Source: Phycisphaerae bacterium (GTDB lineage Bacteria > Planctomycetota > Phycisphaerae > UBA1845 > Fen-1342). Taken from it: a DNA stretch of 64,000 nt. Shown piece after piece: positions 1-64,000 of the stretch. A model generated the notes under the pieces. It searched no databases, had not been told where the DNA came from, and saw only the letters and a program-made list of their open reading frames with translations. A program made the position numbers and the translations under genes. The stretch spans positions 62,001 through 126,000 of the forward strand of contig JAGNKU010000001.1 of NCBI GenBank assembly GCA_017999985.1, given 5' to 3'. Positions within the stretch are counted from its first letter, which is position 1. Every line of letters starts with the position of its first letter.

Positions 1-161
1 TCCGCGGCTGCGTCGTTGCTGGCCAGGTCCATCTGACGGCCGACGCCTGATCGGCCGGGGGCTGGCCGGCGCGCCGGTGCCCTTATGCCCACATTCCCTT
101 ATGATCCGCGGATCAGCCGGACCCGACGGCCCGGCACGAACGCGTTGCTCCGGACAGGCAC
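1..161. other. left edge, no complete gene
   Basis: Nothing complete is encoded here. On the plus strand, frame 3 reads as a short tail (GCVVAGQVHLTADA) ending at a TGA at 48-50. This could be the last codons of an upstream gene, but 15 codons are too few to judge. The rest is presumably the leader of the ROK kinase gene. No strong promoter hexamers or ribosome binding site stand out. Confidence 0.3.
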
Positions 162-1118
162 ATGACGGCGACGTATACCATCGGTATCGATCTCGGCGGC
201 ACCAATATCAAGGGCGGCGTCTGTGACGCGCATAGCGCGCTGATCGCCCGGCACTCCATTGACACGCAGGCCGAGCGCGGCCCCGACCACGTCATCCGCC
301 GCATGGCCGAACTCGTCGACGAGCTGCGTCGGCGCGCCAAGTTGGACCCCGCGCAAGTCGCGGGCGTCGGGGTGGGCGCCCCCGGGCCGATGTCTCACAA
401 ACGGGGAGTGGTCTACCACGCTCCCAATCTGCCCGGCTTCGTGGAAATCCCGCTCCGCGACCGCATGCAGGCGGCCACCGGGTTCCGCAGCGTGATTGAG
501 AACGACGCCAACGCCGCCGCCTATGGCGAGTTCGCCGCCGGTGCCGGACGTGACGTGCGCGACATGGTGATGCTCACGCTCGGAACGGGCATTGGTGGTG
601 GCATCATCCTCGACGGCCAGCTTTGCCGCGGCTACTTCGACAACGCCGGCGAAGTCGGGCACACGCTGGTCGTCCCCAATGGCCGTGCCTGCCCGTGCGG
701 CCAACACGGGTGCCTCGAACGCTATGCCTCCGCCAATGCCGTCGCGGAGCGTCTCGCCGAAGCGGTCACCGCCGGCGAGGATTCCATTCTGAAGCCGAAA
801 GTCCTGGCGCACACCGCCTTCGACGCCCGGGACGTGCTGGCCGCCATCGATCAGGGGGATACGCTGGCGGCCCGCATCTGGGACGAGACGTGTTTCTACC
901 TGGCGCTCTCCGTGGTGAACCTCCAGCACGTGCTGAACCCGGAGCTGGTGGTGTTCGCCGGCGGGCTGATCAACGCCGGACAGCGTCTGCTGAGCTTGGT
1001 GCAGCATCACTTCGAGCGCTTGAGCTGGAAGATCGCCCCGGATCAACCGCGGATCGCACTCGCGACGCTGGGAACGGACGCGGGGACCATCGGCGCTGCG
1101 GTCCTCGCCCGGCCGTAG
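162..1118 (+). CDS. ROK-family sugar kinase (glucokinase-like)
   Basis: A 318-residue ROK protein, probably a cytoplasmic ATP-dependent hexose kinase such as glucokinase. The N-terminus has the phosphate-binding DLGGTN motif (about residues 10-15). A central GTGIGGG loop follows, then the ROK zinc motif CPCGQHGCLE with Cys177, Cys179 and Cys184. Family length is typically 300-320 residues. No helix-turn-helix precedes the kinase domain, so it is an enzyme rather than a ROK repressor. The ATG at 162 directly precedes the kinase fold; the ribosome binding site is weak. It converges on the YwaF-like gene with only 2 bp between the stops. The substrate cannot be read from the sequence. Confidence 0.93.
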   Translation: MTATYTIGIDLGGTNIKGGVCDAHSALIARHSIDTQAERGPDHVIRRMAELVDELRRRAKLDPAQVAGVGVGAPGPMSHKRGVVYHAPNLPGFVEIPLRDRMQAATGFRSVIENDANAAAYGEFAAGAGRDVRDMVMLTLGTGIGGGIILDGQLCRGYFDNAGEVGHTLVVPNGRACPCGQHGCLERYASANAVAERLAEAVTAGEDSILKPKVLAHTAFDARDVLAAIDQGDTLAARIWDETCFYLALSVVNLQHVLNPELVVFAGGLINAGQRLLSLVQHHFERLSWKIAPDQPRIALATLGTDAGTIGAAVLARP

Positions 1119-1120
1119 GC

Positions 1121-1888
1121 TCAGTGCGCAGCCCATCGCGACCCCTGGCGCGCCACACGCGCCGCGATCCAGAACGGCGCGTAGCAGAGCAGGATCAGGC
1201 CGGTCGCCACCACTGCCAGCCAGAGCAGCGTCCACGGCCGCGGCCCCAGCAGGTCAAAGAGCGAGGGTCTGGCCGGATTCGCGCATAAGTACATGTAGTT
1301 CGCACCGAGTCCCCAATCGACCAGCCCGACGACGATCGCCAGTGCCAGCGTCACCAGCCACACGCGCACCGGCGCGCCCGGCTGAAGCCGCATGTGCAGG
1401 CCGAACGTCATCACCAACACGCCGACTACGATCGCCCCGTGCAACACGAAATACCGTACGCAATCAGGGCTGTAGGCCGCGGTCGTCACGTCCGGCGTGA
1501 GCAGCGCCTGCGAAGTTCCCCCCAGACCCCACACACACGCCAGTTCATACAGCAGCTGCGAAGCCCGATTGGACTTCGCCCGTCGCCCGACCCCGATCAA
1601 CGCCACCGCGGTTGTGAGCACCGCGATATCACACAGGTGCAGCGGCAACGATTCCTGCAACGACCACACGCCGCCGATGACCCGCCCGATCTGCGCCACC
1701 ACGGCCCCGATGAGCAGGACGGCCGCGAGCGCCCAGCACACGCCGCGCCGCACACCCGGACGGTCAGCTCCGCGTCGCAGCAACAGGGAAAGTATGACCG
1801 CAGCCCCCGCGATGGCGGCCAGCGCAGCCCAGTGCACCGGGCTGAACGCCACGAATTCGCCGCCGCCAGCTTGCCCCAGAATCTCCAT
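1121..1888 (-). CDS. YwaF/TIGR02206-type membrane protein
   Basis: An integral membrane protein of about 255 residues with six to seven predicted helices, resembling the YwaF (TIGR02206) family of unknown function. Typical traits are an aromatic and His-rich N-terminal helix (FSPVHW), the segment LPLHLCDIA in the third helix, and a C-terminal helix with two tryptophans. I start at the ATG at 1888. Upstream in-frame codons up to 1927 offer only a TTG and add a segment that does not look like protein. The preceding gene on this strand stops at 1950, so the two may be co-transcribed. Confidence 0.8.
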   Translation of the reverse strand: MEILGQAGGGEFVAFSPVHWAALAAIAGAAVILSLLLRRGADRPGVRRGVCWALAAVLLIGAVVAQIGRVIGGVWSLQESLPLHLCDIAVLTTAVALIGVGRRAKSNRASQLLYELACVWGLGGTSQALLTPDVTTAAYSPDCVRYFVLHGAIVVGVLVMTFGLHMRLQPGAPVRVWLVTLALAIVVGLVDWGLGANYMYLCANPARPSLFDLLGPRPWTLLWLAVVATGLILLCYAPFWIAARVARQGSRWAAH

Positions 1889-1949
1889 GCCGCCGGATAT
1901 GGTGGCCGATGCCCCGGGCCGCGACAACCGCCTTGGCGCGGGGACTCAC

Positions 1950-2474
1950 TTAGCCCCCCGCGAGCGTCCGCGCCACGGCATGTCGCACCGCGGCGAGTCG
2001 CTGCGCGCCCCGCTGGCCGATCGCCAGGACCAGCAGGTCCGCGGTCGCTTGGGGAATCTGACCCAGGTGTTGCTGAAACGAAAGGTCGTCCAGCTCTTTC
2101 TCTTCCGACGGGACCACGTCTTCGTTGACGCCCCCGAAGAGCGTGAAGGAGATCATGGCCAAAGGCCCACTACGCCCCGGCCGGGCGAGGGCCACATCCC
2201 AGTCCTCCAGCCGCAGCTTGCCCGCCGCCACTGCGTCGCGCAGCGCGACGTATTCCTCCGCCAGTGTCGGCCAGACCAGGTCAACCCCGCCGAACAGCGT
2301 GAAGAATGTGTACTGCGAGCCCACCCGGTCCTGTGGCCGCTGCTGCTGGACCTGTAGCAGGTGGGTTGCGGTCGGCGGCCGACGCAAATCCATGCCGCCG
2401 AAGACCGTGATGAAGAAGTCCCGCCCGGTCACGAGCTGTCCGGCATGGCTGCCGAAGATGCAAAGATGGGCCAT
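1950..2474 (-). CDS. hypothetical protein with three FGG repeats
   Basis: A 174-residue protein of unknown function. It contains three spaced copies of a short beta-type motif: FITVFGGMDLRRP, FFTLFGGVDLVWP and SFTLFGGVNE. The second and third are separated by a helical stretch. FGG-type repeats recall the C-terminal beta-helix of LiaF/DUF2154 and SHOCT-linked proteins, but I cannot assign the family. The ATG at 2474 is preceded by GAGGTG at good spacing; a longer frame exists upstream but reads like non-coding sequence. It has no signal peptide or membrane helix. It is divergent from gyrA and lies 61 bp upstream of the YwaF-like gene on the same strand. Confidence 0.65.
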   Translation of the reverse strand: MAHLCIFGSHAGQLVTGRDFFITVFGGMDLRRPPTATHLLQVQQQRPQDRVGSQYTFFTLFGGVDLVWPTLAEEYVALRDAVAAGKLRLEDWDVALARPGRSGPLAMISFTLFGGVNEDVVPSEEKELDDLSFQQHLGQIPQATADLLVLAIGQRGAQRLAAVRHAVARTLAGG

Positions 2475-2652
2475 CGCGCACCTCACGCCGCCGGCGGCGG
2501 CACCGACCTCCACTACGGGATTCGCGACATCGCCGCCGTTATTCTGCCCGATCCCCAAGCCGGTGGAAACCGCGCTCGGCGACGCGCTTCGGGACCGCGC
2601 AAAACCCGCCGAAAACGGGGCGTGGCCGCGTTGTCCAGGACGCCCGTCGCCC

Positions 2653-2681
2653 TGTAAATCCACCCGCATTCAGGCTATAAT
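2653..2681 (+). promoter_or_regulatory. candidate sigma-70 promoter for gyrA
   Basis: An exact TATAAT at 2676-2681 lies 17 bp after TGTAAA (2653-2658), which matches TTGACA at three of six positions. A perfect AT-rich -10 element in such GC-rich sequence is noteworthy. It gives a leader of about 115 nt ahead of gyrA. Confidence 0.5.
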
Positions 2682-2802
2682 TCGCCCGATTCTTTGGACG
2701 CCGGTGGCCGCCTGGAATCAGTCCCCGCTTCCGGTCATTCCTTGGGCGCGTGACGCGTAGCGTGCCCGCCGCACCGGGCCTGTTCAGGCGTGTGGAGCCA
2801 AG

Positions 2803-5430
2803 ATGAGCGACACGGAGAAATTGGCGAGCCAGAACATCCCCACCCCCATCTCGCAGGAGATGCAGGAATCGTACCTGACGTACGCCATGAGCGTGATCAT
2901 GGCCCGGGCGCTGCCCGACGTGCGCGACGGGCTGAAGCCCTCGCAGCGGCGCATCCTGGTCGCCATGCACGACCTCAACCTGCGTCCCACCGCCAAGCAT
3001 CGCAAGTGCGCCAAGATCTGCGGCGACACCAGCGGCAACTATCACCCGCATGGCGAAGGCGTCATTTACCCCACCCTGGTCCGGCTTGGCCAGGAGTGGA
3101 GCATGCGGCACAGCCTCGTTGATCCGCAGGGCAACTTCGGCAGCATCGACGGCGACCCCCCGGCCGCCATGCGGTACACCGAGGCCCGCCTGGCCGGCCC
3201 GGCCGAGGACATGCTCACGGACCTCGAAGAGGAAACCGTCGATTTCGAGGACAACTACGACGGCACACGCCGGGAGCCGGTCGTGCTGCCCAGCAAGTTT
3301 CCCAACCTGCTGGTCAACGGTGCCGAAGGCATCGCGGTCGGCATGGCCACGCGCCTGCTGCCGCATAACCTGAACGAAGTGTGCGACGCGATCATCGCCA
3401 GCCTCGATGACCCCGCAATCACCACGGCCGAGCTGATGAAGCACCTGCCCGGCCCGGATTTTCCCACCGGCGGCGTGATCTGCGGGACCGAGGGCATCCG
3501 CGAAGCCTATGAGACCGGCCGGGGCTCGCTGGTCGTGCGGGGCAAGATGCACCTCGAGGACACGAAATCCGGGCGCGTCCAGATCATCGTGGACGAGATC
3601 CCCTACGGCGTCCTCCTGCCGACCATCAAGGACCGCCTGCTCGAGGCCATCCACGACGGCACCATCAAGGGCATCGACGACGTCCGCGACGAGTCGGGCC
3701 GCGAGCGGCTGGTCCGCCTCGTGATCGTGCTGAAGAAGGACGCCAACGCCCAGGTGGTGATGAACCAGTTGTGGCAGTACACCCCGCTGCAGAGCACCCT
3801 GCACGCGCTGAACATCGTGCTGGTCAACCGCGTGCCGCGGACCCTGAACCTGCGGCAGCTCATCGAACACTTCGTGCGGCACCGCATCGAGGTCATCCGG
3901 CGGCGCACGGCGTACCGGCTGCGCAAGGCCCGCCAGCGCGCCCACGTGCTCGAAGGCCTGATCCTCGCGGTCGCCGACATCGACGGCATCATCCAACTGA
4001 TCAAGGAATCGCCGGACGTCGATGCGGCCCGGCAGCGCTTGATGGCGCGCCCCCTGCGGCTGAGCGAGGCCGCGACCGTCCGCAAGCTGCTGCCCGCGCT
4101 GTTCGTCGAGCGCGCCACGTCGACCGACCAGCACCTGACGCGCACGCAGGCGGACGCGATCCTTGCGATGCAATTGCGCCGGCTGACCGGCCTGGAGATC
4201 GAGCAACTGGCGCAGGAATACGCCGGCCTCGTCGAGGAGATCGCCGATTACGAGCTGATCCTGAGCGACGAGCGGCGCGTGCGCGACATCATCGCCGAGG
4301 ACCTCCGCGAGTTGAAGGACAAGTACGGCGAGCCGCGGCGCACGACGATCGGCGGCGCCGTCGGCACGCTCGAAATGGAGCAGCTCGTCGCGCGCGAAGA
4401 CGTCGTCGTCACCATCTCCCACGAAGGCTACATCAAGCGCGTCCCGGCCGACACGTACCGCGAGCAGGGCCGCGGCGGGCGCGGCGTGCGTGGCACCGAG
4501 AACAAGGACGGTGATTTCATCGAGCAGATGCGCGTCTGCTCGACGCACGACTACCTGCTGATCTTCACGAATCGCGGGCGCGTCTACTGGCTGCGCGTGT
4601 ATGACATTCCGAGCATGTCGCGGACCAGCCGCGGCCGTTCGCTCGCCAACGCCATCACCATGCAGGGCAACGAGCACCAGATGGCCGTGCTCGCGGTGAA
4701 GGCGTTCGAGGAGAAGTACGTCTTTTTCGCCACGGAGAAGGGCGTCGTGAAGAAAACGCCCCTGACCGCGTTTTCCAACCCGCGTCCGAGCGGCATCCTC
4801 GCCCTGACGCTCGATCCGGACGACTCGCTGGTGAAGGTATCGCTCACCGACGGCAACCAGGAGATCGTCCTCGGCACGCGGCAGGGCATGGCCTGCCGCT
4901 TCAATGAATCCGACGTCCGCGCCATGGGCCGCACCGCCCGGGGCGTCCGGGGCATCACCCTCGGCCGCGACGACGTGGTCGTCGACATGGTGGTCATCGA
5001 GCCGGGCATGAGCGTCCTCACCGTCTGCGAGAACGGCTACGGCAAACGCACCGACGTCGAGGAATACCGCCTGACGCACCGCGGCGGCAAGGGCGTCATC
5101 AACATCCGGGCCACCGAGCGCAACGGCCCGGTCGTCGCCCTGCGCGCCGTCACCGACGATGATTCGCTGATCCTGATCACCGCCGGCGGCAACCTCATGC
5201 GCATGCCGCTCGATGAACTCCGCGAGATCGGCCGCGCCACGCAGGGTGTGCGTCTGATCCGCCTCGACGAAGGCGACAAGGTCGTCGCCGTCGCCCGCGT
5301 TGTCAGCGACCAGGAAGAACGCGCCGTCACCGGCGAACCCGAGCCCGCGCCCGAGGCTCCGCCCGCCGCCGAGAATGGTGCGCCGCCGCCGCCGAACGCT
5401 GCGCCCGATAACGGCGCACCCGAGCCGTAG
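2803..5430 (+). CDS. gyrA: DNA gyrase subunit A
   Basis: An 875-residue type IIA topoisomerase breakage-reunion subunit. The winged-helix and tower region covers about residues 10-490, with catalytic Tyr125 in AAMRYTEARL. Six C-terminal beta-pinwheel blades follow (about 510-835), then an acidic Pro/Ala tail. RGGKG in the pinwheel is a GyrA-box variant lacking the first Gln, which still favours GyrA over ParC. Length fits GyrA (about 820-880). In the quinolone region the sequence reads HPHGEGVIYP, so Gly86 and Pro90 replace the Ser83 and Asp87 of E. coli. It is monocistronic or paired with the following PPIase gene; hairpins lie after the stop. gyrB is not in the window. Confidence 0.97.
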   Translation: MSDTEKLASQNIPTPISQEMQESYLTYAMSVIMARALPDVRDGLKPSQRRILVAMHDLNLRPTAKHRKCAKICGDTSGNYHPHGEGVIYPTLVRLGQEWSMRHSLVDPQGNFGSIDGDPPAAMRYTEARLAGPAEDMLTDLEEETVDFEDNYDGTRREPVVLPSKFPNLLVNGAEGIAVGMATRLLPHNLNEVCDAIIASLDDPAITTAELMKHLPGPDFPTGGVICGTEGIREAYETGRGSLVVRGKMHLEDTKSGRVQIIVDEIPYGVLLPTIKDRLLEAIHDGTIKGIDDVRDESGRERLVRLVIVLKKDANAQVVMNQLWQYTPLQSTLHALNIVLVNRVPRTLNLRQLIEHFVRHRIEVIRRRTAYRLRKARQRAHVLEGLILAVADIDGIIQLIKESPDVDAARQRLMARPLRLSEAATVRKLLPALFVERATSTDQHLTRTQADAILAMQLRRLTGLEIEQLAQEYAGLVEEIADYELILSDERRVRDIIAEDLRELKDKYGEPRRTTIGGAVGTLEMEQLVAREDVVVTISHEGYIKRVPADTYREQGRGGRGVRGTENKDGDFIEQMRVCSTHDYLLIFTNRGRVYWLRVYDIPSMSRTSRGRSLANAITMQGNEHQMAVLAVKAFEEKYVFFATEKGVVKKTPLTAFSNPRPSGILALTLDPDDSLVKVSLTDGNQEIVLGTRQGMACRFNESDVRAMGRTARGVRGITLGRDDVVVDMVVIEPGMSVLTVCENGYGKRTDVEEYRLTHRGGKGVINIRATERNGPVVALRAVTDDDSLILITAGGNLMRMPLDELREIGRATQGVRLIRLDEGDKVVAVARVVSDQEERAVTGEPEPAPEAPPAAENGAPPPPNAAPDNGAPEP

Positions 5431-5446
5431 CCGGCCGCGCGGGCTT

Positions 5447-5473
5447 GCGTACCGCCACCTGCCGTGGGTACGC
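5447..5473 (+). terminator. candidate intrinsic terminator after gyrA
   Basis: The inverted repeat GCGTACC (5447-5453) and GGTACGC (5467-5473) is followed by TTTGAGTCTT. It starts 16 bp after the gyrA stop. The T-run is interrupted, so termination may be partial. Confidence 0.45.
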
Positions 5474-5483
5474 TTTGAGTCTT

Positions 5484-5502
5484 GCCGCGCCTCGAGCGCG
5501 GC
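5484..5502 (+). repeat. short perfect hairpin in front of the PPIase gene
   Basis: GCCGCGC, a five-base loop CTCGA, then GCGCGGC forms a perfect 7-bp stem. It sits 10 bp after the gyrA terminator candidate and 19 bp before the next start codon. It could be a second terminator element or could structure the translation start. Confidence 0.4.
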
Positions 5503-5521
5503 GTCACCGTGAACTGACAGG

Positions 5522-6682
5522 ATGAAAGGCAAGCTCATGACCCGTTGGATGACTCTGATGGTGCTGCTGGCCGTCGTGCCGGCGTTGTTGGCCCAGGAAC
5601 CGAAAAAGGAAGAGACGATGACCGAGGAGCAGAAGGCCGGGCTGAAGAAACTCCAGGAACTCCAGGCCGCCAGCTCCCAGCCCGCCGCGCCGGCCGCGGT
5701 CGACAAGAAGGTCTACGTCAAGCTGGAAACCAGCCTCGGCGACATCGTGCTGGAGCTCGACGGCGAGAAGGCCCCCATCTCGACCAAGAACTTCGTCGAT
5801 TATGTCGACGCGGGCTTCTACAACGGCACGATCTTCCACCGCGTGATGAGCAACTTCATGATCCAGGGCGGCGGCTACCTGCCCGACCTCACGGAGAAGC
5901 AGGACGGCCTGCGGCCGCCGATCAAGAACGAATGGCAGAACGGGCTGAAGAACGTCCGCGGCACGATCGCCATGGCCCGCACGCAGGTCGCCGACTCGGC
6001 TACCGCGCAGTTCTTCATCAACGTCGTTGACAACGGCGCGCTGGATCAGCCGCGCGACGGCGCGGCCTACGCCGTTTTCGGCAAGGTGGTCGGCGGCATG
6101 GACACCGTGGACAAGATCCGCAACACGCCGGTGCACAGCGACCCGAAGCTCCCGATGGGGCCGGTGGTCCCGACCGAACCCGTGATCATCAAGGCCGCCA
6201 AGCGCGCCGACGCCGCCGAGGGCGCAAAGCTCGCCCAGGAGGCCGCCGCCGCCGCCGCCAAGGCCGAGGCCGAAGCCAAGGCCGCCGGCGAAAAACAGCT
6301 CGCCGACTTCCTGGGGAAGGTCGAGCAGGAGACCGGCAAGAAGATCGAGAAGACACCGTCCGGGCTGATGTACGTCATCCTTAAGGAAGGCGCGGGCCCC
6401 TCGCCGAGGCCGGTGGATACCGTTGAAGTCCACTACACCGGCACGTTCCTCGATGGCAAGAAGTTCGACAGCTCGGTCGATCGCGGCCAGCCCGCCAAGT
6501 TCCAGCTCAACCGCGTCATCAAGGGCTGGACCGAAGGTGTAGGGCTCATGAAGGTCGGCGAGAAGCGCAAGCTGATCATCCCGTCCGATCTGGCCTACGG
6601 CCCCGCCGGCCGCCCGGGCATCCCGCCGAACTCGACGCTGGTCTTCGACATCGAGCTGCTCGGCGTGACCCCGCAGCCGTAA
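5522..6682 (+). CDS. secreted cyclophilin-FKBP fusion (dual-family PPIase)
   Basis: A 386-residue prolyl cis-trans isomerase with two unrelated isomerase folds. A signal peptide (about 1-24, ending near LLAQ, no lipobox) exports it. A cyclophilin domain follows at about 62-225, with the core [14 protein letters not shown] and an [16 protein letters not shown] segment. A charged Ala/Lys helix (about 226-270) links it to an FKBP domain at about 280-384, with [18 protein letters not shown] and [16 protein letters not shown]. It probably folds exported proteins in the periplasm. ATG 5522 is used; the internal ATG at 5537 would still leave a signal peptide. Single-domain PPIases of about 170-250 residues are the rule, so the fusion is unusual. 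Confidence 0.9.
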
Positions 6683-6752
6683 ACGCGTAACTCCGCTTCC
6701 GCTCACGGAAGGAGCCGGGAGAGGGTTGCGTCGTTGCGTGCCATGACCTTCT

Positions 6753-6781
6753 GCGGCGTCGAACACACGTTTCGACGCCGC
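6753..6781. terminator. bidirectional hairpin between convergent genes
   Basis: GCGGCGTCGAA (6753-6763) and TTCGACGCCGC (6771-6781) form a perfect 11-bp stem with a 7-nt loop, followed on the plus strand by TCTCTTG. It lies between the convergent stops of the PPIase gene (6682) and nadC (6795), where a shared terminator is expected. A smaller hairpin, CTTCCG-ctca-CGGAAG, sits closer to the PPIase stop. Confidence 0.6.
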
Positions 6782-6794
6782 TCTCTTGCGCGCT

Positions 6795-7688
6795 CTACAT
6801 ATCCAGCCCGATGTCGAGGCCCGGCGCCGAATGCGTCAGCGCACCCACCGAGATGCGCTCCACGCCCGTGGCGGCCACCTGTGCCACGGTTTCCAGTGTG
6901 ATGCCCCCGCTCGCTTCCAGCGCCAACTTGCCGCGCAGGCTGTGCGCATCCCGGAGCGCGACCGCCGCCCGCAACTGCTCGAGCGTGAAGTTGTCCAGCA
7001 GCACGATGTCCACGTCCGGCACGCGGCAGACTTCCGCCAGTTGCTCCAGGGTATCCACCTCCACCTCGATGAAGGCCGGCGTGTTCGTGATACGGCCGAG
7101 CTGTTCTTCGAGTGTCGCGGCCAGGCGCTCGACGGGAATCCCCGCGAGATGGTTGTCCTTGATCAGCACCGCGTCGTACAGGCCGATGCGGTGATTGTGT
7201 CCGCCCGCGACCCGCACCGCGTATTTGTCCAGTTGCCGCCAGCCGGGGATGGTCTTGCGCGTGTCGAGAATCTTCACGGTCGGCGCGACCTGTTGCGCGG
7301 CCTCGACATATTGCCGTGTCAACGTCGCCACCCCGCTCAACCGTCCGAGAAAATTCAGCAGCGTCCGCTCCACCGCGAGCACCGCTGCCAGCGACCCGCG
7401 CACGGTCGCCACGCAGGCCCCCGCCGTGACCGCCGCTCCATCCTGCCACGCGTGCCCGTCGCGCTCGGCCGCGCTGAACTGCAACGGTTTTCCCAGTCGC
7501 TGGGCGAAGACCTCGCAGACGACCGGCCCCAGTGCCAGCCCGCAGATCACGCCCGCCCGTCGCGCCACCACCCGCGCCACGACGTCCACCGTCGCCTGCG
7601 GCAGGAGCGGCGCGGTGATGTCGCCCGCCGCGCCGAGGTCCTCTTCGCAGGCAATGTCAATGAGTTGCCGTGTCAATCGTGACCACAT
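6795..7688 (-). CDS. nadC: quinolinate phosphoribosyltransferase
   Basis: A nicotinate-nucleotide diphosphorylase (carboxylating) of 297 residues. It converts quinolinate and PRPP to NaMN in de novo NAD synthesis. Diagnostic features are DTRKTIPGWRQLDKYAV, GGHNHRIGLYDAVLIKDNH and EASGGI, which together build the PRPP and quinolinate sites of the type II PRTase barrel. Length matches the family. I choose ATG 7688, preceded by GGTGA; a GTG three codons earlier is possible. nadA and nadB are not nearby. It follows two crotonase genes on the same strand with about 45 bp spacing. Confidence 0.96.
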   Translation of the reverse strand: MWSRLTRQLIDIACEEDLGAAGDITAPLLPQATVDVVARVVARRAGVICGLALGPVVCEVFAQRLGKPLQFSAAERDGHAWQDGAAVTAGACVATVRGSLAAVLAVERTLLNFLGRLSGVATLTRQYVEAAQQVAPTVKILDTRKTIPGWRQLDKYAVRVAGGHNHRIGLYDAVLIKDNHLAGIPVERLAATLEEQLGRITNTPAFIEVEVDTLEQLAEVCRVPDVDIVLLDNFTLEQLRAAVALRDAHSLRGKLALEASGGITLETVAQVAATGVERISVGALTHSAPGLDIGLDM

Positions 7689-7733
7689 CGGCGTCACCAG
7701 CTTTCCGGCGGGCCGCTCGCGCGCGACGCCGCC

Positions 7734-8537
7734 TCACTGCCCCGTGAACCGCGGGGCCCGCTTGTCGAGAAACGCCGCCACCCCCTCGCGATGATCCGCC
7801 GTCCGTCCCGCCGTGGCCTGCAGATAGGCCTCGTATTCGAGCTGCTCGTCCAACGTGGCGGTGCAGGCATGGTTCAGCGCCCGCTTGGTCAGCGCCAGCG
7901 CCCGTGGCGGCAGCGCGGCCAGGCGGAGCGCCAGCTCGCGGGCCGTGGCCGCCAGCAGCGCATCGTCCACCACGCGATTGACCAGGCCCATCCGCAGGGC
8001 ATCCTCCGCCGAAACCGTCTCGCCCAGCAGGCACAGCTCCGACGCGCGCGCCAGGCCGACCTGCTGCACCAGCGCCCGCGCCGCCGCGCCGTCGGGCACC
8101 AGGCCGATCCCGACGAACGCCAGCTTGAAGTACGCGCTGCGCGCGCACACCCGCAGGTCAGCGGCCAGCGCAAAGCTGACGCCTGCACCGGCCGCAATGC
8201 CGTTGACCGCGGCGAGCACGGGCTTTTCCATCGTCCGGATGCGCAGCACCAGGGGGTTGATCTTGTCGCGGAGGTGCGCTCCCAGGTCCACCGCCTCGGT
8301 CCCGCCCGCCGTCATGCCCTGCAGTTCGCGCAGGTCCTGCCCGGCACAGAACCCCCGCCCCGCGCCGGTCAACACGACGCAGCGCACCGCATCATCTCGC
8401 TGCGCCTGGCGCAACGCGGCCCCCAGCTCCACGCTCATGTCCGCGTTGAACGCGTTCAGAACGTCCGGCCGGTTGAGCGTGACCGTCAACACGCCGTCGC
8501 CCGACTGAATCTGCACGGTCGCAAGCGCACTGGCCAT
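7734..8537 (-). CDS. enoyl-CoA hydratase/isomerase, PaaG-like
   Basis: A 267-residue crotonase-fold enzyme. The oxyanion-hole segment GRGFCAGQDL and the second loop NGIAAGAGVS are typical. The segment GLVPDGAAA places an Asp where PaaG-type isomerases have their catalytic acid, and the usual hydratase Glu pair is not evident. This points to a ring-opening or double-bond isomerase rather than a classical hydratase. The start is ATG 8537, 10 bp after the stop of the upstream crotonase; a longer frame only overlaps that gene. The substrate is unknown, and no other phenylacetate genes are present in the window. Confidence 0.85.
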   Translation of the reverse strand: MASALATVQIQSGDGVLTVTLNRPDVLNAFNADMSVELGAALRQAQRDDAVRCVVLTGAGRGFCAGQDLRELQGMTAGGTEAVDLGAHLRDKINPLVLRIRTMEKPVLAAVNGIAAGAGVSFALAADLRVCARSAYFKLAFVGIGLVPDGAAARALVQQVGLARASELCLLGETVSAEDALRMGLVNRVVDDALLAATARELALRLAALPPRALALTKRALNHACTATLDEQLEYEAYLQATAGRTADHREGVAAFLDKRAPRFTGQ

Positions 8538-8547
8538 CGGTGGATCC

Positions 8548-9318
8548 CTACCGGCCGGCGAAGACCGGCGGCCGCTTCTCCAGAAAGGCCCGCATGCCTT
8601 CCTTCTGATCGTCCGTGCCAAACAGCAATGTGAACAACTGGCGTTCGTACGCCAGTCCCTCGCTCAGGCTCATCTCGTGGGCCTGGCGGATTGCTTCCTT
8701 GGCGAGCTGCAGCGCCAGCGGTGGCCGGCGACACAGCTCGCGACACAGCGCGAGTGCTTCGCCGTCGCAGCTCTCGCGCGGCACCACGCGGCTCACCAGC
8801 CCGAGCGCCAGCGCCTCGCGCGCCGTGATCATCCGCCCGGTCAGGATCAGGTCCATCGCGCGGGCCTTGCCCAGCGCCCGTGTCAACCGCTGCGTGCCGC
8901 CGGCTCCGGGCATGATGCCGAGCGTGATCTCCGGCTGCCCGAAGCGCGCGGTTTCGGCGGCCACGACGATGTCGCACGCCAGCACCAGCTCACAGCCACT
9001 GCCGAGCGCGTACCCGGCCACCGCGGCCACCAGCGGCTTGCGCAGCTTGTCGATGTCGCTCCAGGCGGCCAGCGGGTGACGCTGCTGCACGTCGACGACG
9101 GATGCCCCCGCCATCTCGGCCACGTCCGGCCCGGTCGCAAACGTCCGCTCGTCGCCCAACAGTAGCAGGCAGCGCACGTCCGCATCATGGTCCAGCCGCT
9201 GCAGCGCCGCGGTCAGCCGCTGCATCACGGCGCGGTTGAGGGCGTTGCTGGCGGCGGGCCGGTTGATGCGGACGACCCCGACCTGTCCATTGACTTCGCT
9301 GAGGATCTCGCTGGACAT
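8548..9318 (-). CDS. enoyl-CoA hydratase (crotonase family)
   Basis: A 256-residue crotonase. Both Glu positions expected of hydratases are present: GSGCELVLACD and FGQPEITLGIMPGAGGTQRL. The first oxyanion loop reads TFATGPDVAEM, slightly divergent from the common FCAGADLKEM. It probably hydrates trans-2-enoyl-CoA in beta-oxidation or a related acyl-CoA pathway. The frame is open far upstream, but the protein fold begins at ATG 9318. It is tightly linked (10 bp) to the PaaG-like gene downstream, so they are likely co-transcribed. Confidence 0.9.
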   Translation of the reverse strand: MSSEILSEVNGQVGVVRINRPAASNALNRAVMQRLTAALQRLDHDADVRCLLLLGDERTFATGPDVAEMAGASVVDVQQRHPLAAWSDIDKLRKPLVAAVAGYALGSGCELVLACDIVVAAETARFGQPEITLGIMPGAGGTQRLTRALGKARAMDLILTGRMITAREALALGLVSRVVPRESCDGEALALCRELCRRPPLALQLAKEAIRQAHEMSLSEGLAYERQLFTLLFGTDDQKEGMRAFLEKRPPVFAGR

Positions 9319-9419
9319 GCCCGCATGGTACGGGCCGGCCGCGCGGGGCTCAATCCCCGGGCGGCCGACGAAAGCGCGACCGGCCCTGCGTCCGCGCTGT
9401 CTGCGCACTACTCTCTGTT

Positions 9420-10586
9420 CTACTGTCTGTTTCGCGGCTCTTCGGGATGGGTGAGGCCCGCGCGCCACGCGGCGAGCGCCGTCAACACGCAGATCCCCAG
9501 GTAGATCGGCAGGGCCACGCGCGTGCGGATCATCGGCAGCGCCTTGCCGTCCGGTCCCGTGCGCAGCCAGATCAGCAGCAGCCCCGTCACCGCATACAGG
9601 AGGGTGAGCGCGTAGCACACGAACACCGTCTGCCGCACGGTCAAGCCGCGCTGCACGAGTTGATCGTAGAAGTGGCTGCGGTCGCCCTCGAAGATCGAGC
9701 GCCCGGCCCGCCAGCGCCGGAACATGGCCAGCATCGTGTCGAACACCGGCAGAGCAAAGATCATGAGCGCCCCGATGATCCACCGGGCGATCCCGCCCTG
9801 CTCCGCGAAGAGCAGAATGAGCATGCCGCAGTTGTAGCCCAGCAGCACGCTGCCGGCATCGCCCATGAACACCTTGGCCGGGTTGAAGTTCCAGGGCAAG
9901 AAGCCGAGTGCCGCGCCGAACATGGCGATGGCGAGCACAAGCCGGATCGGGTCGCCGGTGGTGCTGTAGTTCCAGATCGCCAGGTGCGCGGCCAGGAGGA
10001 AGAAGCCGAACGAGATGATCGCCGTCACGCCCGAGCACAGCCCGTCCAGCCCGTCGATCAGATTGCTGGAGTTGCACGCCCCGAGCACGATGAACACGCT
10101 GAGGACCACGCTGAGCGGCACCGCGAGGAACTCGGGCAGGTGCAAGTTCACGCCGAAAAACGCCGCCACGCCCGTGCACACCGAGCCGACGATGGCAAAC
10201 CCGGAGCGGGTCAGGAGGATCGTAACCGTGACGATCAACGCCCCCACCAGCAGGCGGGTCTTGGGCGCCACGCCGCGGACATCGTCGACCAGTCCCAGAA
10301 TGGACATGCCGACGCCGCCGGCGAGCAAGACGAGGAGGGTGGGCCACTCGCGCACCGCGCCCGTGAACATCGCCGCGATGAGCGCCAGGGTCCAAGCAAT
10401 GCAGATGGCCGTCCCGCCCAGGTACGGGATCGGCCGGGCATGCGGCTTGAGCTTCCGGTCCGGGATGTCCAGGACGCCCAGCCGGTGCGCCGCGCGAATC
10501 GCCAGTGGCGTGAGAAACACGGTCGCGATGAACGCCACCCAGCCGTAAGACTGGTAGGCCTGCAGTACGTCGAGGAAGTTGTGCAT
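9420..10586 (-). CDS. polyprenyl-phosphate sugar-1-phosphate transferase (WecA/TagO/MraY type)
   Basis: A 388-residue multispanning membrane enzyme that would transfer a HexNAc-1-phosphate from a UDP-sugar to undecaprenyl phosphate, the first step of a surface glycan. Seen in order: KPHARPIPYLGG, GLVDDV, SSNLIDGLDGL, FMGDAGS and the C-terminal DRSHFYDQL loop. All are hallmarks of the WecA/TagO branch of glycosyltransferase family 4 in the MraY superfamily. About eleven helices are predicted. MraY itself normally has a different C-terminal loop, and no mur genes are adjacent, so a WecA-like role is favoured. The ATG at 10586 lies very close to a TATACT box. Confidence 0.9.
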   Translation of the reverse strand: MHNFLDVLQAYQSYGWVAFIATVFLTPLAIRAAHRLGVLDIPDRKLKPHARPIPYLGGTAICIAWTLALIAAMFTGAVREWPTLLVLLAGGVGMSILGLVDDVRGVAPKTRLLVGALIVTVTILLTRSGFAIVGSVCTGVAAFFGVNLHLPEFLAVPLSVVLSVFIVLGACNSSNLIDGLDGLCSGVTAIISFGFFLLAAHLAIWNYSTTGDPIRLVLAIAMFGAALGFLPWNFNPAKVFMGDAGSVLLGYNCGMLILLFAEQGGIARWIIGALMIFALPVFDTMLAMFRRWRAGRSIFEGDRSHFYDQLVQRGLTVRQTVFVCYALTLLYAVTGLLLIWLRTGPDGKALPMIRTRVALPIYLGICVLTALAAWRAGLTHPEEPRNRQ

Positions 10587-10596
10587 CTGGGGCGCG

Positions 10597-10602
10597 AGTA
10601 TA
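10597..10602 (-). promoter_or_regulatory. candidate -10 box just upstream of the WecA-like gene
   Basis: TATACT on the minus strand lies only 10 nt before the ATG. No convincing -35 hexamer is present (TTTGCG at 16 bp is the best). If real, the transcript would have a leader of only a few nucleotides. Confidence 0.3.
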
Positions 10603-10643
10603 CCCGCTCCGTGCCGCGCGCAAAGCCCCCGCCGCCGGATGGT

Positions 10644-11735
10644 CTAGCGTGCGCGGACAGCACCCGCCGCCCGGGGGGCGTGTTCCCGCTCCTGCAGAAT
10701 CCGCAGCACGAGCGCCGGCACGTCCTGGGGCGCGGCCGAATGGAGGGCCGCCCCCAGGTCCACGGCGACCTTGGGCATCCCGTAGACCACGCAGGTTTCC
10801 GCGCTCTGCGCGATGGTCGCCGCCCCGGCCGCGCGCATCGCCAGCAGGCCACGGGCTCCATCCGCGCCCATGCCGGTCAGCAGCACGCCCACCGCCCGCG
10901 CCCGCGCCACCTGCGCCACCGACTCAAACAGCACGTCCACGCTCGGGCAGTGGCGGTTCACCGGCTCCTGGTGCGTGTACTGCACGCGCCAGCCGACCGC
11001 CGCCGACCGCACCACCAGGTGCGTGTCGCCCCGCGCGATCAGCGCCTCACCGACCCCGGGCACCTCGCCGTCCTCCGCCTCGCGCACACACACGGGGACC
11101 CGCTGATTCAGCCGGTTCGCAAACGCCCGCGTAAACCCCGCCGGCATGTGCTGCACGATCACGATTGGCGGGCAGTCGTCGGGCATCGCCGCGAGCAGGG
11201 CCTCGATGGCTTGCGTCCCGCCGGTCGAGGCCCCGATCGCAAGCAGCGCCTGCTGCGGTTGTGTGCCGCTCGCGCGGAACGAGAACTGGCCCGCCTCGCC
11301 GGCCAGCGGCATTGGCACCGGACGCGCCAGGGCGGCCGCCACCCGGATCTTTGCCGCCAGCTCGTACACGTGCGGCAACAGGACTTCGGGGCGCAGGCTA
11401 TCCGGCCGGCGTACTGCTTCCAGTGCCCCGCGCTGCAGGGCCAGCGCCGCTGCGTCGCGACCGGCTGTGGTGTCCATCGCCAGCACGATGATCGGCACGG
11501 GATAGTGCCCGCGCAGCCGGTGCAGCAGGTCGAGCGCGTCCGGCTGGCGCAGCCCCAGGTCGAGGAGAATTACTTCCGGATGAAACTGCAGCAGGTGTCC
11601 GCGCAGTTCCTCCAGGTATCCGCCGCTGGCGCGCGCGTGCAGGCCAGCGCACCGGTTCAGCTCGGCCGCCAGCGTCCGTGCGAAGACCGGTGCGGCGTCG
11701 ATGATCAGAACACGGATCGGGCCCGTGGGTCTCAC
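10644..11735 (-). CDS. cheB: chemotaxis methylesterase/deamidase CheB with degraded receiver
   Basis: A 363-residue receiver plus methylesterase protein that would remove methyl groups from chemoreceptors. The catalytic domain is intact, with Ser in GASTGGTQA, His in VQHMPAGFT and Asp in TGMGADGARGL. The N-terminal receiver is not canonical: the acidic pair reads DA instead of DD, the conserved Lys is Arg (AVRRP), and the Ser/Thr position reads LAMD. The likely phosphoacceptor Asp in VILLDLGL remains. The start is a GTG that overlaps the cheD stop as GTGA. It is the last gene of the fapA-cheX-cheR-cheD-cheB operon. Confidence 0.93.
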   Translation of the reverse strand: MRPTGPIRVLIIDAAPVFARTLAAELNRCAGLHARASGGYLEELRGHLLQFHPEVILLDLGLRQPDALDLLHRLRGHYPVPIIVLAMDTTAGRDAAALALQRGALEAVRRPDSLRPEVLLPHVYELAAKIRVAAALARPVPMPLAGEAGQFSFRASGTQPQQALLAIGASTGGTQAIEALLAAMPDDCPPIVIVQHMPAGFTRAFANRLNQRVPVCVREAEDGEVPGVGEALIARGDTHLVVRSAAVGWRVQYTHQEPVNRHCPSVDVLFESVAQVARARAVGVLLTGMGADGARGLLAMRAAGAATIAQSAETCVVYGMPKVAVDLGAALHSAAPQDVPALVLRILQEREHAPRAAGAVRAR

Positions 11736-12262
11736 GTCGCCGGCACCTCCGCCGGATGCGCCTCCGACCAGCTCCGCAGCTTGCGGACCAGCAATTCTCC
11801 CGTCCCGGTGTCGAAGAGCAGCTTGCGTCCGCAGGGGCCGCCGGTGTCCTGGTGCACGACGCGAATGCCGGCCGCCTCGAGCAGGGTCAGGGCAACGGCC
11901 GCGTTCTCCGCGCCGATCCTGCGGGCGGCGCGATCGGACGGAGCCGGGCCGCCACCGTTGGTGACGAGCGGATGCGCGCCGCCGATGACGGCGGCTTGGA
12001 GGCGGTGCCGCAGTGCGCCCGCCTGACAAACGCGTTCGATGAGCCGCGGCGTGGCCACGCAGCCGTAGCGGGTGTCGGCGTGGTCGCCGGACGCCGGGCG
12101 CGCCAGGAGGAAATGGTTGACCCCCCCCACCCCCGCCCGCGGGTCGCACAGGCAGACGGCGACGCAGCTGCCGAGGATGGTTTTGACGCGGGCGGGTTGG
12201 GCGTGGACGGTGAGTTCGCCCGGGGCGAGGAACACGTCCACTCGGCGGCGGGGGGGTCTCAT
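11732..12262 (-). CDS. cheD: chemoreceptor glutamine deamidase CheD
   Basis: A 176-residue CheD that deamidates receptor glutamines and can act with CheC/CheX phosphatases. The catalytic Cys is in TILGSCVAVCL and the His in GGVNHFLL, in the usual order. The later signature GAENAAVALTLLEAAGI and RKLLFDTGTGELLVRKL also match. Its ATG overlaps the cheR stop by 4 nt (ATGA) and its stop overlaps the cheB start, which suggests translational coupling. The length is normal. Confidence 0.94.
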   Translation of the reverse strand: MRPPRRRVDVFLAPGELTVHAQPARVKTILGSCVAVCLCDPRAGVGGVNHFLLARPASGDHADTRYGCVATPRLIERVCQAGALRHRLQAAVIGGAHPLVTNGGGPAPSDRAARRIGAENAAVALTLLEAAGIRVVHQDTGGPCGRKLLFDTGTGELLVRKLRSWSEAHPAEVPAT

Positions 12263-13104
12263 GTGGCGACCCGCTGGTAGATGGTGGGCTGGACGTAGCG
12301 GAGCGGGTGGGCCAGGCCGTTGAGGCTTTCGGAGTGGCCGATGAGGAGGTAGCCGCCGGGGCGGAGGTGGTGGGCGAACTTGGCGACGAGGCTTTCCTGG
12401 GTGGGGCGGTCGAAGTAGATCATGACGTTGCGGCAGAAGATGAAGTCGAAGCCGTGCCGAAACGGGAACTGGGCGGACATCAGGTTGAAGCGGGCGTAGC
12501 GGATGCGGTCGCGGAGGGCGGGGCAGACCTGGACGCGGGTGCGGTCGGGCGTGTCGGGCCGGGTGAAGTAGCGTTGGCGGAGCATGGGGGGCACGGTGCC
12601 GAGGCGGTGGGTTTCGTAGAGGCCGGCACGGGCCTGGTCGAGGACCCGGGTGGAGAGGTCGGTGGCGAGGATGCGCCAGTCGAGCTGGTGGCCGACGGTG
12701 TCGTCGACGGTCATGGCGATGGAGTAGGGCTCGTCGCCGGTGGAGCAGCCGGCGCTCCAGATGCGGAGGGTCAGGCCGAGCCCGCGTCGCGGGGGCTGGG
12801 CGAGCCGTTCGCGCAGGGCGCGGGCCAGGAAGTCGAAGTGCTGTTTTTCGCGGAACAGGTGGGTCGTATTGGTGGAGATGGCGTCGAGCAGGGCGCAGAG
12901 CTCGTTGCCGGTGGGGTCGTGGCGGACGAAGTCGTAGTAGTCGCGGTAGGACCTGAAGTTCCCGGCGCGGAGGCGTTTGCCGAGGCGGGCGCGGACGAGC
13001 TGCTGCTTCTGGTCGCCGAGGTTGATGCCGGACTTTTCGTAGACCAGGTCGCGGAAGAGCTGGTATTCGCGGGTGGTGAGCTCGCGGTCGGTCTCGGTCA
13101 GCAC
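12259..13104 (-). CDS. cheR: chemoreceptor methyltransferase CheR
   Basis: A 281-residue SAM-dependent glutamate O-methyltransferase that adapts chemoreceptors. The N-terminal all-helical domain (about 1-75) is followed by the Rossmann domain, with ISTNTTHLFRE, the SAM loop WSAGCSTGDEPYSIAM, ATDLS, and FDFIFCRNVMIYF. No TPR tail is present. The start is GTG 13104 with GAGGA upstream. The coding strand uses C-ending codons almost exclusively, unlike cheB and fapA. It is embedded in the che operon, 58 bp after cheX. Confidence 0.95.
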   Translation of the reverse strand: MLTETDRELTTREYQLFRDLVYEKSGINLGDQKQQLVRARLGKRLRAGNFRSYRDYYDFVRHDPTGNELCALLDAISTNTTHLFREKQHFDFLARALRERLAQPPRRGLGLTLRIWSAGCSTGDEPYSIAMTVDDTVGHQLDWRILATDLSTRVLDQARAGLYETHRLGTVPPMLRQRYFTRPDTPDRTRVQVCPALRDRIRYARFNLMSAQFPFRHGFDFIFCRNVMIYFDRPTQESLVAKFAHHLRPGGYLLIGHSESLNGLAHPLRYVQPTIYQRVAT

Positions 13105-13162
13105 GGTGGTGTTCCTCGGTCGGGGCTGGGGGTGCGGCGCTCGACGCGGGCGGCTCCCCGGG

Positions 13163-13645
13163 CTAGGCGTCGGGCTGTGCGCGTTCGTAGAGGCACAGGA
13201 GGGGCTGGCCCTCGATGGAGAGGCGGCAGACGTGCCGGGGCGGGCCGGCGACGCCGGCGGGGGCCTCGAGGCATTCGCGGACGGTGGGGATGGAGAGGGT
13301 GAAGACGGCGTGTTTGCCGTGCCAGGCGGTGACGAGCTGTCCGCAGAGGACGTTCATGAACTCGCGGAGGGCGTCCTGGCCGGCGATCTGGGCCTGGGCG
13401 TCGGCGGCCTCGATGCCGAGGAGGTTGGCGGCGAGGCGGGTGCCGAACTCGCGGGTGCCCCAGCAGCGGAGGGTGCCGGTGGCGGGTCCGTGATAGGTGA
13501 TCTGGGCCTGGAGCCAGACGGTGCCCGGGGGCCAGTCGGCGGGTTCGTCGTCGGTGACCATGAAGGCGAGGTCGCCGAGGACGTCGAGGAGGACGGTGGT
13601 GAGGTCGGGCGCGTCGGTGGCGGCTGGGTTATGGCTGGGCAGCAT
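13163..13645 (-). CDS. cheX: CheX/CheC-type chemotaxis phosphatase-like protein
   Basis: A 160-residue protein of the CheC/CheX/FliY fold, which dephosphorylates CheY-type receivers. The helix DALREFMNVLCGQL contains the E-x-x-N signature used by CheX. One such helix is visible rather than the two of CheC, so CheX is the better name. The ATG at 13645 lies inside the 3' end of fapA (17-nt overlap in another frame); the longer frame upstream is Ser/Pro/Arg noise. The C-rich coding strand matches cheR. Its presence next to CheD and a CheB with an altered receiver suggests phosphatase-based regulation of this pathway. Confidence 0.8.
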   Translation of the reverse strand: MLPSHNPAATDAPDLTTVLLDVLGDLAFMVTDDEPADWPPGTVWLQAQITYHGPATGTLRCWGTREFGTRLAANLLGIEAADAQAQIAGQDALREFMNVLCGQLVTAWHGKHAVFTLSIPTVRECLEAPAGVAGPPRHVCRLSIEGQPLLCLYERAQPDA

Positions 13646-15206
13646 GTTGGGTCTCGGAGGGTTTGGGGTTCGGGGCGGTGGCCGGGTGCGCATCGGCGGG
13701 GGGCGCGTCAAGGTCGACGTCGACGCAGGGGAGGACGGTGACGGAGCCGGTGCGCTGGTTGACGGCGGCCATCTGGGTGACGTCGTCGATCTTGCGCATC
13801 TCGATGCGAACGGGTCCGTGCAGGGCCTTCTGGACGCGCGCCTCGCGCGCATCGATGACGAGCCGAACGCCGGGATGGATCATTTCGCCAACCAGAATGC
13901 TCGGCGTTCCCTGCGGCTTGCTCTCGGTCTGCAATTGTTCCATCTGCTTTTTCAGTTCATCGACCTGCAGGTCGATCTCGTCCGCTTTGCAGAGTAATTC
14001 CGTCGCGCGTTCGCGCTGTGCCGGCAGCAGGCGCTTCATGTTGGCCATCAGGGGCTGGATCGCCTGCCGGATCTGTTCGGCTGACTTGTGCAGTTCCTTG
14101 ATCTGGCGCTCCAGTTGCCGTCCGCGTCGCAAGGCATTCACGTCGACGCCCGTGCCAACCAGGGTCAGGACACAGCCCTCGCTGCCGAGCACCAGGACCC
14201 GCAGTCCTTCACGCGCGTAAACGTCCCCGCCGATCACCGTGCCGCGCTCGCCGATCAGGTGCCCGCGGGTCCGCACACATGCGTTCAGGATTTCCTTGCC
14301 AAAGCGCACGTCGCCACCCGCTTCGAGCACGACTTCGTTCAACAACTTGGCCGTCACGCTGCCGCCCGCGCGGACGTGACCCGTCCGTTCCGCCCCGAAA
14401 ATCCCGCCACGGACCAGCACGTCCCCCCCCACGTCCACCTCGGCGGCCTCAATCACGCGGTCCACCGCCAGCGACGCCGTCGTCTTCACCCTGAATTTCG
14501 CCCGCACGGTGCCCGCGATATGTACGTTCACGCACGACTCGATGCTCCCGGTGCTGAAATCCACGTCGCCCGGCACCGCCAGCACTTCGCTGATCCGCAC
14601 CCGGCCACCGTCGAGTTCCAGCCGCCCGGCCGTAACCGCAAGGAGTGCCCCCTCGTCGGCCGGATCACACTTCACGCCCGCCCCCAGCTTGACCGGGTTG
14701 CCCTTGGGCTTGCGCGGTGCGCGCGGGCGCCCAAATACGTCCACGCCGGGCGTGCCCGCACGCTCCGGCACCAGTCGGCCGATCTTGGCCCCCGCTGCGA
14801 CGGTGACGATCGCGCTCGCCGCGAAGTAATCGACCTGCCCTTCCTCGTCCGCCGGGGCCGTCGCCTGCGCCAGCTCCGGCACCAGCTCCACGCGCCCGTC
14901 CTCCCCCTCCACCGGCAATTGCCCTTGCGCGATCACGAACCGCTCCGGCAGGCGCGCGACAGCACTCTCCGCCCCCGCCGCACATGCCTCCCGGATGACC
15001 CCCACCAGTTCCTTCGCGCGCGTGCGCACATCGTCGGTCACTGCCAGGCGCGCTGCCTGCGCCGCGGCGACGACCTCGTCCTCAGTCGGCACGGCGAAGT
15101 CCGGCCGCCCCACGCCCTGCACCTGGACCCAGGCCGTGAGCCGATCCTCTGCCACGAGGACCTTCAGCCCCGTCGGCTTCGCCACCTTGTCTGTGTTGCC
15201 CGGCAC
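13629..15206 (-). CDS. FapA-family (DUF342) polymer-like beta-helix protein
   Basis: A 525-residue FapA/DUF342 protein. The N-terminal part (about 1-170) holds the FapA N-domain with EGEDGRVELV and a VDYFAAS-type segment. The middle (about 190-360) is a repeated Gly/Val beta-helix (GDVDFSTGSIESCVNVHIAG, VDVGGDVLVRGGI). A coiled coil (about 370-440) and a Pro/Ala tail follow. FapA proteins are often encoded near flagellar, pilus or chemotaxis genes and have been linked to the bacterial cell cycle or regulation; the precise role is unsettled. The start is GTG 15206, preceded by AGGGAG at good spacing. It heads the che operon. Confidence 0.85.
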   Translation of the reverse strand: MPGNTDKVAKPTGLKVLVAEDRLTAWVQVQGVGRPDFAVPTEDEVVAAAQAARLAVTDDVRTRAKELVGVIREACAAGAESAVARLPERFVIAQGQLPVEGEDGRVELVPELAQATAPADEEGQVDYFAASAIVTVAAGAKIGRLVPERAGTPGVDVFGRPRAPRKPKGNPVKLGAGVKCDPADEGALLAVTAGRLELDGGRVRISEVLAVPGDVDFSTGSIESCVNVHIAGTVRAKFRVKTTASLAVDRVIEAAEVDVGGDVLVRGGIFGAERTGHVRAGGSVTAKLLNEVVLEAGGDVRFGKEILNACVRTRGHLIGERGTVIGGDVYAREGLRVLVLGSEGCVLTLVGTGVDVNALRRGRQLERQIKELHKSAEQIRQAIQPLMANMKRLLPAQRERATELLCKADEIDLQVDELKKQMEQLQTESKPQGTPSILVGEMIHPGVRLVIDAREARVQKALHGPVRIEMRKIDDVTQMAAVNQRTGSVTVLPCVDVDLDAPPADAHPATAPNPKPSETQHAAQP

Positions 15207-15404
15207 GTTCGTCTCCCTGCGCGCCGCGCGCGCGAGCGCAACACAGCGGTCGGCGGATCCACTCACGCCCCGCCGCGCATACATGGCCCCGTACCGGGAA
15301 TATCGGCACAGCCATAGTGGAACATTGGTAGACTGCGCCCCCCGAGCTGGAGAATTTACCGTCTCTCCCGCGCGCCCCTTATTCTGATAATACGCGGCGA
15401 GCCG

Positions 15405-16400
15405 CTACCCCAGGCCCGCGTTCAGCAGGTCCATCAGCCGCAGCAGTCCCACGGGGCGCCCTGCGTCATCCGTCACCACCAGGCTCGTGATCTGGCTTTC
15501 CCGCATGATCCGCAGGCACTCCACCGCGAGATGCGAGCCCTGCACGGCGGAAATCGGGACGGGGGGTGACGCGGCGGAGCGTCGGCTTTGCGCATACGCC
15601 GTCCGCGCATCAATCGCGCGCGGGTCCGCAACGCGCTCGAAGATTCGCCGGAGATCTCCGTCCGTAAACGTTCCCAGCATGCGTCCGTTGGTTTCCACGA
15701 TGAGCGCCAACCCCAGTTGTTTGCGCGTCATTTCCACGACCAGTTCGTTGAAGGTCTGCCCGGCCTGCACGACGGGCAGCGCGGCGCCGGAGTGCATCAG
15801 GTCGGCCGCCCGCAGCAGGAGGCGCCGCCCCAGCGCCCCCTCGGGGTGATACTGCGCGAAGTCTTCCGCCTTGAAGCCGCGCTTGTGCAGCAGCGCCATG
15901 GCCAAGGCGTCCCCCGCCGCCAGCATCATCACGCAGCTCGTCGTCGGCGCCAGGTTCAGCGGCCCGGCCTCCGGCACGTCCGGCAGGAGCACGAGGTGAT
16001 TGGCCAGCTCCGCCAGGCGCGAGTTGCGCCCCTGGGTGAACCCGATCACCGGCCCGCCCAGCCGCCGAAAGTGGGCAACGAACCGCAGGATCTCTTCCGT
16101 GTTCCCGCTGCGCGAGAGCGCGATCAGGCAATTCCTGGAAGTGACGATGCCCAGGTCACCGTGCAGCGCCTCCACGGGATGCATGAACACCGCCGGCGTG
16201 CCCGTGCTGGTCAGAGAGGCAGCGATCTTCTGCGCGATGTTGCCACTCTTGCCAAGCCCACTGACCACGATCTGCCCGTTCGACGCCAGCAGCGTGTTGA
16301 GAATCGCCTCGAAGTCGGCGCCAAAACTGGCCGTCAACTGCCGCAAGGCCTCGGCCTCGTCCGCCACGACTTGTCGGGCAATCTCCAGTGCGCTGTTCAC
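15405..16400 (-). CDS. kdsD: D-arabinose-5-phosphate isomerase (KdsD/KpsF type)
   Basis: A 331-residue SIS-plus-two-CBS protein, the standard KdsD architecture and length (about 328). It interconverts ribulose-5-phosphate and arabinose-5-phosphate for KDO synthesis, implying LPS or a KDO-containing glycan. The SIS domain (about 35-170) has VSGLGKSGNIAQK, FMHPVEALHGDLG and ALSRSGNTEE. The AQYHPEGALGRRLLL motif links to the CBS pair (about 205-331). The start is a GTG overlapping the TPR-gene stop (GTGA) with AAGGAG upstream, so the two are probably translationally coupled. No other kds genes are nearby. Confidence 0.93.
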   Translation of the reverse strand: MNSALEIARQVVADEAEALRQLTASFGADFEAILNTLLASNGQIVVSGLGKSGNIAQKIAASLTSTGTPAVFMHPVEALHGDLGIVTSRNCLIALSRSGNTEEILRFVAHFRRLGGPVIGFTQGRNSRLAELANHLVLLPDVPEAGPLNLAPTTSCVMMLAAGDALAMALLHKRGFKAEDFAQYHPEGALGRRLLLRAADLMHSGAALPVVQAGQTFNELVVEMTRKQLGLALIVETNGRMLGTFTDGDLRRIFERVADPRAIDARTAYAQSRRSAASPPVPISAVQGSHLAVECLRIMRESQITSLVVTDDAGRPVGLLRLMDLLNAGLG

Positions 16401-19400
16401 CGTGTCTCCTTCGTCTGCTGCTCGGCCACGGTCGGAGCCACCGCCGGCGTGTCGGACTGCTCGATGGCCTCCAGCTTGCCGCGCAGCGCCGCCAGCAGTT
16501 GCGCGTCGCGTTCGCTGCGCTCCGCCGCCGGCCGCGCCTCGATCAGGTCCTGCGCCTTTTGCCAGTGCGCCCGCGCTGCGGCGGCGTCCCCGAGCCGCCA
16601 CTCGGCGTCACCAAGGTGGTCGAAGATCGTCGCATCCTGCCCGACCCGCAACCGCGCCGCCCGCGCCAACTGCTCCCGCGCCGCCGCGAAATCCCCGCGG
16701 CGATAGTGTGCCCACCCCAGGCTGTCCAGGTACGCGGCGTTCAGCGGCTCGGCCGCGACGGCGAGCTTGATCATCGCGAGGCTGCGCTCCAGCCGCTCGC
16801 CGCGCTCCACGTACGTGTAGCCGATGTCGTTGTTCAGGCCGGCGTCATGCGGCTGCGCTGCCAGGAGCTCTTCGGACACCTCCAACTGCTCCTCCAACCG
16901 CTCCGCGGCCCCAAGCACGTAGCGCTTCAGCAGCAGCACGCCCAGCCGCGCGGCCGAGGCGGCCGCGCCGCGCCCCCCGCCGTCCACGGCGCTCGTCTCG
17001 CTCAGCCACCGCTCACACTGTGCGACCGCGCGGTCGAATTCCCGCGCCCGCACCAGGAGCTCGAGGATTTCCTCCCGCACCTGCGCGCGCGCCGCCGCGT
17101 TCTCCCGGATGAACGTCTCCTCCAGCAACCCGTTCAGATCGCGGACCGCGTCGTCGCGCTTGCCCGCCGCCGCCAGCCCGCGCGCCCGCCAGATGAATGC
17201 CTTGAGCACATCGGTCGGGGTCTTCGGCACGAGCGCACTGATCGCTTCGAGTGCATCTTCGCCGCGCCCCGCCGCCAACAGCACCTCGATCAGCCACTCC
17301 TGGAGCTGCGCCTCGCCCGGCAGGTCGACCAGCCATTCCCGGATCCGCCGCTCCGCCTGCTCGTACTGCCCCGCGTTCACGCTGACGTGCACATATTCCG
17401 ACCGCCGCGCGTACAGTTCCGTGCCGCGGGCGGCATATTCCCGTTGGAGGTTCTCGAACTGCGCCTGCGCGTCCGCGTCCTTCGGTTGCTCGCGCAACTG
17501 CGCGCTCAACTCCTCCAGCCGCGTCCGGGCCTCCGTGAACTTCTGCGTGACCGGCTCGAGGCGCGCCACGGCCAGCGCCACCGCCGCATCGGCCCGCTCC
17601 GCCATCAGCAGGACCTGCAACTTGTTCTGGATCAGCTCGTCGACGTCCGGCTGCTGCGCCAGCCATTCGTCGAGCAACGCGAGGGCGGCGTCGTACTCGG
17701 CGAAGCTCAGGTAGGATTCGAGCACCCGTGTCCGGAGCGCCGTGCGCTGCTCCTGGTCCTCGTCGGCCGGGCAGTCTTCCAGCATGCGCCGCATCGTCTG
17801 CCGCGCGTCCTCCACCCGGAAATCCGCGAGCTGCGCGTCCGCCAGCAGGCGCAGCGCCCCGCGCCGCCGCGGATAGCGCCGCACCAGGTCTTCGAGCAGG
17901 GCGCTCGCCTGCTCATTCTCCAGCCGGCGCAGATGGACCCGGGCCAGCAGGTAAATCAAACGCTCGTCCTGCGGCGCCCGGGCCTGCACCTTCAACAGGA
18001 TGGGCAGGGCTTCGTCGGCGCGCTGCGTGATGTACAAGCCGGCCGCCAGCTTCAGTCCCGTCGTCACGTCATCCGGATGCTGCTCGAACTGCCGGGTCAG
18101 CTCCGCCAAATGGTCCGGCTGCATCGGCGCCGCCGCAAAACGCAGCGCCGTCCGCACGCGCCGCAGGACGTCGTCCGGGACGCCCGAGGCCTCCGCCTCG
18201 CGCAGGCACTTCCGGGCGATCTCGTTCTTCCCGCCTTCCAGGTAGCTGTCGATCAACTCCTCGATCGCTTCCCCCTGCGTCGGGTCCGCCGACCAGGCCT
18301 CCTGCAGATAGCGCTGCGCTCCCAGCAGGTTGCCGGTCCGCCGGTAGTGCCGCGCCAGCGCCATCACCGCCGCCGGTTCATGCGGTTGCGCCTCGAGCGC
18401 CGCCTTGTAGGCCTGCTCCGCCTCCGCGTTGCGATCCAGGCCGACGCAGGCGTCGCCCCGCAGCAGCTGCGCCGCGGCCCGGATCGCCCGTGTATCGCCC
18501 GCGATGCTCTGCACCGCAGCGAGGGCCGCGTCGGCTTGCGCCAGCGCCTCCTCCCACCGCCAGGCACTGAGCAGCATGCGGCCCCAGGCCAGCCGCGGGA
18601 GCGCGAAGTCCGGCCGCTGCTCCAGGGCTGCCTCAAAGAGCTGCTCGGCCAGGTCCGCTTGCCCCGCAGCGGCCGCCGTCATCCCCAGCACCGTGTACGT
18701 TGCGTGGTCCCCGTCGCCCCGCGCCGTGATCTCCCGCACGCGCCGCAGAAAGTCCTCCGTCGCCGTGAAGCTCCGCATCCAATCCGCCAGACGCTCGGGC
18801 GGAATCGCCACCCGCTCGCCGTTGCCGCGCACGAACGCGATCAGCGTGTCCAGGGCCGTCGCCAGGTCACCCGCCTCCTTGTAGGCACTGGCCAGCGACC
18901 AGGTCGCGTCCGCGTCGTCGGGTTGGTGCGTGGCCAGCCCACGCCAGAGTGGAATGGAAACGTGGTGATCCTTCACCGCATCCAGTCGCTCGGCCAACAG
19001 GCGGGCCAGTTCCGCGTGCCGCCCTTCCGACACTTCCTGGGCCAGTTCCGCCACCCACCCCTCGAGCTTGCCCGCCGCGCGCCCCGCCTCAATAGTCAGC
19101 GCCAGCAGCATCGTGACCCGCGGAGCGTCGGTCACGCGGCGCTCGTTCTCCGGCACGTCCGGCGCCGCCACACGCTCCCCAAGCTGCTCCCGGCAGAATG
19201 CGAACGCCCGCTCCGCCGCGCCCGCATCGATCAGCGCACGGACATACAGCCGCTCCAGGTAGGGCTCGTCCGGCTGGCGCTCGCGGGCGGCCGCGACCGC
19301 CTGGACCAGCTTGTCCGGCTGATCCAGCCGCCGGAGCAATTCCACGCGGCGCTCCAGTGCGCCGAACGGATGGCGCTGCAGAATGGCGGTCAGCTCGTCG

Positions 19401-20137
19401 TCTTCCGGCGGGGCGGGGCGCTCGGCCGACACGGCGCGCTCGAACTGCTCGAAGGCTTCAACGGCGGCCGCCAGGTAGCCGGCTTCCGCCAGCGCGTCGC
19501 CCAGTTCATACCAGGCCACCATGCTGCGCGGGTTGTCGGCCGGGTCCTCCGCCGCCAGCGTTGCGGCGCGGTAGTGCGCACACGCGGCCGCGGCGCGGCG
19601 TGCCTCGCGCTGCAGGCGTCCCAGCAGGAGGTGCACGTCGACCGCTGCCGGCCGATACAGCAGCGCCTGCTCCGCGGCCAGGCGCGCTTCCCCGGGGCGC
19701 CCCAGGGCGCGCTTCGCCTGCGCCATGAGGTACAGCACGTCGAAGCAGCTCCCGTGCGGGAAGCTCAAGGCGGCGTCCAGCTCGGCCACGGCCTGCGCAT
19801 ACTGTCGATTGTCGAACGCCGCGCGCGCCGCGTCGTACCGCGCCTTCACCTCCGGCGCGTCTTCCAGCCGGTGTTCACGCTGCGGTGCCGGCGCGGCGTA
19901 GGGCTCGATCTGAGCGAGCGGGACATCAATCAGCGGTGTGTTCGCGTCGGTGGCCGGCGTGCTGTCGTGCGCGCGGGGCTCCTGACCGCGCCCCGCGACC
20001 AACGTGGCGGTGAACGCCAGCACCAGTCCCAGGGCCACGCTGCCCGCGCGTTCCCGCGTCCGCCCGCGACCCGCCGCCGTCCGCCCACCGAACCGCTGCC
20101 CTATGTAGTGCCTCACGACCGGCTCCCTGGATTGCAT
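16397..20137 (-). CDS. large TPR-repeat protein with N-terminal membrane anchor
   Basis: A 1246-residue alpha-helical protein. A hydrophobic segment at about 33-50 is a signal anchor or signal peptide. The remainder is Ala/Leu/Arg-rich tetratricopeptide-like repeats almost throughout, for example WAHYRRGDFAAAREQLARAA near the C-terminus. It is probably a scaffold on the outer face of the inner membrane; no enzyme domain is visible. ATG 20137 is the longest start. A GTG at 20116 has a better ribosome binding site (AGGGAG) and may be the true start, removing seven residues. It is translationally coupled to kdsD downstream and lies 172 bp after the HhH-GPD-like gene. Confidence 0.85.
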   Translation of the reverse strand: MQSREPVVRHYIGQRFGGRTAAGRGRTRERAGSVALGLVLAFTATLVAGRGQEPRAHDSTPATDANTPLIDVPLAQIEPYAAPAPQREHRLEDAPEVKARYDAARAAFDNRQYAQAVAELDAALSFPHGSCFDVLYLMAQAKRALGRPGEARLAAEQALLYRPAAVDVHLLLGRLQREARRAAAACAHYRAATLAAEDPADNPRSMVAWYELGDALAEAGYLAAAVEAFEQFERAVSAERPAPPEDDELTAILQRHPFGALERRVELLRRLDQPDKLVQAVAAARERQPDEPYLERLYVRALIDAGAAERAFAFCREQLGERVAAPDVPENERRVTDAPRVTMLLALTIEAGRAAGKLEGWVAELAQEVSEGRHAELARLLAERLDAVKDHHVSIPLWRGLATHQPDDADATWSLASAYKEAGDLATALDTLIAFVRGNGERVAIPPERLADWMRSFTATEDFLRRVREITARGDGDHATYTVLGMTAAAAGQADLAEQLFEAALEQRPDFALPRLAWGRMLLSAWRWEEALAQADAALAAVQSIAGDTRAIRAAAQLLRGDACVGLDRNAEAEQAYKAALEAQPHEPAAVMALARHYRRTGNLLGAQRYLQEAWSADPTQGEAIEELIDSYLEGGKNEIARKCLREAEASGVPDDVLRRVRTALRFAAAPMQPDHLAELTRQFEQHPDDVTTGLKLAAGLYITQRADEALPILLKVQARAPQDERLIYLLARVHLRRLENEQASALLEDLVRRYPRRRGALRLLADAQLADFRVEDARQTMRRMLEDCPADEDQEQRTALRTRVLESYLSFAEYDAALALLDEWLAQQPDVDELIQNKLQVLLMAERADAAVALAVARLEPVTQKFTEARTRLEELSAQLREQPKDADAQAQFENLQREYAARGTELYARRSEYVHVSVNAGQYEQAERRIREWLVDLPGEAQLQEWLIEVLLAAGRGEDALEAISALVPKTPTDVLKAFIWRARGLAAAGKRDDAVRDLNGLLEETFIRENAAARAQVREEILELLVRAREFDRAVAQCERWLSETSAVDGGGRGAAASAARLGVLLLKRYVLGAAERLEEQLEVSEELLAAQPHDAGLNNDIGYTYVERGERLERSLAMIKLAVAAEPLNAAYLDSLGWAHYRRGDFAAAREQLARAARLRVGQDATIFDHLGDAEWRLGDAAAARAHWQKAQDLIEARPAAERSERDAQLLAALRGKLEAIEQSDTPAVAPTVAEQQTKETR

Positions 20138-20309
20138 GGCCCGCGCCGCCGGGCGACCGCAGGGGACCGAAACCGCCCGCGCCCGGCGCCGGTGCCGTGC
20201 GACATCTTAACGATCTGCGCCGTCGGGGCCACCGGCGCCAATGCGGGTGCGACACATCCCCGGGGCACCGAGCGGGCCACCGCGGTGTCAGCGGTCGTAG
20301 AAGGGCCGC

Positions 20310-21326
20310 TCAGTTCGCTGCCCGCACTCGGGGTTTGCGCTTGGGAGTGGATCTGGCGCGCCGCGCCGGCGCTGCGCGCGTCGACGTCTGACGAGGCGGG
20401 CCTTTTCGGGAGACCGCTTTCTTGCCCGCGCGGCCGCCGGCCGCGGACGGAGCACGTGCCCGTCCGGCGGCCTGCGGCGCCTTCGTTGGAGCGGTCGGAC
20501 TTCGCGCCGCGCGGCGCGAACGGGTGCGAGGCGATCGTGGTGTGGCTGGCTGCCCCGGCTCGGCCTGCGCCGGCCGGGGCAATCGCGCCTCCTCGACCGA
20601 CTCATCCCCATCGTCGAGCTCCTCCGCCAGGCTCGAGGACACCATCTGCAGCATGTTGCGCGCCGTGCGATCCGGCGGTACGCTCACGATGCGTTCCACC
20701 TCGCGGCGGCGCACCGCGGACCCCTTCTCGCTCCAGGCGTATTTCTTCAGCAGGGCCACGAACTCCAGGGCGTCGTCTTCGCGGATGGCACGCTCGAGAA
20801 ACTGTTGCGCCTCCTGCAGCGGGCAGCGCGGGTCGACCAGCCCCTCCTGACGGGCCACCGCCCACATGGCCTCGTCCAGCGGAACTGCGTGCTGCCGCAG
20901 CCCGAGCAGTCGAATCCGGGCTCGCGTGTAGGCTTCCAACCCGTCGATCTTCTCGAGGGCGGCCTGCGCGTCCCGCTTCGACATCCCCGCCAGCCGCTCC
21001 AGCGAAATGGCGTGCTCGTGCCCGAAGACCGCGTTCAGTGCCCGCGAGATATCCTCGCACTTCAGGCGCGCGTCGGGGAAATCTCCGAGCAGCGCCGCCA
21101 GCTCGATCGGCGGCACCACCCGCAGCTCGTTGTAATCCACCACCACCGCGCGCAGCCGCTCGAGGCCCTCTTGCGCCTTCGTCTCCGGCGTGTCGCGCGA
21201 CAGAATCCCCAGGATCAACTGTGTGACCGGGTCCGTGGCGGTCAGCGGCCCGACCTTCCCCAGTTTCGACCGCAACGCGCTGAAGAACGGCTTCAGCCGC
21301 TTCGTGCACTCTGTCGCGCCCCTCAT
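20310..21326 (-). CDS. HhH-GPD-like protein with basic histone-H1-like tail
   Basis: A 338-residue protein. The N-terminal about 220 residues resemble the endonuclease III (HhH-GPD) fold, with a repeated-helix core and an HhH-like segment LAGMSKRDAQAALEKIDGL. The hairpin Lys of active Nth enzymes appears as Arg, and the GxG of the hairpin is lost, while an Asp is retained in VPLDEAMW. No C-terminal 4Fe-4S cysteine cluster is present. From about residue 245 the chain is Arg/Lys/Pro/Ala/Thr-rich low complexity, like bacterial histone H1-like tails. It probably binds DNA or RNA; enzymatic activity is doubtful. It starts 3 bp after the rbfA stop, so it belongs to the infB operon. Confidence 0.7.
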   Translation of the reverse strand: MRGATECTKRLKPFFSALRSKLGKVGPLTATDPVTQLILGILSRDTPETKAQEGLERLRAVVVDYNELRVVPPIELAALLGDFPDARLKCEDISRALNAVFGHEHAISLERLAGMSKRDAQAALEKIDGLEAYTRARIRLLGLRQHAVPLDEAMWAVARQEGLVDPRCPLQEAQQFLERAIREDDALEFVALLKKYAWSEKGSAVRRREVERIVSVPPDRTARNMLQMVSSSLAEELDDGDESVEEARLPRPAQAEPGQPATPRSPRTRSRRAARSPTAPTKAPQAAGRARAPSAAGGRAGKKAVSRKGPPRQTSTRAAPARRARSTPKRKPRVRAAN

Positions 21327-21329
21327 CGC

Positions 21330-21815
21330 CTATGCGTCCTCCTGGGCCACGTCCCGCCCGGCCGCTTTGGGTACGTTCTCGTCGTCCGGCTGTTCGTCGT
21401 CCGCCTCCGTCGTGTCGGCCTCATCCTGCTCCCACGCCGGTCGGACCCCGTATTCGCGCATGGCCGCGTCGATCGCCGTGACGGTCTCGAAGCCCCGCCG
21501 CACGGAGTCATCCAGGCGGAATTCCAGGTGCGGGAGCTTCCGCAAGCGCAGCTCCGGGGCCAACCGCCGCCGGAGCAGCCCGCTTGCACTCTGCAGCGCC
21601 GCGCAGCACAACTGCCGCTGCGCGTCCGGCGCCATCACGCTGACGTACAGGCGGGCCACGCTGAAATCATCGCTGACTTCGACGCGCGTGATCGACGTGA
21701 TCGGGGGGATCCGCGGATCCGCCAGTTGACTCTGGATGATCTCGGCCACCAGCGACCGGATCAGGCTCCCGACTCTCTCAGTCCGTCGCGACACGAGCGT
21801 CCCGATCTCACACAT
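21330..21815 (-). CDS. rbfA: ribosome-binding factor A
   Basis: A 161-residue RbfA, a KH-like factor needed for 16S rRNA 5'-end maturation and 30S assembly. SRRTERVGSLIRSLVAEIIQ at the N-terminus, DPRIPPITSITRVEVSDDFS and the helix VRRGFETVTAIDAAM follow the family pattern. An acidic tail of about 30 residues is extra. The ATG at 21815 is chosen; a GTG eight codons later (VSRRTE) is nearer the usual family start. It lies 41 bp after the DUF503 gene, in the conserved infB-DUF503-rbfA order. Confidence 0.93.
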   Translation of the reverse strand: MCEIGTLVSRRTERVGSLIRSLVAEIIQSQLADPRIPPITSITRVEVSDDFSVARLYVSVMAPDAQRQLCCAALQSASGLLRRRLAPELRLRKLPHLEFRLDDSVRRGFETVTAIDAAMREYGVRPAWEQDEADTTEADDEQPDDENVPKAAGRDVAQEDA

Positions 21816-21856
21816 CCCGGCCTGTTCGCGCCTGGCCGGCCGCGGCGCGCCCCCGC

Positions 21857-22138
21857 CTACAGCAGCTCGATCTCGTAGTCCAGCAATGACGCGTGCGCAT
21901 ACACCCGCAGCTCGTCCACGATCTTGGACAACGCGCTCTCCACGAAGCGGGTCTCGTTCGCCACCATCGCCAGCCCCAGCGTCGCCGCCTGGCAGTGTTC
22001 CAGATCGTCCACTTCGGCGATCGACACGTTGTGTCGCGCCGCCAGCCGGTCCTTGAGGCTCTTCGTCACGCGCCGCTTGTCCTTCAGCGACCGCGCTTCG
22101 AAGACGCCCAGCCGGACGCGCAAGACTCCGACCACCAT
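21857..22138 (-). CDS. DUF503 (YlxP-like) protein
   Basis: A 93-residue small basic/acidic protein of the DUF503 family. It starts VVGVLRVRLGVFEARSLKDKR and continues with the characteristic NVSIAEVDDLEHCQAATLGLAMV. The function is unsettled; the gene commonly sits between infB and rbfA, exactly as here, suggesting a role in ribosome maturation or translation. ATG 22138 is preferred over an upstream GTG because family members begin with the VGVL strand. Confidence 0.9.
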   Translation of the reverse strand: MVVGVLRVRLGVFEARSLKDKRRVTKSLKDRLAARHNVSIAEVDDLEHCQAATLGLAMVANETRFVESALSKIVDELRVYAHASLLDYEIELL

Positions 22139-22200
22139 CACCGCACCCGGAGCGGCCACTGCACCGGCGGGGCCGCGGCGCACGCGCAGCGACGCCAGCG

Positions 22201-24966
<2,766 letters not shown>

Positions 24967-25450
24967 ACCAGGCTCCGTGAGACACAATCGCCGACTGCAC
25001 CCTGAACAACGTCAGCGTGCCGACGGTAAGAACGCACGTCTACTCTTGCAGGGCGGACCGCTTGGACATATGGGCGCACACGCGCCCCGGCGCCGATCCG
25101 CCCCTCCAATCCCGACGCGGTCACCGAGTCGCATCTGCCGTCCGCACGCCAGTGCGATCTGCCTGTCAACGCATAACATATCCTGAGTTTGCGAGTTACG
25201 CCACCGGGGCCGCCGGCGAATCTGCATATTTCTGGACGGCCGCGCGCACGGCCTTCCGCCGCGGGCCTGATTCGGTCCCCCGCCGGTTGACAGCCCTCCG
25301 GGCGGCCGATAAGCTCCGCACTCTGCGTTCCCGCCCTAGCGCTCAGTGGGCGCCGGAGCGCTTTCGGGCTCACGTTGTCCGGGGCAGCGTAGGATCGGCA
25401 CGCTACCGGACAGCCGTCGGCGAGTGCCTGGCCCCTTGCGCGAGGTCGAT
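24967..25450. other. divergent intergenic region, infB / glycosyltransferase
   Basis: About 480 bp without a convincing gene separate infB and the glycosyltransferase gene; both would be transcribed outward. Apart from one plus-strand promoter candidate (25287-25315) I see no conserved RNA motif. TTGACA also occurs on the minus strand at 25169-25164, but no matching -10 follows at normal spacing. Confidence 0.5.
25287..25315 (+). promoter_or_regulatory. candidate promoter of the glycogen-type operon
   Basis: Perfect TTGACA (25287-25292), a 17-bp spacer, then TAAGCT (25310-25315). The -10 matches only at T1, A2 and T6. The expected leader is about 130 nt. The stretch GATAAGCTCCGCAC around the -10 recurs almost unchanged upstream of the LOG gene (57694 onward). 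Confidence 0.45.
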
Positions 25451-26794
25451 ATGAGAGTCTTCATGCTGGGCTGGGAATTTCCGCCCTTCATCAGCGGCGG
25501 TCTCGGCACGGCCTGCTTCGGGCTCACCCGCGCACTGGATCGCCTGGGGACGGAAGTGCTCTTCGTCCTGCCCCGTGCCGTCGCAAACCCCGAAGGCTCC
25601 CATGTTCAGATCCTGTCCCCAAGTTCCGCCGGCGTGCGCGGCAAGTCGCTCACCCTCGGCGGAATGTTCCAGCACACGCAGTTCCGCGCGGTAGCCGCGG
25701 CCCTCCGACCCTACGCGCGGCCCGACGAGCCTTTCGACGAAGACGACGAGGCCGGTCTGCCCGGCGGTCGCGTGGCCCCGGGCGGGGTCCGCGGGCACCG
25801 CCCCCGACGGGGGCCGCGCATTCGTAGCGTGCTCGGCCCGGGCACCGATCCGGGCGGGAACTACTCGGGCGACATGTTCGCCGAAATTGAACGGTATGCC
25901 GCCCTCGCTTCCGTGATCGCCGCCGAGGAAACGTTCGATCTGATCCATGCCCACGACTGGATGACCTACCTCGCCGGCATCGCCGTCCAGGCCCAGAGCG
26001 GCAAGCCCCTGGTCGTGCACGTGCACTCCACGGAATTCGACCGGTCCGGGATGAACGTCAACCAGCGCATCTACGACATCGAGCGGGCCGGGATCCACGC
26101 CGCCACCAAGGTCATTGCCGTCAGCCATCTGACGCGCAGCATCGTGCTCAAGCATTACGGCGTCGACCCGCGCAAGGTGGAGGTCGTCTACAACGCGATC
26201 GACGACCGCGAGGAACCCGATCAGCCCCCCCTGCCGCCGATCACGCGCGACGAAAAGATCGTCCTGTTCCTCGGCCGCGTGACCATGCAGAAGGGCCCCG
26301 AGTACTTCCTCGCCGCCGCCAAGCGCGTGCTCGAGGTCATGGACAACGTGCGTTTCGTCGTGGCCGGCAGCGGCGACATGATCCGCCGCATGATCGAGCT
26401 CGCCGCCGAGATGGGCATCGGCCACAAGGTCCTGTTCACCGGCTTCCTGCGCGGCAACGACGTGCGCCGCGTGTACCGCATGGCCGACCTGTACGTCATG
26501 CCGTCGGTCTCCGAGCCATTCGGCCTGACGCCGCTCGAAGCCCTCTCGAACGATGTTCCCGTCCTCATCTCGAAGCAGAGCGGCGTGGCCGAGGTGCTCA
26601 ACCACGCGCTCAAGGTGGACTTCTGGGACGTCGACGAAATGGCCAACAAGATCGTGGCCGTCCTGCGCCACCCGCCGCTGCACGCCACCCTTCGTGACCA
26701 CGGCAGTTTCGAGGTCAAGCACTTTAGCTGGCTGGACTCGGCCGCGAATTGCATTAAGGTGTACGAAGCGGCGCTGGGTCCGCACGCGAGCTAA
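25451..26794 (+). CDS. glycogen-synthase-like glycosyltransferase (GT4/GT5 fold)
   Basis: A 447-residue GT-B glycosyltransferase. The N-terminus LGWEFPPFISGGLGTACFGL is the starch/glycogen synthase pattern. DLIHAHDWMTYLAG is the interdomain segment, and the C-terminal nucleotide-sugar site shows SEPFGLTPLEAL near residue 355. It likely polymerises or extends an alpha-glucan using ADP- or UDP-glucose. Residues about 95-140 form a charged Gly/Arg/Asp-rich insert that is probably disordered. The start is ATG 25451 with GAGGT at ideal distance. The GH57 gene follows after 10 bp, a pairing known from alpha-glucan metabolism operons. Confidence 0.88.
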   Translation: MRVFMLGWEFPPFISGGLGTACFGLTRALDRLGTEVLFVLPRAVANPEGSHVQILSPSSAGVRGKSLTLGGMFQHTQFRAVAAALRPYARPDEPFDEDDEAGLPGGRVAPGGVRGHRPRRGPRIRSVLGPGTDPGGNYSGDMFAEIERYAALASVIAAEETFDLIHAHDWMTYLAGIAVQAQSGKPLVVHVHSTEFDRSGMNVNQRIYDIERAGIHAATKVIAVSHLTRSIVLKHYGVDPRKVEVVYNAIDDREEPDQPPLPPITRDEKIVLFLGRVTMQKGPEYFLAAAKRVLEVMDNVRFVVAGSGDMIRRMIELAAEMGIGHKVLFTGFLRGNDVRRVYRMADLYVMPSVSEPFGLTPLEALSNDVPVLISKQSGVAEVLNHALKVDFWDVDEMANKIVAVLRHPPLHATLRDHGSFEVKHFSWLDSAANCIKVYEAALGPHAS

Positions 26795-26804
26795 ACCGAT
26801 CGCA

Positions 26805-27998
26805 ATGGCGTCTGTCTGCTTCTACTTCCAGGTCCACCAGCCGTTTCGCCTCCGGCGTTTCAGCATCTTCGATCGCGGGGCCGATTATTTCGACAACCCC
26901 ATCAACCAGGAGATCCTGCGCAAGGTCGCCACCCAGTGCTACCTACCCGCCAACGCGGTCTTGCTGGAGCTGATCGACCGCTTCGACGGCCGCTTTCGCG
27001 TGGCGTTCAGCCTCAGCGGCGTCGTCATCGAGCAGTTCCAGCGCTTCATGCCGGACGTGCTCGAATCGTTCCACCGCCTGGCCGAGACGGGCGCCGTCGA
27101 GTTCCTGGCCGAGACCTACTATCACTCCCTCAGCTTTCTCTACTCCCGCTCGGAATTCAGCGCGCAGGTCGCGCTTCACCGCCAGTTGATCAAGCGGCTT
27201 TTCAACCAGACGCCGACCGTCTTCCGCAACACGGAGCTGATCTACAACAACGAGGTGGCCAAGGCGGCCGCCGACCTCGGCTACCGGGCCATCCTCTGTG
27301 AAGGCGCCGATCACCTGCTGGGCTATCGCTCCCCCGCGCGCCTCTACACGCCGCCCGACCTGCCCGGCGTCAAGCTGCTGCTGAAGAACTACCGCTTGTC
27401 CGATGACATCGCCTTCCGCTTCAGCAACCGCAGTTGGCCCGAGTGGCCCCTGACCACGGACAAGTTCGCCCAGTGGGTTCACCAGGTCAACGACCAGGGC
27501 CCGGTCGCCAACCTCTTTCTGGATTACGAGACGTTCGGCGAGCACCAGTGGGCCGAGACCGGCATCTTCGAGTTCCTGCGCCACCTGCCCGAGGCGATCC
27601 TGAACCTCCCCGGCAACGACTTCAAGACTCCCAGCGAGTGCGCCGCCGCCTACGACGCGCATGGCGAGTACGACGTGCCCCACATGATCTCCTGGGCCGA
27701 CACCGAGCGCGACCTCTCGGCGTGGCTCGGCAACGCCATGCAGTCGAACGCCCTCCACGAGCTCTATCGCCTCGAGCCGCTGGTCCTGCAGCGCGGCGAC
27801 GAGGCCCTGCTCCACGACTGGCGCCGACTCCAGACGTCGGACCACTTCTATTACATGTGCACCAAGTTCCTGTCCGACGGCGACGTGCACCGCTACTTCA
27901 ACCCGTATGACTCCCCCTACGATTCGTTCATCAACTTCATGAACGTGCTCGACAACCTCCGCGGCCGGCTCGGCGCGTCCACCGCCGCTGCCCGCTAG
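26805..27998 (+). CDS. glycoside hydrolase family 57 alpha-glucan enzyme
   Basis: A 397-residue GH57 protein, an alpha-amylase or glucanotransferase-type enzyme. The GH57 signposts are visible: FYFQVHQPFR near the N-terminus, FRNTELIYNN with the probable nucleophile Glu, and LFLDYETFGEHQW with the probable acid Asp. The C-terminal helical part is present but short, and there is no signal peptide, so it acts in the cytoplasm. The start is ATG 26805, 10 bp after the glycosyltransferase stop. The pair suggests glycogen synthesis and trimming. The exact specificity is not decidable here. Confidence 0.9.
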   Translation: MASVCFYFQVHQPFRLRRFSIFDRGADYFDNPINQEILRKVATQCYLPANAVLLELIDRFDGRFRVAFSLSGVVIEQFQRFMPDVLESFHRLAETGAVEFLAETYYHSLSFLYSRSEFSAQVALHRQLIKRLFNQTPTVFRNTELIYNNEVAKAAADLGYRAILCEGADHLLGYRSPARLYTPPDLPGVKLLLKNYRLSDDIAFRFSNRSWPEWPLTTDKFAQWVHQVNDQGPVANLFLDYETFGEHQWAETGIFEFLRHLPEAILNLPGNDFKTPSECAAAYDAHGEYDVPHMISWADTERDLSAWLGNAMQSNALHELYRLEPLVLQRGDEALLHDWRRLQTSDHFYYMCTKFLSDGDVHRYFNPYDSPYDSFINFMNVLDNLRGRLGASTAAAR

Positions 27999-28040
27999 CC
28001 ACCCCCCCAGCGGCTCAGCCACAGTGCCCGCGTACACGGA

Positions 28041-28460
28041 TCATCGGCCCGGTGGCGGCCCCAGGAGCTCCGGGCCGATGGCCGCGAGAAACGCACGGTT
28101 GCTCTCCAGCACGTTCGGCAGCGCCTCAATTTCGTCCCGCCGACACCAGCGCCACTCCGCCACTTCCGTCGGGTTTGCCCGCAGTTCGTCACTCGCGAGG
28201 TCCGCCAGCCACCAGTAAAGTCGCAGGGTCCCGTCCGGTCGCGCGTACTCCCAGATCCGGCGCAGGGGTCGCACTGCGCCCCCCAGCTCCTCCCGAAACT
28301 CGCGTACGACCGCGTCCGCCTCCGACTCCCCGGCCTCGATCGCCCCGCCCACGAAGCACCAGGCCCCCGGCACCACGACACTCGCCGCCCGGCGGATGAG
28401 CAGGCAGCGCCCGTCGCGCACCACGACCACGACCACGCCGCGCACTTCGCTCGCGTTCAT
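28041..28460 (-). CDS. Nudix hydrolase
   Basis: A 139-residue Nudix protein with a complete box: G-x5-E-x7-REFREELGG at about residues 43-65. The N-terminal strand VRGVVVVVVRDGRCLLIRR and the C-terminal LYWWLADL are typical of small MutT-like enzymes. The substrate, a nucleoside diphosphate derivative, is unknown. ATG 28460 is the start; the longer frame runs into the preceding lipoprotein gene. It lies 25 bp after that gene on the same strand and converges on the GH57 gene. Confidence 0.9.
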   Translation of the reverse strand: MNASEVRGVVVVVVRDGRCLLIRRAASVVVPGAWCFVGGAIEAGESEADAVVREFREELGGAVRPLRRIWEYARPDGTLRLYWWLADLASDELRANPTEVAEWRWCRRDEIEALPNVLESNRAFLAAIGPELLGPPPGR

Positions 28461-28485
28461 CGCCGCACCCGGCCCCCGCGCCGTG

Positions 28486-28851
28486 TCATCGTCGCGTGAA
28501 CTTCGCGCGCCATTCCTCCTTGCCGGTGGGGTTTGACAGGTACATGTACCCGCACGAGTCGCACGTCGCCACGCGGTACTGGACGACCTTGCCCGCCGCA
28601 TCGGTGAACGTCACCAGCTCCTTCTCCTTGTCGAACGCGTACCGGCCGGTGAGCTGGGTCGGCCGGCCGGCCCGCACCACCGACAGCCGGTAGGTGCCGT
28701 CGCCGCCGAACGTCACCGCCTGCACGCCGAAGTGCCGTGCCGCGTCCGCCGGCACAAGCTCAGTCAGCTTCCACGTCCCAACCGGCCCGGTGCAGCCCGG
28801 CAACCCGACCAGCACCACGGCCACCCCAATCAACACGCTCAGGTTTCTCAT
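28486..28851 (-). CDS. small lipoprotein of unknown function
   Basis: A 121-residue secreted protein. The N-terminus MRNLSVLIGVAVVLVGLPGC is a lipoprotein signal (LPGC lipobox, with Pro at -2 being uncommon). The rest is a small beta-rich domain, GTWKLTELVP...GDGTYRLSV...LTGRYAFDKEKELVTFTD, similar to lipocalin-like stress or copy-number domains, plus a CDSCGY motif that might bind metal. ATG 28851 has GGAGCG upstream. It is followed by the Nudix gene. The function is unknown. Confidence 0.75.
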   Translation of the reverse strand: MRNLSVLIGVAVVLVGLPGCTGPVGTWKLTELVPADAARHFGVQAVTFGGDGTYRLSVVRAGRPTQLTGRYAFDKEKELVTFTDAAGKVVQYRVATCDSCGYMYLSNPTGKEEWRAKFTRR

Positions 28852-29074
28852 GTGGTCGCTCCGCTCACGCGCCGCAGCGCACGCGCGCCGCGCCCGGCAT
28901 TATTCCGCGCCGGCGGACCGCGGCAAGCCGGTGGGACGCCCGCGCCCGATAATGTTTCGGGCTGGACGCGCCGCGGGGCTTCACACCACACCGGCGGCGG
29001 AATCCCGACTTGCGGACAGCGCTGCTTGCGAGTCTAATGCCGATCTGCGCGCTGCGCATGCCGCGACGGGAGCC

Positions 29075-30256
29075 ATGACACCCACGGAGAGCGTACAACA
29101 CGCCCGCCCCGAGTCCGCCGGACGCCCGGCCCGCTGGCGCCGACTGGTCATTCCCGCGGTGCTCATTCTGGGTGCGACGGTGTTGGTCTGCGCGATCGCG
29201 CTGATGAGGCCCCCCCAGGCACCGGTACAACCCGCCGAGGTGGCCCCGATCAACGTGCGGGTGAATTCCGTGCAGCCGCTGGCGGAACTCGCCGACACAT
29301 TCGACCTCACGGCGGTCGTCGAGCCGGAGCGCATCGTAACCGTCGCGGCCGAAGTCGCCGGCCGCCTTGAACGCTACGGCCAGCGCACGGTCGACACACC
29401 GTGGCATGATCAGGTGCTGCCCGCGGGCAGCCCGCTCCAGGAAGGCGAGCCCGTGCGGGCCGGCGATCCGCTCGTGTATTTGAACACGGACCTGCTGCAA
29501 GCGCGCCACGAGCGCGCCGTGGCGCAGTACGAATACGACGAGCGCGAGTACAACCGCATCCTCGACCTCTTCGAGCGCGGCAGCACGTCCCGCACCGAAC
29601 TGGATGATGCCCGCACGCGGCGCGATGTGTCCCGTGCCGCGCTCGCCGAAGCCACGCGCGAGCTGGAGCGCACCACGATCACGGCACCGGTCGCCGGCAT
29701 CCTGAACCGGCTGCCGATGGAGATCGGCGAGTACGCCGTCCCCGGCGACAGGGTGGCCGAGATCGTCCAGCTCGACACGGTGAAGGTGGTCGCCGACGTT
29801 CCCGAGCGCGATGTGCCCTACCTGCGCGTCGGACAGCCGGCCGCCGCGATCCCGCTGAACGGCGGCCACGCGCCGCTGGCCGGCACGATCACCTACATCA
29901 ACGCCATCGCCGACGAGAGCACGCGCACGACGCGGATCGAGATCACCGTCGATAACCGCGCGGGGCCGTTGCGGAGCGGGCAGATCGTCAAGGCCCATCT
30001 GACGCGGCAGGTGCTTCGCGACGTGGTCATGATCCCGCTCGCCAGCGTGATTCCGCTCGAAGCCGGCAAGATGGTTTACGTCGTCGAGAACGGCCAGGCC
30101 GCCCGCCGCGACGTCGAGCTGGGCTTCATCAAGGGTCGCGACGTGCGCGTCCTCAGCGGCCTGCAGGCCGGCGATCAGCTCATCGTCGCCGGGCACCGCT
30201 ACGTCGGCCCCGGCCAGCGCGTGACCGTCGTCGAGGAGCAGCAAGGCCGCCCGTGA
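29075..30256 (+). CDS. RND efflux membrane-fusion (adaptor) subunit
   Basis: A 393-residue periplasmic adaptor (HlyD/AcrA type). One N-terminal helix (about 25-45) anchors it. A lipoyl half (VVEPERIVTVAAEVAGRLERY) is followed by a short alpha-hairpin (about 140-205) and the second lipoyl half (TTITAPVAGILNRLPMEIGEYAVPGD). The beta-barrel and membrane-proximal domain (IPLASVIPLEAGKMVYVV) complete the chain. The start is ATG 29075 with GGGAG upstream; about 220 bp of leader carries no gene. Its stop overlaps the permease start (GTGA). No outer-membrane TolC-type factor is in the window. Confidence 0.94.
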   Translation: MTPTESVQHARPESAGRPARWRRLVIPAVLILGATVLVCAIALMRPPQAPVQPAEVAPINVRVNSVQPLAELADTFDLTAVVEPERIVTVAAEVAGRLERYGQRTVDTPWHDQVLPAGSPLQEGEPVRAGDPLVYLNTDLLQARHERAVAQYEYDEREYNRILDLFERGSTSRTELDDARTRRDVSRAALAEATRELERTTITAPVAGILNRLPMEIGEYAVPGDRVAEIVQLDTVKVVADVPERDVPYLRVGQPAAAIPLNGGHAPLAGTITYINAIADESTRTTRIEITVDNRAGPLRSGQIVKAHLTRQVLRDVVMIPLASVIPLEAGKMVYVVENGQAARRDVELGFIKGRDVRVLSGLQAGDQLIVAGHRYVGPGQRVTVVEEQQGRP

Positions 30257-33200
30257 TCATCTCCAACGCTGCCATCCGCAACCGCACCACGGTCGGCGTC
30301 CTCACGGTGCTGATCGCCGCCTTCGGCTTGTACAGCTACATCACGCTGCCGCGCGAGGCCTCGCCCGACATCCCCGTCCCCTACGTCCTCGTCACCACCG
30401 CGTACGAAGGCGTCGCGCCGCAGGACATCGAATCGTCCGTCACGATCAAGATCGAAAAGGAGCTCGCCGGCCTCAAGGGCGTCAAGGAAATCAGCTCATC
30501 CAGCGCCGAGGGCCTCTCGGTCATCACCATCGAGTTCCTGCCCAACATCAAGGTCGACGACGCCATGCAGTATGTCCGCGACAAGGTCGACCGCGCCAAG
30601 GGCGAACTGCCCAGGGACGCCGAGGAGCCCACCCTTACCGAGATCAATTTCGCCGATTTCCCCATCCTCATCGTGAACATCTCGGGCGACGCGTCCCCTG
30701 TCCGGCTCAAGCTCATCGCCGACAACCTCGAAGACGCGATCGAGGCGATTCCCGGCGTCCTGAAATGCGAGGTGCTGGGGGCCCTCGAACGCGAAATCCG
30801 CCTCGAGATCGACCAGGACCGCCTCGTGGCCTACGGCCTGACCATCCCGGAGATCCTGAGCCTCGTCCCTGCCGAAAACGTCAACATCTCGGCTGGCGGC
30901 CTGGACACGCCCGGCACGAAGTTCAACGTCCGCGTACCCGCCGAGTTCGTCGAGCCCGAGGAGGTCGACAAGCTCGTGCTCGCGGTCCGGAACGGCCGGC
31001 CGATCTACCTCACCGACGTCGCCCAAGTGAGCGACACGTACAAGGACCGTGACAGCTACTCCCGCCTGGGAACTCCCGACCCCCACGCGCCCGCCGACGG
31101 TGACCCCCTACCCATGGCGGACACCGTCACGCTCACCGTCCAGAAGCGCGTTGGCGAGAACATCATCCATATCGCCGACGCCGTCAAAATGGTCGTCGCC
31201 GAGTTCCAGCGCCGCGCACCCGCGGGCGTCCGCTTCGACATCACGCTCGACCAGTCGAAAGACATCCGCTCGATGGTCGCGGACCTGGAGAACAACCTCG
31301 CCACCGGCATGATCCTGGTGGTGATCATCCTGCTGCTGTCGATGGGCTGGCGCAGCGCCGTCATCGTCGCGCTCGAGATCCCCATGAGCATGCTGCTCAG
31401 CTTCATCATCCTGCAGGCGCTGGGCTACACGCTGAACATGATCGTGCTATTCAGCCTGATCATGGCCGTCGGGATGGTCGTCGACAACGCCATCGTCGTC
31501 GTCGAGAACATCCACCGCCACTACGAGCTCAGCGGCAAGAAGATCGCCGCGGCGATGTCCGGCGCCGCCGAGGTCGCCTGGCCCGTCATCACCTCCACGT
31601 TCACCACCGTCGCGGCCTTCGCCCCCATGGTCTTCTGGCCGGGCATCATGGGCGGCTTCATGAAGTATCTGCCGATCACGCTCATCATCACGCTGCTCGC
31701 GTCGCTGTTCGTGGCGCTGGTCATCAACCCGATGTTCAGCTCCATCCTCGTCAGCCGCGGCCGCGGCGACCCCGCGCGCCCCAACCGCTTCCTGCGCGGC
31801 TACCGCCGCCTGCTCCAGGCCGCGCTCGAACACCGCTTCACCACGGTCACCCTCACCGTGCTGCTGCTCATCGGCCTGGCCATCTTCTACGGCAAGCAGG
31901 GCCATGGCGTGGAGCTGTTCCCTGACTCCGATCCGCGCCGCGCCGTCGTCGATCTCCGCTTCCCCCAGGGCACGAACATCCGCGAGTCCGATCGGCTGGC
32001 GCGCATCATCGAGGAGCGCCTCCGCCCCTTCGCGCCGCACTTCGAACGCGTGATCACCAGCGTCGGCTCCGGCGGCGGCGGCGACCCGCACATGGGCGGC
32101 AGCGGCCGCGGCGAGCACCTGGCCAGCGTCACGCTGACGTTCCACGACTATGAGATCCGCGAGGTACCTTCCGCCACGATCGTGGCCGAGATCCGCCAGG
32201 CATTGGCCGACCTGTCCGGCGCGGAAATCAAGGTCGACAAGGAAGAAGAAGGCCCGCCGACCGGTGCCGCCGTCACCGTGCGACTCATCGGCGAGGACTT
32301 CAAGCTGCTCGAAGAGCTCAGCGCGCAGGCCAAGAACCTCATCGCCGACGTGCCCGGCCTCGTCAACCTGCGCAGCGACCACGAGGCCACGCGTCCCGAG
32401 CTGGCGTTCCGCGTCGACCGGCGCCGCGCGATGCTGCTGGGCGTCAACACCGCGCTGGTCGGCAACTTCCTCAAGACCGCCGTCTTCGGCTCCGAGGTCG
32501 GCAAGTACCGCCAGTTCAACGACGAGTACGACATCACGATCCGCCTGCCGCTCACCCAGCGCCAGTCCGTGGACGATCTCTTCCGCCTCCAGGTTCCCAA
32601 CAGCCAGGGCCGGTCGGTCCCGCTCAGTTCGCTCGGCGAGTTCGAGTACACCGGCGGCTACGGCACGATCAGCCGGGTCAACCAGAAGCGCGTCATCACC
32701 CTGACCGCCGACGCGGAGGGCCGCCTCGGCACGGAGGTACTGGCAGATGCGCAGCAGCGCCTCGCGCAGCTCGACCTGCCGCTGGGCTATGACCTCCGTT
32801 ACGCCGGCGAAAAGGAAGAGCAGGACAAGGCCATGGCCTTCCTGTCCAAGGCGTTCATCATCGCCCTGTTCCTCATCGTGCTGATCCTCGTGGCCCAGTT
32901 CAACACGTTGATCGTGCCGTTCATCATCATGACGACGGTGATCCTCTCGCTCATCGGCGTCTTTGCCGGCCTGCTCATCTGCAAGATGCCCTTCGGCATC
33001 ATCATGACCGGCGTCGGCGTCATCAGCCTGGCCGGCGTCGTGGTCAACAACGCCATCGTGCTGCTGGACTACACGCGGCTGCTCCAGCGTCAGGGCATGG
33101 AGTTGATTGCCGCGTCCGTGCAGGCCGGCGCGACGCGCCTGCGGCCGGTGTTGCTGACCGCGGCGACGACCATCCTGGGCCTGATCCCCATGGCCGTGGG

Positions 33201-33402
33201 CGTCAGCTACGACTTCCACAAGATGGCCTGGGTCACGCGCAGCGAATCCAGCCAGTGGTGGGCGAGCATGGCGATCGCGGTGATCTTCGGCCTCACGTTC
33301 GCCACCCTGCTCACGCTGGTCGTCGTGCCCGCGCTCTACGTCATCTGCACGCGGATCGCCCTGCGCCTGGGGTTCGGCGAACTCGGCGCCTCGCAGGAAT
33401 AG
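30253..33402 (+). CDS. RND-family efflux transporter permease
   Basis: A 1049-residue AcrB/MdtB-like proton antiporter, the usual length for the HAE1 family. Twelve helices with two large periplasmic loops are predicted. The TM4 proton relay reads AVGMVVDNAIVVVEN, with Asp411 followed by Asn412 where AcrB has two Asp; single-Asp versions are common in other RND branches. ITLPREASPDIPVPYVLVTT opens the first porter domain. The start is a GTG that overlaps the adaptor stop by 4 nt, so synthesis is probably coupled. The substrate range is unknown. Confidence 0.95.
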   Translation: MIISNAAIRNRTTVGVLTVLIAAFGLYSYITLPREASPDIPVPYVLVTTAYEGVAPQDIESSVTIKIEKELAGLKGVKEISSSSAEGLSVITIEFLPNIKVDDAMQYVRDKVDRAKGELPRDAEEPTLTEINFADFPILIVNISGDASPVRLKLIADNLEDAIEAIPGVLKCEVLGALEREIRLEIDQDRLVAYGLTIPEILSLVPAENVNISAGGLDTPGTKFNVRVPAEFVEPEEVDKLVLAVRNGRPIYLTDVAQVSDTYKDRDSYSRLGTPDPHAPADGDPLPMADTVTLTVQKRVGENIIHIADAVKMVVAEFQRRAPAGVRFDITLDQSKDIRSMVADLENNLATGMILVVIILLLSMGWRSAVIVALEIPMSMLLSFIILQALGYTLNMIVLFSLIMAVGMVVDNAIVVVENIHRHYELSGKKIAAAMSGAAEVAWPVITSTFTTVAAFAPMVFWPGIMGGFMKYLPITLIITLLASLFVALVINPMFSSILVSRGRGDPARPNRFLRGYRRLLQAALEHRFTTVTLTVLLLIGLAIFYGKQGHGVELFPDSDPRRAVVDLRFPQGTNIRESDRLARIIEERLRPFAPHFERVITSVGSGGGGDPHMGGSGRGEHLASVTLTFHDYEIREVPSATIVAEIRQALADLSGAEIKVDKEEEGPPTGAAVTVRLIGEDFKLLEELSAQAKNLIADVPGLVNLRSDHEATRPELAFRVDRRRAMLLGVNTALVGNFLKTAVFGSEVGKYRQFNDEYDITIRLPLTQRQSVDDLFRLQVPNSQGRSVPLSSLGEFEYTGGYGTISRVNQKRVITLTADAEGRLGTEVLADAQQRLAQLDLPLGYDLRYAGEKEEQDKAMAFLSKAFIIALFLIVLILVAQFNTLIVPFIIMTTVILSLIGVFAGLLICKMPFGIIMTGVGVISLAGVVVNNAIVLLDYTRLLQRQGMELIAASVQAGATRLRPVLLTAATTILGLIPMAVGVSYDFHKMAWVTRSESSQWWASMAIAVIFGLTFATLLTLVVVPALYVICTRIALRLGFGELGASQE

Positions 33403-33430
33403 AATCTCCCGTAATCCGCGGAGGTTGCCC

Positions 33431-34420
33431 ATGCTCGCTTGTCGCCGCCTCGCGACGCTCAGCTTCGTCACCCTTGCGCTCGCCAGTCCCGCCTGTCTCG
33501 AGCACCGGGATCCAGCGTGCCAGGACGTGCCAGCGCGCAGCGCTGACCCCACGGGCGAACTCTACGTCGGCCGTGCAGATCCATACGCACCTGGCCCGCT
33601 GAGTGTTCGGACCATCTCCGTCGCACGCTGCGAGGCGGGCGCGCCCGTCGCGCTGCTCATCCACACGCCCGAAACGGCTGGCACCTACGCGGTCGTCGTC
33701 TTCCAGCACGGCTTCCTCGCCCGCAATTCGGCCTACACCGAAATCCTGCGCGCGCTCGCCAGTCACGGCTTCATCGTCGTCGCCCCGCAGATGTACACGC
33801 CCGGCCTGCCCGCCCTGCTCGGCTGTCCCACCGCCGCCGCCGAAGCCGATCACGCGGCACAACTCCTCGCGTGGCTCCCCGGCCACCTGGACGATCTCAC
33901 CGGCCAGCGCGCCCGCACCGACCGCCTCGGCCTCGCCGGCCATTCGCGCGGCGGCAAGGTCGCCTGGCTCGTCCTCGTGGCCGACCCTGCGCGCGCCCAA
34001 GCCATTGCCGGCGTCGATCCCGTGGACGGCACCGGCGGCCCGCGCGGCAATCAAGCCCGTGTCGTGAATGGCCCCTTCAGCTTCGCACGCCCCGCGCTCG
34101 TCATCGGCACCGGACTCGGTGGCAATTGTGCCCCCGCCGGCGACAATCACGAGCAGTTCTATGCCGCCAGCGCGGCCCCCGCCTGGCACGTGGTCGTGCC
34201 CGACGCCGGCCACGCGGACATGCTCGACGCGGACTCCGCGGCGGCGTCCCTGGGCACGCTGGTCTGCACGCGCGGCACTGATCCGGCCGCGATGCGCCGC
34301 CTCACGGCCGGTCTGCTGACCGCCTTCTTCCGCGCCAGCCTGCAAGGCGACACCACCGCCTCCGCGTATCTCACCGACACCGACGCCGCCCCGTTACCCA
34401 TCGAAGTAGAATCGAAGTAG
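33431..34420 (+). CDS. chlorophyllase-like alpha/beta hydrolase, secreted
   Basis: A 329-residue alpha/beta hydrolase. It matches the chlorophyllase pattern closely: FQHGFLARNSAYTEILRAL, SHGFIVVAPQMY, the nucleophile elbow GHSRGGK, GVDPVDG with the probable Asp, and DAGHADMLD with the His. The same arrangement occurs in PF12740-type and PET-hydrolase-like esterases, so chlorophyll need not be the substrate. A short hydrophobic N-terminus followed by SPAC suggests export, perhaps as a lipoprotein. ATG 33431 has GGAGGT at ideal distance. It lies 28 bp after the RND permease and may be co-transcribed. Confidence 0.82.
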   Translation: MLACRRLATLSFVTLALASPACLEHRDPACQDVPARSADPTGELYVGRADPYAPGPLSVRTISVARCEAGAPVALLIHTPETAGTYAVVVFQHGFLARNSAYTEILRALASHGFIVVAPQMYTPGLPALLGCPTAAAEADHAAQLLAWLPGHLDDLTGQRARTDRLGLAGHSRGGKVAWLVLVADPARAQAIAGVDPVDGTGGPRGNQARVVNGPFSFARPALVIGTGLGGNCAPAGDNHEQFYAASAAPAWHVVVPDAGHADMLDADSAAASLGTLVCTRGTDPAAMRRLTAGLLTAFFRASLQGDTTASAYLTDTDAAPLPIEVESK

Positions 34421-34452
34421 CGCCGGCGAGCGTCCTGTCCGGTGGCCAAGCC

Positions 34453-36630
34453 TCACCGCGCGGTCTCGCTGCTTGACGTCCATCCCACCGGCGCGCGGAC
34501 TTCCAGCGCGCTCCCGCCGGGAGTCTCATCTGCGACGCGGATGTCCTTGCCCGCCACCGACACGCTCAGCACATGATCGTGCAGGTGAATGCGCGTGATT
34601 GTCAGCGCGGGCCAATCGCTCGGCAGCCGCGGCGAAATCTCGCAACCGGTCGCAGTCGGCTTGAACCCCAGGAACCCGTACAGCATGACCTGCGGCACGA
34701 GGATCGACTCGAAGAACTCGCGATCGAGGCCCAGCCCGCCGGCCACATTCCCGCCCTGCATCGTCCCGCGCGCCGGGTCACTGTAGTACGCCCGATACCC
34801 GCCCGCCGCCTGCGTCTCGTCGAACCATGTGCAAATCTCGCGCAGCCGTCGCGCCGCATCATCCGGACCGGCGGTCAGCAGGCGCGCCATCAGATCGTGA
34901 TACGACCAGCCCAGCACCGCCCCGCCGTCCTGCACCTGCCCGCCGAACGGAATCGACTCCGGTCCCGACCAACCCCAGAAGTAGTAATCGATGTTGCGGC
35001 GCGTCGTCGAGCGCGGCCCGAACCGCCAATGATAAATGTCCGCACCCTGCGACGTGTCCTCCGCGACGACCCGCTCGCCAGCAATCCACGCATGGATCGA
35101 CCGTGCCTGCTCCGGCGTCGCGAAGCCGTAATACACCGCCTCATTGTTCAAAAACGTGAAGCCGTAGTCGTGCAACACGCCGTCGAGATCGACCGTCCCG
35201 AACCGCCCAGTCGCGGCGTTCCAGAACCGCTTCGCGCCGTAGTCTTTGACCTCCTGGGCATGTTGCCGCAGGTCCGCCGGATCAAACGCATCGCCGCCCG
35301 TCGCGACGTCCCATTCCGGATGGGCTGCGATCGCCTCCTCCAGCTCCGCCAGATCTAGCAGCGTGTCGTAGTAGTAGATGGTCGCGAGCGCGTCCTCGCC
35401 GCCAAACGGCAGCAAATCCCAGTAGTTGCTGCCAATCCCCTCGCCGGGCACGATGACTTTCTTTCCGTCCACGTAGCGCACGCCGCTGCGGCCCTCGTGG
35501 CCCGGCCAGGTCGTGTAGATGCACTTGCGCGCCCGCGTGTCGAACTCGCGCATCGTGAAGCGCAGCGCGGTGCGAATCCGTCCGATCTGGCCGCGCAGAA
35601 ACGCGTAATCCGCCGACCAGCGGAAATACTCGGCGCACCCGCGAATGAAATTGAGATTGTTCACGTTGTGCCGCGTGTCGCACGCCGTGTGGAACGACTT
35701 GATTGCCACCGTCGCCGAACCCGCGTTGTCGAAACTGATCCGCACCTGCGTGATCGTCCCCTTCCACCCGGCGTGGCGATAGACTGGGATCATGCCGCGC
35801 GTCTCGCCGACGTCGAGCTTGAGCTTGTCGCCGCCGCGGGCCGGCGTGAAATACATCCGCCGTTGCGGTGAAAACTCGTGTTCGTCGCGCGTGGTCCACT
35901 CGACGTAGCAGTTCGCGCCATCCAGGCCGGCCGCCCACCAGTTCAGCCGTAGCCACGGGGCGCTCCGCGCTTCGACCGCGAACGCCGGCGTGGTCGCGCT
36001 CGCGCGCGGCTCGGTCAGCTCGATGGCCCAGCCTTTCTCGCCCACGTCGCCACCGCGCCCGCCGGTGATCTGCCAGCCCTCGGGCGTCGCCGGCGGCGCG
36101 TCGTAGCCCTGTACGCCGGTGCCGCGAAAGTGCCAGCCGATGCCGCCGGCCTGTGTCCAGAGCGGAAACGGCCAGCCCTCGGCGTGCGCGAGGCCGTCGT
36201 GCTGATGAGTGAGCATGTAGCCTTCGGCGTTCATGCCCCGGCCGGCCAGCGCCCCCGCCCACCGCCGGCGCATCGCGTCGAGTTCGCGTCCGCTGCCGCG
36301 CGCCGGCCACAGCGTGCTCTGCGACATCCACTCGTCCCACAGTGTGATCAGCGGCCCCGCCGGCTGATAGTGCAGCCAGAACAGCGCCCGCAGGCTGTCC
36401 ATCTCCTGCTCATGCCCCGGCACGATGAACCGCGGAAAATCCTCCGGAATCGTCGGCCCACTCGCCGGCGGCTGGGCGGACGCGCCATGAGCAAGCAGCG
36501 CCATTGCCATTACGAAAGCGAAGCAGGGCGCGCCCAACACCCCCCTCCGTCTCAGAGAGGGGGCGGGGGGAGCGTAGAAAGCCGAGCCGCTGCGCCCCCG
36601 GTTGGCATTCTCAGCCGCCGTCAGAGTCAT
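34453..36630 (-). CDS. secreted six-hairpin glycosidase-like protein
   Basis: A 725-residue exported protein. A hydrophobic signal core (about 33-53) ends at AHGASAQ and is preceded by an unusually long n-region. About residues 130-310 form a beta-sandwich-like domain (LRLNWWAAGLDGANCYVEW). From about residue 315 the sequence resembles (alpha/alpha)6 barrel glycosidases, for example GSNYWDLLPFGGEDALATIYYY and a late WGWSGPESIPFGG, although I cannot name a GH family or its acids. The C-terminal FKPTATGCEISPRLPSDWP resembles the beta-sandwich caps of such enzymes. ATG 36630 is chosen because GGAGG precedes it. It converges on the chlorophyllase-like gene. Confidence 0.7.
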   Translation of the reverse strand: MTLTAAENANRGRSGSAFYAPPAPSLRRRGVLGAPCFAFVMAMALLAHGASAQPPASGPTIPEDFPRFIVPGHEQEMDSLRALFWLHYQPAGPLITLWDEWMSQSTLWPARGSGRELDAMRRRWAGALAGRGMNAEGYMLTHQHDGLAHAEGWPFPLWTQAGGIGWHFRGTGVQGYDAPPATPEGWQITGGRGGDVGEKGWAIELTEPRASATTPAFAVEARSAPWLRLNWWAAGLDGANCYVEWTTRDEHEFSPQRRMYFTPARGGDKLKLDVGETRGMIPVYRHAGWKGTITQVRISFDNAGSATVAIKSFHTACDTRHNVNNLNFIRGCAEYFRWSADYAFLRGQIGRIRTALRFTMREFDTRARKCIYTTWPGHEGRSGVRYVDGKKVIVPGEGIGSNYWDLLPFGGEDALATIYYYDTLLDLAELEEAIAAHPEWDVATGGDAFDPADLRQHAQEVKDYGAKRFWNAATGRFGTVDLDGVLHDYGFTFLNNEAVYYGFATPEQARSIHAWIAGERVVAEDTSQGADIYHWRFGPRSTTRRNIDYYFWGWSGPESIPFGGQVQDGGAVLGWSYHDLMARLLTAGPDDAARRLREICTWFDETQAAGGYRAYYSDPARGTMQGGNVAGGLGLDREFFESILVPQVMLYGFLGFKPTATGCEISPRLPSDWPALTITRIHLHDHVLSVSVAGKDIRVADETPGGSALEVRAPVGWTSSSETAR
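36540..36571. repeat. G/C-run palindromic element inside a signal-peptide region
   Basis: CCCCCTC (36541-36547) and GAGGGGG (36557-36563) form an inverted repeat flanked by further C and G runs. It lies in frame within the leader of the secreted glycosidase-like gene, encoding APPAPSLRRRGVLG in the n-region. Its look is that of small dispersed palindromes, but only one copy is visible in this window. Confidence 0.4.
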
Positions 36631-36713
36631 CCGCGTATCCTCCATGAACGTGTAGGGCAGGTCGTGCGCCGCCGCGACCTGCCGTTCCGACAAGACTCGC
36701 TGTTCATCGCCGC

Positions 36714-37199
36714 TTACGTTGGCCTGGCTTCTTCCCATTCCTGCAGTAACGTGACCAAAGCCGACCCCACAGGACCGCGCGCGTACAACTCGCCGTTGGG
36801 CGCATCGTACACGTACAACTCGTCTCCCTTGAGGCCGTAGTACCACACATCTGCAGCGTCCATGAAGAACTCAATGGAAGGATCGAGTTGCCCGGCATCA
36901 CAGACCTCGGGCTGCGCTCGCAGTCTGCTGAGCGAGTAGAGCCCGTAGATCGTCGGACCCGCAACCACCGCCAGCTTCATCGAACCCTGAAGAAGACTCC
37001 CGCCGATGAAGTCGCCGTACACGGGTTGAAGCAATAACGGGGTCGTTTCCGACGCCGGTCGCGCCCCAGCGAGTCTGTACAATAGGCAGCGCCGGGCCTC
37101 GCGCTCCTCGTTCCAGCGATGCTCCACAAGCATCGCGCCGGATACCACCAGCGGCTCGCCGTAGCGCTCTTTCAACACCTGCTCTACCAAGCCGCTCAT
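36714..37199 (-). CDS. hypothetical accessory protein
   Basis: A 161-residue cytoplasmic protein I do not recognise with confidence. The C-terminal part (SIEFFMDAADVWYYGLKGDELYVYDAPNGEL then LVTLLQEWEEA) recalls SUKH/SMI1-type proteins, which often serve as toxin immunity or regulatory domains; this is only an impression. ATG 37199 is used, with a weak ribosome binding site. Codon use differs from its neighbours, with many A/T third positions (TTG, TTA, GTA, CTT, AGA). It sits between a secreted hydrolase and a structured non-coding region, so recent acquisition or rapid evolution is possible. No partner toxin is visible. Confidence 0.6.
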   Translation of the reverse strand: MSGLVEQVLKERYGEPLVVSGAMLVEHRWNEEREARRCLLYRLAGARPASETTPLLLQPVYGDFIGGSLLQGSMKLAVVAGPTIYGLYSLSRLRAQPEVCDAGQLDPSIEFFMDAADVWYYGLKGDELYVYDAPNGELYARGPVGSALVTLLQEWEEARPT

Positions 37200-37301
37200 G
37201 GTCAGCAATCTCAACCGCAACCGTCCCAGCGACCAAGCACACCCTTTGTGGCTAGTCGAAGTATAACGGCCAGTCGCATAAGAACGCGACATGCCCCACC
37301 A

Positions 37302-37453
37302 ACCGCGGTGCGCGGTGGGCGTCCGTCAGCCCTACGGGCTGACGAGGAGGCGGGGTCGGGGGCTGCTTCCTCCGGGGACTCGAAGTCCCTGGCGACTCGC
37401 GTATGCCCTCCGGGCGTAGGATGCCGCAAGCCCGCGCGACACACGCGCGGGCT
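37302..37453. repeat. cluster of five short perfect hairpins
   Basis: Five inverted repeats follow each other. (1) ACCGCG-gtg-CGCGGT at 37302-37316. (2) CGTCAGCCC-tac-GGGCTGACG at 37324-37344. (3) GGGACT-cga-AGTCCC at 37375-37389. (4) GCCC-tcc-GGGC at 37405-37415. (5) AGCCCGCGCG-acaca-CGCGCGGGCT at 37429-37453. Four have three-base loops. The stems are perfect, and no reading frame through them looks coding. Confidence 0.8.
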
Positions 37454-37455
37454 CC

Positions 37456-37534
37456 TTGTCACCTTATCACGTTATCACCTTCTCACTCCCACGGGGCTCA
37501 CATTGTCACCTTGTTACCTGCGCACCTTGTCACG
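37456..37534. repeat. degenerate tandem octamer repeat, consensus TTGTCACC
   Basis: Eight octamers occur in two blocks. Block one is TTGTCACC, TTATCACG, TTATCACC, TTCTCACT (37456-37487). After 15 bp, block two is TTGTCACC, TTGTTACC, TGCGCACC, TTGTCACG (37503-37534). The array begins 2 bp after the fifth hairpin. Composition (A/T at fixed positions) contrasts sharply with the surroundings. Confidence 0.8.
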
Positions 37535-37616
37535 GCCCCCTCGGACTGGCGGTTGATGGCTGACAGCTCCTTGCGAACCACCCGGACCGGCGCGTCTGCA
37601 CAGCAAAGCCCGCCGC

Positions 37617-37622
37617 TATAAT
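37617..37622 (+). promoter_or_regulatory. candidate -10 box for the LmbE-type gene
   Basis: An exact TATAAT lies 24 nt before the ATG of the deacetylase gene, preceded by GC and followed by CCC. The best -35 is a weak TCTGCA at 37595-37600 with a 16-bp spacer. The ribosome binding site GGAGAG follows. Confidence 0.4.
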
Positions 37623-37646
37623 CCCTCCAACGCAACGGAGAGTGCC

Positions 37647-38405
37647 ATGCCCGCGACCCTCGACATCATCTTCGCCATGCCGCACCCGGACGACGTGGAA
37701 ATCACCTGCGGCGGAACCATCGCCAAGCTGGTCCAGCTCGGCCACCAGGTCGGCGTCCTGCACATGACCAACGGCGAGCCGACGCCGCGCGGGACGCCGG
37801 AGATTCGCGCCCAGGAACTCGCGGCGGCATCCCATGCGCTGGGCGTCACGCACGTCGAGACGCTGCATCTGACCAATCGTGAGCTGATGGACGGCCCGCC
37901 GGCGCGCTACGCCGTCGCCACCGTCTTCCGGCGTTACCGCCCGCGGATCGTGGTCGGCATGGCGGGCCGCACGCCGGCCGCGTCGCCGGACCATTACCAG
38001 GCCCAGCTCATCCTGGAAGGCGCGCGGTTCTACGCGCAACTCACGAAGTGGGACGACCGTTTCGACGGTACCGCGCCACACCGCATCGACTGGCTCTGGT
38101 ACCGCCCCGTGTCGCTGGGGGCCGAGCAGGACAACTGGCCGGCGACGTTCGTGGTCGATGTCAGCGACGTCTACGAGCAGAAAATCGCGGCGATTTCCGC
38201 GTACCAGTCGCAGTTCGACGAGCAGCGCCTGGCGCGCCTGCTGCATCGCGTCCGCGCCCGCGATGCGAACGACGGCGCACGGGCGGGCTTCGAATACGGC
38301 GAGCTGTTCACGCTGCCGCATCCGCTGCCACTGCGTGACCCCGTCGCCCATTTCCGGGACCTGGGCCCGCTAACGCTGCCCGCGTATCCGCCGCGCTCCG
38401 GATGA
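37647..38405 (+). CDS. LmbE-family N-acetylglucosaminyl deacetylase (BshB1-like)
   Basis: A 252-residue zinc-dependent deacetylase of the LmbE/PIG-L family. The metal and catalytic motif MPHPDDVEITCGG lies at the N-terminus. HMTNGEPTPRGTPEIRAQE and SPDHYQAQ supply further conserved positions, with the His of SPDHY as the likely third metal ligand. The family includes BshB1 (bacillithiol synthesis) and antibiotic or GlcNAc-PI deacetylases. Bacillithiol is a plausible guess, but bshA and bshC are not in the window. ATG 37647 has GGAGAG upstream. No signal peptide. Confidence 0.88.
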   Translation: MPATLDIIFAMPHPDDVEITCGGTIAKLVQLGHQVGVLHMTNGEPTPRGTPEIRAQELAAASHALGVTHVETLHLTNRELMDGPPARYAVATVFRRYRPRIVVGMAGRTPAASPDHYQAQLILEGARFYAQLTKWDDRFDGTAPHRIDWLWYRPVSLGAEQDNWPATFVVDVSDVYEQKIAAISAYQSQFDEQRLARLLHRVRARDANDGARAGFEYGELFTLPHPLPLRDPVAHFRDLGPLTLPAYPPRSG

Positions 38406-38575
38406 TTCGGACCCGCATGGCGGACGTGGCCACGGGCCGCGGGCCAGCGACACGCGCTCCCCATACTGATATGTCATGCCGCAGCCCCGCACCGACGATG
38501 AACCGGTGCAGGCGCACCGTGGCCAGGCCGCTGCAGTGACGCCCTGCCTGCGCTGGATTATCGGAGGGCCGCAAT

Positions 38576-41302
38576 ATGCACGCGCGGTTTGAGGCTCGGG
38601 GCAAGACCGCAGCGCGGCGCGTGGGGCTGCTGATCGTGGCGGCCTGCACGGCCAGTGCCAACGCGCAGCTCAGCAGCCAGGAACTGGATGCGCTGCGCAC
38701 GCAGGGCCTGCGGGAAGGCTGGACCTTCACGATCGCGCAGACCCCCGCGACACAACGCGACCTGAGCACGCTGTGCAACCTGCGCATACCCCCGGAATGG
38801 GCGGCCCTGCCACTGAGGGCAACGCCGCGCGAGGCGCCCGCTGACCCCGTGCTCCGCGCGCTGCCCACCGCGTTTGACTGGCGCGCCGAAGGCGGCTGCA
38901 CACCCGTGAAAGACCAGGCGGACTGCGGCTCGTGCTGGGCGTTCGCGACGGTCGGGCCGCTGGAGTGCAACATCCTGATTCAGGACGCGGTCACCGTCGA
39001 CCTCGCCGAGCAGTGGCTGGTAAGCTGCAACACGCTGGGCTACGGCTGCGACGGCGGCTGGTTCGCGCACGAGCACCATCGGACACGGCCCGACGGCTGC
39101 GGCGGCGCGGGCGCCGTCCTGGAGGCCGCGTTCCCCTACGTGGCCGCGGACGTAGCCTGCGGCTGCCCCTACGTCCACGCGTACACCATCGCGGGGTGGG
39201 CGTACGTGGATACCGGCTCCGGCATTCCGACGGTCGACGCGATCAAGCAGGCGATCTACGCGCATGGCCCGGTCGCCGTGGGGGTCTACGTGGATGCGAC
39301 GTTCTCCGCGTACGGCGGCGGCGTCTACAACGCCTGCCCCGACGGGACGGTCAATCACGCCGTGGTGCTGGTGGGGTGGGACGACAGCCAGGGCACCGAG
39401 GGCGTGTGGATCCTGCGGAACTCGTGGGGAGCGGGTTGGGGCGAGGCCGGCTACATGCGCATCGAGTACAACTGCGCCCGCGTGGGATACGCCGCCAATT
39501 TCGTAGAATACCTCGGCGACGGGACGCGGTTGCTGGAGGTCACGCCGGCGGAGGCGGACTTCGGCACTTTGAATGCCGGCGAGACGGACACCATCACCTT
39601 GACCGTGAAGAACGTCGGCACGGGCACGGTGACCGGCACCGCCGCCGGGCTGACTGGGCCGTTCACGCTGGTCGGCAGCGGTGACTATGAACTCGACGCC
39701 GGCGAGACGACCACACTGACGGTGCAGTTCACCCCAACGCTGGTCGGCGACTTCAGCAGCACGCTGGCACTCTCCGGGCACGGCCTGACAACCGTGGCCG
39801 TCAGCGGCACGGCGACCGGCGACGGCGTGCCCGCCGACCGCTGCGCCGCGGCCCCCACGATCGGCGATGGCACCTACGCCGCCAGCACGACCGCGGCCGA
39901 CACGGAGCGGAATGCCGCGTGTGGCGGCGGCGGCGCGGGCGATGTCTGGTGGAAGTTCGCGCCCGCCGCCGACGGCATTGCCATCTTCGACACGGTGGGC
40001 AGTGACTTCGACACCGTCATCAGCGTCTATTCGGCGTGCGGGGGCGCTGAGCTCGGCTGCAACGATGACGCGGCCGTGGGCGTGGAGACGGCGCGCCTCT
40101 CGATCGCCGTCGCCGCGGGCCAGACGTATCTCGTGCGCGTGGCGGGCTGTGCCGGGGAGCGTGGCACCGTCGCGCTGGAGATCGTGACCACGCCGGAGCC
40201 GGTACAGATTTCAGGGCACGTGCGCGACGACGAAGGCGCACCGGTCAGCGGCGTGACCCTGAGCGGCTTGCCGGGCGACCCGCTGACTGACATCGACGGC
40301 ACATACGTGGCCGAAGTGCCGTATGACTTCAGTGACGTGGTGACGCCGGTGAAAGCGGGCTGGACCTTCACACCCGCCCAGCGGGTGTACGCCAGCATCA
40401 CGAGCGCGCAAGTGAACGAGAATTACCTCGCGACGCGCACGACATGCACGATCGCCGGGCGCGTGCTGACGCCGAGCGGCTCCCCCGTACCTTTTGTCAC
40501 CCTCAATGGGTTCCCGGACCCGGTGACGACCGGCGCGGACGGTACCTACACCGCTAAGGTCGCCTACGGCTTTACGGGTCACGCGGCCCCGCAACTCGCC
40601 GGTTACACGTTCGTGCCCAGCGGACGCGACTACGACGGCGTGCTGACGGACCGGCCAACGGACGACTACGAGGCGCTCCCGCTGTCCGGTGCGCTGCAAA
40701 TCGCGCTCGCACCCGCGGCGGTTCATCCGCTGGGGGCGGCATGGTGCGTGGACGGCGGTGACTGGCAGGCCAGCGGCGCGGCAGTGACGAACCTCGCGGT
40801 AGGCGCCCATACGGTCGACTATGCCCCCGTCGAGGGCTGGAGCGCTCCGCCGCGCGAGATCGTGAGCGTCGTCGCCGGCCAGACAGCGGTGCGCACCCGC
40901 ACCTATACGCCGCAGCGCTGCACGCTGAGCGTCGTCGTACACCCCCAGGAAGGCGGCGCCGTGTCAGCCACACCGGAACCTGACGACGCCGGGCAGTACG
41001 ACTACGGGACGGTCGTGACACTGAGGGCCGAACCGGCACGGGGCTATCGTCTGGCAGCGTGGTCGGGCACGGACGATGGTCCGTCCGGCGATCCGGCCGC
41101 GACGGTCACGCTGACAGGCGATGTCGCGGTGGTAGTCGAGTTCACGTCGGCGGCGGTCGCGGCGGGGTTCGACGACCAGGACGGCGGGTTGGCCCCGCTG
41201 GCGTGCGGCGGTGGCTGCGGCGCCGGTTCTTTCGGTTTGCTGCCGTTCATGATGGCCGGCCTGAGCGCGCTGAAATGGCGCCTGCGGCGCGGGCAGCGCT
41301 AG
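38576..41302 (+). CDS. secreted multidomain papain-like (C1A) cysteine peptidase
   Basis: A 908-residue exported protein. A signal peptide (about 1-30, ending SANAQ) and a short pro-region precede a C1A peptidase domain (about 95-310). Catalytic Cys120 is in DCGSCWAF, His261 in VNHAVVLVGW and Asn282 in RNSWGAGWG, so the triad is complete. Then come an ASPM/Hydin-like beta domain (about 320-415), a Cys-rich PPC-like domain (about 425-540), two carboxypeptidase-regulatory-like repeats (about 543-700), and an InlB-type bacterial repeat (about 780-865). The end reads CGGGCGAGSFG, a hydrophobic helix and RR, resembling a sorting tail. GGAGGG precedes ATG 38576. It is probably a surface-attached protease. 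Confidence 0.9.
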   Translation: MHARFEARGKTAARRVGLLIVAACTASANAQLSSQELDALRTQGLREGWTFTIAQTPATQRDLSTLCNLRIPPEWAALPLRATPREAPADPVLRALPTAFDWRAEGGCTPVKDQADCGSCWAFATVGPLECNILIQDAVTVDLAEQWLVSCNTLGYGCDGGWFAHEHHRTRPDGCGGAGAVLEAAFPYVAADVACGCPYVHAYTIAGWAYVDTGSGIPTVDAIKQAIYAHGPVAVGVYVDATFSAYGGGVYNACPDGTVNHAVVLVGWDDSQGTEGVWILRNSWGAGWGEAGYMRIEYNCARVGYAANFVEYLGDGTRLLEVTPAEADFGTLNAGETDTITLTVKNVGTGTVTGTAAGLTGPFTLVGSGDYELDAGETTTLTVQFTPTLVGDFSSTLALSGHGLTTVAVSGTATGDGVPADRCAAAPTIGDGTYAASTTAADTERNAACGGGGAGDVWWKFAPAADGIAIFDTVGSDFDTVISVYSACGGAELGCNDDAAVGVETARLSIAVAAGQTYLVRVAGCAGERGTVALEIVTTPEPVQISGHVRDDEGAPVSGVTLSGLPGDPLTDIDGTYVAEVPYDFSDVVTPVKAGWTFTPAQRVYASITSAQVNENYLATRTTCTIAGRVLTPSGSPVPFVTLNGFPDPVTTGADGTYTAKVAYGFTGHAAPQLAGYTFVPSGRDYDGVLTDRPTDDYEALPLSGALQIALAPAAVHPLGAAWCVDGGDWQASGAAVTNLAVGAHTVDYAPVEGWSAPPREIVSVVAGQTAVRTRTYTPQRCTLSVVVHPQEGGAVSATPEPDDAGQYDYGTVVTLRAEPARGYRLAAWSGTDDGPSGDPAATVTLTGDVAVVVEFTSAAVAAGFDDQDGGLAPLACGGGCGAGSFGLLPFMMAGLSALKWRLRRGQR

Positions 41303-41333
41303 CGTTCGAGGCGACAGAGCCGGGGATGCGGTT

Positions 41334-41939
41334 TCAGGGCGCCGCCGAACCGCGGGTGGCGGTCGCGCCGGGCTCGGCAGTCACGGATTCAGCCGCGCGC
41401 AGGTGGGCAACGTCGGCGGCGAATTCGCGCTGGAACGTCTGCACCTCGACGGGCATTTCCTCGACGACGGCCCGCCCAGTCACGCGCGTGCCGTCCTCGG
41501 TGAGCACGTCCACATCCAGGCGTCGCTGACGCGGGGCGAGGAACACCTTTTGAAAGCGGATGGTGCCCTCCACAAAATCGCTGCGGCCCGCAAGCGCCCC
41601 CAGCTCCTGGATGAGAAAGCCGCGGACGCCCGCGTGCTGCTCTGTCGAGACCGGCACGGTCCCAAGGGTGTCGGGGAAAATCAGCCAGACCACGAAGGCC
41701 CGCGGCCCACCCGCGGACCCTGGCAGCGGAAAGGCCAACGCGCACATGCGCTCATCACCGTCGGCGGCATGACACGCACGCGCCGCGGTCAACTTCAGGT
41801 TCTGCTGCGATGGCGGCGCGAACGGCTGGTGCAGCACGAACTCGCCGTTGGGGACGCAGCCGGCCAGTCCCAAAACGCACAGAGTGACCCAGCCCAGGCG
41901 GCCCAGGATCCGGAAAACACCAGACGAGAGGTGATGCAT
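41334..41939 (-). CDS. lipoprotein of unknown function
   Basis: A 201-residue protein with a clear lipoprotein signal: a basic n-region, hydrophobic core and the lipobox VLGLAGC (Cys about 28). The mature part has a beta-rich central domain, AFVVWLIFPDTLGTVPVS and IRFQKVFLAPRQRRLDVDVLTEDGTRVTGR, with a helical, acidic C-terminus. I do not recognise the family. It converges on the protease gene with 31 bp between stops. ATG 41939 is the only sensible start. Confidence 0.7.
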   Translation of the reverse strand: MHHLSSGVFRILGRLGWVTLCVLGLAGCVPNGEFVLHQPFAPPSQQNLKLTAARACHAADGDERMCALAFPLPGSAGGPRAFVVWLIFPDTLGTVPVSTEQHAGVRGFLIQELGALAGRSDFVEGTIRFQKVFLAPRQRRLDVDVLTEDGTRVTGRAVVEEMPVEVQTFQREFAADVAHLRAAESVTAEPGATATRGSAAP

Positions 41940-42099
41940 GGCGTTAGCATAAACACCCAGCCGCCGGCTGGCCAGCCGCGGAACAGACCGCCCTCGCCCG
42001 TCCCGGCACGAATTACCGGCCGTGTAACCGCGCAGGGGAGCCGCTTTTCCAGCGCGCGGCCCTTCCTAAGCCCGCCCAGCCAGCGGTATCATACCCGGA

Positions 42100-42588
42100 A
42101 TGCTGGCTTTACGGGCGGACAAGTGGGTGCGCGTCAGCTCCGGACTGGCGCTGCTGGTGCTCCTGGCGGCACAGGAGAAGGCATACCCGTGGCTCGCCCA
42201 CACGGTCACGGAAGAGGCCCCGGCCACCACCGCCAGCGTGCCGGACGACGGTGAGGACGCCACTGACAAGCCAGCGCCCAAGCGCCTGCCGCACCTGCTG
42301 CCGGATCCGCCCACACCGCGCTGGCCGGCGGGATGGCAACACGGCGTGCTGCGTCAGTTCGGCGGCACCCGCGACAGCATCGTGTGCTGCGGGGAGTGCC
42401 GCCCGACGACCGGAGCGTCCGCCTGGCTGCCGGAAACAAGCGACGCCTGTGCGTGGCGCGCGCTCGAACCACTCCGCGAGAGTCTGGATACGAACGGGCC
42501 GACGACGATTGCGCCTCCAGCGCGCGACCCGGCCGTTACTTCCGCCATCACCCGCACGGGGCCCCCGCTGCCGCGGAGCGCTGCATAG
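42100..42588 (+). CDS. small hypothetical protein with N-terminal helix
   Basis: A 162-residue possible protein. An N-terminal hydrophobic segment (about 13-27) could be a signal anchor; the rest is Pro/Ala-rich with CCGEC near residue 95. Third codon positions are mostly G/C, as in real genes here. No Shine-Dalgarno sequence precedes the ATG; instead a TATCAT box inside the palindrome GGTATCATACC (42085-42095) ends a few bases upstream, so any transcript might be leaderless. The function is unknown, and the frame could be spurious. Confidence 0.4.
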   Translation: MLALRADKWVRVSSGLALLVLLAAQEKAYPWLAHTVTEEAPATTASVPDDGEDATDKPAPKRLPHLLPDPPTPRWPAGWQHGVLRQFGGTRDSIVCCGECRPTTGASAWLPETSDACAWRALEPLRESLDTNGPTTIAPPARDPAVTSAITRTGPPLPRSAA

Positions 42589-42666
42589 CCGATCTGGCTC
42601 AGGCCGCCGGAGCGGTCCGGCCAGCGACACCCGGATTCATCTGCTTTTGTACATCCATTCATTTGA

Positions 42667-42678
42667 CCTCGTACGAGG
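42667..42678. repeat. 12-bp perfect palindrome before secDF
   Basis: CCTCGTACGAGG lies 9 bp upstream of the SecDF start codon and includes the GAGG of the ribosome binding site. It could be an operator or could sequester the ribosome binding site; it may also be chance. Confidence 0.35.
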
Positions 42679-42687
42679 AAACGAACC

Positions 42688-45600
42688 ATGGGAAAAGACG
42701 TGGGTCAACGTCTCATCATCATCGCGATCGCGATTGTGATCGCTTTCGTGCTGCTGTGGCCGCCGAGCCAGAAGCTGCGGCCGGGGCTGGACATTGCGGG
42801 CGGCACATCGCTGATTTTTGAAATCGACACGAAGGACGCCGAGGCGAGCGCGAACCTGGCCGAGGCGGTCAAGACGCAATTGCAGAAGCGCGTCGACCCG
42901 GCGGGCGTGTACAACCTGACCTGGCGCGTGCATGGGCGCAACCGCATCGAGGTGCAGATGCCGCTGCCGCCCAAGGAAGCCACGGCGCGGCGCGAGGCCT
43001 ACGCCCAGGCACTGGACAAGCTGTATTCGTTCGAGTTACGGCGCGGGGCCGTTGAAGCCGCGCTGCGCGAGCCGCCCGAACAGCGCAGTATCGCGCTGCA
43101 ACAGCTCGCGCGGGGCCGGGCCGACGCGGCTACCGCGGCCCTGACGGGCGCGGACACGGCGGCGCTGCGGGCGGCCATCGAACAGGTGGTCGCCACGCGG
43201 CAGGCCCTGCTGGAGGAAGCCGCGCGGCGCTGGGACGCGCAGCAGGCCGCCGAGGCGGCGCGGGCGCGCGGCCCCGTGCCCGCCGAGCCCGCCGCGGAGG
43301 CCACCACCCAGGCGACCAGCGTTCCGGCCACGCAGACGGCGGAGAGCCTCCAGGAGGCCTATCGCGACGCGACCGAGCTGTTCGAGGACGCGATGCAGGA
43401 CGTGCTGGCTTCCAACCTGAATCGCCGGCGCTTCGAGGAAATCCTGGAGCTGGAGACCAAGTCGGAGACGCGGCGCAAGAGCCTGCCGGAAATTCGGACG
43501 GCGCACGCGGATTTGCACGATCTGATCGACGACGTCGTCACCAAGCATACCATCTGGCGGAGCGGCAAGCGCTTCCTGGACAGCCCGAACGATTTGAAGC
43601 GCCTGCTGCGCGGGGCGGGCAAGCTCGAGTTCCGCATTCTGGCGCAGCCGGATGCGTCGAATCCGACCAAGTACGACCGCTACCGCGAGCAGCTCAAGGA
43701 CGGCCGCCCGCGCCGGCCGCAGGACGAATACGGCTGGTTCAAGGTCGACAATCCGCTGCAGTTCTTCAACCAGAACTCGCCGGCCGCGCTGGAGCAGTTC
43801 GACCCGCGGCGCAGCAGCCGGGAGGTGGTGGAGAAGATCGACAACGACTACTGGGTGCTGGCCCACATGTCGGCCAACGAGGGCTTGCTGCAGGACGTGC
43901 AGGGGCAGCGCCGCTGGCGGCTGAACGGGGCCCAGATCGACCGCGACCAGCACGGCCGCCTGAGCGTGAGCTTCCAACTTGACGACGTGGGGGGCCTGCT
44001 GTTCGGGAACCTGACGCGGCGCAACATCGACCGCCAGTTGTGCATCATGGTCGACGACGTGGCCTACTCGGCAGCCCAGATCCAGAGCGTGATCCATACG
44101 CACGGGCAGATCACCGGCGATTTCAGCCCGGAGAAGGTGTCGTACCTCGTGCAGACCATGCAGGGCGGTACGCTGCAGGCCCGGCTCAAGGACACGCCGC
44201 TCTCGGAGCGCACGATCGGCTCGAGCCTGGGCGAGACCAACCGCGACGCGGCCGTGCGGGCCGGCCTGATCGCGACGCTGGCGGTGATCGCCATCATGCT
44301 GATCTACTACATGATCTGCGGCGCGATCGCGAACGTCGCGATGCTGCTGAACGTGTTCCTGACGCTGTCGGCCCTGGCCATGCTGGGGGCCCGCATCACG
44401 CTGGACGGCATCGCCGGCCTGATCCTGGCGGTCGGCATGGCGGTCGATGCCAACGTGCTGATCTACGAGCGCATGCGCGAGGAGAAGGAGCGCGGCGGCT
44501 CGCTGCGGATGATCATCAAGAACGGCTTTGACCGGGCGTTCTCGACGATTTTCGACTCGAACATGACCACGCTGCTGACCTGCGTGATCATCTACTACGT
44601 CGGCAGCGAAGAGGTCAAGGGCTTCGGCCTGACGCTGGGTTGGGGCATCGCCCTGAACCTGTTCACAGCCGTCTTCGTCACCCGCACGCTGTTCGACCTC
44701 CTGCTCAAGTTCAACCTGCTCAAAGACGTCAAGATGCTCAAGCTGATCGGCGTGCCGAAGGTTGACTGGATCGGCAAGTCGAAGATCGTCGTGCCCATCA
44801 CCGTGGCGGTCACGCTCGCCGGGCTGGCGCTGCTCTTCGCCCGTGGCAAGGACAACGTGTTCGACATCGAGTTCCTCGGCGGGGTCGCCGCGGAGTTCGA
44901 AGTGAAGGAAAAGGGCCTCGACGACGTCGCGATCGGCAAGCGCCTGACCCAGGTCAGCGAGAACCTGAAGCAGGACGCCCGCCAGCTCGACCAGGTCAGC
45001 GTGACCGCGGTCGTCGGTCAGCCCGGCGCGTTTGACGTGCAGCTCGCCGGCGTCGCGGCCCCGCGCCTGGCCGCCATGTTGACCGAGCCGCTGGAGGCCG
45101 CCGAGTTGCTGGCGCGCGGTTCAGCGGCGCCCGAGAGCGGCAGCGGGCCGTGGCGGGTGCGCCTGCAGCAGGATCTGACGGCCGAGCAGTTGGCGGCGAA
45201 GATCCAGCAGTTGCGCGGCACGGTCCTGCAGACCCTCGACAACCTGGAGCGCGCGAACGTCAACGCCGTGCTGGCGGTGGGCGGCGTGGCCCAGGACGGC
45301 CTGATCTGGAACGTCACGACGACCGCGGACAACATGCGTCTGGTGGAACATGCCCTGAAGATCGCGATCGGCGACGAGATGCGCGTGCAGCCCAGCGTGA
45401 CCTACACGTTCCATGGGCACGACGAGCGGCCATACGCTATCACGGAGCGGCTGCTCGACATCGTGGTGCCAGGGCTGCCGTCCGGCGTGAATGCCGACCT
45501 GACCGACTACCTCGGCGGGGCGGCGATCCACCTGACCGATCTCAACCCGCCGCAGTCGGTCACGGCGCTGCGCACGCGACTGGAAAACATGCACTTCCAG

Positions 45601-46425
45601 CCGGATTTCCAGGACCTGCCGAAGCGGCAGTTCCAGGTGATCGGCGTCGCGCCCGCGGGCGGCACCGACGACAAGGGCGAGGCGCTGCAGAGCAGCGTGG
45701 TGATCGTCACGGTGGACCCGGACATCCTGTACCGCAACGATCCGCAGACCTGGTACAGCGGCTTCGCACAGGGCGAGCTGCGCCTGGTGCAAACGGCGCT
45801 GGGCACGGAACAGAACCTGCGCAAGGTGATGCAGTTCAAGCCGCAGATCGCGGCCCGGGCTTCGCAGCAGGCGTCCATGGCCCTGGTCCTGTCGTGGGCG
45901 ATGATCGTCGTCTACATCTGGATCCGGTTCGGCAAGCTGTCGTTCGGCATGGGTGGCGTCGTGGCCCTGGTGCACGACGTGCTGCTCGCGCTGGCGTTCG
46001 TCGGCTTTGCGGGCTACCTGTCCAACACGGGCGCCGGCAAAGCCCTGTTGATCGAGGACTTCAAAATCAACATGCCGATCGTGGCGGCGCTGCTCACGGT
46101 CATCGGTTACTCGGTCAACGACAAGATCGTGCTGTTCGACCGGATCCGCGAGCTGCGCGGGCGGCTGGGCCAGGTGTCGACCGAAATGGTGAACGAGGCC
46201 ATCAACCAGTGCATGTCCCGGACGATCCTGACCGGCGGCGCCGTGCTGGTCGTGCTCATCATCTTGTACATCTGGGGCGGCAGCAGCATCCGCGGGTTCA
46301 ACTACTGCATGTTCATCGGCGTGGTCGGCGGAACCTACTCGTCGATCTCGATCGCCACGATGATCGTGCTGCTCCAACTCAGCCGCAGACGATCCGGCGC
46401 CCTGTCCGCGCCGCGCTCGGCGTAG
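42688..46425 (+). CDS. secDF: fused protein translocase subunit SecDF
   Basis: A 1245-residue SecD-SecF fusion that uses the proton gradient to drive late steps of Sec export. The SecD half has RPGLDIAGGTSL near the start and AVGMAVDANVLIYERMREE (Asp587) in its membrane domain. The SecF half has DIEFLGGVAAEF and VIGYSVNDKIVLFDRIRE. Each half has six predicted helices. An Ala/Glu/Arg-rich insertion of about 170 residues (about 115-290) interrupts the first periplasmic domain, and the SecF periplasmic part is also enlarged, so the protein is longer than usual fusions (about 750-1000). The start is ATG 42688 with GAGGA upstream. Confidence 0.96.
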   Translation: MGKDVGQRLIIIAIAIVIAFVLLWPPSQKLRPGLDIAGGTSLIFEIDTKDAEASANLAEAVKTQLQKRVDPAGVYNLTWRVHGRNRIEVQMPLPPKEATARREAYAQALDKLYSFELRRGAVEAALREPPEQRSIALQQLARGRADAATAALTGADTAALRAAIEQVVATRQALLEEAARRWDAQQAAEAARARGPVPAEPAAEATTQATSVPATQTAESLQEAYRDATELFEDAMQDVLASNLNRRRFEEILELETKSETRRKSLPEIRTAHADLHDLIDDVVTKHTIWRSGKRFLDSPNDLKRLLRGAGKLEFRILAQPDASNPTKYDRYREQLKDGRPRRPQDEYGWFKVDNPLQFFNQNSPAALEQFDPRRSSREVVEKIDNDYWVLAHMSANEGLLQDVQGQRRWRLNGAQIDRDQHGRLSVSFQLDDVGGLLFGNLTRRNIDRQLCIMVDDVAYSAAQIQSVIHTHGQITGDFSPEKVSYLVQTMQGGTLQARLKDTPLSERTIGSSLGETNRDAAVRAGLIATLAVIAIMLIYYMICGAIANVAMLLNVFLTLSALAMLGARITLDGIAGLILAVGMAVDANVLIYERMREEKERGGSLRMIIKNGFDRAFSTIFDSNMTTLLTCVIIYYVGSEEVKGFGLTLGWGIALNLFTAVFVTRTLFDLLLKFNLLKDVKMLKLIGVPKVDWIGKSKIVVPITVAVTLAGLALLFARGKDNVFDIEFLGGVAAEFEVKEKGLDDVAIGKRLTQVSENLKQDARQLDQVSVTAVVGQPGAFDVQLAGVAAPRLAAMLTEPLEAAELLARGSAAPESGSGPWRVRLQQDLTAEQLAAKIQQLRGTVLQTLDNLERANVNAVLAVGGVAQDGLIWNVTTTADNMRLVEHALKIAIGDEMRVQPSVTYTFHGHDERPYAITERLLDIVVPGLPSGVNADLTDYLGGAAIHLTDLNPPQSVTALRTRLENMHFQPDFQDLPKRQFQVIGVAPAGGTDDKGEALQSSVVIVTVDPDILYRNDPQTWYSGFAQGELRLVQTALGTEQNLRKVMQFKPQIAARASQQASMALVLSWAMIVVYIWIRFGKLSFGMGGVVALVHDVLLALAFVGFAGYLSNTGAGKALLIEDFKINMPIVAALLTVIGYSVNDKIVLFDRIRELRGRLGQVSTEMVNEAINQCMSRTILTGGAVLVVLIILYIWGGSSIRGFNYCMFIGVVGGTYSSISIATMIVLLQLSRRRSGALSAPRSA

Positions 46426-46453
46426 CGCCACGCTGTCTTGAACACCTTACCAG

Positions 46454-46462
46454 TGCTATAAT
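46454..46462 (+). promoter_or_regulatory. extended -10 promoter element for the LysM gene
   Basis: TGCTATAAT is a perfect extended -10 (TGn plus TATAAT). A TTGAAC lies upstream, but at 13 bp it is too close to act as a normal -35. The expected transcription start (about 46469) falls inside the left arm of the hairpin that follows. Confidence 0.5.
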
Positions 46463-46463
46463 G

Positions 46464-46498
46464 CTGCCCGGCCCGCGCAGGACGCGCGGGCCGGGCAG
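46464..46498. repeat. perfect 15-bp inverted repeat between secDF and the LysM gene
   Basis: CTGCCCGGCCCGCGC (46464-46478), loop AGGAC, then GCGCGGGCCGGGCAG (46484-46498): all 15 pairs match. It lies 38 bp after the secDF stop and 21 bp before the LysM start codon. It may act as the secDF terminator, although only a short T-run (CTTTG) follows, or as a binding site at the downstream promoter. Confidence 0.8.
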
Positions 46499-46519
46499 GC
46501 TGCTTTGCGAGGGACGGCG

Positions 46520-47548
46520 ATGCGCACAGAACTCAAGATCGGGATCTTCGTCGGTCTGCTGGTGATCGCGGGGGCCATCATCTTCTTCGTCAACCAGGGC
46601 CAGAAGACCGGCGGCAACGTGACGGACGTGTTGCCGATGACCGCGCCCGCCGGCAAGGTCACACCGCCCGCCGCCAAGCCCGGCGGCGACAAGCCTGTGG
46701 TCGACCGGCCGGTGACACCCACACCGCGCCCGATCATCACGCCGCCGCCGCGCCCGGTGGCCGAACCGAGCACGACTCCGCTCAGCGGGGCAGCCACCCG
46801 CCCGACTGCGCCGCCGCCGGGCCCCGCCGTCACGCCGGAACCGGGTTCCCCGCCGCGCGTCACCCCTGAGTTGCCGCCGCTGGTCGCGCCGCCGGTGACC
46901 GCCGAGCCCACGACCCGCCCGGGTGCGGGGCCCACCGCGAGCGAGTCGCCGACGCGCGCTCCCGGCGTGTCCGTGCCGCCCCGCGCGCCCATCGAGCCTC
47001 CGGCGGCTGCGCCCTTGCCGGCGCCGCCCCGCACACCGTCGGTCGCAGCTAAGAAATACACCGTGGTCGAAGGCGACAGCCTGTGGTCGATCGCGCAGGA
47101 GCAGTACGGCGACGGGCACCTGTGGACAAAGCTGAAGGCCGCTAACCCCGGCATCGATGATTTCGTCAAGGTCGGACAGGTGCTGGTCGTGCCGCCCAAG
47201 GAGGAGATCCTTGGACCGACCGAGCCGACGCAGCCCGCGGCCAGGCCCGGCGCGACGCCCACCGAGCCAAAGACCACGCCGCGCCCGGAACCCGGGACAA
47301 CGCCGGCCGCGACGTACGTGGTCGAACAGGGCGACACGCTTTACGGCATCGCTCAGAAGCTGCTGGGCAACGGGCTGCGCTGGCGCGAGCTGTACGAAGC
47401 CAACAAGGACAAGCTCGAACGGCCGGAAGATCTGCGCGTGGGCATGCAGTTGCGCGTGCCGGCCAAGGAAGCGACGACACGCCCGGCGGAACCGGCCCGG
47501 CCCGCGCGGGGCAACGCCGGCAACGGCGGCGCGCGCAGCCGACCCTGA
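46520..47548 (+). CDS. membrane-anchored protein with two LysM domains
   Basis: A 342-residue protein with one N-terminal helix (about 8-29), a Pro/Thr-rich linker of about 145 residues, LysM1 at about 178-227 (YTVVEGDSLWSIAQEQYG), a second Pro/Thr linker, and LysM2 at about 264-317 (YVVEQGDTLYGIAQKLLG). It probably binds peptidoglycan from an inner-membrane anchor. The start MRTELKIGIFVGLLVIAG strongly resembles the beginning of MlaD/Mce proteins, although no MCE domain follows. ATG 46520 has GAGGGA upstream. No hydrolase domain is present. Confidence 0.85.
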   Translation: MRTELKIGIFVGLLVIAGAIIFFVNQGQKTGGNVTDVLPMTAPAGKVTPPAAKPGGDKPVVDRPVTPTPRPIITPPPRPVAEPSTTPLSGAATRPTAPPPGPAVTPEPGSPPRVTPELPPLVAPPVTAEPTTRPGAGPTASESPTRAPGVSVPPRAPIEPPAAAPLPAPPRTPSVAAKKYTVVEGDSLWSIAQEQYGDGHLWTKLKAANPGIDDFVKVGQVLVVPPKEEILGPTEPTQPAARPGATPTEPKTTPRPEPGTTPAATYVVEQGDTLYGIAQKLLGNGLRWRELYEANKDKLERPEDLRVGMQLRVPAKEATTRPAEPARPARGNAGNGGARSRP

Positions 47549-47594
47549 CCGGCACCGCCCGGGTCGCATCGAACGCTGCCGGGACGGTGTGCGC

Positions 47595-49583
47595 CTAGCC
47601 CTGTCTCTGCTCGTTGGATGACAGCAGGGCCGCGAGCTCAGCCAGCTTCTGGTTGACGCCGGTTACCGTGGGCTGCGCCGGCGGCGCGGGCGCGTCGCTG
47701 ACCGGTGCAGCGGGGGTCGGTTGCGGCTCCAGCAATGCGCTCGCTGACGGTGCGACGGCACAACGGGCCTGCCGCCACCACCGATCCACGATCTCCTCGA
47801 CGTTGCCGCCGCCGGTCCCGGTGGACCATTTGTGGAAGAAATCCACGTCGCTGCTGCGCGGCAGCTTGGGCGGCAGGTCGATCAACGTGCGCATGGGCAT
47901 CATGACCGCGTCGCCGATGATGAAACCCTCGCCGGGCCGCATGCTCGGGAGCAGGCCGATGAGGCTGCGGAACTGGTCGCTGACCACGCGGCCGACGTAG
48001 TTCTGGTCGTCGGGGTTGTTCATGCGCATCAGGACCATCGAGTTGCACTGGCTGAGGATCGTCTCGGAGATTTCGCTAGGGCGCTGCGTGACGATCATGG
48101 CGGACACGCCGTACTTGCGGCCTTCCTTGGCGACCTTCTCGACGGCTTCGCGCGCGAACATGGTCGTGCCGCGGTCCGTGCGGGGCAGGTAGTTGTGCGC
48201 CTCCTCGTAGACCAGCACGAAGGGCTGGCGCTGCTCGGACGGCGCCCAGAAATTGAAGTCGAACAGCGTGCGCGTGATGGTGGCGACGGTGATGTCCACC
48301 ACGTCGAATGGCAGGCCCGACAGGTCGATGATCGTCAGGTTCTTGCGGGTGCTCAGCCGGCCCAGGAACTGGCGGATGATCGCCCCCAGGCTCTTGCTGG
48401 CGGTGCCGGGGGACGTCTCCGGGTTCAGGTGCGGCACGAGCTCGGGATTGCGCAGCGCCTGCTCGCGCGGCCGCAGCAGGAAGTCGTAGCGGCGATCATT
48501 CAGGCGGGTCTCGATCTGATTCACCAGCCCCAGCAGCCGGCCGAAGTACGTCGCGTGCGGCACTTCGCCCTCGGCGTTGCCCTTGTTGAACTCCATCCGG
48601 CGGGTCAGCAGGAGCTGCTCCTGCTCCTCCACCGGCAGTTGCCGGTAGGGCAGCCGCGAGAACGCGTAGTTCTCCGTGTTGAGCACGAAGCGGGCCTCGT
48701 TCATGTTGAGCGCGTACGTGCGGAGCTGCTCGAGCGGGTAGAACACGGGCGTGTCGATGGTGTATTCGGCCAGCAGGTCGAGTTCCGCGGCGGCGCTCTG
48801 CTTCAGCTTCTCGAACGCCGAGCGCAGGAACACCTTCTGCGCGTTGATGTTCATCGGGTTGTTCGTGTCCAGGAAGATCCGCTCGAACTCGGCATACTGC
48901 AGCATCCAGTACGGCATCACGAGGTTGCGGTCGGAGAGGTACGTGACATTCGGCAGGGGCTGGCCCTGGTCATCACTGAACGCGGCCAGGTATTCGCCGT
49001 GCATGTCGAACAGCACGACCTGGGAATGTGGCAGACTCAGGGCTTCGTGCAGGATCTTGGCGGTCGTGACGGACTTGCCCGAGCCGCTGTTGCCCATGAC
49101 AGCCACGTGCTTCGCGAAGAACTCCTTGCCCAGCGCCTTGACCTCGAAGTCGGTGTCAACGGCGAACCGGCCGAAGGAGAAGGCCTTGCGCTCGGTGCTG
49201 CCGCCGGCCATGTCGCTGAAGCAGCCGAAAATGAGCTCGAAGTCGTCGTCGATTGCCAGGCGCACGGGGTCGCCCAGCGTCGGGTACTCGTTCACGCCGC
49301 GCGAGAACTTGTCGTTGCGCACGGTGCCCAGGAGTTGGACGGTCATGGTGACGCGGCGGGGGCCTGCGGGGTTCGGGCCGGGCTCGAGATCGCCCTGGGC
49401 GCCGACGCGCGTGATGTAGCCGATGAGCGTGTGTTTCCCCATCGGCAGGGTGACGTAGGTTCCCAGGCGACCGACGCGGTGGGTTGTGCCGTGGTATTCC
49501 AGGTGCAGGTCCGCGACGCTGATCTGCACTTCGACCTCGTCGCCGTTGACGCCGATAACATGTCCGATCTTGAGCGGATCCAT
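47595..49583 (-). CDS. HerA-type ATPase/translocase
   Basis: A 662-residue FtsK/HerA-superfamily ATPase. The N-terminal HAS-barrel (about 1-95) starts IGHVIGVNGDEVEVQI. Walker A GNSGSGKSV lies at about 163, Walker B is LVYEEAHNYLP, and TQRPSEISETILSQCN forms the arginine-containing C-terminal motif. HerA hexamers translocate DNA, usually with the nuclease NurA in end resection, or with other partners in defence systems. No nurA or Sir2 gene is adjacent here. The C-terminus ends in a Pro/Ala linker and a short helix. ATG 49583 is chosen. It follows plsC in the cmk-plsC-herA order. Confidence 0.88.
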   Translation of the reverse strand: MDPLKIGHVIGVNGDEVEVQISVADLHLEYHGTTHRVGRLGTYVTLPMGKHTLIGYITRVGAQGDLEPGPNPAGPRRVTMTVQLLGTVRNDKFSRGVNEYPTLGDPVRLAIDDDFELIFGCFSDMAGGSTERKAFSFGRFAVDTDFEVKALGKEFFAKHVAVMGNSGSGKSVTTAKILHEALSLPHSQVVLFDMHGEYLAAFSDDQGQPLPNVTYLSDRNLVMPYWMLQYAEFERIFLDTNNPMNINAQKVFLRSAFEKLKQSAAAELDLLAEYTIDTPVFYPLEQLRTYALNMNEARFVLNTENYAFSRLPYRQLPVEEQEQLLLTRRMEFNKGNAEGEVPHATYFGRLLGLVNQIETRLNDRRYDFLLRPREQALRNPELVPHLNPETSPGTASKSLGAIIRQFLGRLSTRKNLTIIDLSGLPFDVVDITVATITRTLFDFNFWAPSEQRQPFVLVYEEAHNYLPRTDRGTTMFAREAVEKVAKEGRKYGVSAMIVTQRPSEISETILSQCNSMVLMRMNNPDDQNYVGRVVSDQFRSLIGLLPSMRPGEGFIIGDAVMMPMRTLIDLPPKLPRSSDVDFFHKWSTGTGGGNVEEIVDRWWRQARCAVAPSASALLEPQPTPAAPVSDAPAPPAQPTVTGVNQKLAELAALLSSNEQRQG

Positions 49584-49644
49584 GCGGGTTCTCCCGGGTG
49601 GATTGTCGTACCTGTAGTTGTATCGAGTGTTCCGGGGGCGGGCA

Positions 49645-50352
49645 TCAGCCGCGGCGCGGATCGGCCGGGCCGGCGAGGTCCGATACGCGCGGGCGGCGCA
49701 ATCCATGCAGGATCGGATGTCGCCGGTACCGTTCCTGCAATGCCAGCACCGCGGCGCGGACGTGCGCGACCGCATCGTCGTCCGTCCACTCCGGGTGCTC
49801 ATGCGTGTACAGCGGCGGGCCGTAGGCGACCAGTACAGGGCGCGGGTGCGGCAGCTTCGCATTGCGCGGCCACGACTCGAACGCACCCAGGATCAGCGTC
49901 GGGACGATCGGCACGCGGGCCTTGCGCGCCAGCAGCACCACGCCCGCGTGCATCGGGCCGATGCTACCGTCCACGGTGCGCGTGCCCTCGGGGAAGGTCA
50001 GCACGACCTTGCCGGCCTTCAGCCGCCGCAGCGTCTCCTTGATCGCGCCCAGGTCGGCGGTGTTGCGCTTGACAGGAAAGGCATTGAGGTACTCGATGAG
50101 GCGGCGGAATTGCGGCTGGCGAAACAGCGTGTCGCGCGCCATGTAGTTGCACTCGCGCGGTATCGCCAGCGTCGCCAGCACCGGGTCGAGAAAGCTCTGG
50201 TGGTTGCTGACCAGCAGGACGCCGCCCGCGCGCGGCACGTGCTGTGTGCCGAACACCCGCCCCCGCACCAGGAACGTGAACAGCGCTTGCGCAATAATGC
50301 GGCAGACGGCATAGCCCTTCCGCATCGGCAATGCTGACGGCGTTTCAGCCAC
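49645..50352 (-). CDS. plsC: 1-acyl-glycerol-3-phosphate acyltransferase (PlsC family)
   Basis: A 235-residue membrane-associated acyltransferase of phospholipid synthesis. SNHQSFLDP supplies the NHx4D catalytic motif, FPEGTRTVDG the substrate motif, and VPIVPTLILGAF the later conserved strand. I use GTG 50352 because GGGAG lies at good distance; an ATG at 50325 is an alternative. It lies 31 bp after cmk. cmk-plsC linkage is widespread in bacteria. A real LPA-acyltransferase role is likely but not proven. Confidence 0.9.
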   Translation of the reverse strand: MAETPSALPMRKGYAVCRIIAQALFTFLVRGRVFGTQHVPRAGGVLLVSNHQSFLDPVLATLAIPRECNYMARDTLFRQPQFRRLIEYLNAFPVKRNTADLGAIKETLRRLKAGKVVLTFPEGTRTVDGSIGPMHAGVVLLARKARVPIVPTLILGAFESWPRNAKLPHPRPVLVAYGPPLYTHEHPEWTDDDAVAHVRAAVLALQERYRRHPILHGLRRPRVSDLAGPADPRRG

Positions 50353-50383
50353 GCACGCTCCCGTCAATTCGCCCGGCGACCCG

Positions 50384-51085
50384 CTACTCGCCACCCAGCG
50401 CACCGCCGGCGTGCCCGGCCATCAGGCGCCGAGCGCGCAGGTGCTCCACGATCATGTCCAACACTGCGCTGATGGAGAGGTGCGAAGTGTCGATGCGCAC
50501 CGCACCGGCGGGCACGGCCAGCGGCGCCACCGGGCGCTCGGAATCCGTTTTGTCGCGCTCGTCCAGGTTCGCCAGCACCTGCGGCAGCGTCACTTCCTCG
50601 CCATCCGACCGCAGATCGTGCAACCGCCGCTCCGCGCGCTTCTCGCGGGCCGCGTCGAGGAAGAACTTCGCGTCGGCGTCGGGAAACGCCGCTGTGCCCT
50701 GGTCGCGGCCCTCGGTGACCATGGAGCCGAGCCGAGCGGCGATCTCGCGCTGCTTGCGGATCAGCACGTGGCGCACGCCTGGTGATCCGGCGATGTAGCG
50801 CGTGTGGTCGTTGACGCGCATCGAGCGGATTTCCTCGGTGACATCGCGCCCGCGCAGCGTGACGCGGATGTGCGTCGGGCCAAGATCGAGCTGGTAGTCG
50901 TCGCGCTCGGCCAGCGCCGTCAGGGCGGCCTCGTCGTGCAGGTCGACGCCGTCCTCGAGCGCGGCCAGTGTGACGACGCGGTACATGGCGCCGGTGTCGA
51001 GATACGGGATGCCCAGGCGGGCCGCCAGCTTGCGGGCGGTTGTGCTCTTGCCCGAACCCGCCGGTCCGTCGATGGTGATGATCAC
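50384..51085 (-). CDS. cmk: cytidylate kinase
   Basis: A 233-residue (d)CMP kinase. The P-loop IDGPAGSGKSTTARKLA, PYLDTGAMYRVVTL (CMP-binding) and VTEGRDQGTAAFPDADAKFFLDA (lid region; usually RDIGT) are diagnostic. The start is GTG 51085, the only start placing the P-loop strand at the N-terminus. The last 15 residues are Gly/Ala-rich. It heads a minus-strand group with plsC and herA and is divergent from the small HAD gene. Confidence 0.95.
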   Translation of the reverse strand: MIITIDGPAGSGKSTTARKLAARLGIPYLDTGAMYRVVTLAALEDGVDLHDEAALTALAERDDYQLDLGPTHIRVTLRGRDVTEEIRSMRVNDHTRYIAGSPGVRHVLIRKQREIAARLGSMVTEGRDQGTAAFPDADAKFFLDAAREKRAERRLHDLRSDGEEVTLPQVLANLDERDKTDSERPVAPLAVPAGAVRIDTSHLSISAVLDMIVEHLRARRLMAGHAGGALGGE

Positions 51086-51254
51086 GGTCGCTCTGCCCTC
51101 GGTCGCATGCTCGGTTGCATCCTGAATCGGCGGGATTATACGGCCGCCCGGCGGGTCCGCCTATGGTCGCGGCGCACTGGCGGAAACCGGGGCGAGCGGG
51201 TAAACGTGCGCGTGCGGACTGCCCGGCGGGGCGGACGCGAAGGAGACACGTGCG

Positions 51255-51572
51255 ATGAGTCGTCCGAAGACGATCATGGTGGACCTGGACGGCGTGCTGT
51301 GCACCGAGGAGTCGTTCCACGACCGGCCACTGGCGGAGCCGATCGCCGGGGCGTGTGAGGCCCTCCGCAAGCTGCGCGCCGCCGGGCACACGGTCGTAAT
51401 TTACACGGCCCGCGGCTGGGGCGAGTACCGCGTGACGCAGCACTGGCTCGACGAGCACGGGTTCGAATACGACGGGCTGCACATGGGCAAGCCGGTCGCG
51501 GATGTCTGGATCGACGATCGGGCGATTCAGTTCACGGACTGGAAAGCGACGCTGGGCAAGCTGGGATTGTGA
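51255..51572 (+). CDS. small HAD-superfamily hydrolase
   Basis: A 105-residue minimal HAD protein. Motif I is VDLDGVLC, motif II the Thr of IYTARGWGE, and motif III/IV is MGKPVADVWIDDRAI. It has no cap domain. Similar minimal HADs are found near surface-sugar genes, where they act on sugar phosphates. The specificity is unknown. ATG 51255 has AAGGAG nine bases upstream. It stands alone between cmk and the zinc-ribbon gene. Confidence 0.88.
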   Translation: MSRPKTIMVDLDGVLCTEESFHDRPLAEPIAGACEALRKLRAAGHTVVIYTARGWGEYRVTQHWLDEHGFEYDGLHMGKPVADVWIDDRAIQFTDWKATLGKLGL

Positions 51573-51760
51573 AGCCGACGACGACGGCGAATAACTTGGA
51601 GGGACGCCGAGCTGACCGGCACGGCGACGGAGGCATTCCTGGAAACGCAGGGCGACTGGCTGGGACACGCAGGAGGACACGGCGCTGATCGGGGCGCTCG
51701 CAGCGCAATGGGGGTTGGGAGCAATTCACCGGCGCGCGCTGGCTGCGTTGCTTGCTCCTG

Positions 51761-52297
51761 CTAGTCCGTGGGTGGACTCGCCGGCGGTTTCGCATCGGTG
51801 CGTTCAAACGGCGTGCCGCATTCCGGGCAGCGCGGCTCGGGCAAACCGTACAGCAGATAGCCGCATTTCCGACAGCGACCCCTAGCGGGCCGACGGCGAC
51901 GCACATCCACGATCTGGCAGGCAAGACCCGTCGCAGCGCAGGCGAGCCCTGAGATTACGACAATCGCGCACGCGGCCACATAGAATTGCCCAAGCGACGC
52001 CTGTCCGTAGCCGATCGCAATCATGTCGCGACGGTCCGGAAGGCACGTGGGGGCGAAGCCCATTCCGCCCACCAGTCCGTAGTAGAGTAACCATCGTGGA
52101 TGGACGCGCAGGCTCTCGCAGTAAGCGCCGAGGATCAAGCCACCGAATGCAACGTAGTGCCCAACCGTCACGACGTTTCCGGGGCGGATGAGGCCGGGGT
52201 TGGAGATCAAGGCCAACCCTGCCGCCGCGGCGGCCCAGCCCATCAGTCGTGCGAGCGCTGCGCCGGTCTCACCCCGAATCCACCTCATGGCAGCCAT
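51761..52297 (-). CDS. membrane protein with C-terminal zinc ribbon
   Basis: A 178-residue protein with four predicted helices (about 15-135), then a basic linker and a two-CxxC zinc ribbon: CRKCGYLLYGLPEPRCPECG at about 142-161. This ribbon style (GxCxxCGYxLxGLPxPxCPECG) is very common in planctomycete proteins. The function is unknown. ATG 52297 is used; a second ATG three codons later is equally possible. It lies 96 bp downstream of trxB on the same strand. Confidence 0.75.
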   Translation of the reverse strand: MAAMRWIRGETGAALARLMGWAAAAAGLALISNPGLIRPGNVVTVGHYVAFGGLILGAYCESLRVHPRWLLYYGLVGGMGFAPTCLPDRRDMIAIGYGQASLGQFYVAACAIVVISGLACAATGLACQIVDVRRRRPARGRCRKCGYLLYGLPEPRCPECGTPFERTDAKPPASPPTD

Positions 52298-52393
52298 CGT
52301 ACCAGGAGATCACACTGCAATGATGCACGACAGTCCGAGCTCGCGCGGTCGTCGAGCAGTGCGAGTCAATGCACCACCGGCATACGAACCACG

Positions 52394-53362
52394 CTATTCA
52401 ATCCCCTGCGCCGCCAGCCAGCGCTCCGCGTCCAGGGCCGCCATGCAGCCCGTGCCCGCCGCCGTGACGGCCTGCCGGTACACGTGATCAGCCACGTCGC
52501 CGGCGGCGAACACACCCTCGACGTTCGTGTGCGTGCTGCCCGGCCGCACGAGCTTCAGATAGCCCTTGTCGTCCGTCTCCAGTACGCCCTTGAACAGCTC
52601 GGTGTTCGGCGTATGGCCAATCGCCATGAACAGCCCCTGGCACGGGAAGTCGCGCTCGGCACCGGTCTTCACGTTCCTCAGCCGGACGCCAGTGATCATC
52701 TGGTCACCAAGCACATCGACGACCACGCTGTCCCACACCGGCGCCATCTTGCCCTCTTGGACCAGCCGGAAGAATCGCTCCTGCATGGCCTTGCTGGCGC
52801 GCAGCTCATTGCGGCGATGAACGAGATACACCTTCCTGGCGAATTTCGTGAGGTAGCTGCCCTCTTCGATCGCCGAGTCGCCGCCGCCGACCACGACCAG
52901 GTCCTTGCCGCGATAGATCGGCAGCGCGCCGTCGCACACCGCACACGCCGACACGCCGCCGCCGCTCTTGGCGAGGCGCTGTTCGTTTTCGAGGTTGAGC
53001 CAGTTGGCGCGGGCGCCGGTGGCGATGATGACCGCGTGGGCCTGGGCCGTTTCGTCCGCGCTCTTGATCGTGAACGGCCGCCGCTTGAGATCGACGGACA
53101 CGACGTCGTCGCGGATAAACCGCGCCCCGCAGTGCTCGGCCTGATCGCGGAAGGACTTCATCAGGGCGGGGCCCATGACGCCCTGCGGAAAGCCCGGGTA
53201 GTTCTCGACCTCGGTCGTGAACATCAACTGGCCGCCGGGAATCAGCCCACCGGCGCTGTAGCCCTCAAAGCACAGGGGCTGGAGGCTGGCGCGGGCAGCG
53301 TAAATCGCCGCGGTCAAACCGGCGGGCCCCGAACCGATGATGACAACCTTCTCGACGGCCAT
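52394..53362 (-). CDS. trxB: thioredoxin-disulfide reductase
   Basis: A 322-residue NADPH-dependent flavoenzyme. The FAD motif GSGPAGLTAAIYAARA, the redox pair CAVC in the middle domain, the NADPH motif GGGDSAIEEGSYL and the C-terminal FAAGDVADHVYRQA are complete. The length is standard. ATG 53362 has GAGGAG at ideal distance. No thioredoxin gene is adjacent. Confidence 0.97.
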   Translation of the reverse strand: MAVEKVVIIGSGPAGLTAAIYAARASLQPLCFEGYSAGGLIPGGQLMFTTEVENYPGFPQGVMGPALMKSFRDQAEHCGARFIRDDVVSVDLKRRPFTIKSADETAQAHAVIIATGARANWLNLENEQRLAKSGGGVSACAVCDGALPIYRGKDLVVVGGGDSAIEEGSYLTKFARKVYLVHRRNELRASKAMQERFFRLVQEGKMAPVWDSVVVDVLGDQMITGVRLRNVKTGAERDFPCQGLFMAIGHTPNTELFKGVLETDDKGYLKLVRPGSTHTNVEGVFAAGDVADHVYRQAVTAAGTGCMAALDAERWLAAQGIE

Positions 53363-53666
53363 GCAAGCTCCTCTGGGCACGGTACGACTCAGTCAACCGA
53401 AGACCCGGAGCCCATGGCGCCCGCCGAACACCCGCCTCCCGCGCCGGACCCCGAGGTTGCCCGTATTGTAGGCGGGCCGGCGGCGTTCGTCAGGTAAGGG
53501 GAAGCGCTGCGTCCCATAGAAGCGGGCAGCCGGTGAACGGCCGCGCGCGAGCGCACCTTCCACCGGCTGTCCGCCGCTGCCAGGCGGGTGCACACAGTCC
53601 CCCTGCGCCCGTCACGCGTCGTGTGAGCCGAGCTCTGTCGGGGCAGCGCGGCCGACGTCGCGGCGT
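53363..53666. other. intergenic region between the PEP-CTERM gene and trxB
   Basis: A 304-bp spacer. The only structure seen is an inverted repeat, CAGCCGGTG (53527-53535) with CACCGGCTG (53561-53569), which could end transcription of the PEP-CTERM gene. No plausible gene; a minus-strand frame of about 100 codons reads as Arg/Ser/Ala noise. Confidence 0.5.
53527..53569 (-). terminator. inverted repeat, possible terminator of the PEP-CTERM gene
   Basis: A perfect 9-bp stem (CAGCCGGTG / CACCGGCTG) with a 25-nt loop. It lies about 100 bp past the stop codon of the PEP-CTERM gene and lacks a clear T-run, so the call is tentative. Confidence 0.3.
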
Positions 53667-54284
53667 CTAGCGGCGGCGCGCCAGCAGCAGGCCACACGCC
53701 AACAGCGTCAGTGCGGCCGGCTCCGGAATCGGCGCAATGCCGGGACTGCCGATGTCACCGCCGGTCGATGCCCACGAGCCGTAGACATCGCCGACCGCGG
53801 CGAGGCCCCAGCTCGTCTGGACCACGGTGTACCCGTAGTCCGTGGCCGGGATATTGCAGCTCTTGTTCTGGGTGCGCACGGTGCCGGGGTAGGTCTGGTC
53901 GCCATAGGCCAACTGATCGACCAGGTTGCCGCCGGCGTCGTAGAGGTTGATCTGGTCGTTGCGGCCGAGATTGGCGAGGTTGTCGCCGATGATGCCCACG
54001 CCGCTCAGCGCCCACGCCGTGGCGAAATCCGCCGCCGTCACATCCACAAGCAGTACGGACGCGCCGGGCGCGACAACGCCGAACGCGCTGAGATCGACCG
54101 TCCCGGGCATCTGGCTGTCGTCATCGTAGCTCCAGCCGGTCATGTCCACGGCGGCCGGTCCGATATTGGTGAATTCAATGAATTCCCCGCTGGTGCCCGA
54201 GTACATCCACTCGGAGATCTGCATGCTGCCGAAGGCCGCCTGCACGACGGCCGCGACCAGAACAATTGCCACAGAGCGCTTCAT
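53667..54284 (-). CDS. PEP-CTERM protein with lamin-tail domain
   Basis: A 205-residue exported protein. A signal peptide (about 1-20) is followed by a lamin-tail-like beta domain (about 22-140): ISEWMYSGTSGEFIEFTNIG, then MTGWSYDD and NLYDAGGNLVDQLAYGD. The C-terminus IPEPAALTLLACGLLLARRR is a full PEP-CTERM sorting signal (PEP, hydrophobic helix, Arg cluster), expected to be handled by exosortase. ATG 54284 has a strong AGGAGG. The gene has a long structured leader. No exosortase gene is in the window. Confidence 0.88.
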   Translation of the reverse strand: MKRSVAIVLVAAVVQAAFGSMQISEWMYSGTSGEFIEFTNIGPAAVDMTGWSYDDDSQMPGTVDLSAFGVVAPGASVLLVDVTAADFATAWALSGVGIIGDNLANLGRNDQINLYDAGGNLVDQLAYGDQTYPGTVRTQNKSCNIPATDYGYTVVQTSWGLAAVGDVYGSWASTGGDIGSPGIAPIPEPAALTLLACGLLLARRR

Positions 54285-54586
54285 CACTGTCCTCCTTCTT
54301 GGGGTTACCCGTGGGACACCGGCGGCATTCCGGTGACGCGCTTGCGGGCCGTCAGGGAGCAGGCCGCCGCGCGCCCAGCGCGCGGACCGTCTCCCCTGCT
54401 GCAAGAAACGTTTGCCTATGGGTTTTATTCAGCGCCATGTTGGATTTTCAAGTCTGAAAACCGGCTGACGCGGCCGGCGCGCCCGCAGCGCGCGGGTAGC
54501 CGGTCGCGGCACCGCCGGATTCGCGCAACTCCCTCCGGGCGGGCGAGTTAGCGGGGCAGCCCACCACGGACAGGGCTGGCGACGCC
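54285..54586. other. leader and spacer between pilT and the PEP-CTERM gene
   Basis: 302 bp without a gene. The half next to the PEP-CTERM start carries hairpins (described separately). The half next to pilT is GC-rich without clear signals. Confidence 0.5.
54317..54419 (-). promoter_or_regulatory. structured 5' leader of the PEP-CTERM gene
   Basis: On the minus strand, reading toward the gene: ATAGGCAAACG (54419-54409), then a perfect hairpin CCGCGCGC-TGG-GCGCGCGG (54385-54367), then CACCGG-aatgccg-CCGGTG (54335-54317) and the ribosome binding site. The first element resembles the 5' strand of c-di-GMP-I riboswitches, but the matching GACGCAAAGCC half is not present. It may be a diverged riboswitch or an unrelated structure. 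Confidence 0.3.
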
Positions 54587-55735
54587 CTAGCCCTGTGCTT
54601 CCTTCTCGAGAACCTGCTCGTCGTAGCTCTTCTTGCCGAGCATACCGACCGCGGTGGTGCCGCGCAGCTTGGCCTCGATTTTCGTCTGCAGCTCCGAAGG
54701 GTTCCGCGCCCGCTCGACGCACTCCTCGGCGCTGCAAATGCCGCCGTCGTAGAGCTGCCAGAGGTGGTCATCGAGCAACTGCATGCCGTACTTCTTCCCG
54801 GTCTGAATGGCCGAGTCGATCCGGTAGGTCTTGTTCTCGCGAATCAGGTTGGAGATGGCCGGCGTGATGACCAGGAACTCGTACGCCGCCACGCGCCCGC
54901 CGGTGCCCATCTTCGGCAGCAGGTTCTGCGACAGCACGGCGAGCAGGTTGGTGCTGAGCTGGACGCGGATCTGCTCCTGCTGCTCGACCGGGAAGGCATC
55001 GATGATACGGTTGATCGTGCCCTGGGCACCGGTCGTGTGCAGCGTGGCAAAGACCAGGTGGCCGGTCTCGGCGGCCCGGATGGCCGATTCCATCGTCTCC
55101 AGGTCGCGCATTTCGCCGACCAGGATCACGTCCGGGTCCATGCGCAGCGAGCGGCGCAGCGCTTCGGCGAAGCTCGGCACATCCACGCCCACTTCGCGCT
55201 GCGAGATCACGCACTTGTGATGCTGATGGTAGTACTCGATCGGGTCCTCGATCGTGATGATGTGGCGGTCGCCGATGTCGCGGTTGATGTGGTCGATCAT
55301 CGTGGCCAGCGTCGTGGTCTTGCCGGAGCCGGTCGGGCCGGTGACGAGGAACAAACCACGCGGCCGGCGGCACAGGGCCCGCGTGATGCGCGGCAGGCCG
55401 ATCTCCTCGAAAGACAGGATCTTCGACGGGATCAGCCGCAGCACCATCGAGATGTTGCCCTTCTGCCGGAAAACCGAGACGCGGAAGCGGCCCTTGTCAC
55501 CGAACGCGAAGCCGTAGTCCGTGCCGCCTTCCTCCTGCAGTTCCTGCTGGTTGCGCTCGGGCGTGACAGACTTCATCAGGGCCATCGTGTCGTCGGCCTC
55601 GAGCGACTTGGTTTCGAGGGAGCGCAGGGCGCCGTCGATCCGCAGCACCGGCGGACGCCCGACGTGCAGGTGGATGTCCGACGAACCCACTCGGATGCAG
55701 GTCTCCAGCAGACGATCAATGTGAACGGTAGCCAC
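54587..55735 (-). CDS. pilT: type IV pilus retraction ATPase PilT
   Basis: A 382-residue secretion-type hexameric ATPase that retracts type IV pili. The N-terminal PAS-like domain SSDIHLHVGRPPVLRIDG, Walker A GPTGSGKTT (about 131), Asp box and Walker B (DPDVILVGEMRD), the His box HLVFATLHTTGA, and the PilT-specific AISNLIRENKTYRI are all seen. The start is GTG 55735 with GAGGT upstream. It lies about 45 bp after pilB/gspE, so the two are co-transcribed. Confidence 0.95.
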   Translation of the reverse strand: MATVHIDRLLETCIRVGSSDIHLHVGRPPVLRIDGALRSLETKSLEADDTMALMKSVTPERNQQELQEEGGTDYGFAFGDKGRFRVSVFRQKGNISMVLRLIPSKILSFEEIGLPRITRALCRRPRGLFLVTGPTGSGKTTTLATMIDHINRDIGDRHIITIEDPIEYYHQHHKCVISQREVGVDVPSFAEALRRSLRMDPDVILVGEMRDLETMESAIRAAETGHLVFATLHTTGAQGTINRIIDAFPVEQQEQIRVQLSTNLLAVLSQNLLPKMGTGGRVAAYEFLVITPAISNLIRENKTYRIDSAIQTGKKYGMQLLDDHLWQLYDGGICSAEECVERARNPSELQTKIEAKLRGTTAVGMLGKKSYDEQVLEKEAQG

Positions 55736-55780
55736 AGCCGAACCTCACTTGGGCGCCGGCCAAGGCGGCGCGGACAGCCC

Positions 55781-57502
55781 CTATTCCTCGGTCAGTACGC
55801 CTTCGGACTGCGCGATCTTGGCCACTTCGAGCGCCGTTGTGATACCGCGCAGGATCTTGCGTTTGCCGTCTTCGAGCAGCGGGCGCATGCCGGCGGCCCG
55901 CGCGGCCTTGCGAATCTCGTTGGTGGGCGCGCGGTTGAACGCCAGCTCGCGGACCTCGTTACACATCTCGAGCATCTCGAAGATGCCCTGCCGGCCGCGG
56001 AAGCCCACGCCGCTGCAGCGATTGCAGCCCTTGCCACGATAGAGGTGCCCGCCGGCCAGGTCGTCGTCCGTCATGCCGAGCATGCGCAGGACGAAGCGAT
56101 CAGGGGCGGGGTCGATCTCCTTGCATTCCTGGCAGATCGTGCGGATCAGGCGCTGGGCCATGATCGCCTGCACGGACGACGCGACCAGGAACGGCTTGAT
56201 GCCCATGTCGATCAGACGCGTGATGGCGCTGGGTGCGTCGTTGGTGTGCAGCGTGCTGAACACCAAGTGGCCGGTGAGCGCGGCCTGCACCGCGACCTCG
56301 CCGACCTCGCGGTCACGGATCTCGCCCACCAGGATGATGTTGGGGGCCTGCCGCAGCATGGCGCGCAGGATGCGCGCGAACGTCAACCCGATCTCCTCCT
56401 TCACCTGGCACTGGTTCATGCCGGTGAAGTTGTATTCGACCGGGTCCTCGGCGGTGATGATCTTGCGGTCCGGGCGGTTGAGCTCCTGCAGCGCGGCATA
56501 AAGCGTCGTGGTCTTGCCGGAGCCGGTCGGCCCCGTGACCAGGAACACGCCGTTCGGCTGGCGGATGATGCGCTGAAAGCGCGCGTAGTCATCCTCCTCG
56601 AAGCCCAGGCCCATGATGCCGATCTTGACCGAGTCCGGGCGCAGAATACGCAGGACCACGCTCTCGCCGTGGTACGCCGGCAGCGCGCTCACGCGGAAGT
56701 CGATGAACGAGCCGCCGATTTTCATCTTGATGCGGCCGTCCTGCGGCAGGCGTTTCTCCGCGATGTCGATGCCGGAGATAATCTTGAGGCGGGCGATGAC
56801 CGGGCCCTGCATGCTCTTGGGAATGTTGTCGCGCTCGATGCACACGCCGTCGATGCGGTAGCGGACGCGCACGCGGTCCGCCATGGGCTCGACGTGAATG
56901 TCGGAGGCGCGCATGCGCACCGCTTCGCCGATCAGCAGGTTGATCAGTTTGATCACGGGGGCGTCGGCGTCGTCCTCCTCCTGCGCCTTTCTGTAGGCGT
57001 CGACCTCCTTGGCGTGCAGGTCGGCGTCGCGGTCGATCTCCGAGATGGCTTCGTCGACGCTGGTCCCCAGGCCGCCCATGAACGTGTCGATGAAGCGCTG
57101 GATCTTGGAGCGCGGCGCCAGGGCGCAGTCGAGCTCCATGTTGAGCAGGAAGCGCAGCTTGTCCTGCAGCTCCAGGTCCAGCGGGTCGGAAATGATGATC
57201 TTGAGCCGGTTCCCCTCCTTCTTCATGGGGAGAACCTTTTCGTCCTTGATGATCTTCTCGGGCACCAGGTCCAGCGCGGCCGGCACCTGCACGTTCTTGT
57301 CGAGGTCCACGTACTCGAGGTCGAACTGCGCCGCCAGGGCCTTGGTGACGTCGTCCTCGCTCGCCAGCTCCAGCGCGACCAGCGCCTCGCCCACGCGTTG
57401 CCCACGCTCGGATGCGTAGGCAATCGCCTCCTTCAACGCCTCCGGCGAGATGATGTTCCACCCGACGAGGATCTCGCCGAGCTTCTTGCGACGTCGAGCC
57501 AT
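55781..57502 (-). CDS. type IV pilus assembly / type II secretion ATPase (PilB/GspE)
   Basis: A 573-residue extension ATPase. The N-terminal T2SSE/MshE-N domain (about 1-170) begins LGEILVGWNIISPEALKEAI. The core has RASDIHVEP, Walker A GPTGSGKTTT (about 325), Walker B NIILVGEIRD and a tetracysteine zinc element, CQEC..CNRC. With PilT next door a PilB role is favoured, but GspE cannot be excluded given the secretin in the same window. ATG 57502 has GAGGGAG upstream. PilC, PilM-P and pilins are not in the window. Confidence 0.93.
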   Translation of the reverse strand: MARRRKKLGEILVGWNIISPEALKEAIAYASERGQRVGEALVALELASEDDVTKALAAQFDLEYVDLDKNVQVPAALDLVPEKIIKDEKVLPMKKEGNRLKIIISDPLDLELQDKLRFLLNMELDCALAPRSKIQRFIDTFMGGLGTSVDEAISEIDRDADLHAKEVDAYRKAQEEDDADAPVIKLINLLIGEAVRMRASDIHVEPMADRVRVRYRIDGVCIERDNIPKSMQGPVIARLKIISGIDIAEKRLPQDGRIKMKIGGSFIDFRVSALPAYHGESVVLRILRPDSVKIGIMGLGFEEDDYARFQRIIRQPNGVFLVTGPTGSGKTTTLYAALQELNRPDRKIITAEDPVEYNFTGMNQCQVKEEIGLTFARILRAMLRQAPNIILVGEIRDREVGEVAVQAALTGHLVFSTLHTNDAPSAITRLIDMGIKPFLVASSVQAIMAQRLIRTICQECKEIDPAPDRFVLRMLGMTDDDLAGGHLYRGKGCNRCSGVGFRGRQGIFEMLEMCNEVRELAFNRAPTNEIRKAARAAGMRPLLEDGKRKILRGITTALEVAKIAQSEGVLTEE

Positions 57503-57671
57503 CCGTTCTCCCTCGGCCAGCCGGCCACCCGAAGCGGCCCCCGCCGGCCGCGGCTGCGCGCGGACCAACCACTGTAACCAGGACAAATTATTGTCGGGCT
57601 CGACCGCCCAAAAGGCAAGCTCTGCGGGCCCGCCCCACGGCGCGGGCCGCCAAATCGCAGCCGGAGCGGCA

Positions 57672-57699
57672 TTGTGCCGGCGGACCACCGGGCGATAAT
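57672..57699 (+). promoter_or_regulatory. candidate promoter of the LOG-family gene
   Basis: TTGTGC (57672-57677), a 16-bp spacer, then GATAAT (57694-57699). It lies in the 294-bp divergent gap between pilB and the LOG gene; the leader would be about 90 nt. The sequence GATAATCTCCGCAC nearly repeats the one at 25309. Confidence 0.35.
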
Positions 57700-57796
57700 C
57701 TCCGCACCGGACCCATCGGTCCGATTGCGAACACGGTGCCGCTTCGCGCGGATTCGGCCCGTCAGGCCCGTGCGCAGCGACGTCAAGGAGGCTGGC

Positions 57797-58363
57797 GTGC
57801 GTACCCGCGTGGTCACCATCTTCGGCAGCTCCACACCCGAACCGCTGAGCCCGCCCTACCAGGACGCGTACGAACTGGGCCGGGCCCTGGCCCAAGCGGG
57901 CTGGACGGTCTGCAACGGCGGCTACGGCGGAACCATGGAGGCCGCGGCGCGGGGCGCACACGAGGTCGGCGGACACACGATCGGGGTCACCTGCTCGATC
58001 TTCGGGCGGCGCGGCGGGGCCAACCGCTACATCCAGCAGGAAGTCCCGACCTTCGACCTGCACGCCCGCCTGAACACACTCGTCCGCCTCGCGCATGCCT
58101 ACGTCGTCCTCCCCGGCGGCACCGGCACGCTGCTCGAGTTGGCGCTGGTCTGGGAGCTCTACAGCAAGGGCCTCACCAGGCGCGCAGCACCCCTCATCCT
58201 GTTCGGCACGCACTGGACACCACTGATCGGCATCCTGCGCGCGCAACAGGACGAGCTGCTGGAGCCCTTCGTCGCAAGTTCAGCGGCGGACGTGGTCGAG
58301 TTCCTGCGGCACGAATGGGCCACGGCGCCCGACGCTGACGATGCACCGTCACCAACGCCTTGA
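57797..58363 (+). CDS. LOG-family protein (nucleotide 5'-monophosphate phosphoribohydrolase-like)
   Basis: A 188-residue Rossmann-like protein. VTIFGSSTPEPLSPPYQDAYELG, NGGYGGTMEAAARGA and the signature PGGTGTLLE define the LOG family. Members cleave N6-modified AMP, releasing cytokinin-like bases, or nucleoside monophosphates in general; older annotation called them lysine decarboxylases. The start is GTG 57797 with AGGAGG at ideal spacing. It sits alone on its strand before the amidohydrolase. Confidence 0.9.
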   Translation: MRTRVVTIFGSSTPEPLSPPYQDAYELGRALAQAGWTVCNGGYGGTMEAAARGAHEVGGHTIGVTCSIFGRRGGANRYIQQEVPTFDLHARLNTLVRLAHAYVVLPGGTGTLLELALVWELYSKGLTRRAAPLILFGTHWTPLIGILRAQQDELLEPFVASSAADVVEFLRHEWATAPDADDAPSPTP

Positions 58364-58482
58364 CGCTGGACGCGGTTCGCGGTTAGCATCGCCACAACAT
58401 GTAGTGGTAAGCTCGGTTTTCGGCTTTCGACGGGGCGCGCGTCGCAGGCCCATCAAGTAGCACGAACAGGTGGCCGCCGGAC

Positions 58483-59355
58483 ATGATCGTTGACTGCCAC
58501 ACCCAGGTCTGGAACTCGAGCGCCCAGCTCGGCCGCGACACACCCCCGCTGGTGGCCATGGCCAAGGCCGACGAATTCCACCATCGCGAGGCCATCGACC
58601 CGGTCGATCGGGCCATCGTGCTCGCATTCAAGAGCCGCTACCTCGGCGCAGAAATCCCGAACCGCTTCGTCGCGGAGTACGTCCGGCGGAACCCGGGCAA
58701 GACGATTGGTTTCGCCGGCATCGACCCGCTCGAGCGCGACTGGCTCGACGAGCTGCGCATCGCCCAGGACGAGTTGAATCTGAAGGGCGTGGTGATCTCG
58801 CCGGAGATGCAGAACTTCCACCCGTCCGACACGCGCGTCATGCGACTTTACGAGGAGTGCGTCCGCCGCCGGCTGCCCGTGCTGTTCGAGCAGAACCATC
58901 GGCACGCGACGGCGAACATGGGGTACGCCGAGCCGATCCTGCTGGACGAAGTGGCGCGGGAGTTTCCGGAGCTGCGCATCGTGGTCGCGCGGCTGGGGCA
59001 TCCGTGGGTGGCGCAGACGATCACGCTGCTGGGGAAACACCCGCACGTCTACGCCGACGTGGCCGGCCTGCTGTCGCAACCCTGGCTGAGCTACACCGCG
59101 CTGCTGGCGGCGCGCGAGTACGGCGTCATGGATAAGCTGCTTTTCGGAAGTGACTTCCCCTTCCGGGCCCCGGCGGCCTGTATCGAAGCGCTGTACTCAT
59201 TGAACCAGTTCAGCCACGGGAGCAACCTTGAATCGATCCCTCGCGAGCAGTTGCGCGGTATCGTGGAGCGGGACACCTTGGCGCTGCTGGGCATTGAAGG
59301 GCCCACCACGCCAAACGCCAAACCCAAGCAGGCTATATTCGCCGATGAGGATTAA
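58483..59355 (+). CDS. amidohydrolase-2 family metal-dependent hydrolase
   Basis: A 290-residue TIM-barrel protein of the amidohydrolase-2 (ACMSD-like) family. The N-terminal metal motif reads VDCHTQVW, so the second His of the usual HxH is a Gln. Later conserved positions are His in VARLGHPW and Asp in LLFGSDFPF. The helical insert and length are normal. The reaction, decarboxylation or hydrolysis, is unknown, and metal binding may differ because of the Gln. ATG 58483 is chosen. Its stop overlaps the next gene by 11 nt. Confidence 0.85.
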   Translation: MIVDCHTQVWNSSAQLGRDTPPLVAMAKADEFHHREAIDPVDRAIVLAFKSRYLGAEIPNRFVAEYVRRNPGKTIGFAGIDPLERDWLDELRIAQDELNLKGVVISPEMQNFHPSDTRVMRLYEECVRRRLPVLFEQNHRHATANMGYAEPILLDEVAREFPELRIVVARLGHPWVAQTITLLGKHPHVYADVAGLLSQPWLSYTALLAAREYGVMDKLLFGSDFPFRAPAACIEALYSLNQFSHGSNLESIPREQLRGIVERDTLALLGIEGPTTPNAKPKQAIFADED

Positions 59356-59911
59356 CCGGCCGCGACGCACAGGTGTCCTGCTGAGCGTGAGCTTGGCACT
59401 GCTGGCCGGGGCGGCCGTGGGTTGCCGCACCTCGTCATTCCAAGTCGTTTCCTACAAGGACCCGTATTTCCCCGAGCACTACCGGACCGCGCTGGCTGAC
59501 TGCGCGTATCGCACCGACCCCAGCGGCGATGTGCACGCGGTCGGGCGGGCAACCCGCGCGACCGAGCAGGGCACGACCCGGCAGTATCTCTACGTCCACA
59601 TGTTCTGGCAGCCCAAGCCCGGCAAGACGCCGGCCGAGCAATCCGCCACCGACGCCACGTTCCGCTACGTGGTCGCGACCGACACGGGTGCCACCACCTA
59701 CGCGGGCACGGGCTTCGTGTTTCCGCAGCAGCGCGCCGGCGGGCACCTGGAAATCACCATCGAATCGGCCCGGCTGCACCTGGAGTCTCAGCGCGGCGAG
59801 GTGGGCGACGTGCTGGGCGACAGCCGGCTGACGGGCACCCTGATCGCGCGCCGCGACCCGCCCGCCGCCGCCCATCTGATCCGCGAGGCCGAGCTCAGCG
59901 CGGCGCGGTAG
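59345..59911 (+). CDS. lipoprotein of unknown function
   Basis: A 188-residue lipoprotein with lipobox GAAVGC (Cys about 27). The mature part is mainly beta strand (TRQYLYVHMFWQPKPGKTP, ATFRYVVATDTGATTYAGTGFVF), with no recognised domain. It starts within the amidohydrolase gene (ATG 59345, 11-nt overlap) in another frame. A TATATT (59334-59339) directly precedes the start, so it may also have its own short-leader transcript. Its 3' end overlaps the convergent CBS gene by 17 bp. Confidence 0.7.
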   Translation: MRINRPRRTGVLLSVSLALLAGAAVGCRTSSFQVVSYKDPYFPEHYRTALADCAYRTDPSGDVHAVGRATRATEQGTTRQYLYVHMFWQPKPGKTPAEQSATDATFRYVVATDTGATTYAGTGFVFPQQRAGGHLEITIESARLHLESQRGEVGDVLGDSRLTGTLIARRDPPAAAHLIREAELSAAR

Positions 59912-60371
59912 CGCCCGCTGAAGTCGCGGCCTGCGCCGCCCACTCGCCATACAGGTACTCGTGCAGGTATTGGATGGTCGCCATCTGGTCGGCCTCCGCG
60001 GCCATCAGCACGTCGCCGATCGAGACGATGCCCACCAGCCGGCCGTTCGCGACGACCGGCAGGTGTCGGATGCGCTTGCGGCGCATGACCGCCCGGCATT
60101 CCTCGCCGGTGGTCGCGGGGGTGCAGCACGCGACCGGGGCGGTCATCACCGTGCCGACGGTGGTCGTGGCCGGGTCGCGCTGAGGGGCCACCACGCGGCA
60201 GAGTATGTCGCGCTCGGTGAAGATGCCCACGACCACTTCCGCACGGGTCACGACCAGCGCGCCGACGCGGTGCGTGTTCATCAGGTGCGCGGCCGCGAGT
60301 ACGGTCTGGCTCTCGCCGACGCTGTGAACGTGGTGCCCTTTCTGGTCCAGGATGGTTTGGACGGTCGCCAT
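59895..60371 (-). CDS. tandem CBS-domain protein
   Basis: A 158-residue protein made of two CBS domains (about 12-65 and 78-135), with IFTERDILCRV and RIRHLPVVANGRLVGIVSIGDVL. Stand-alone CBS pairs bind adenine nucleotides and sense energy state. The C-terminal helix YLHEYLYGEW follows. ATG 60371 has GAGGTG upstream. No partner is adjacent. Confidence 0.9.
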   Translation of the reverse strand: MATVQTILDQKGHHVHSVGESQTVLAAAHLMNTHRVGALVVTRAEVVVGIFTERDILCRVVAPQRDPATTTVGTVMTAPVACCTPATTGEECRAVMRRKRIRHLPVVANGRLVGIVSIGDVLMAAEADQMATIQYLHEYLYGEWAAQAATSAGATAPR

Positions 60372-60464
60372 GGGAGCCACCTCTCCAGTGCGCATTCCAC
60401 GATGCGGGAAGACAGTCTTCGGCCGCGTGGGATTGTAGGCGCGTGCTCCGCCGCCGGCGGCCGG

Positions 60465-60962
60465 CTACCAGCGCGCCGCGGAGTAGCGGCGCCGGCGGCC
60501 GAGGAGCGCGGGCAGATGCAGGATGAGGGCAGCCAGCAACGCCGCAACGAGGCTCGTCGCCAGCGCCTGGCCGATGAGCTGGAGCCAGCCGAGCGCGGTG
60601 TCATCGGCGTAGTGTTCGTACAGGCGCACAAAGAGCTGGGCGGGCATCGCCACGAGAAAGGCCGCGAGCCAGCGCACCCACCAGAGTTCGCGGTTCACCA
60701 TCTCACGCAGGTAGGTCAGCCCCAGGACTGCAAGCCCCAGCGCCAGCGCGTTCAGGCCAAGCGGGCCATCCGTGCCGGCGTCCACCGCGAAGCCGACGAT
60801 CCACGCAGCCAGGCGCGCGTCGATGGCCGGTGCGCTGAGGCCCACGACCAGCGCCAGCACCAGCAGGAGGTTCAGCCACTCCGGGGCGAAGTGCTTCAGG
60901 ATGGCAGTCTGCACAACGTACGTCACGAGCAGCGCCACGATGAATAGCCGCCAGGACATCAT
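60465..60962 (-). CDS. MreD-like rod-shape protein
   Basis: A 165-residue membrane protein with about five helices. It matches MreD: APEWLNLLLVLALVVGL, then GFAVDAGTDGPLGLNALALGL, an aromatic loop, and a C-terminal basic tail. MreD works with MreC and MreB in cell-wall elongation. Here mreB and mreC are not upstream; instead it follows a lipoprotein and a secretin, its ATG overlapping the lipoprotein stop by one base. The linkage suggests co-expression with the secretion complex. Confidence 0.75.
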   Translation of the reverse strand: MMSWRLFIVALLVTYVVQTAILKHFAPEWLNLLLVLALVVGLSAPAIDARLAAWIVGFAVDAGTDGPLGLNALALGLAVLGLTYLREMVNRELWWVRWLAAFLVAMPAQLFVRLYEHYADDTALGWLQLIGQALATSLVAALLAALILHLPALLGRRRRYSAARW

Positions 60963-61597
60963 CAGGGTCGAGGCTCCGTTTGCGGCGGCGTGTCCGGCGC
61001 GCGGCGCGGGGCCGCCGCTTTCGGCGGGGCCGGCGCCCGCTGCCCCGGCGGCAGGGGCACCTGGAACCGGCTGCCGCGCCGCGCGATCACCTCGCCGTCC
61101 TGCCGCTCATAGCTGAACTCGACCTGGATTTCGCGGCCGGCGACGTCGACCTCGCGGGGCCACCGCAGTACCAGGCCGTACGAATCACCCATGCTCGAGG
61201 CGTGGCGAACGCGGAAAGCAGCGGCCTGCTGCGCCGTGAACGCCCACTCATGCGCGAGCTGACGGTCGTAGCTGCCGTCCGGCCGGACGCCCAGCACGTA
61301 CATCCGGGCGCGGATCGTGCCGGGGACGAACACGCCCTTGGGAATCTCCTCGCCCGGCCGCGTGGCGGCCGTGAAGTACACCCGCGCCATGATCCCGTTC
61401 ACGCGGCCGGTTTCATCGTCGCGCGTCCACGGCTGCGCCGAATAGAACTGCCGAATTGCGACGATATCGTCGCGCATCGTACCCGCGCCCGGCGCGCCCT
61501 TCTCCAGCGACGCACACCCCGAGGCCAACAGCAGCGCGCCCGCCAGAAGCGCCCCGCCGGCCGGATTCAATGACATCCTGAACAGGCTTCGTCGCAT
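60962..61597 (-). CDS. lipoprotein, unknown function
   Basis: A 211-residue lipoprotein (lipobox LLASGC, Cys about 28). A beta-rich domain (about 60-165) has ARVYFTAATRPGEEIPKGVFVPGTI and IQVEFSYERQDGEVI; the tail is Pro/Ala/Arg-rich. It starts 6 bp after the secretin stop and runs into the MreD-like gene. This position suggests an outer-membrane or periplasmic partner of the secretin, such as a pilotin-type protein, but no pilotin motif is recognisable. Confidence 0.7.
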   Translation of the reverse strand: MRRSLFRMSLNPAGGALLAGALLLASGCASLEKGAPGAGTMRDDIVAIRQFYSAQPWTRDDETGRVNGIMARVYFTAATRPGEEIPKGVFVPGTIRARMYVLGVRPDGSYDRQLAHEWAFTAQQAAAFRVRHASSMGDSYGLVLRWPREVDVAGREIQVEFSYERQDGEVIARRGSRFQVPLPPGQRAPAPPKAAAPRRAPDTPPQTEPRP

Positions 61598-61603
61598 AGC
61601 GCG

Positions 61604-64000
61604 TCACCGCGTGCGCATCGAGACCGGTACGTCGTACGAGTCCTCGTTCACCTTCTGCGGGGTCGGCTCCGGGCGCAGCGTCGGACGCACCGGTCCGTAT
61701 TCACCCTCCACCGGCTGGGCGGCGGGGGTTTCACGTCGGATCACCGGGACGGCGTCTTCCGCCGCACGCGCGGGCGGCAGGACCGGTTCCGGCTCGACAC
61801 GCAGGCCCTGCATGAGCGTATCGGTCAGGGTCTCGGTGGGGATGACTTCCATGTTGTCCCGCTCGGTCACCGACAGCGCACGGTAATCCTCGACGGTACG
61901 GACCACGTGCGGCGTCATGACCAGCAGCAGCTCGGTGCGGTTGGCCGTGTCATTCTGGTTGCGGAATAGCAAGCCCAGGCCGGGAATGTCGCCGAGCAGG
62001 GGTATCTTCTGCTCGCGGTTTTCCGTCCGCGAGGTGATCAGCCCGCCCAGCACCACCGTCTCGTTGTCCTTCACCATGACGTTGGTCTTGGCCTGCCGGC
62101 GGAAGAAGACCGGGGCCGTAACCCCCTGACCCACGTCCACGGTCGAGCCCGTGAAGTCGGACACTTCCTGGTCGATCTCCATGCGCACGAAGCCGTCCGG
62201 GTTGATCTGCGGGGTCACCGTCAACTTGATGCCGATGTTCTCGCGGGCCACGCTGGTCGTGATCTGGCCACCGGTGGTCGTGGACGTGCCCGTGACATAC
62301 GGCACATCGTTGGTGACCTCGATCAGCGCTTCCTGGTTGTCCATGGCGATGATCTGGGGCCGGCTGAGGACGTTCAGGCTGCCCTCGTTTTGGAGCGTGC
62401 GGAAGAGGAAGTTGAAATCTGCACCGGTGATCGTGAACGAGAAGCCGCCCAAGCCGCTGCCCGCCGCGCCGAGGTCGGTGCCGCCGACGTAGTCGTATGT
62501 GGTGGTGTCATTCGGGCCGGCCTTGGTCCACTGGAGGTCCTGGAACGCGAATTCCACGCCCAGATCGAGCGCGTTGTCCATGGTGACCTCGACGATCAGC
62601 ACCTGGATCAGCACTTGCGGGGGCGGCTGATCCAGCTCGCGGACGACGTTCATCACCGTATCCTGGAAGCGCGGGTCGTAGTCCAGGATCACGCGGTTGG
62701 CGTCCTTGCTCGCGATCGCGGTGACCTGCCGCTCCTGCTTCACGCCGATCGAGACATCCTGCCCGATGTCCTGCAGACGCTGCTGCTCGGCGTCACTGAA
62801 TTCCTTGATCGTGGGTGCGAGCTCCTCGGCCTTGATGCTCTTGGGAGAGTAGACGTGCGTCAGGCGATTGGGAATCTCGGTCGTATCGAGCTCCAGGATC
62901 AGCTTCTCCGCCAGGTCAAGGTAGCCGGGCGTGCCCGCCGCGATCACGGAATTGGTGCGGACGTCGGTCGCAAACGCGATCTCCTGTCGGCCGCCCTCGC
63001 CGCCGAGCCCTTCACCCACTGTCAACACGCGTTCCGATTCGGCGGTGCCACCGCGCCCGGTGCCGCCGGTCGCTCTGCGCTGGAACAGGGCCTCGAGGTT
63101 CTTCACGAGGCTCTCGGCGTCGGCGTTGCGCAGGCGGAAGACGCGGATCTTCGCGTCCTGCGGCGGCACGTCCACCGCCGCCACGAGCGACTCCATGAGC
63201 GGCATGCTCTCGGGTGGTGCCGTCACCACCAGCGAGTTCGTGCGGGCGTCCGCAATCACGACGATGTCGGAGCGCACGGCCCGCAGCGTCTCGAGACCCA
63301 GGTCCGGGTGCTGCTTCTGAAAGATCAGCATGACCTGCTTGGCATCTTCCTTCGTCGAGCCGCTGCCGCCACCGCCGCTACCGCCCGTCCCGCCGACGGT
63401 GCCGCCGCGCAGCTCCAGCACGCGCCCGAGCAGATCGCCGGCGTCCTCGGCCGCCGCCTGCTGGAGCTTGAAGATGCGGACCACGGTGCCCTTCAGCGAG
63501 GTGGTGTCGTCGAGCTGTCGGACGAACGTCTCGATGTCGTTCAGCAGGGTCGCCGGGCCGAACGCGACCACCGAGTTGGTGGTCTTGTCCGCTGTGACGG
63601 TCACGTCGATCTCGCCGCCCGTCTGGCTGCCGCCCTGTTTCTTGAAGATGTCCTGGACGTTCTTGGAGACCTCCTCGGCCACCGCGCGGCGGAGCGGGAT
63701 GATCTTGATGTTGCGGCCGACCTCGCTGGGCCGGTCGAGGATGTCCACCCAGCGCTCCAGGATTTCCATGTCCTCGCGCGCCGCCGCCAGCAGCAGGCTG
63801 TCCGAAACCGGGTCGGCCGCGACGTGGATCGGCGTGCCGCTCAGCTTGGTGTCCTTCTGCGTGAGGGCTTTCTCGACCATCTCCTTCAGCAGCGACGCGA
63901 TGTTCGGGGCACTGTTGAGCTTCACCTTCCGGGCGTGGAAGACCACCGTCCCGTCAAACTGCCGATCCAGGTCGTTGATCAACTGCTCGGCGTCCTGGAG
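61604..64000 (-). CDS. secretin (GspD/PilQ family), 5' end outside window
   Basis: The C-terminal about 798 residues of an outer-membrane secretin. The frame stays open through base 64000, so the start lies beyond the window. Several N-type domains are visible, with the repeated pattern of strand-helix-strand and (A)DxRTNS(V/L)VV. A Gly/Ser-rich linker (near TVGGTGGSGGGGSGS) lies within them. The secretin core has VLIQVLIVEV, NVLSRPQIIAMDNQEA, and the C-terminal PLLGDIPGLGLLFRNQ and LLLVMTPHVV. It forms the channel for type II secretion or type IV pili. It is followed by a lipoprotein and an MreD-like gene. Confidence 0.93.
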   Translation of the reverse strand, partial: LQDAEQLINDLDRQFDGTVVFHARKVKLNSAPNIASLLKEMVEKALTQKDTKLSGTPIHVAADPVSDSLLLAAAREDMEILERWVDILDRPSEVGRNIKIIPLRRAVAEEVSKNVQDIFKKQGGSQTGGEIDVTVTADKTTNSVVAFGPATLLNDIETFVRQLDDTTSLKGTVVRIFKLQQAAAEDAGDLLGRVLELRGGTVGGTGGSGGGGSGSTKEDAKQVMLIFQKQHPDLGLETLRAVRSDIVVIADARTNSLVVTAPPESMPLMESLVAAVDVPPQDAKIRVFRLRNADAESLVKNLEALFQRRATGGTGRGGTAESERVLTVGEGLGGEGGRQEIAFATDVRTNSVIAAGTPGYLDLAEKLILELDTTEIPNRLTHVYSPKSIKAEELAPTIKEFSDAEQQRLQDIGQDVSIGVKQERQVTAIASKDANRVILDYDPRFQDTVMNVVRELDQPPPQVLIQVLIVEVTMDNALDLGVEFAFQDLQWTKAGPNDTTTYDYVGGTDLGAAGSGLGGFSFTITGADFNFLFRTLQNEGSLNVLSRPQIIAMDNQEALIEVTNDVPYVTGTSTTTGGQITTSVARENIGIKLTVTPQINPDGFVRMEIDQEVSDFTGSTVDVGQGVTAPVFFRRQAKTNVMVKDNETVVLGGLITSRTENREQKIPLLGDIPGLGLLFRNQNDTANRTELLLVMTPHVVRTVEDYRALSVTERDNMEVIPTETLTDTLMQGLRVEPEPVLPPARAAEDAVPVIRRETPAAQPVEGEYGPVRPTLRPEPTPQKVNEDSYDVPVSMRTR

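What the first reader, a model, noticed from the sequence alone, without database searches (positions are those of the whole stretch)
37302..37534. Array of triloop hairpins joined to an octamer tandem repeat
The sequence shows five consecutive perfect hairpins (four with 3-base loops, the last a 10-bp stem with a 5-base loop), followed 2 bp later by eight copies of an octamer near TTGTCACC in two blocks. No gene, promoter class or known RNA family explains it. It could be a dispersed REP/REPIN-like element, a protein-binding array, or a structured transcript. It lies beside a gene with unusual codon use. I read this as a composite non-coding element; function is inference.
Basis: partly seen in the sequence, partly recalled or inferred. 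Interest (0 to 1): 0.65.

Follow-up and report, generated by a model that had tools for sequence, protein, structure and literature searches.

The report
Gene-less end arrays of IVP elements
The eight-letter repeats next to this gene are left-over ends of a widespread, barely described genetic element whose one small protein (the "23S rRNA intervening sequence protein") is nearly always found sitting between two such repeat arrays pointing in opposite directions, which offers an explanation for puzzling short repeats in many bacterial genomes.

Summary
The sequence is as described: five short-loop hairpins (37302-37453), then eight octamers near TTGTCACC in two blocks (37456-37534). It is not one element.

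The octamers belong to a genome-wide family (47 two-unit hits, 0 in the reversed control; patchy across genera). Arrays tend to occur as inverted pairs, GGTRAYAA...TTRTYACC. Such pairs enclose a four-helix-bundle gene, PF05635/TIGR02436 ("23S rRNA intervening sequence protein", IVP). Conversely, IVP genes chosen without regard to repeats have inverted tandem arrays on both sides: 53 of 61 in the window's order, 24 of 29 in other phyla. Units are 7 or 8 nt, usually 4-5 copies, equal in both arms; the sequence differs between elements and unit length follows the IVP tree. Gene-less inverted copies sit in the P12 loop of RNase P RNA in three genera, and one operon junction is filled in 11 genera and empty in five.

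The window arrays are gene-less, partnerless copies. The hairpins are partly a separate dispersed REP-like element. I infer that the arrays are DNA ends recognised by IVP; no G-U excess supports RNA pairing. Binding and mobility are untested. A heptamer-flanked IVP gene was known only from the Coxiella 23S IVS in the papers I could search.

The parts
37456..37487 (+). octamer array A: TTGTCACC TTATCACG TTATCACC TTCTCACT (4 units)
   Evidence: same type flanks the IVP gene at G000:C4:153733-154271
37495..37534 (+). octamer array B: GGCTCACA TTGTCACC TTGTTACC TGCGCACC TTGTCACG (5 units, position-specific variants shared by other copies in the genome)
   Evidence: the A+B pair recurs at G000:C5:162856-162939 (86% identity over 84 bp)
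37324..37422 (.). degenerate copy of a dispersed REP-like multi-hairpin element (separate family)
   Evidence: covariance model of 37366-37422: six loci in 1.59 Mb with E below 0.05; blastn 69% over 98 bp to C2:101331-101427, E 1e-6
37302..37316 (.). hairpin 1, 6-bp stem, 3-nt loop; belonging unclear
37429..37453 (.). hairpin 5, 10-bp stem, 5-nt loop, directly before array A; belonging unclear
37647..38405 (+). downstream neighbour gene (LmbE/BshB-like deacetylase by my reading of the translation; family not searched); homologues in 14 relatives have no array upstream
36714..37199 (-). upstream neighbour ORF, divergently oriented (the listed ORF runs to 37292; start taken at 37199 by eye); no Pfam match

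Best explanation
The octamer blocks are gene-less, partnerless ('solo') copies of the end arrays of IVP elements. A complete IVP element is about 450-600 bp: an array of about 4-5 tandem copies of a 7- or 8-nt unit, one gene for a four-helix-bundle protein (PF05635/TIGR02436, the protein of 23S rRNA intervening sequences), then the reverse-complement array. Shown here: this anatomy, its spread over several phyla, the coupling of the two arms, the link between unit length and IVP lineage, gene-less inverted copies inside RNase P RNA, and filled versus empty sites in related genera. Inferred: the IVP protein (homologous to pentameric 2gsc) recognises the unit array at both DNA ends, perhaps one subunit per unit, and with host factors lets the element and gene-less derivatives be copied or moved. 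The window arrays would be such derivatives that have lost the opposite arm and now do little. The hairpins are mostly a different, REP-like repeat accumulated in the same intergenic region.
For: Dispersal: (20 of 49 own arrays have the inverted partner within 200 bp in the convergent order, 2 in the other order). IVP gene between arrays in all six IVP loci found among array-selected contigs of other phyla. Converse test, IVP genes chosen without regard to arrays: left flank complementary to own right flank above 95% of mismatched pairs in 53 of 61 (median score 45 vs 17; direct orientation 4 of 61), 24 of 29 in other phyla; 9 of 10 plasmid loci by eye and score. Control genes: 0 of 19 and 1 of 21 above score 25. 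Periods 7 (72 arrays) or 8 (60), one of 6; same period in both arms in 60 of 61 loci; 4-5 units most common. Unit length follows the IVP tree: 9 changes, 17.4 when shuffled, 0 of 500 as low. Same operon junction with IVP and different units in eight genomes, both arms matching each other; filled in 11 genera, empty (5-52 bp) in G021, G015, G004, G008, G017. RNase P RNA P12-loop insertions: window genome, G002 and G010 with unit GTGGGAAC, short P12 in G011 and others. Mismatches between arms show no G-U bias (119 vs 131, p = 0.49), favouring DNA-level recognition. Homologous protein XCC0516/2gsc is a homopentameric toroid (cited in PMC4990558).
Against: The window copy has neither the gene nor an inverted partner. 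Several genomes rich in TTRTYACC arrays (G006, G016, G025, G026) showed no IVP with that unit among the genes fetched, so unit and resident protein do not always match. IVP has no known catalytic domain. No binding or movement was seen. No target-site duplication was defined. Most genomes are draft MAGs. Sites are occupied vertically in some clades, so present-day mobility may be low. The plasmid set is small and its mismatched control overlaps (95% at 31.6, maximum 54).
Confidence: 0.68

Rival explanations
1. RNA-processing cassette: the two arms pair in the transcript and RNase III cuts the IVP segment out of operon mRNA, as it cuts the IVS from 23S rRNA; gene-less pairs are RNA hairpins.
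For: Arms are complementary; insertions in the P12 loop of RNase P RNA resemble rRNA IVSs; the Coxiella IVS has heptamers, a 28-bp terminal stem and is cut by RNase III (PMC4990558).
Against: No excess of G-U-compatible mismatches in the sense strand over 75 loci (119 vs 131). The window arrays have no partner, so cannot form the stem. This can coexist with the DNA-end reading.
Confidence: 0.17
2. Regulatory or structural DNA: arrays are protein-binding sites (nucleoid or regulator) kept near genes, and IVP is the binder without any mobility.
For: Position-specific octamers; regular unit number; intergenic positions; TAACTGA heptamers in Beggiatoaceae were proposed as regulator sites (PMC4679880).
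Against: Patchy presence between genera, window site empty in relatives, filled/empty junctions, insertion inside RNase P RNA.
Confidence: 0.08
3. REP/REPIN mobilised by a RAYT (Y1_Tnp).
For: Seven Y1_Tnp genes in the genome, at least three with palindromic GTAG repeats at both sides; the hairpin element resembles a GTAG REP.
Against: No TTRTYACC array near any Y1_Tnp gene; octamers lack the tag and palindrome. Applies at most to the hairpins.
Confidence: 0.03
4. Microsatellite made by replication slippage on the spot.
For: Tandem short units; copy number varies.
Against: Same variant octamers in the same order at many loci, periods restricted to 7 and 8, inverted partners, association with one protein family.
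Confidence: 0.02

Closest known systems
23S rRNA intervening sequences (IVS) with S23p/IVP ORF, e.g. Coxiella burnetii (PMC4990558)
   Same: Same protein family; complementary ends; in Coxiella, 7-nt tandem repeats (GACAGAT) before the ORF and a 28-bp terminal stem; insertion in a loop of a structured RNA (here RNase P P12 for gene-less copies).
   Different: Here the elements lie mostly between protein genes, units are very diverse (7 or 8 nt), gene-less and solo arrays are dispersed; no sign of selection for RNA pairing.
Short tandemly repeated heptamers of cyanobacteria, Xanthomonas (GGGNATC, PMC4692102) and Beggiatoaceae (TAACTGA, PMC4679880)
   Same: Dispersed intergenic arrays, usually a few units; four units preferred in Xanthomonas.
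   Different: A search of PMC4679880 for intervening-sequence/S23/four-helix terms and of PMC4692102 for 'four helix' found none; here IVP genes in Nostoc, Calothrix, Anabaena plasmids are flanked by inverted heptamers. Whether the TAACTGA and GGGNATC arrays themselves flank IVP genes was not tested.
REP/REPIN elements with RAYT (PMC3733652 for GTAG- and CGTC-tagged REPs)
   Same: Dispersed inverted pairs, gene-less copies alongside a single-gene source; the hairpin part of the window is REP-like.
   Different: Octamer arrays are tandem, not palindromic, untagged, and go with IVP, not with Y1_Tnp.
MITEs / non-autonomous IS derivatives
   Same: Gene-less derivatives with inverted ends.
   Different: Ends are tandem arrays; no transposase in the full element; no target duplication found.

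Membership tests
IVP elements as defined here (7/8-nt arrays around a PF05635 gene) | tandem array with period 7 or 8 | tested here: met
IVP elements as defined here (7/8-nt arrays around a PF05635 gene) | same unit as an array flanking an IVP gene in the same genome | tested here: met
   G000:C4:153733-154271
IVP elements as defined here (7/8-nt arrays around a PF05635 gene) | inverted partner array | tested here: not met
   none within about 2 kb of the window array
IVP elements as defined here (7/8-nt arrays around a PF05635 gene) | IVP gene between the arrays | tested here: not met
   none of the six PF05635 hits of the genome lies near the window; hence 'gene-less solo arrays'
23S rRNA IVS | insertion in 23S rRNA | tested here: not met
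   window copy is between two protein-coding ORFs
23S rRNA IVS | excision by RNase III | not testable with these tools
   needs RNA data
REP/REPIN | tagged palindrome and neighbouring RAYT (octamers) | tested here: not met
REP/REPIN | tagged palindrome (hairpins 37366-37422) | tested here: inconclusive
   copy at C2:101354 has GTAG, other copies GTTG, window copy GTCG

The most novel reading that the evidence does not exclude
IVP/S23p proteins define a very widespread family of minimal mobile elements: one non-catalytic pentameric protein and two inverted arrays of 7- or 8-nt units that it reads unit by unit. Its gene-less arrays are the dispersed short tandem repeats seen for decades in cyanobacteria, Planctomycetes, Chloroflexi and others, and 23S rRNA IVSs are the same elements caught in rRNA.
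Probability: 0.45. Interest if true: 0.9.

Novelty: new variant of a known kind. Interest (0 to 1): 0.76.

Why it matters
The role of the IVP/S23p family and the origin of dispersed 7-8-nt tandem repeats are two open questions that had not been connected in the papers I could search. The association is strong enough to predict, from an IVP gene, the repeat it should recognise, so binding and movement can be tested directly. It also gives a clue to the pentamer: arrays mostly of four to five units.

Tried and rejected
Triloop hairpins as a genome-wide class: not enriched (25 seen, 18 in a Markov sequence, 400 kb, stem 8 or more) nor beside octamer arrays. Hairpin CTGGC-NNN-GCCAG as a constant partner of arrays: 3 of 10 occurrences near arrays, all on one contig, 0 on the others. 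REPIN/RAYT for octamers: rejected. Selection for RNA pairing of arms: not seen. Stop codons in every full octamer variant of the GGTRAYAA strand, taken as a translation-stop device: dropped, since many other IVP units have none. Arrays of the same unit implying a resident IVP of that unit: not always true. Rfam: no match. Inverted 11-mers around the whole segment: about the number expected by chance by my estimate.

Full report
Observation. The hairpin stretch folds better than all 200 shuffles (z -3.5). No Rfam family matches.

The octamers are a dispersed family. A search of the window's own genome finds about 50 similar places. Two adjacent octamers TTRTCACC (one mismatch) occur 47 times, 0 times in the reversed control. 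Among 60 related genomes the pattern is very frequent in some genera (168 hits in G006) and absent in others. A three-octamer pattern in the named genome collection returned loci from Planctomycetes, Chloroflexi, Bacteroidetes, Acidobacteria, Cyanobacteria and others. Copies keep position-specific variants, such as GCTCACAT TGTCACCT TGTTACCT GCGCACCT TGTTACG, so whole arrays spread rather than forming anew. The A+B combination of the window recurs once, at C5:162856-162939.

Inverted pairs. Of 49 distinct arrays in the own-genome loci, 20 have an inverted partner within 200 bp in the order GGTRAYAA...TTRTYACC, and 2 in the opposite order. One pair is a 133-nt insertion in the P12 loop of an otherwise normal class A RNase P RNA. 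G002 and G010 have inverted pairs of another octamer, GTGGGAAC, in the same loop, whereas G011 and others have a short loop.

The IVP link. Array pairs 380-470 bp apart in other phyla enclose a gene of PF05635/TIGR02436; all six IVP loci among the 120 array-selected contigs lie there. I then took IVP genes without looking at repeats. In 53 of 61 from the window's order the left flank is complementary to its own right flank more than in 95% of mismatched pairs; the same holds for 24 of 29 from Cyanobacteria, Bacteroidetes, Chloroflexi, Acidobacteria, Elusimicrobia and Planctomycetes, and by score and eye for 9 of 10 on annotated plasmids, for example between the two ribonucleotide reductase subunit genes in Nostoc edaphicum and between cas6 and cas4 in Anabaena sp. 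90. Flanks of two control gene sets gave 0 of 19 and 1 of 21. The arms are tandem arrays of 7 or 8 nt (72 and 60 arrays, one of 6), same period in both arms in 60 of 61 loci, mostly 4-5 units. Units differ widely: GGTGATAA, GTGGGAAC, AGGGATCA, AACAGGG, TCAGCTT, AGGGAGT and many more. Unit length follows the IVP tree (9 changes against 17.4 shuffled, 0 of 500). In the window's own genome the same kinds of unit occur also as arrays without an IVP gene.

Turnover at one site. Between the same two genes, IVP elements are present in eight genomes of seven other genera and the window's own, with matching arms but different units; two species of one genus (G009, G025) carry GTGATAAA and GTGGGAAA arms with IVPs only 68/104 identical. 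Searching the downstream gene showed the junction filled (543-759 bp) in 11 genera, counting the window's own, and empty (5-52 bp) in G021, G015, G004, G008 and G017; other genera were unresolved or carried other sequence.

DNA or RNA? If the arms were kept for RNA pairing, mismatches should favour G-U. They do not: 119 G-U-compatible against 131 A-C over 75 loci, p 0.49. I therefore favour DNA ends recognised by a protein. The closest solved structure by sequence is XCC0516, 2gsc, described as a homopentameric toroid (cited in PMC4990558). One subunit per unit is my inference.

The window copy. It has no IVP gene and no inverted partner and is absent upstream of the homologous gene in the 14 relatives examined. 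It is best called a solo, gene-less derivative with, most likely, no function now.

The hairpins. They are not part of the octamer family. A covariance model of 37366-37422 finds, besides its four training copies, three further matches (C1:527537-527599, 683248-683305, C2:384588-384646; E 2.5e-5, 8e-4, 0.03), one of them beside a training copy, making six loci in 1.59 Mb. One copy reads GTAG-CCAGGGTCT-TC-AGACCCTGG, an exact GTAG REP form. Four of the six loci lie within 350 bp of some 7/8-nt array (positions); arrays with such margins cover about 2% of the sequence, so by my arithmetic this is not chance.

Literature. The Coxiella 23S IVS has heptamers before its S23p ORF and a 28-bp terminal stem (PMC4990558). 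The dispersed heptamers of Beggiatoaceae and of Xanthomonas/Nostoc are described without any term for IVP that I searched for (PMC4679880, PMC4692102). The 21 open papers naming the family show no title or abstract on this subject. Preprints and most subscription journals were not searchable, so novelty is provisional.

Limits. Draft genomes, unnamed relatives, no expression or binding data, no exact element ends, and a mismatch between array unit and fetched IVP genes in some array-rich genomes.

Noticed in passing
L012:1491-1623 (G000:C19), L400, L413: Octamer-array elements inserted in the P12 loop of RNase P RNA in three genera, two different units.
   Followed up: partly
L296-L302: Seven Y1_Tnp (RAYT-type) genes, at least three flanked by GTAG palindromes such as GTAGGGTGGGC-ACC-GCCCACC; GTAG hairpins recur in the genome.
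   Followed up: partly
L009, L010, L013, L021: A dispersed repeat of about 190 bp with an array of type B in its middle; in L013 it carries an extra stretch rich in 7-nt GCTGACN units.
   Followed up: partly
L452, L455: IVP genes between cas6 and cas4 on cyanobacterial plasmids are flanked by inverted heptamer arrays, so they look like inserted elements and not cas genes.
   Followed up: partly
L235:4891-5207: IVP gene split in two reading frames between intact arrays; decayed copy or frameshift unknown.
   Followed up: no
G000 C2:101205-101280 and C2:384993-385070: Arrays of two different units (AGGGATCG and AACAGGG) lie side by side twice, as the A and B arrays do in the window.
   Followed up: no
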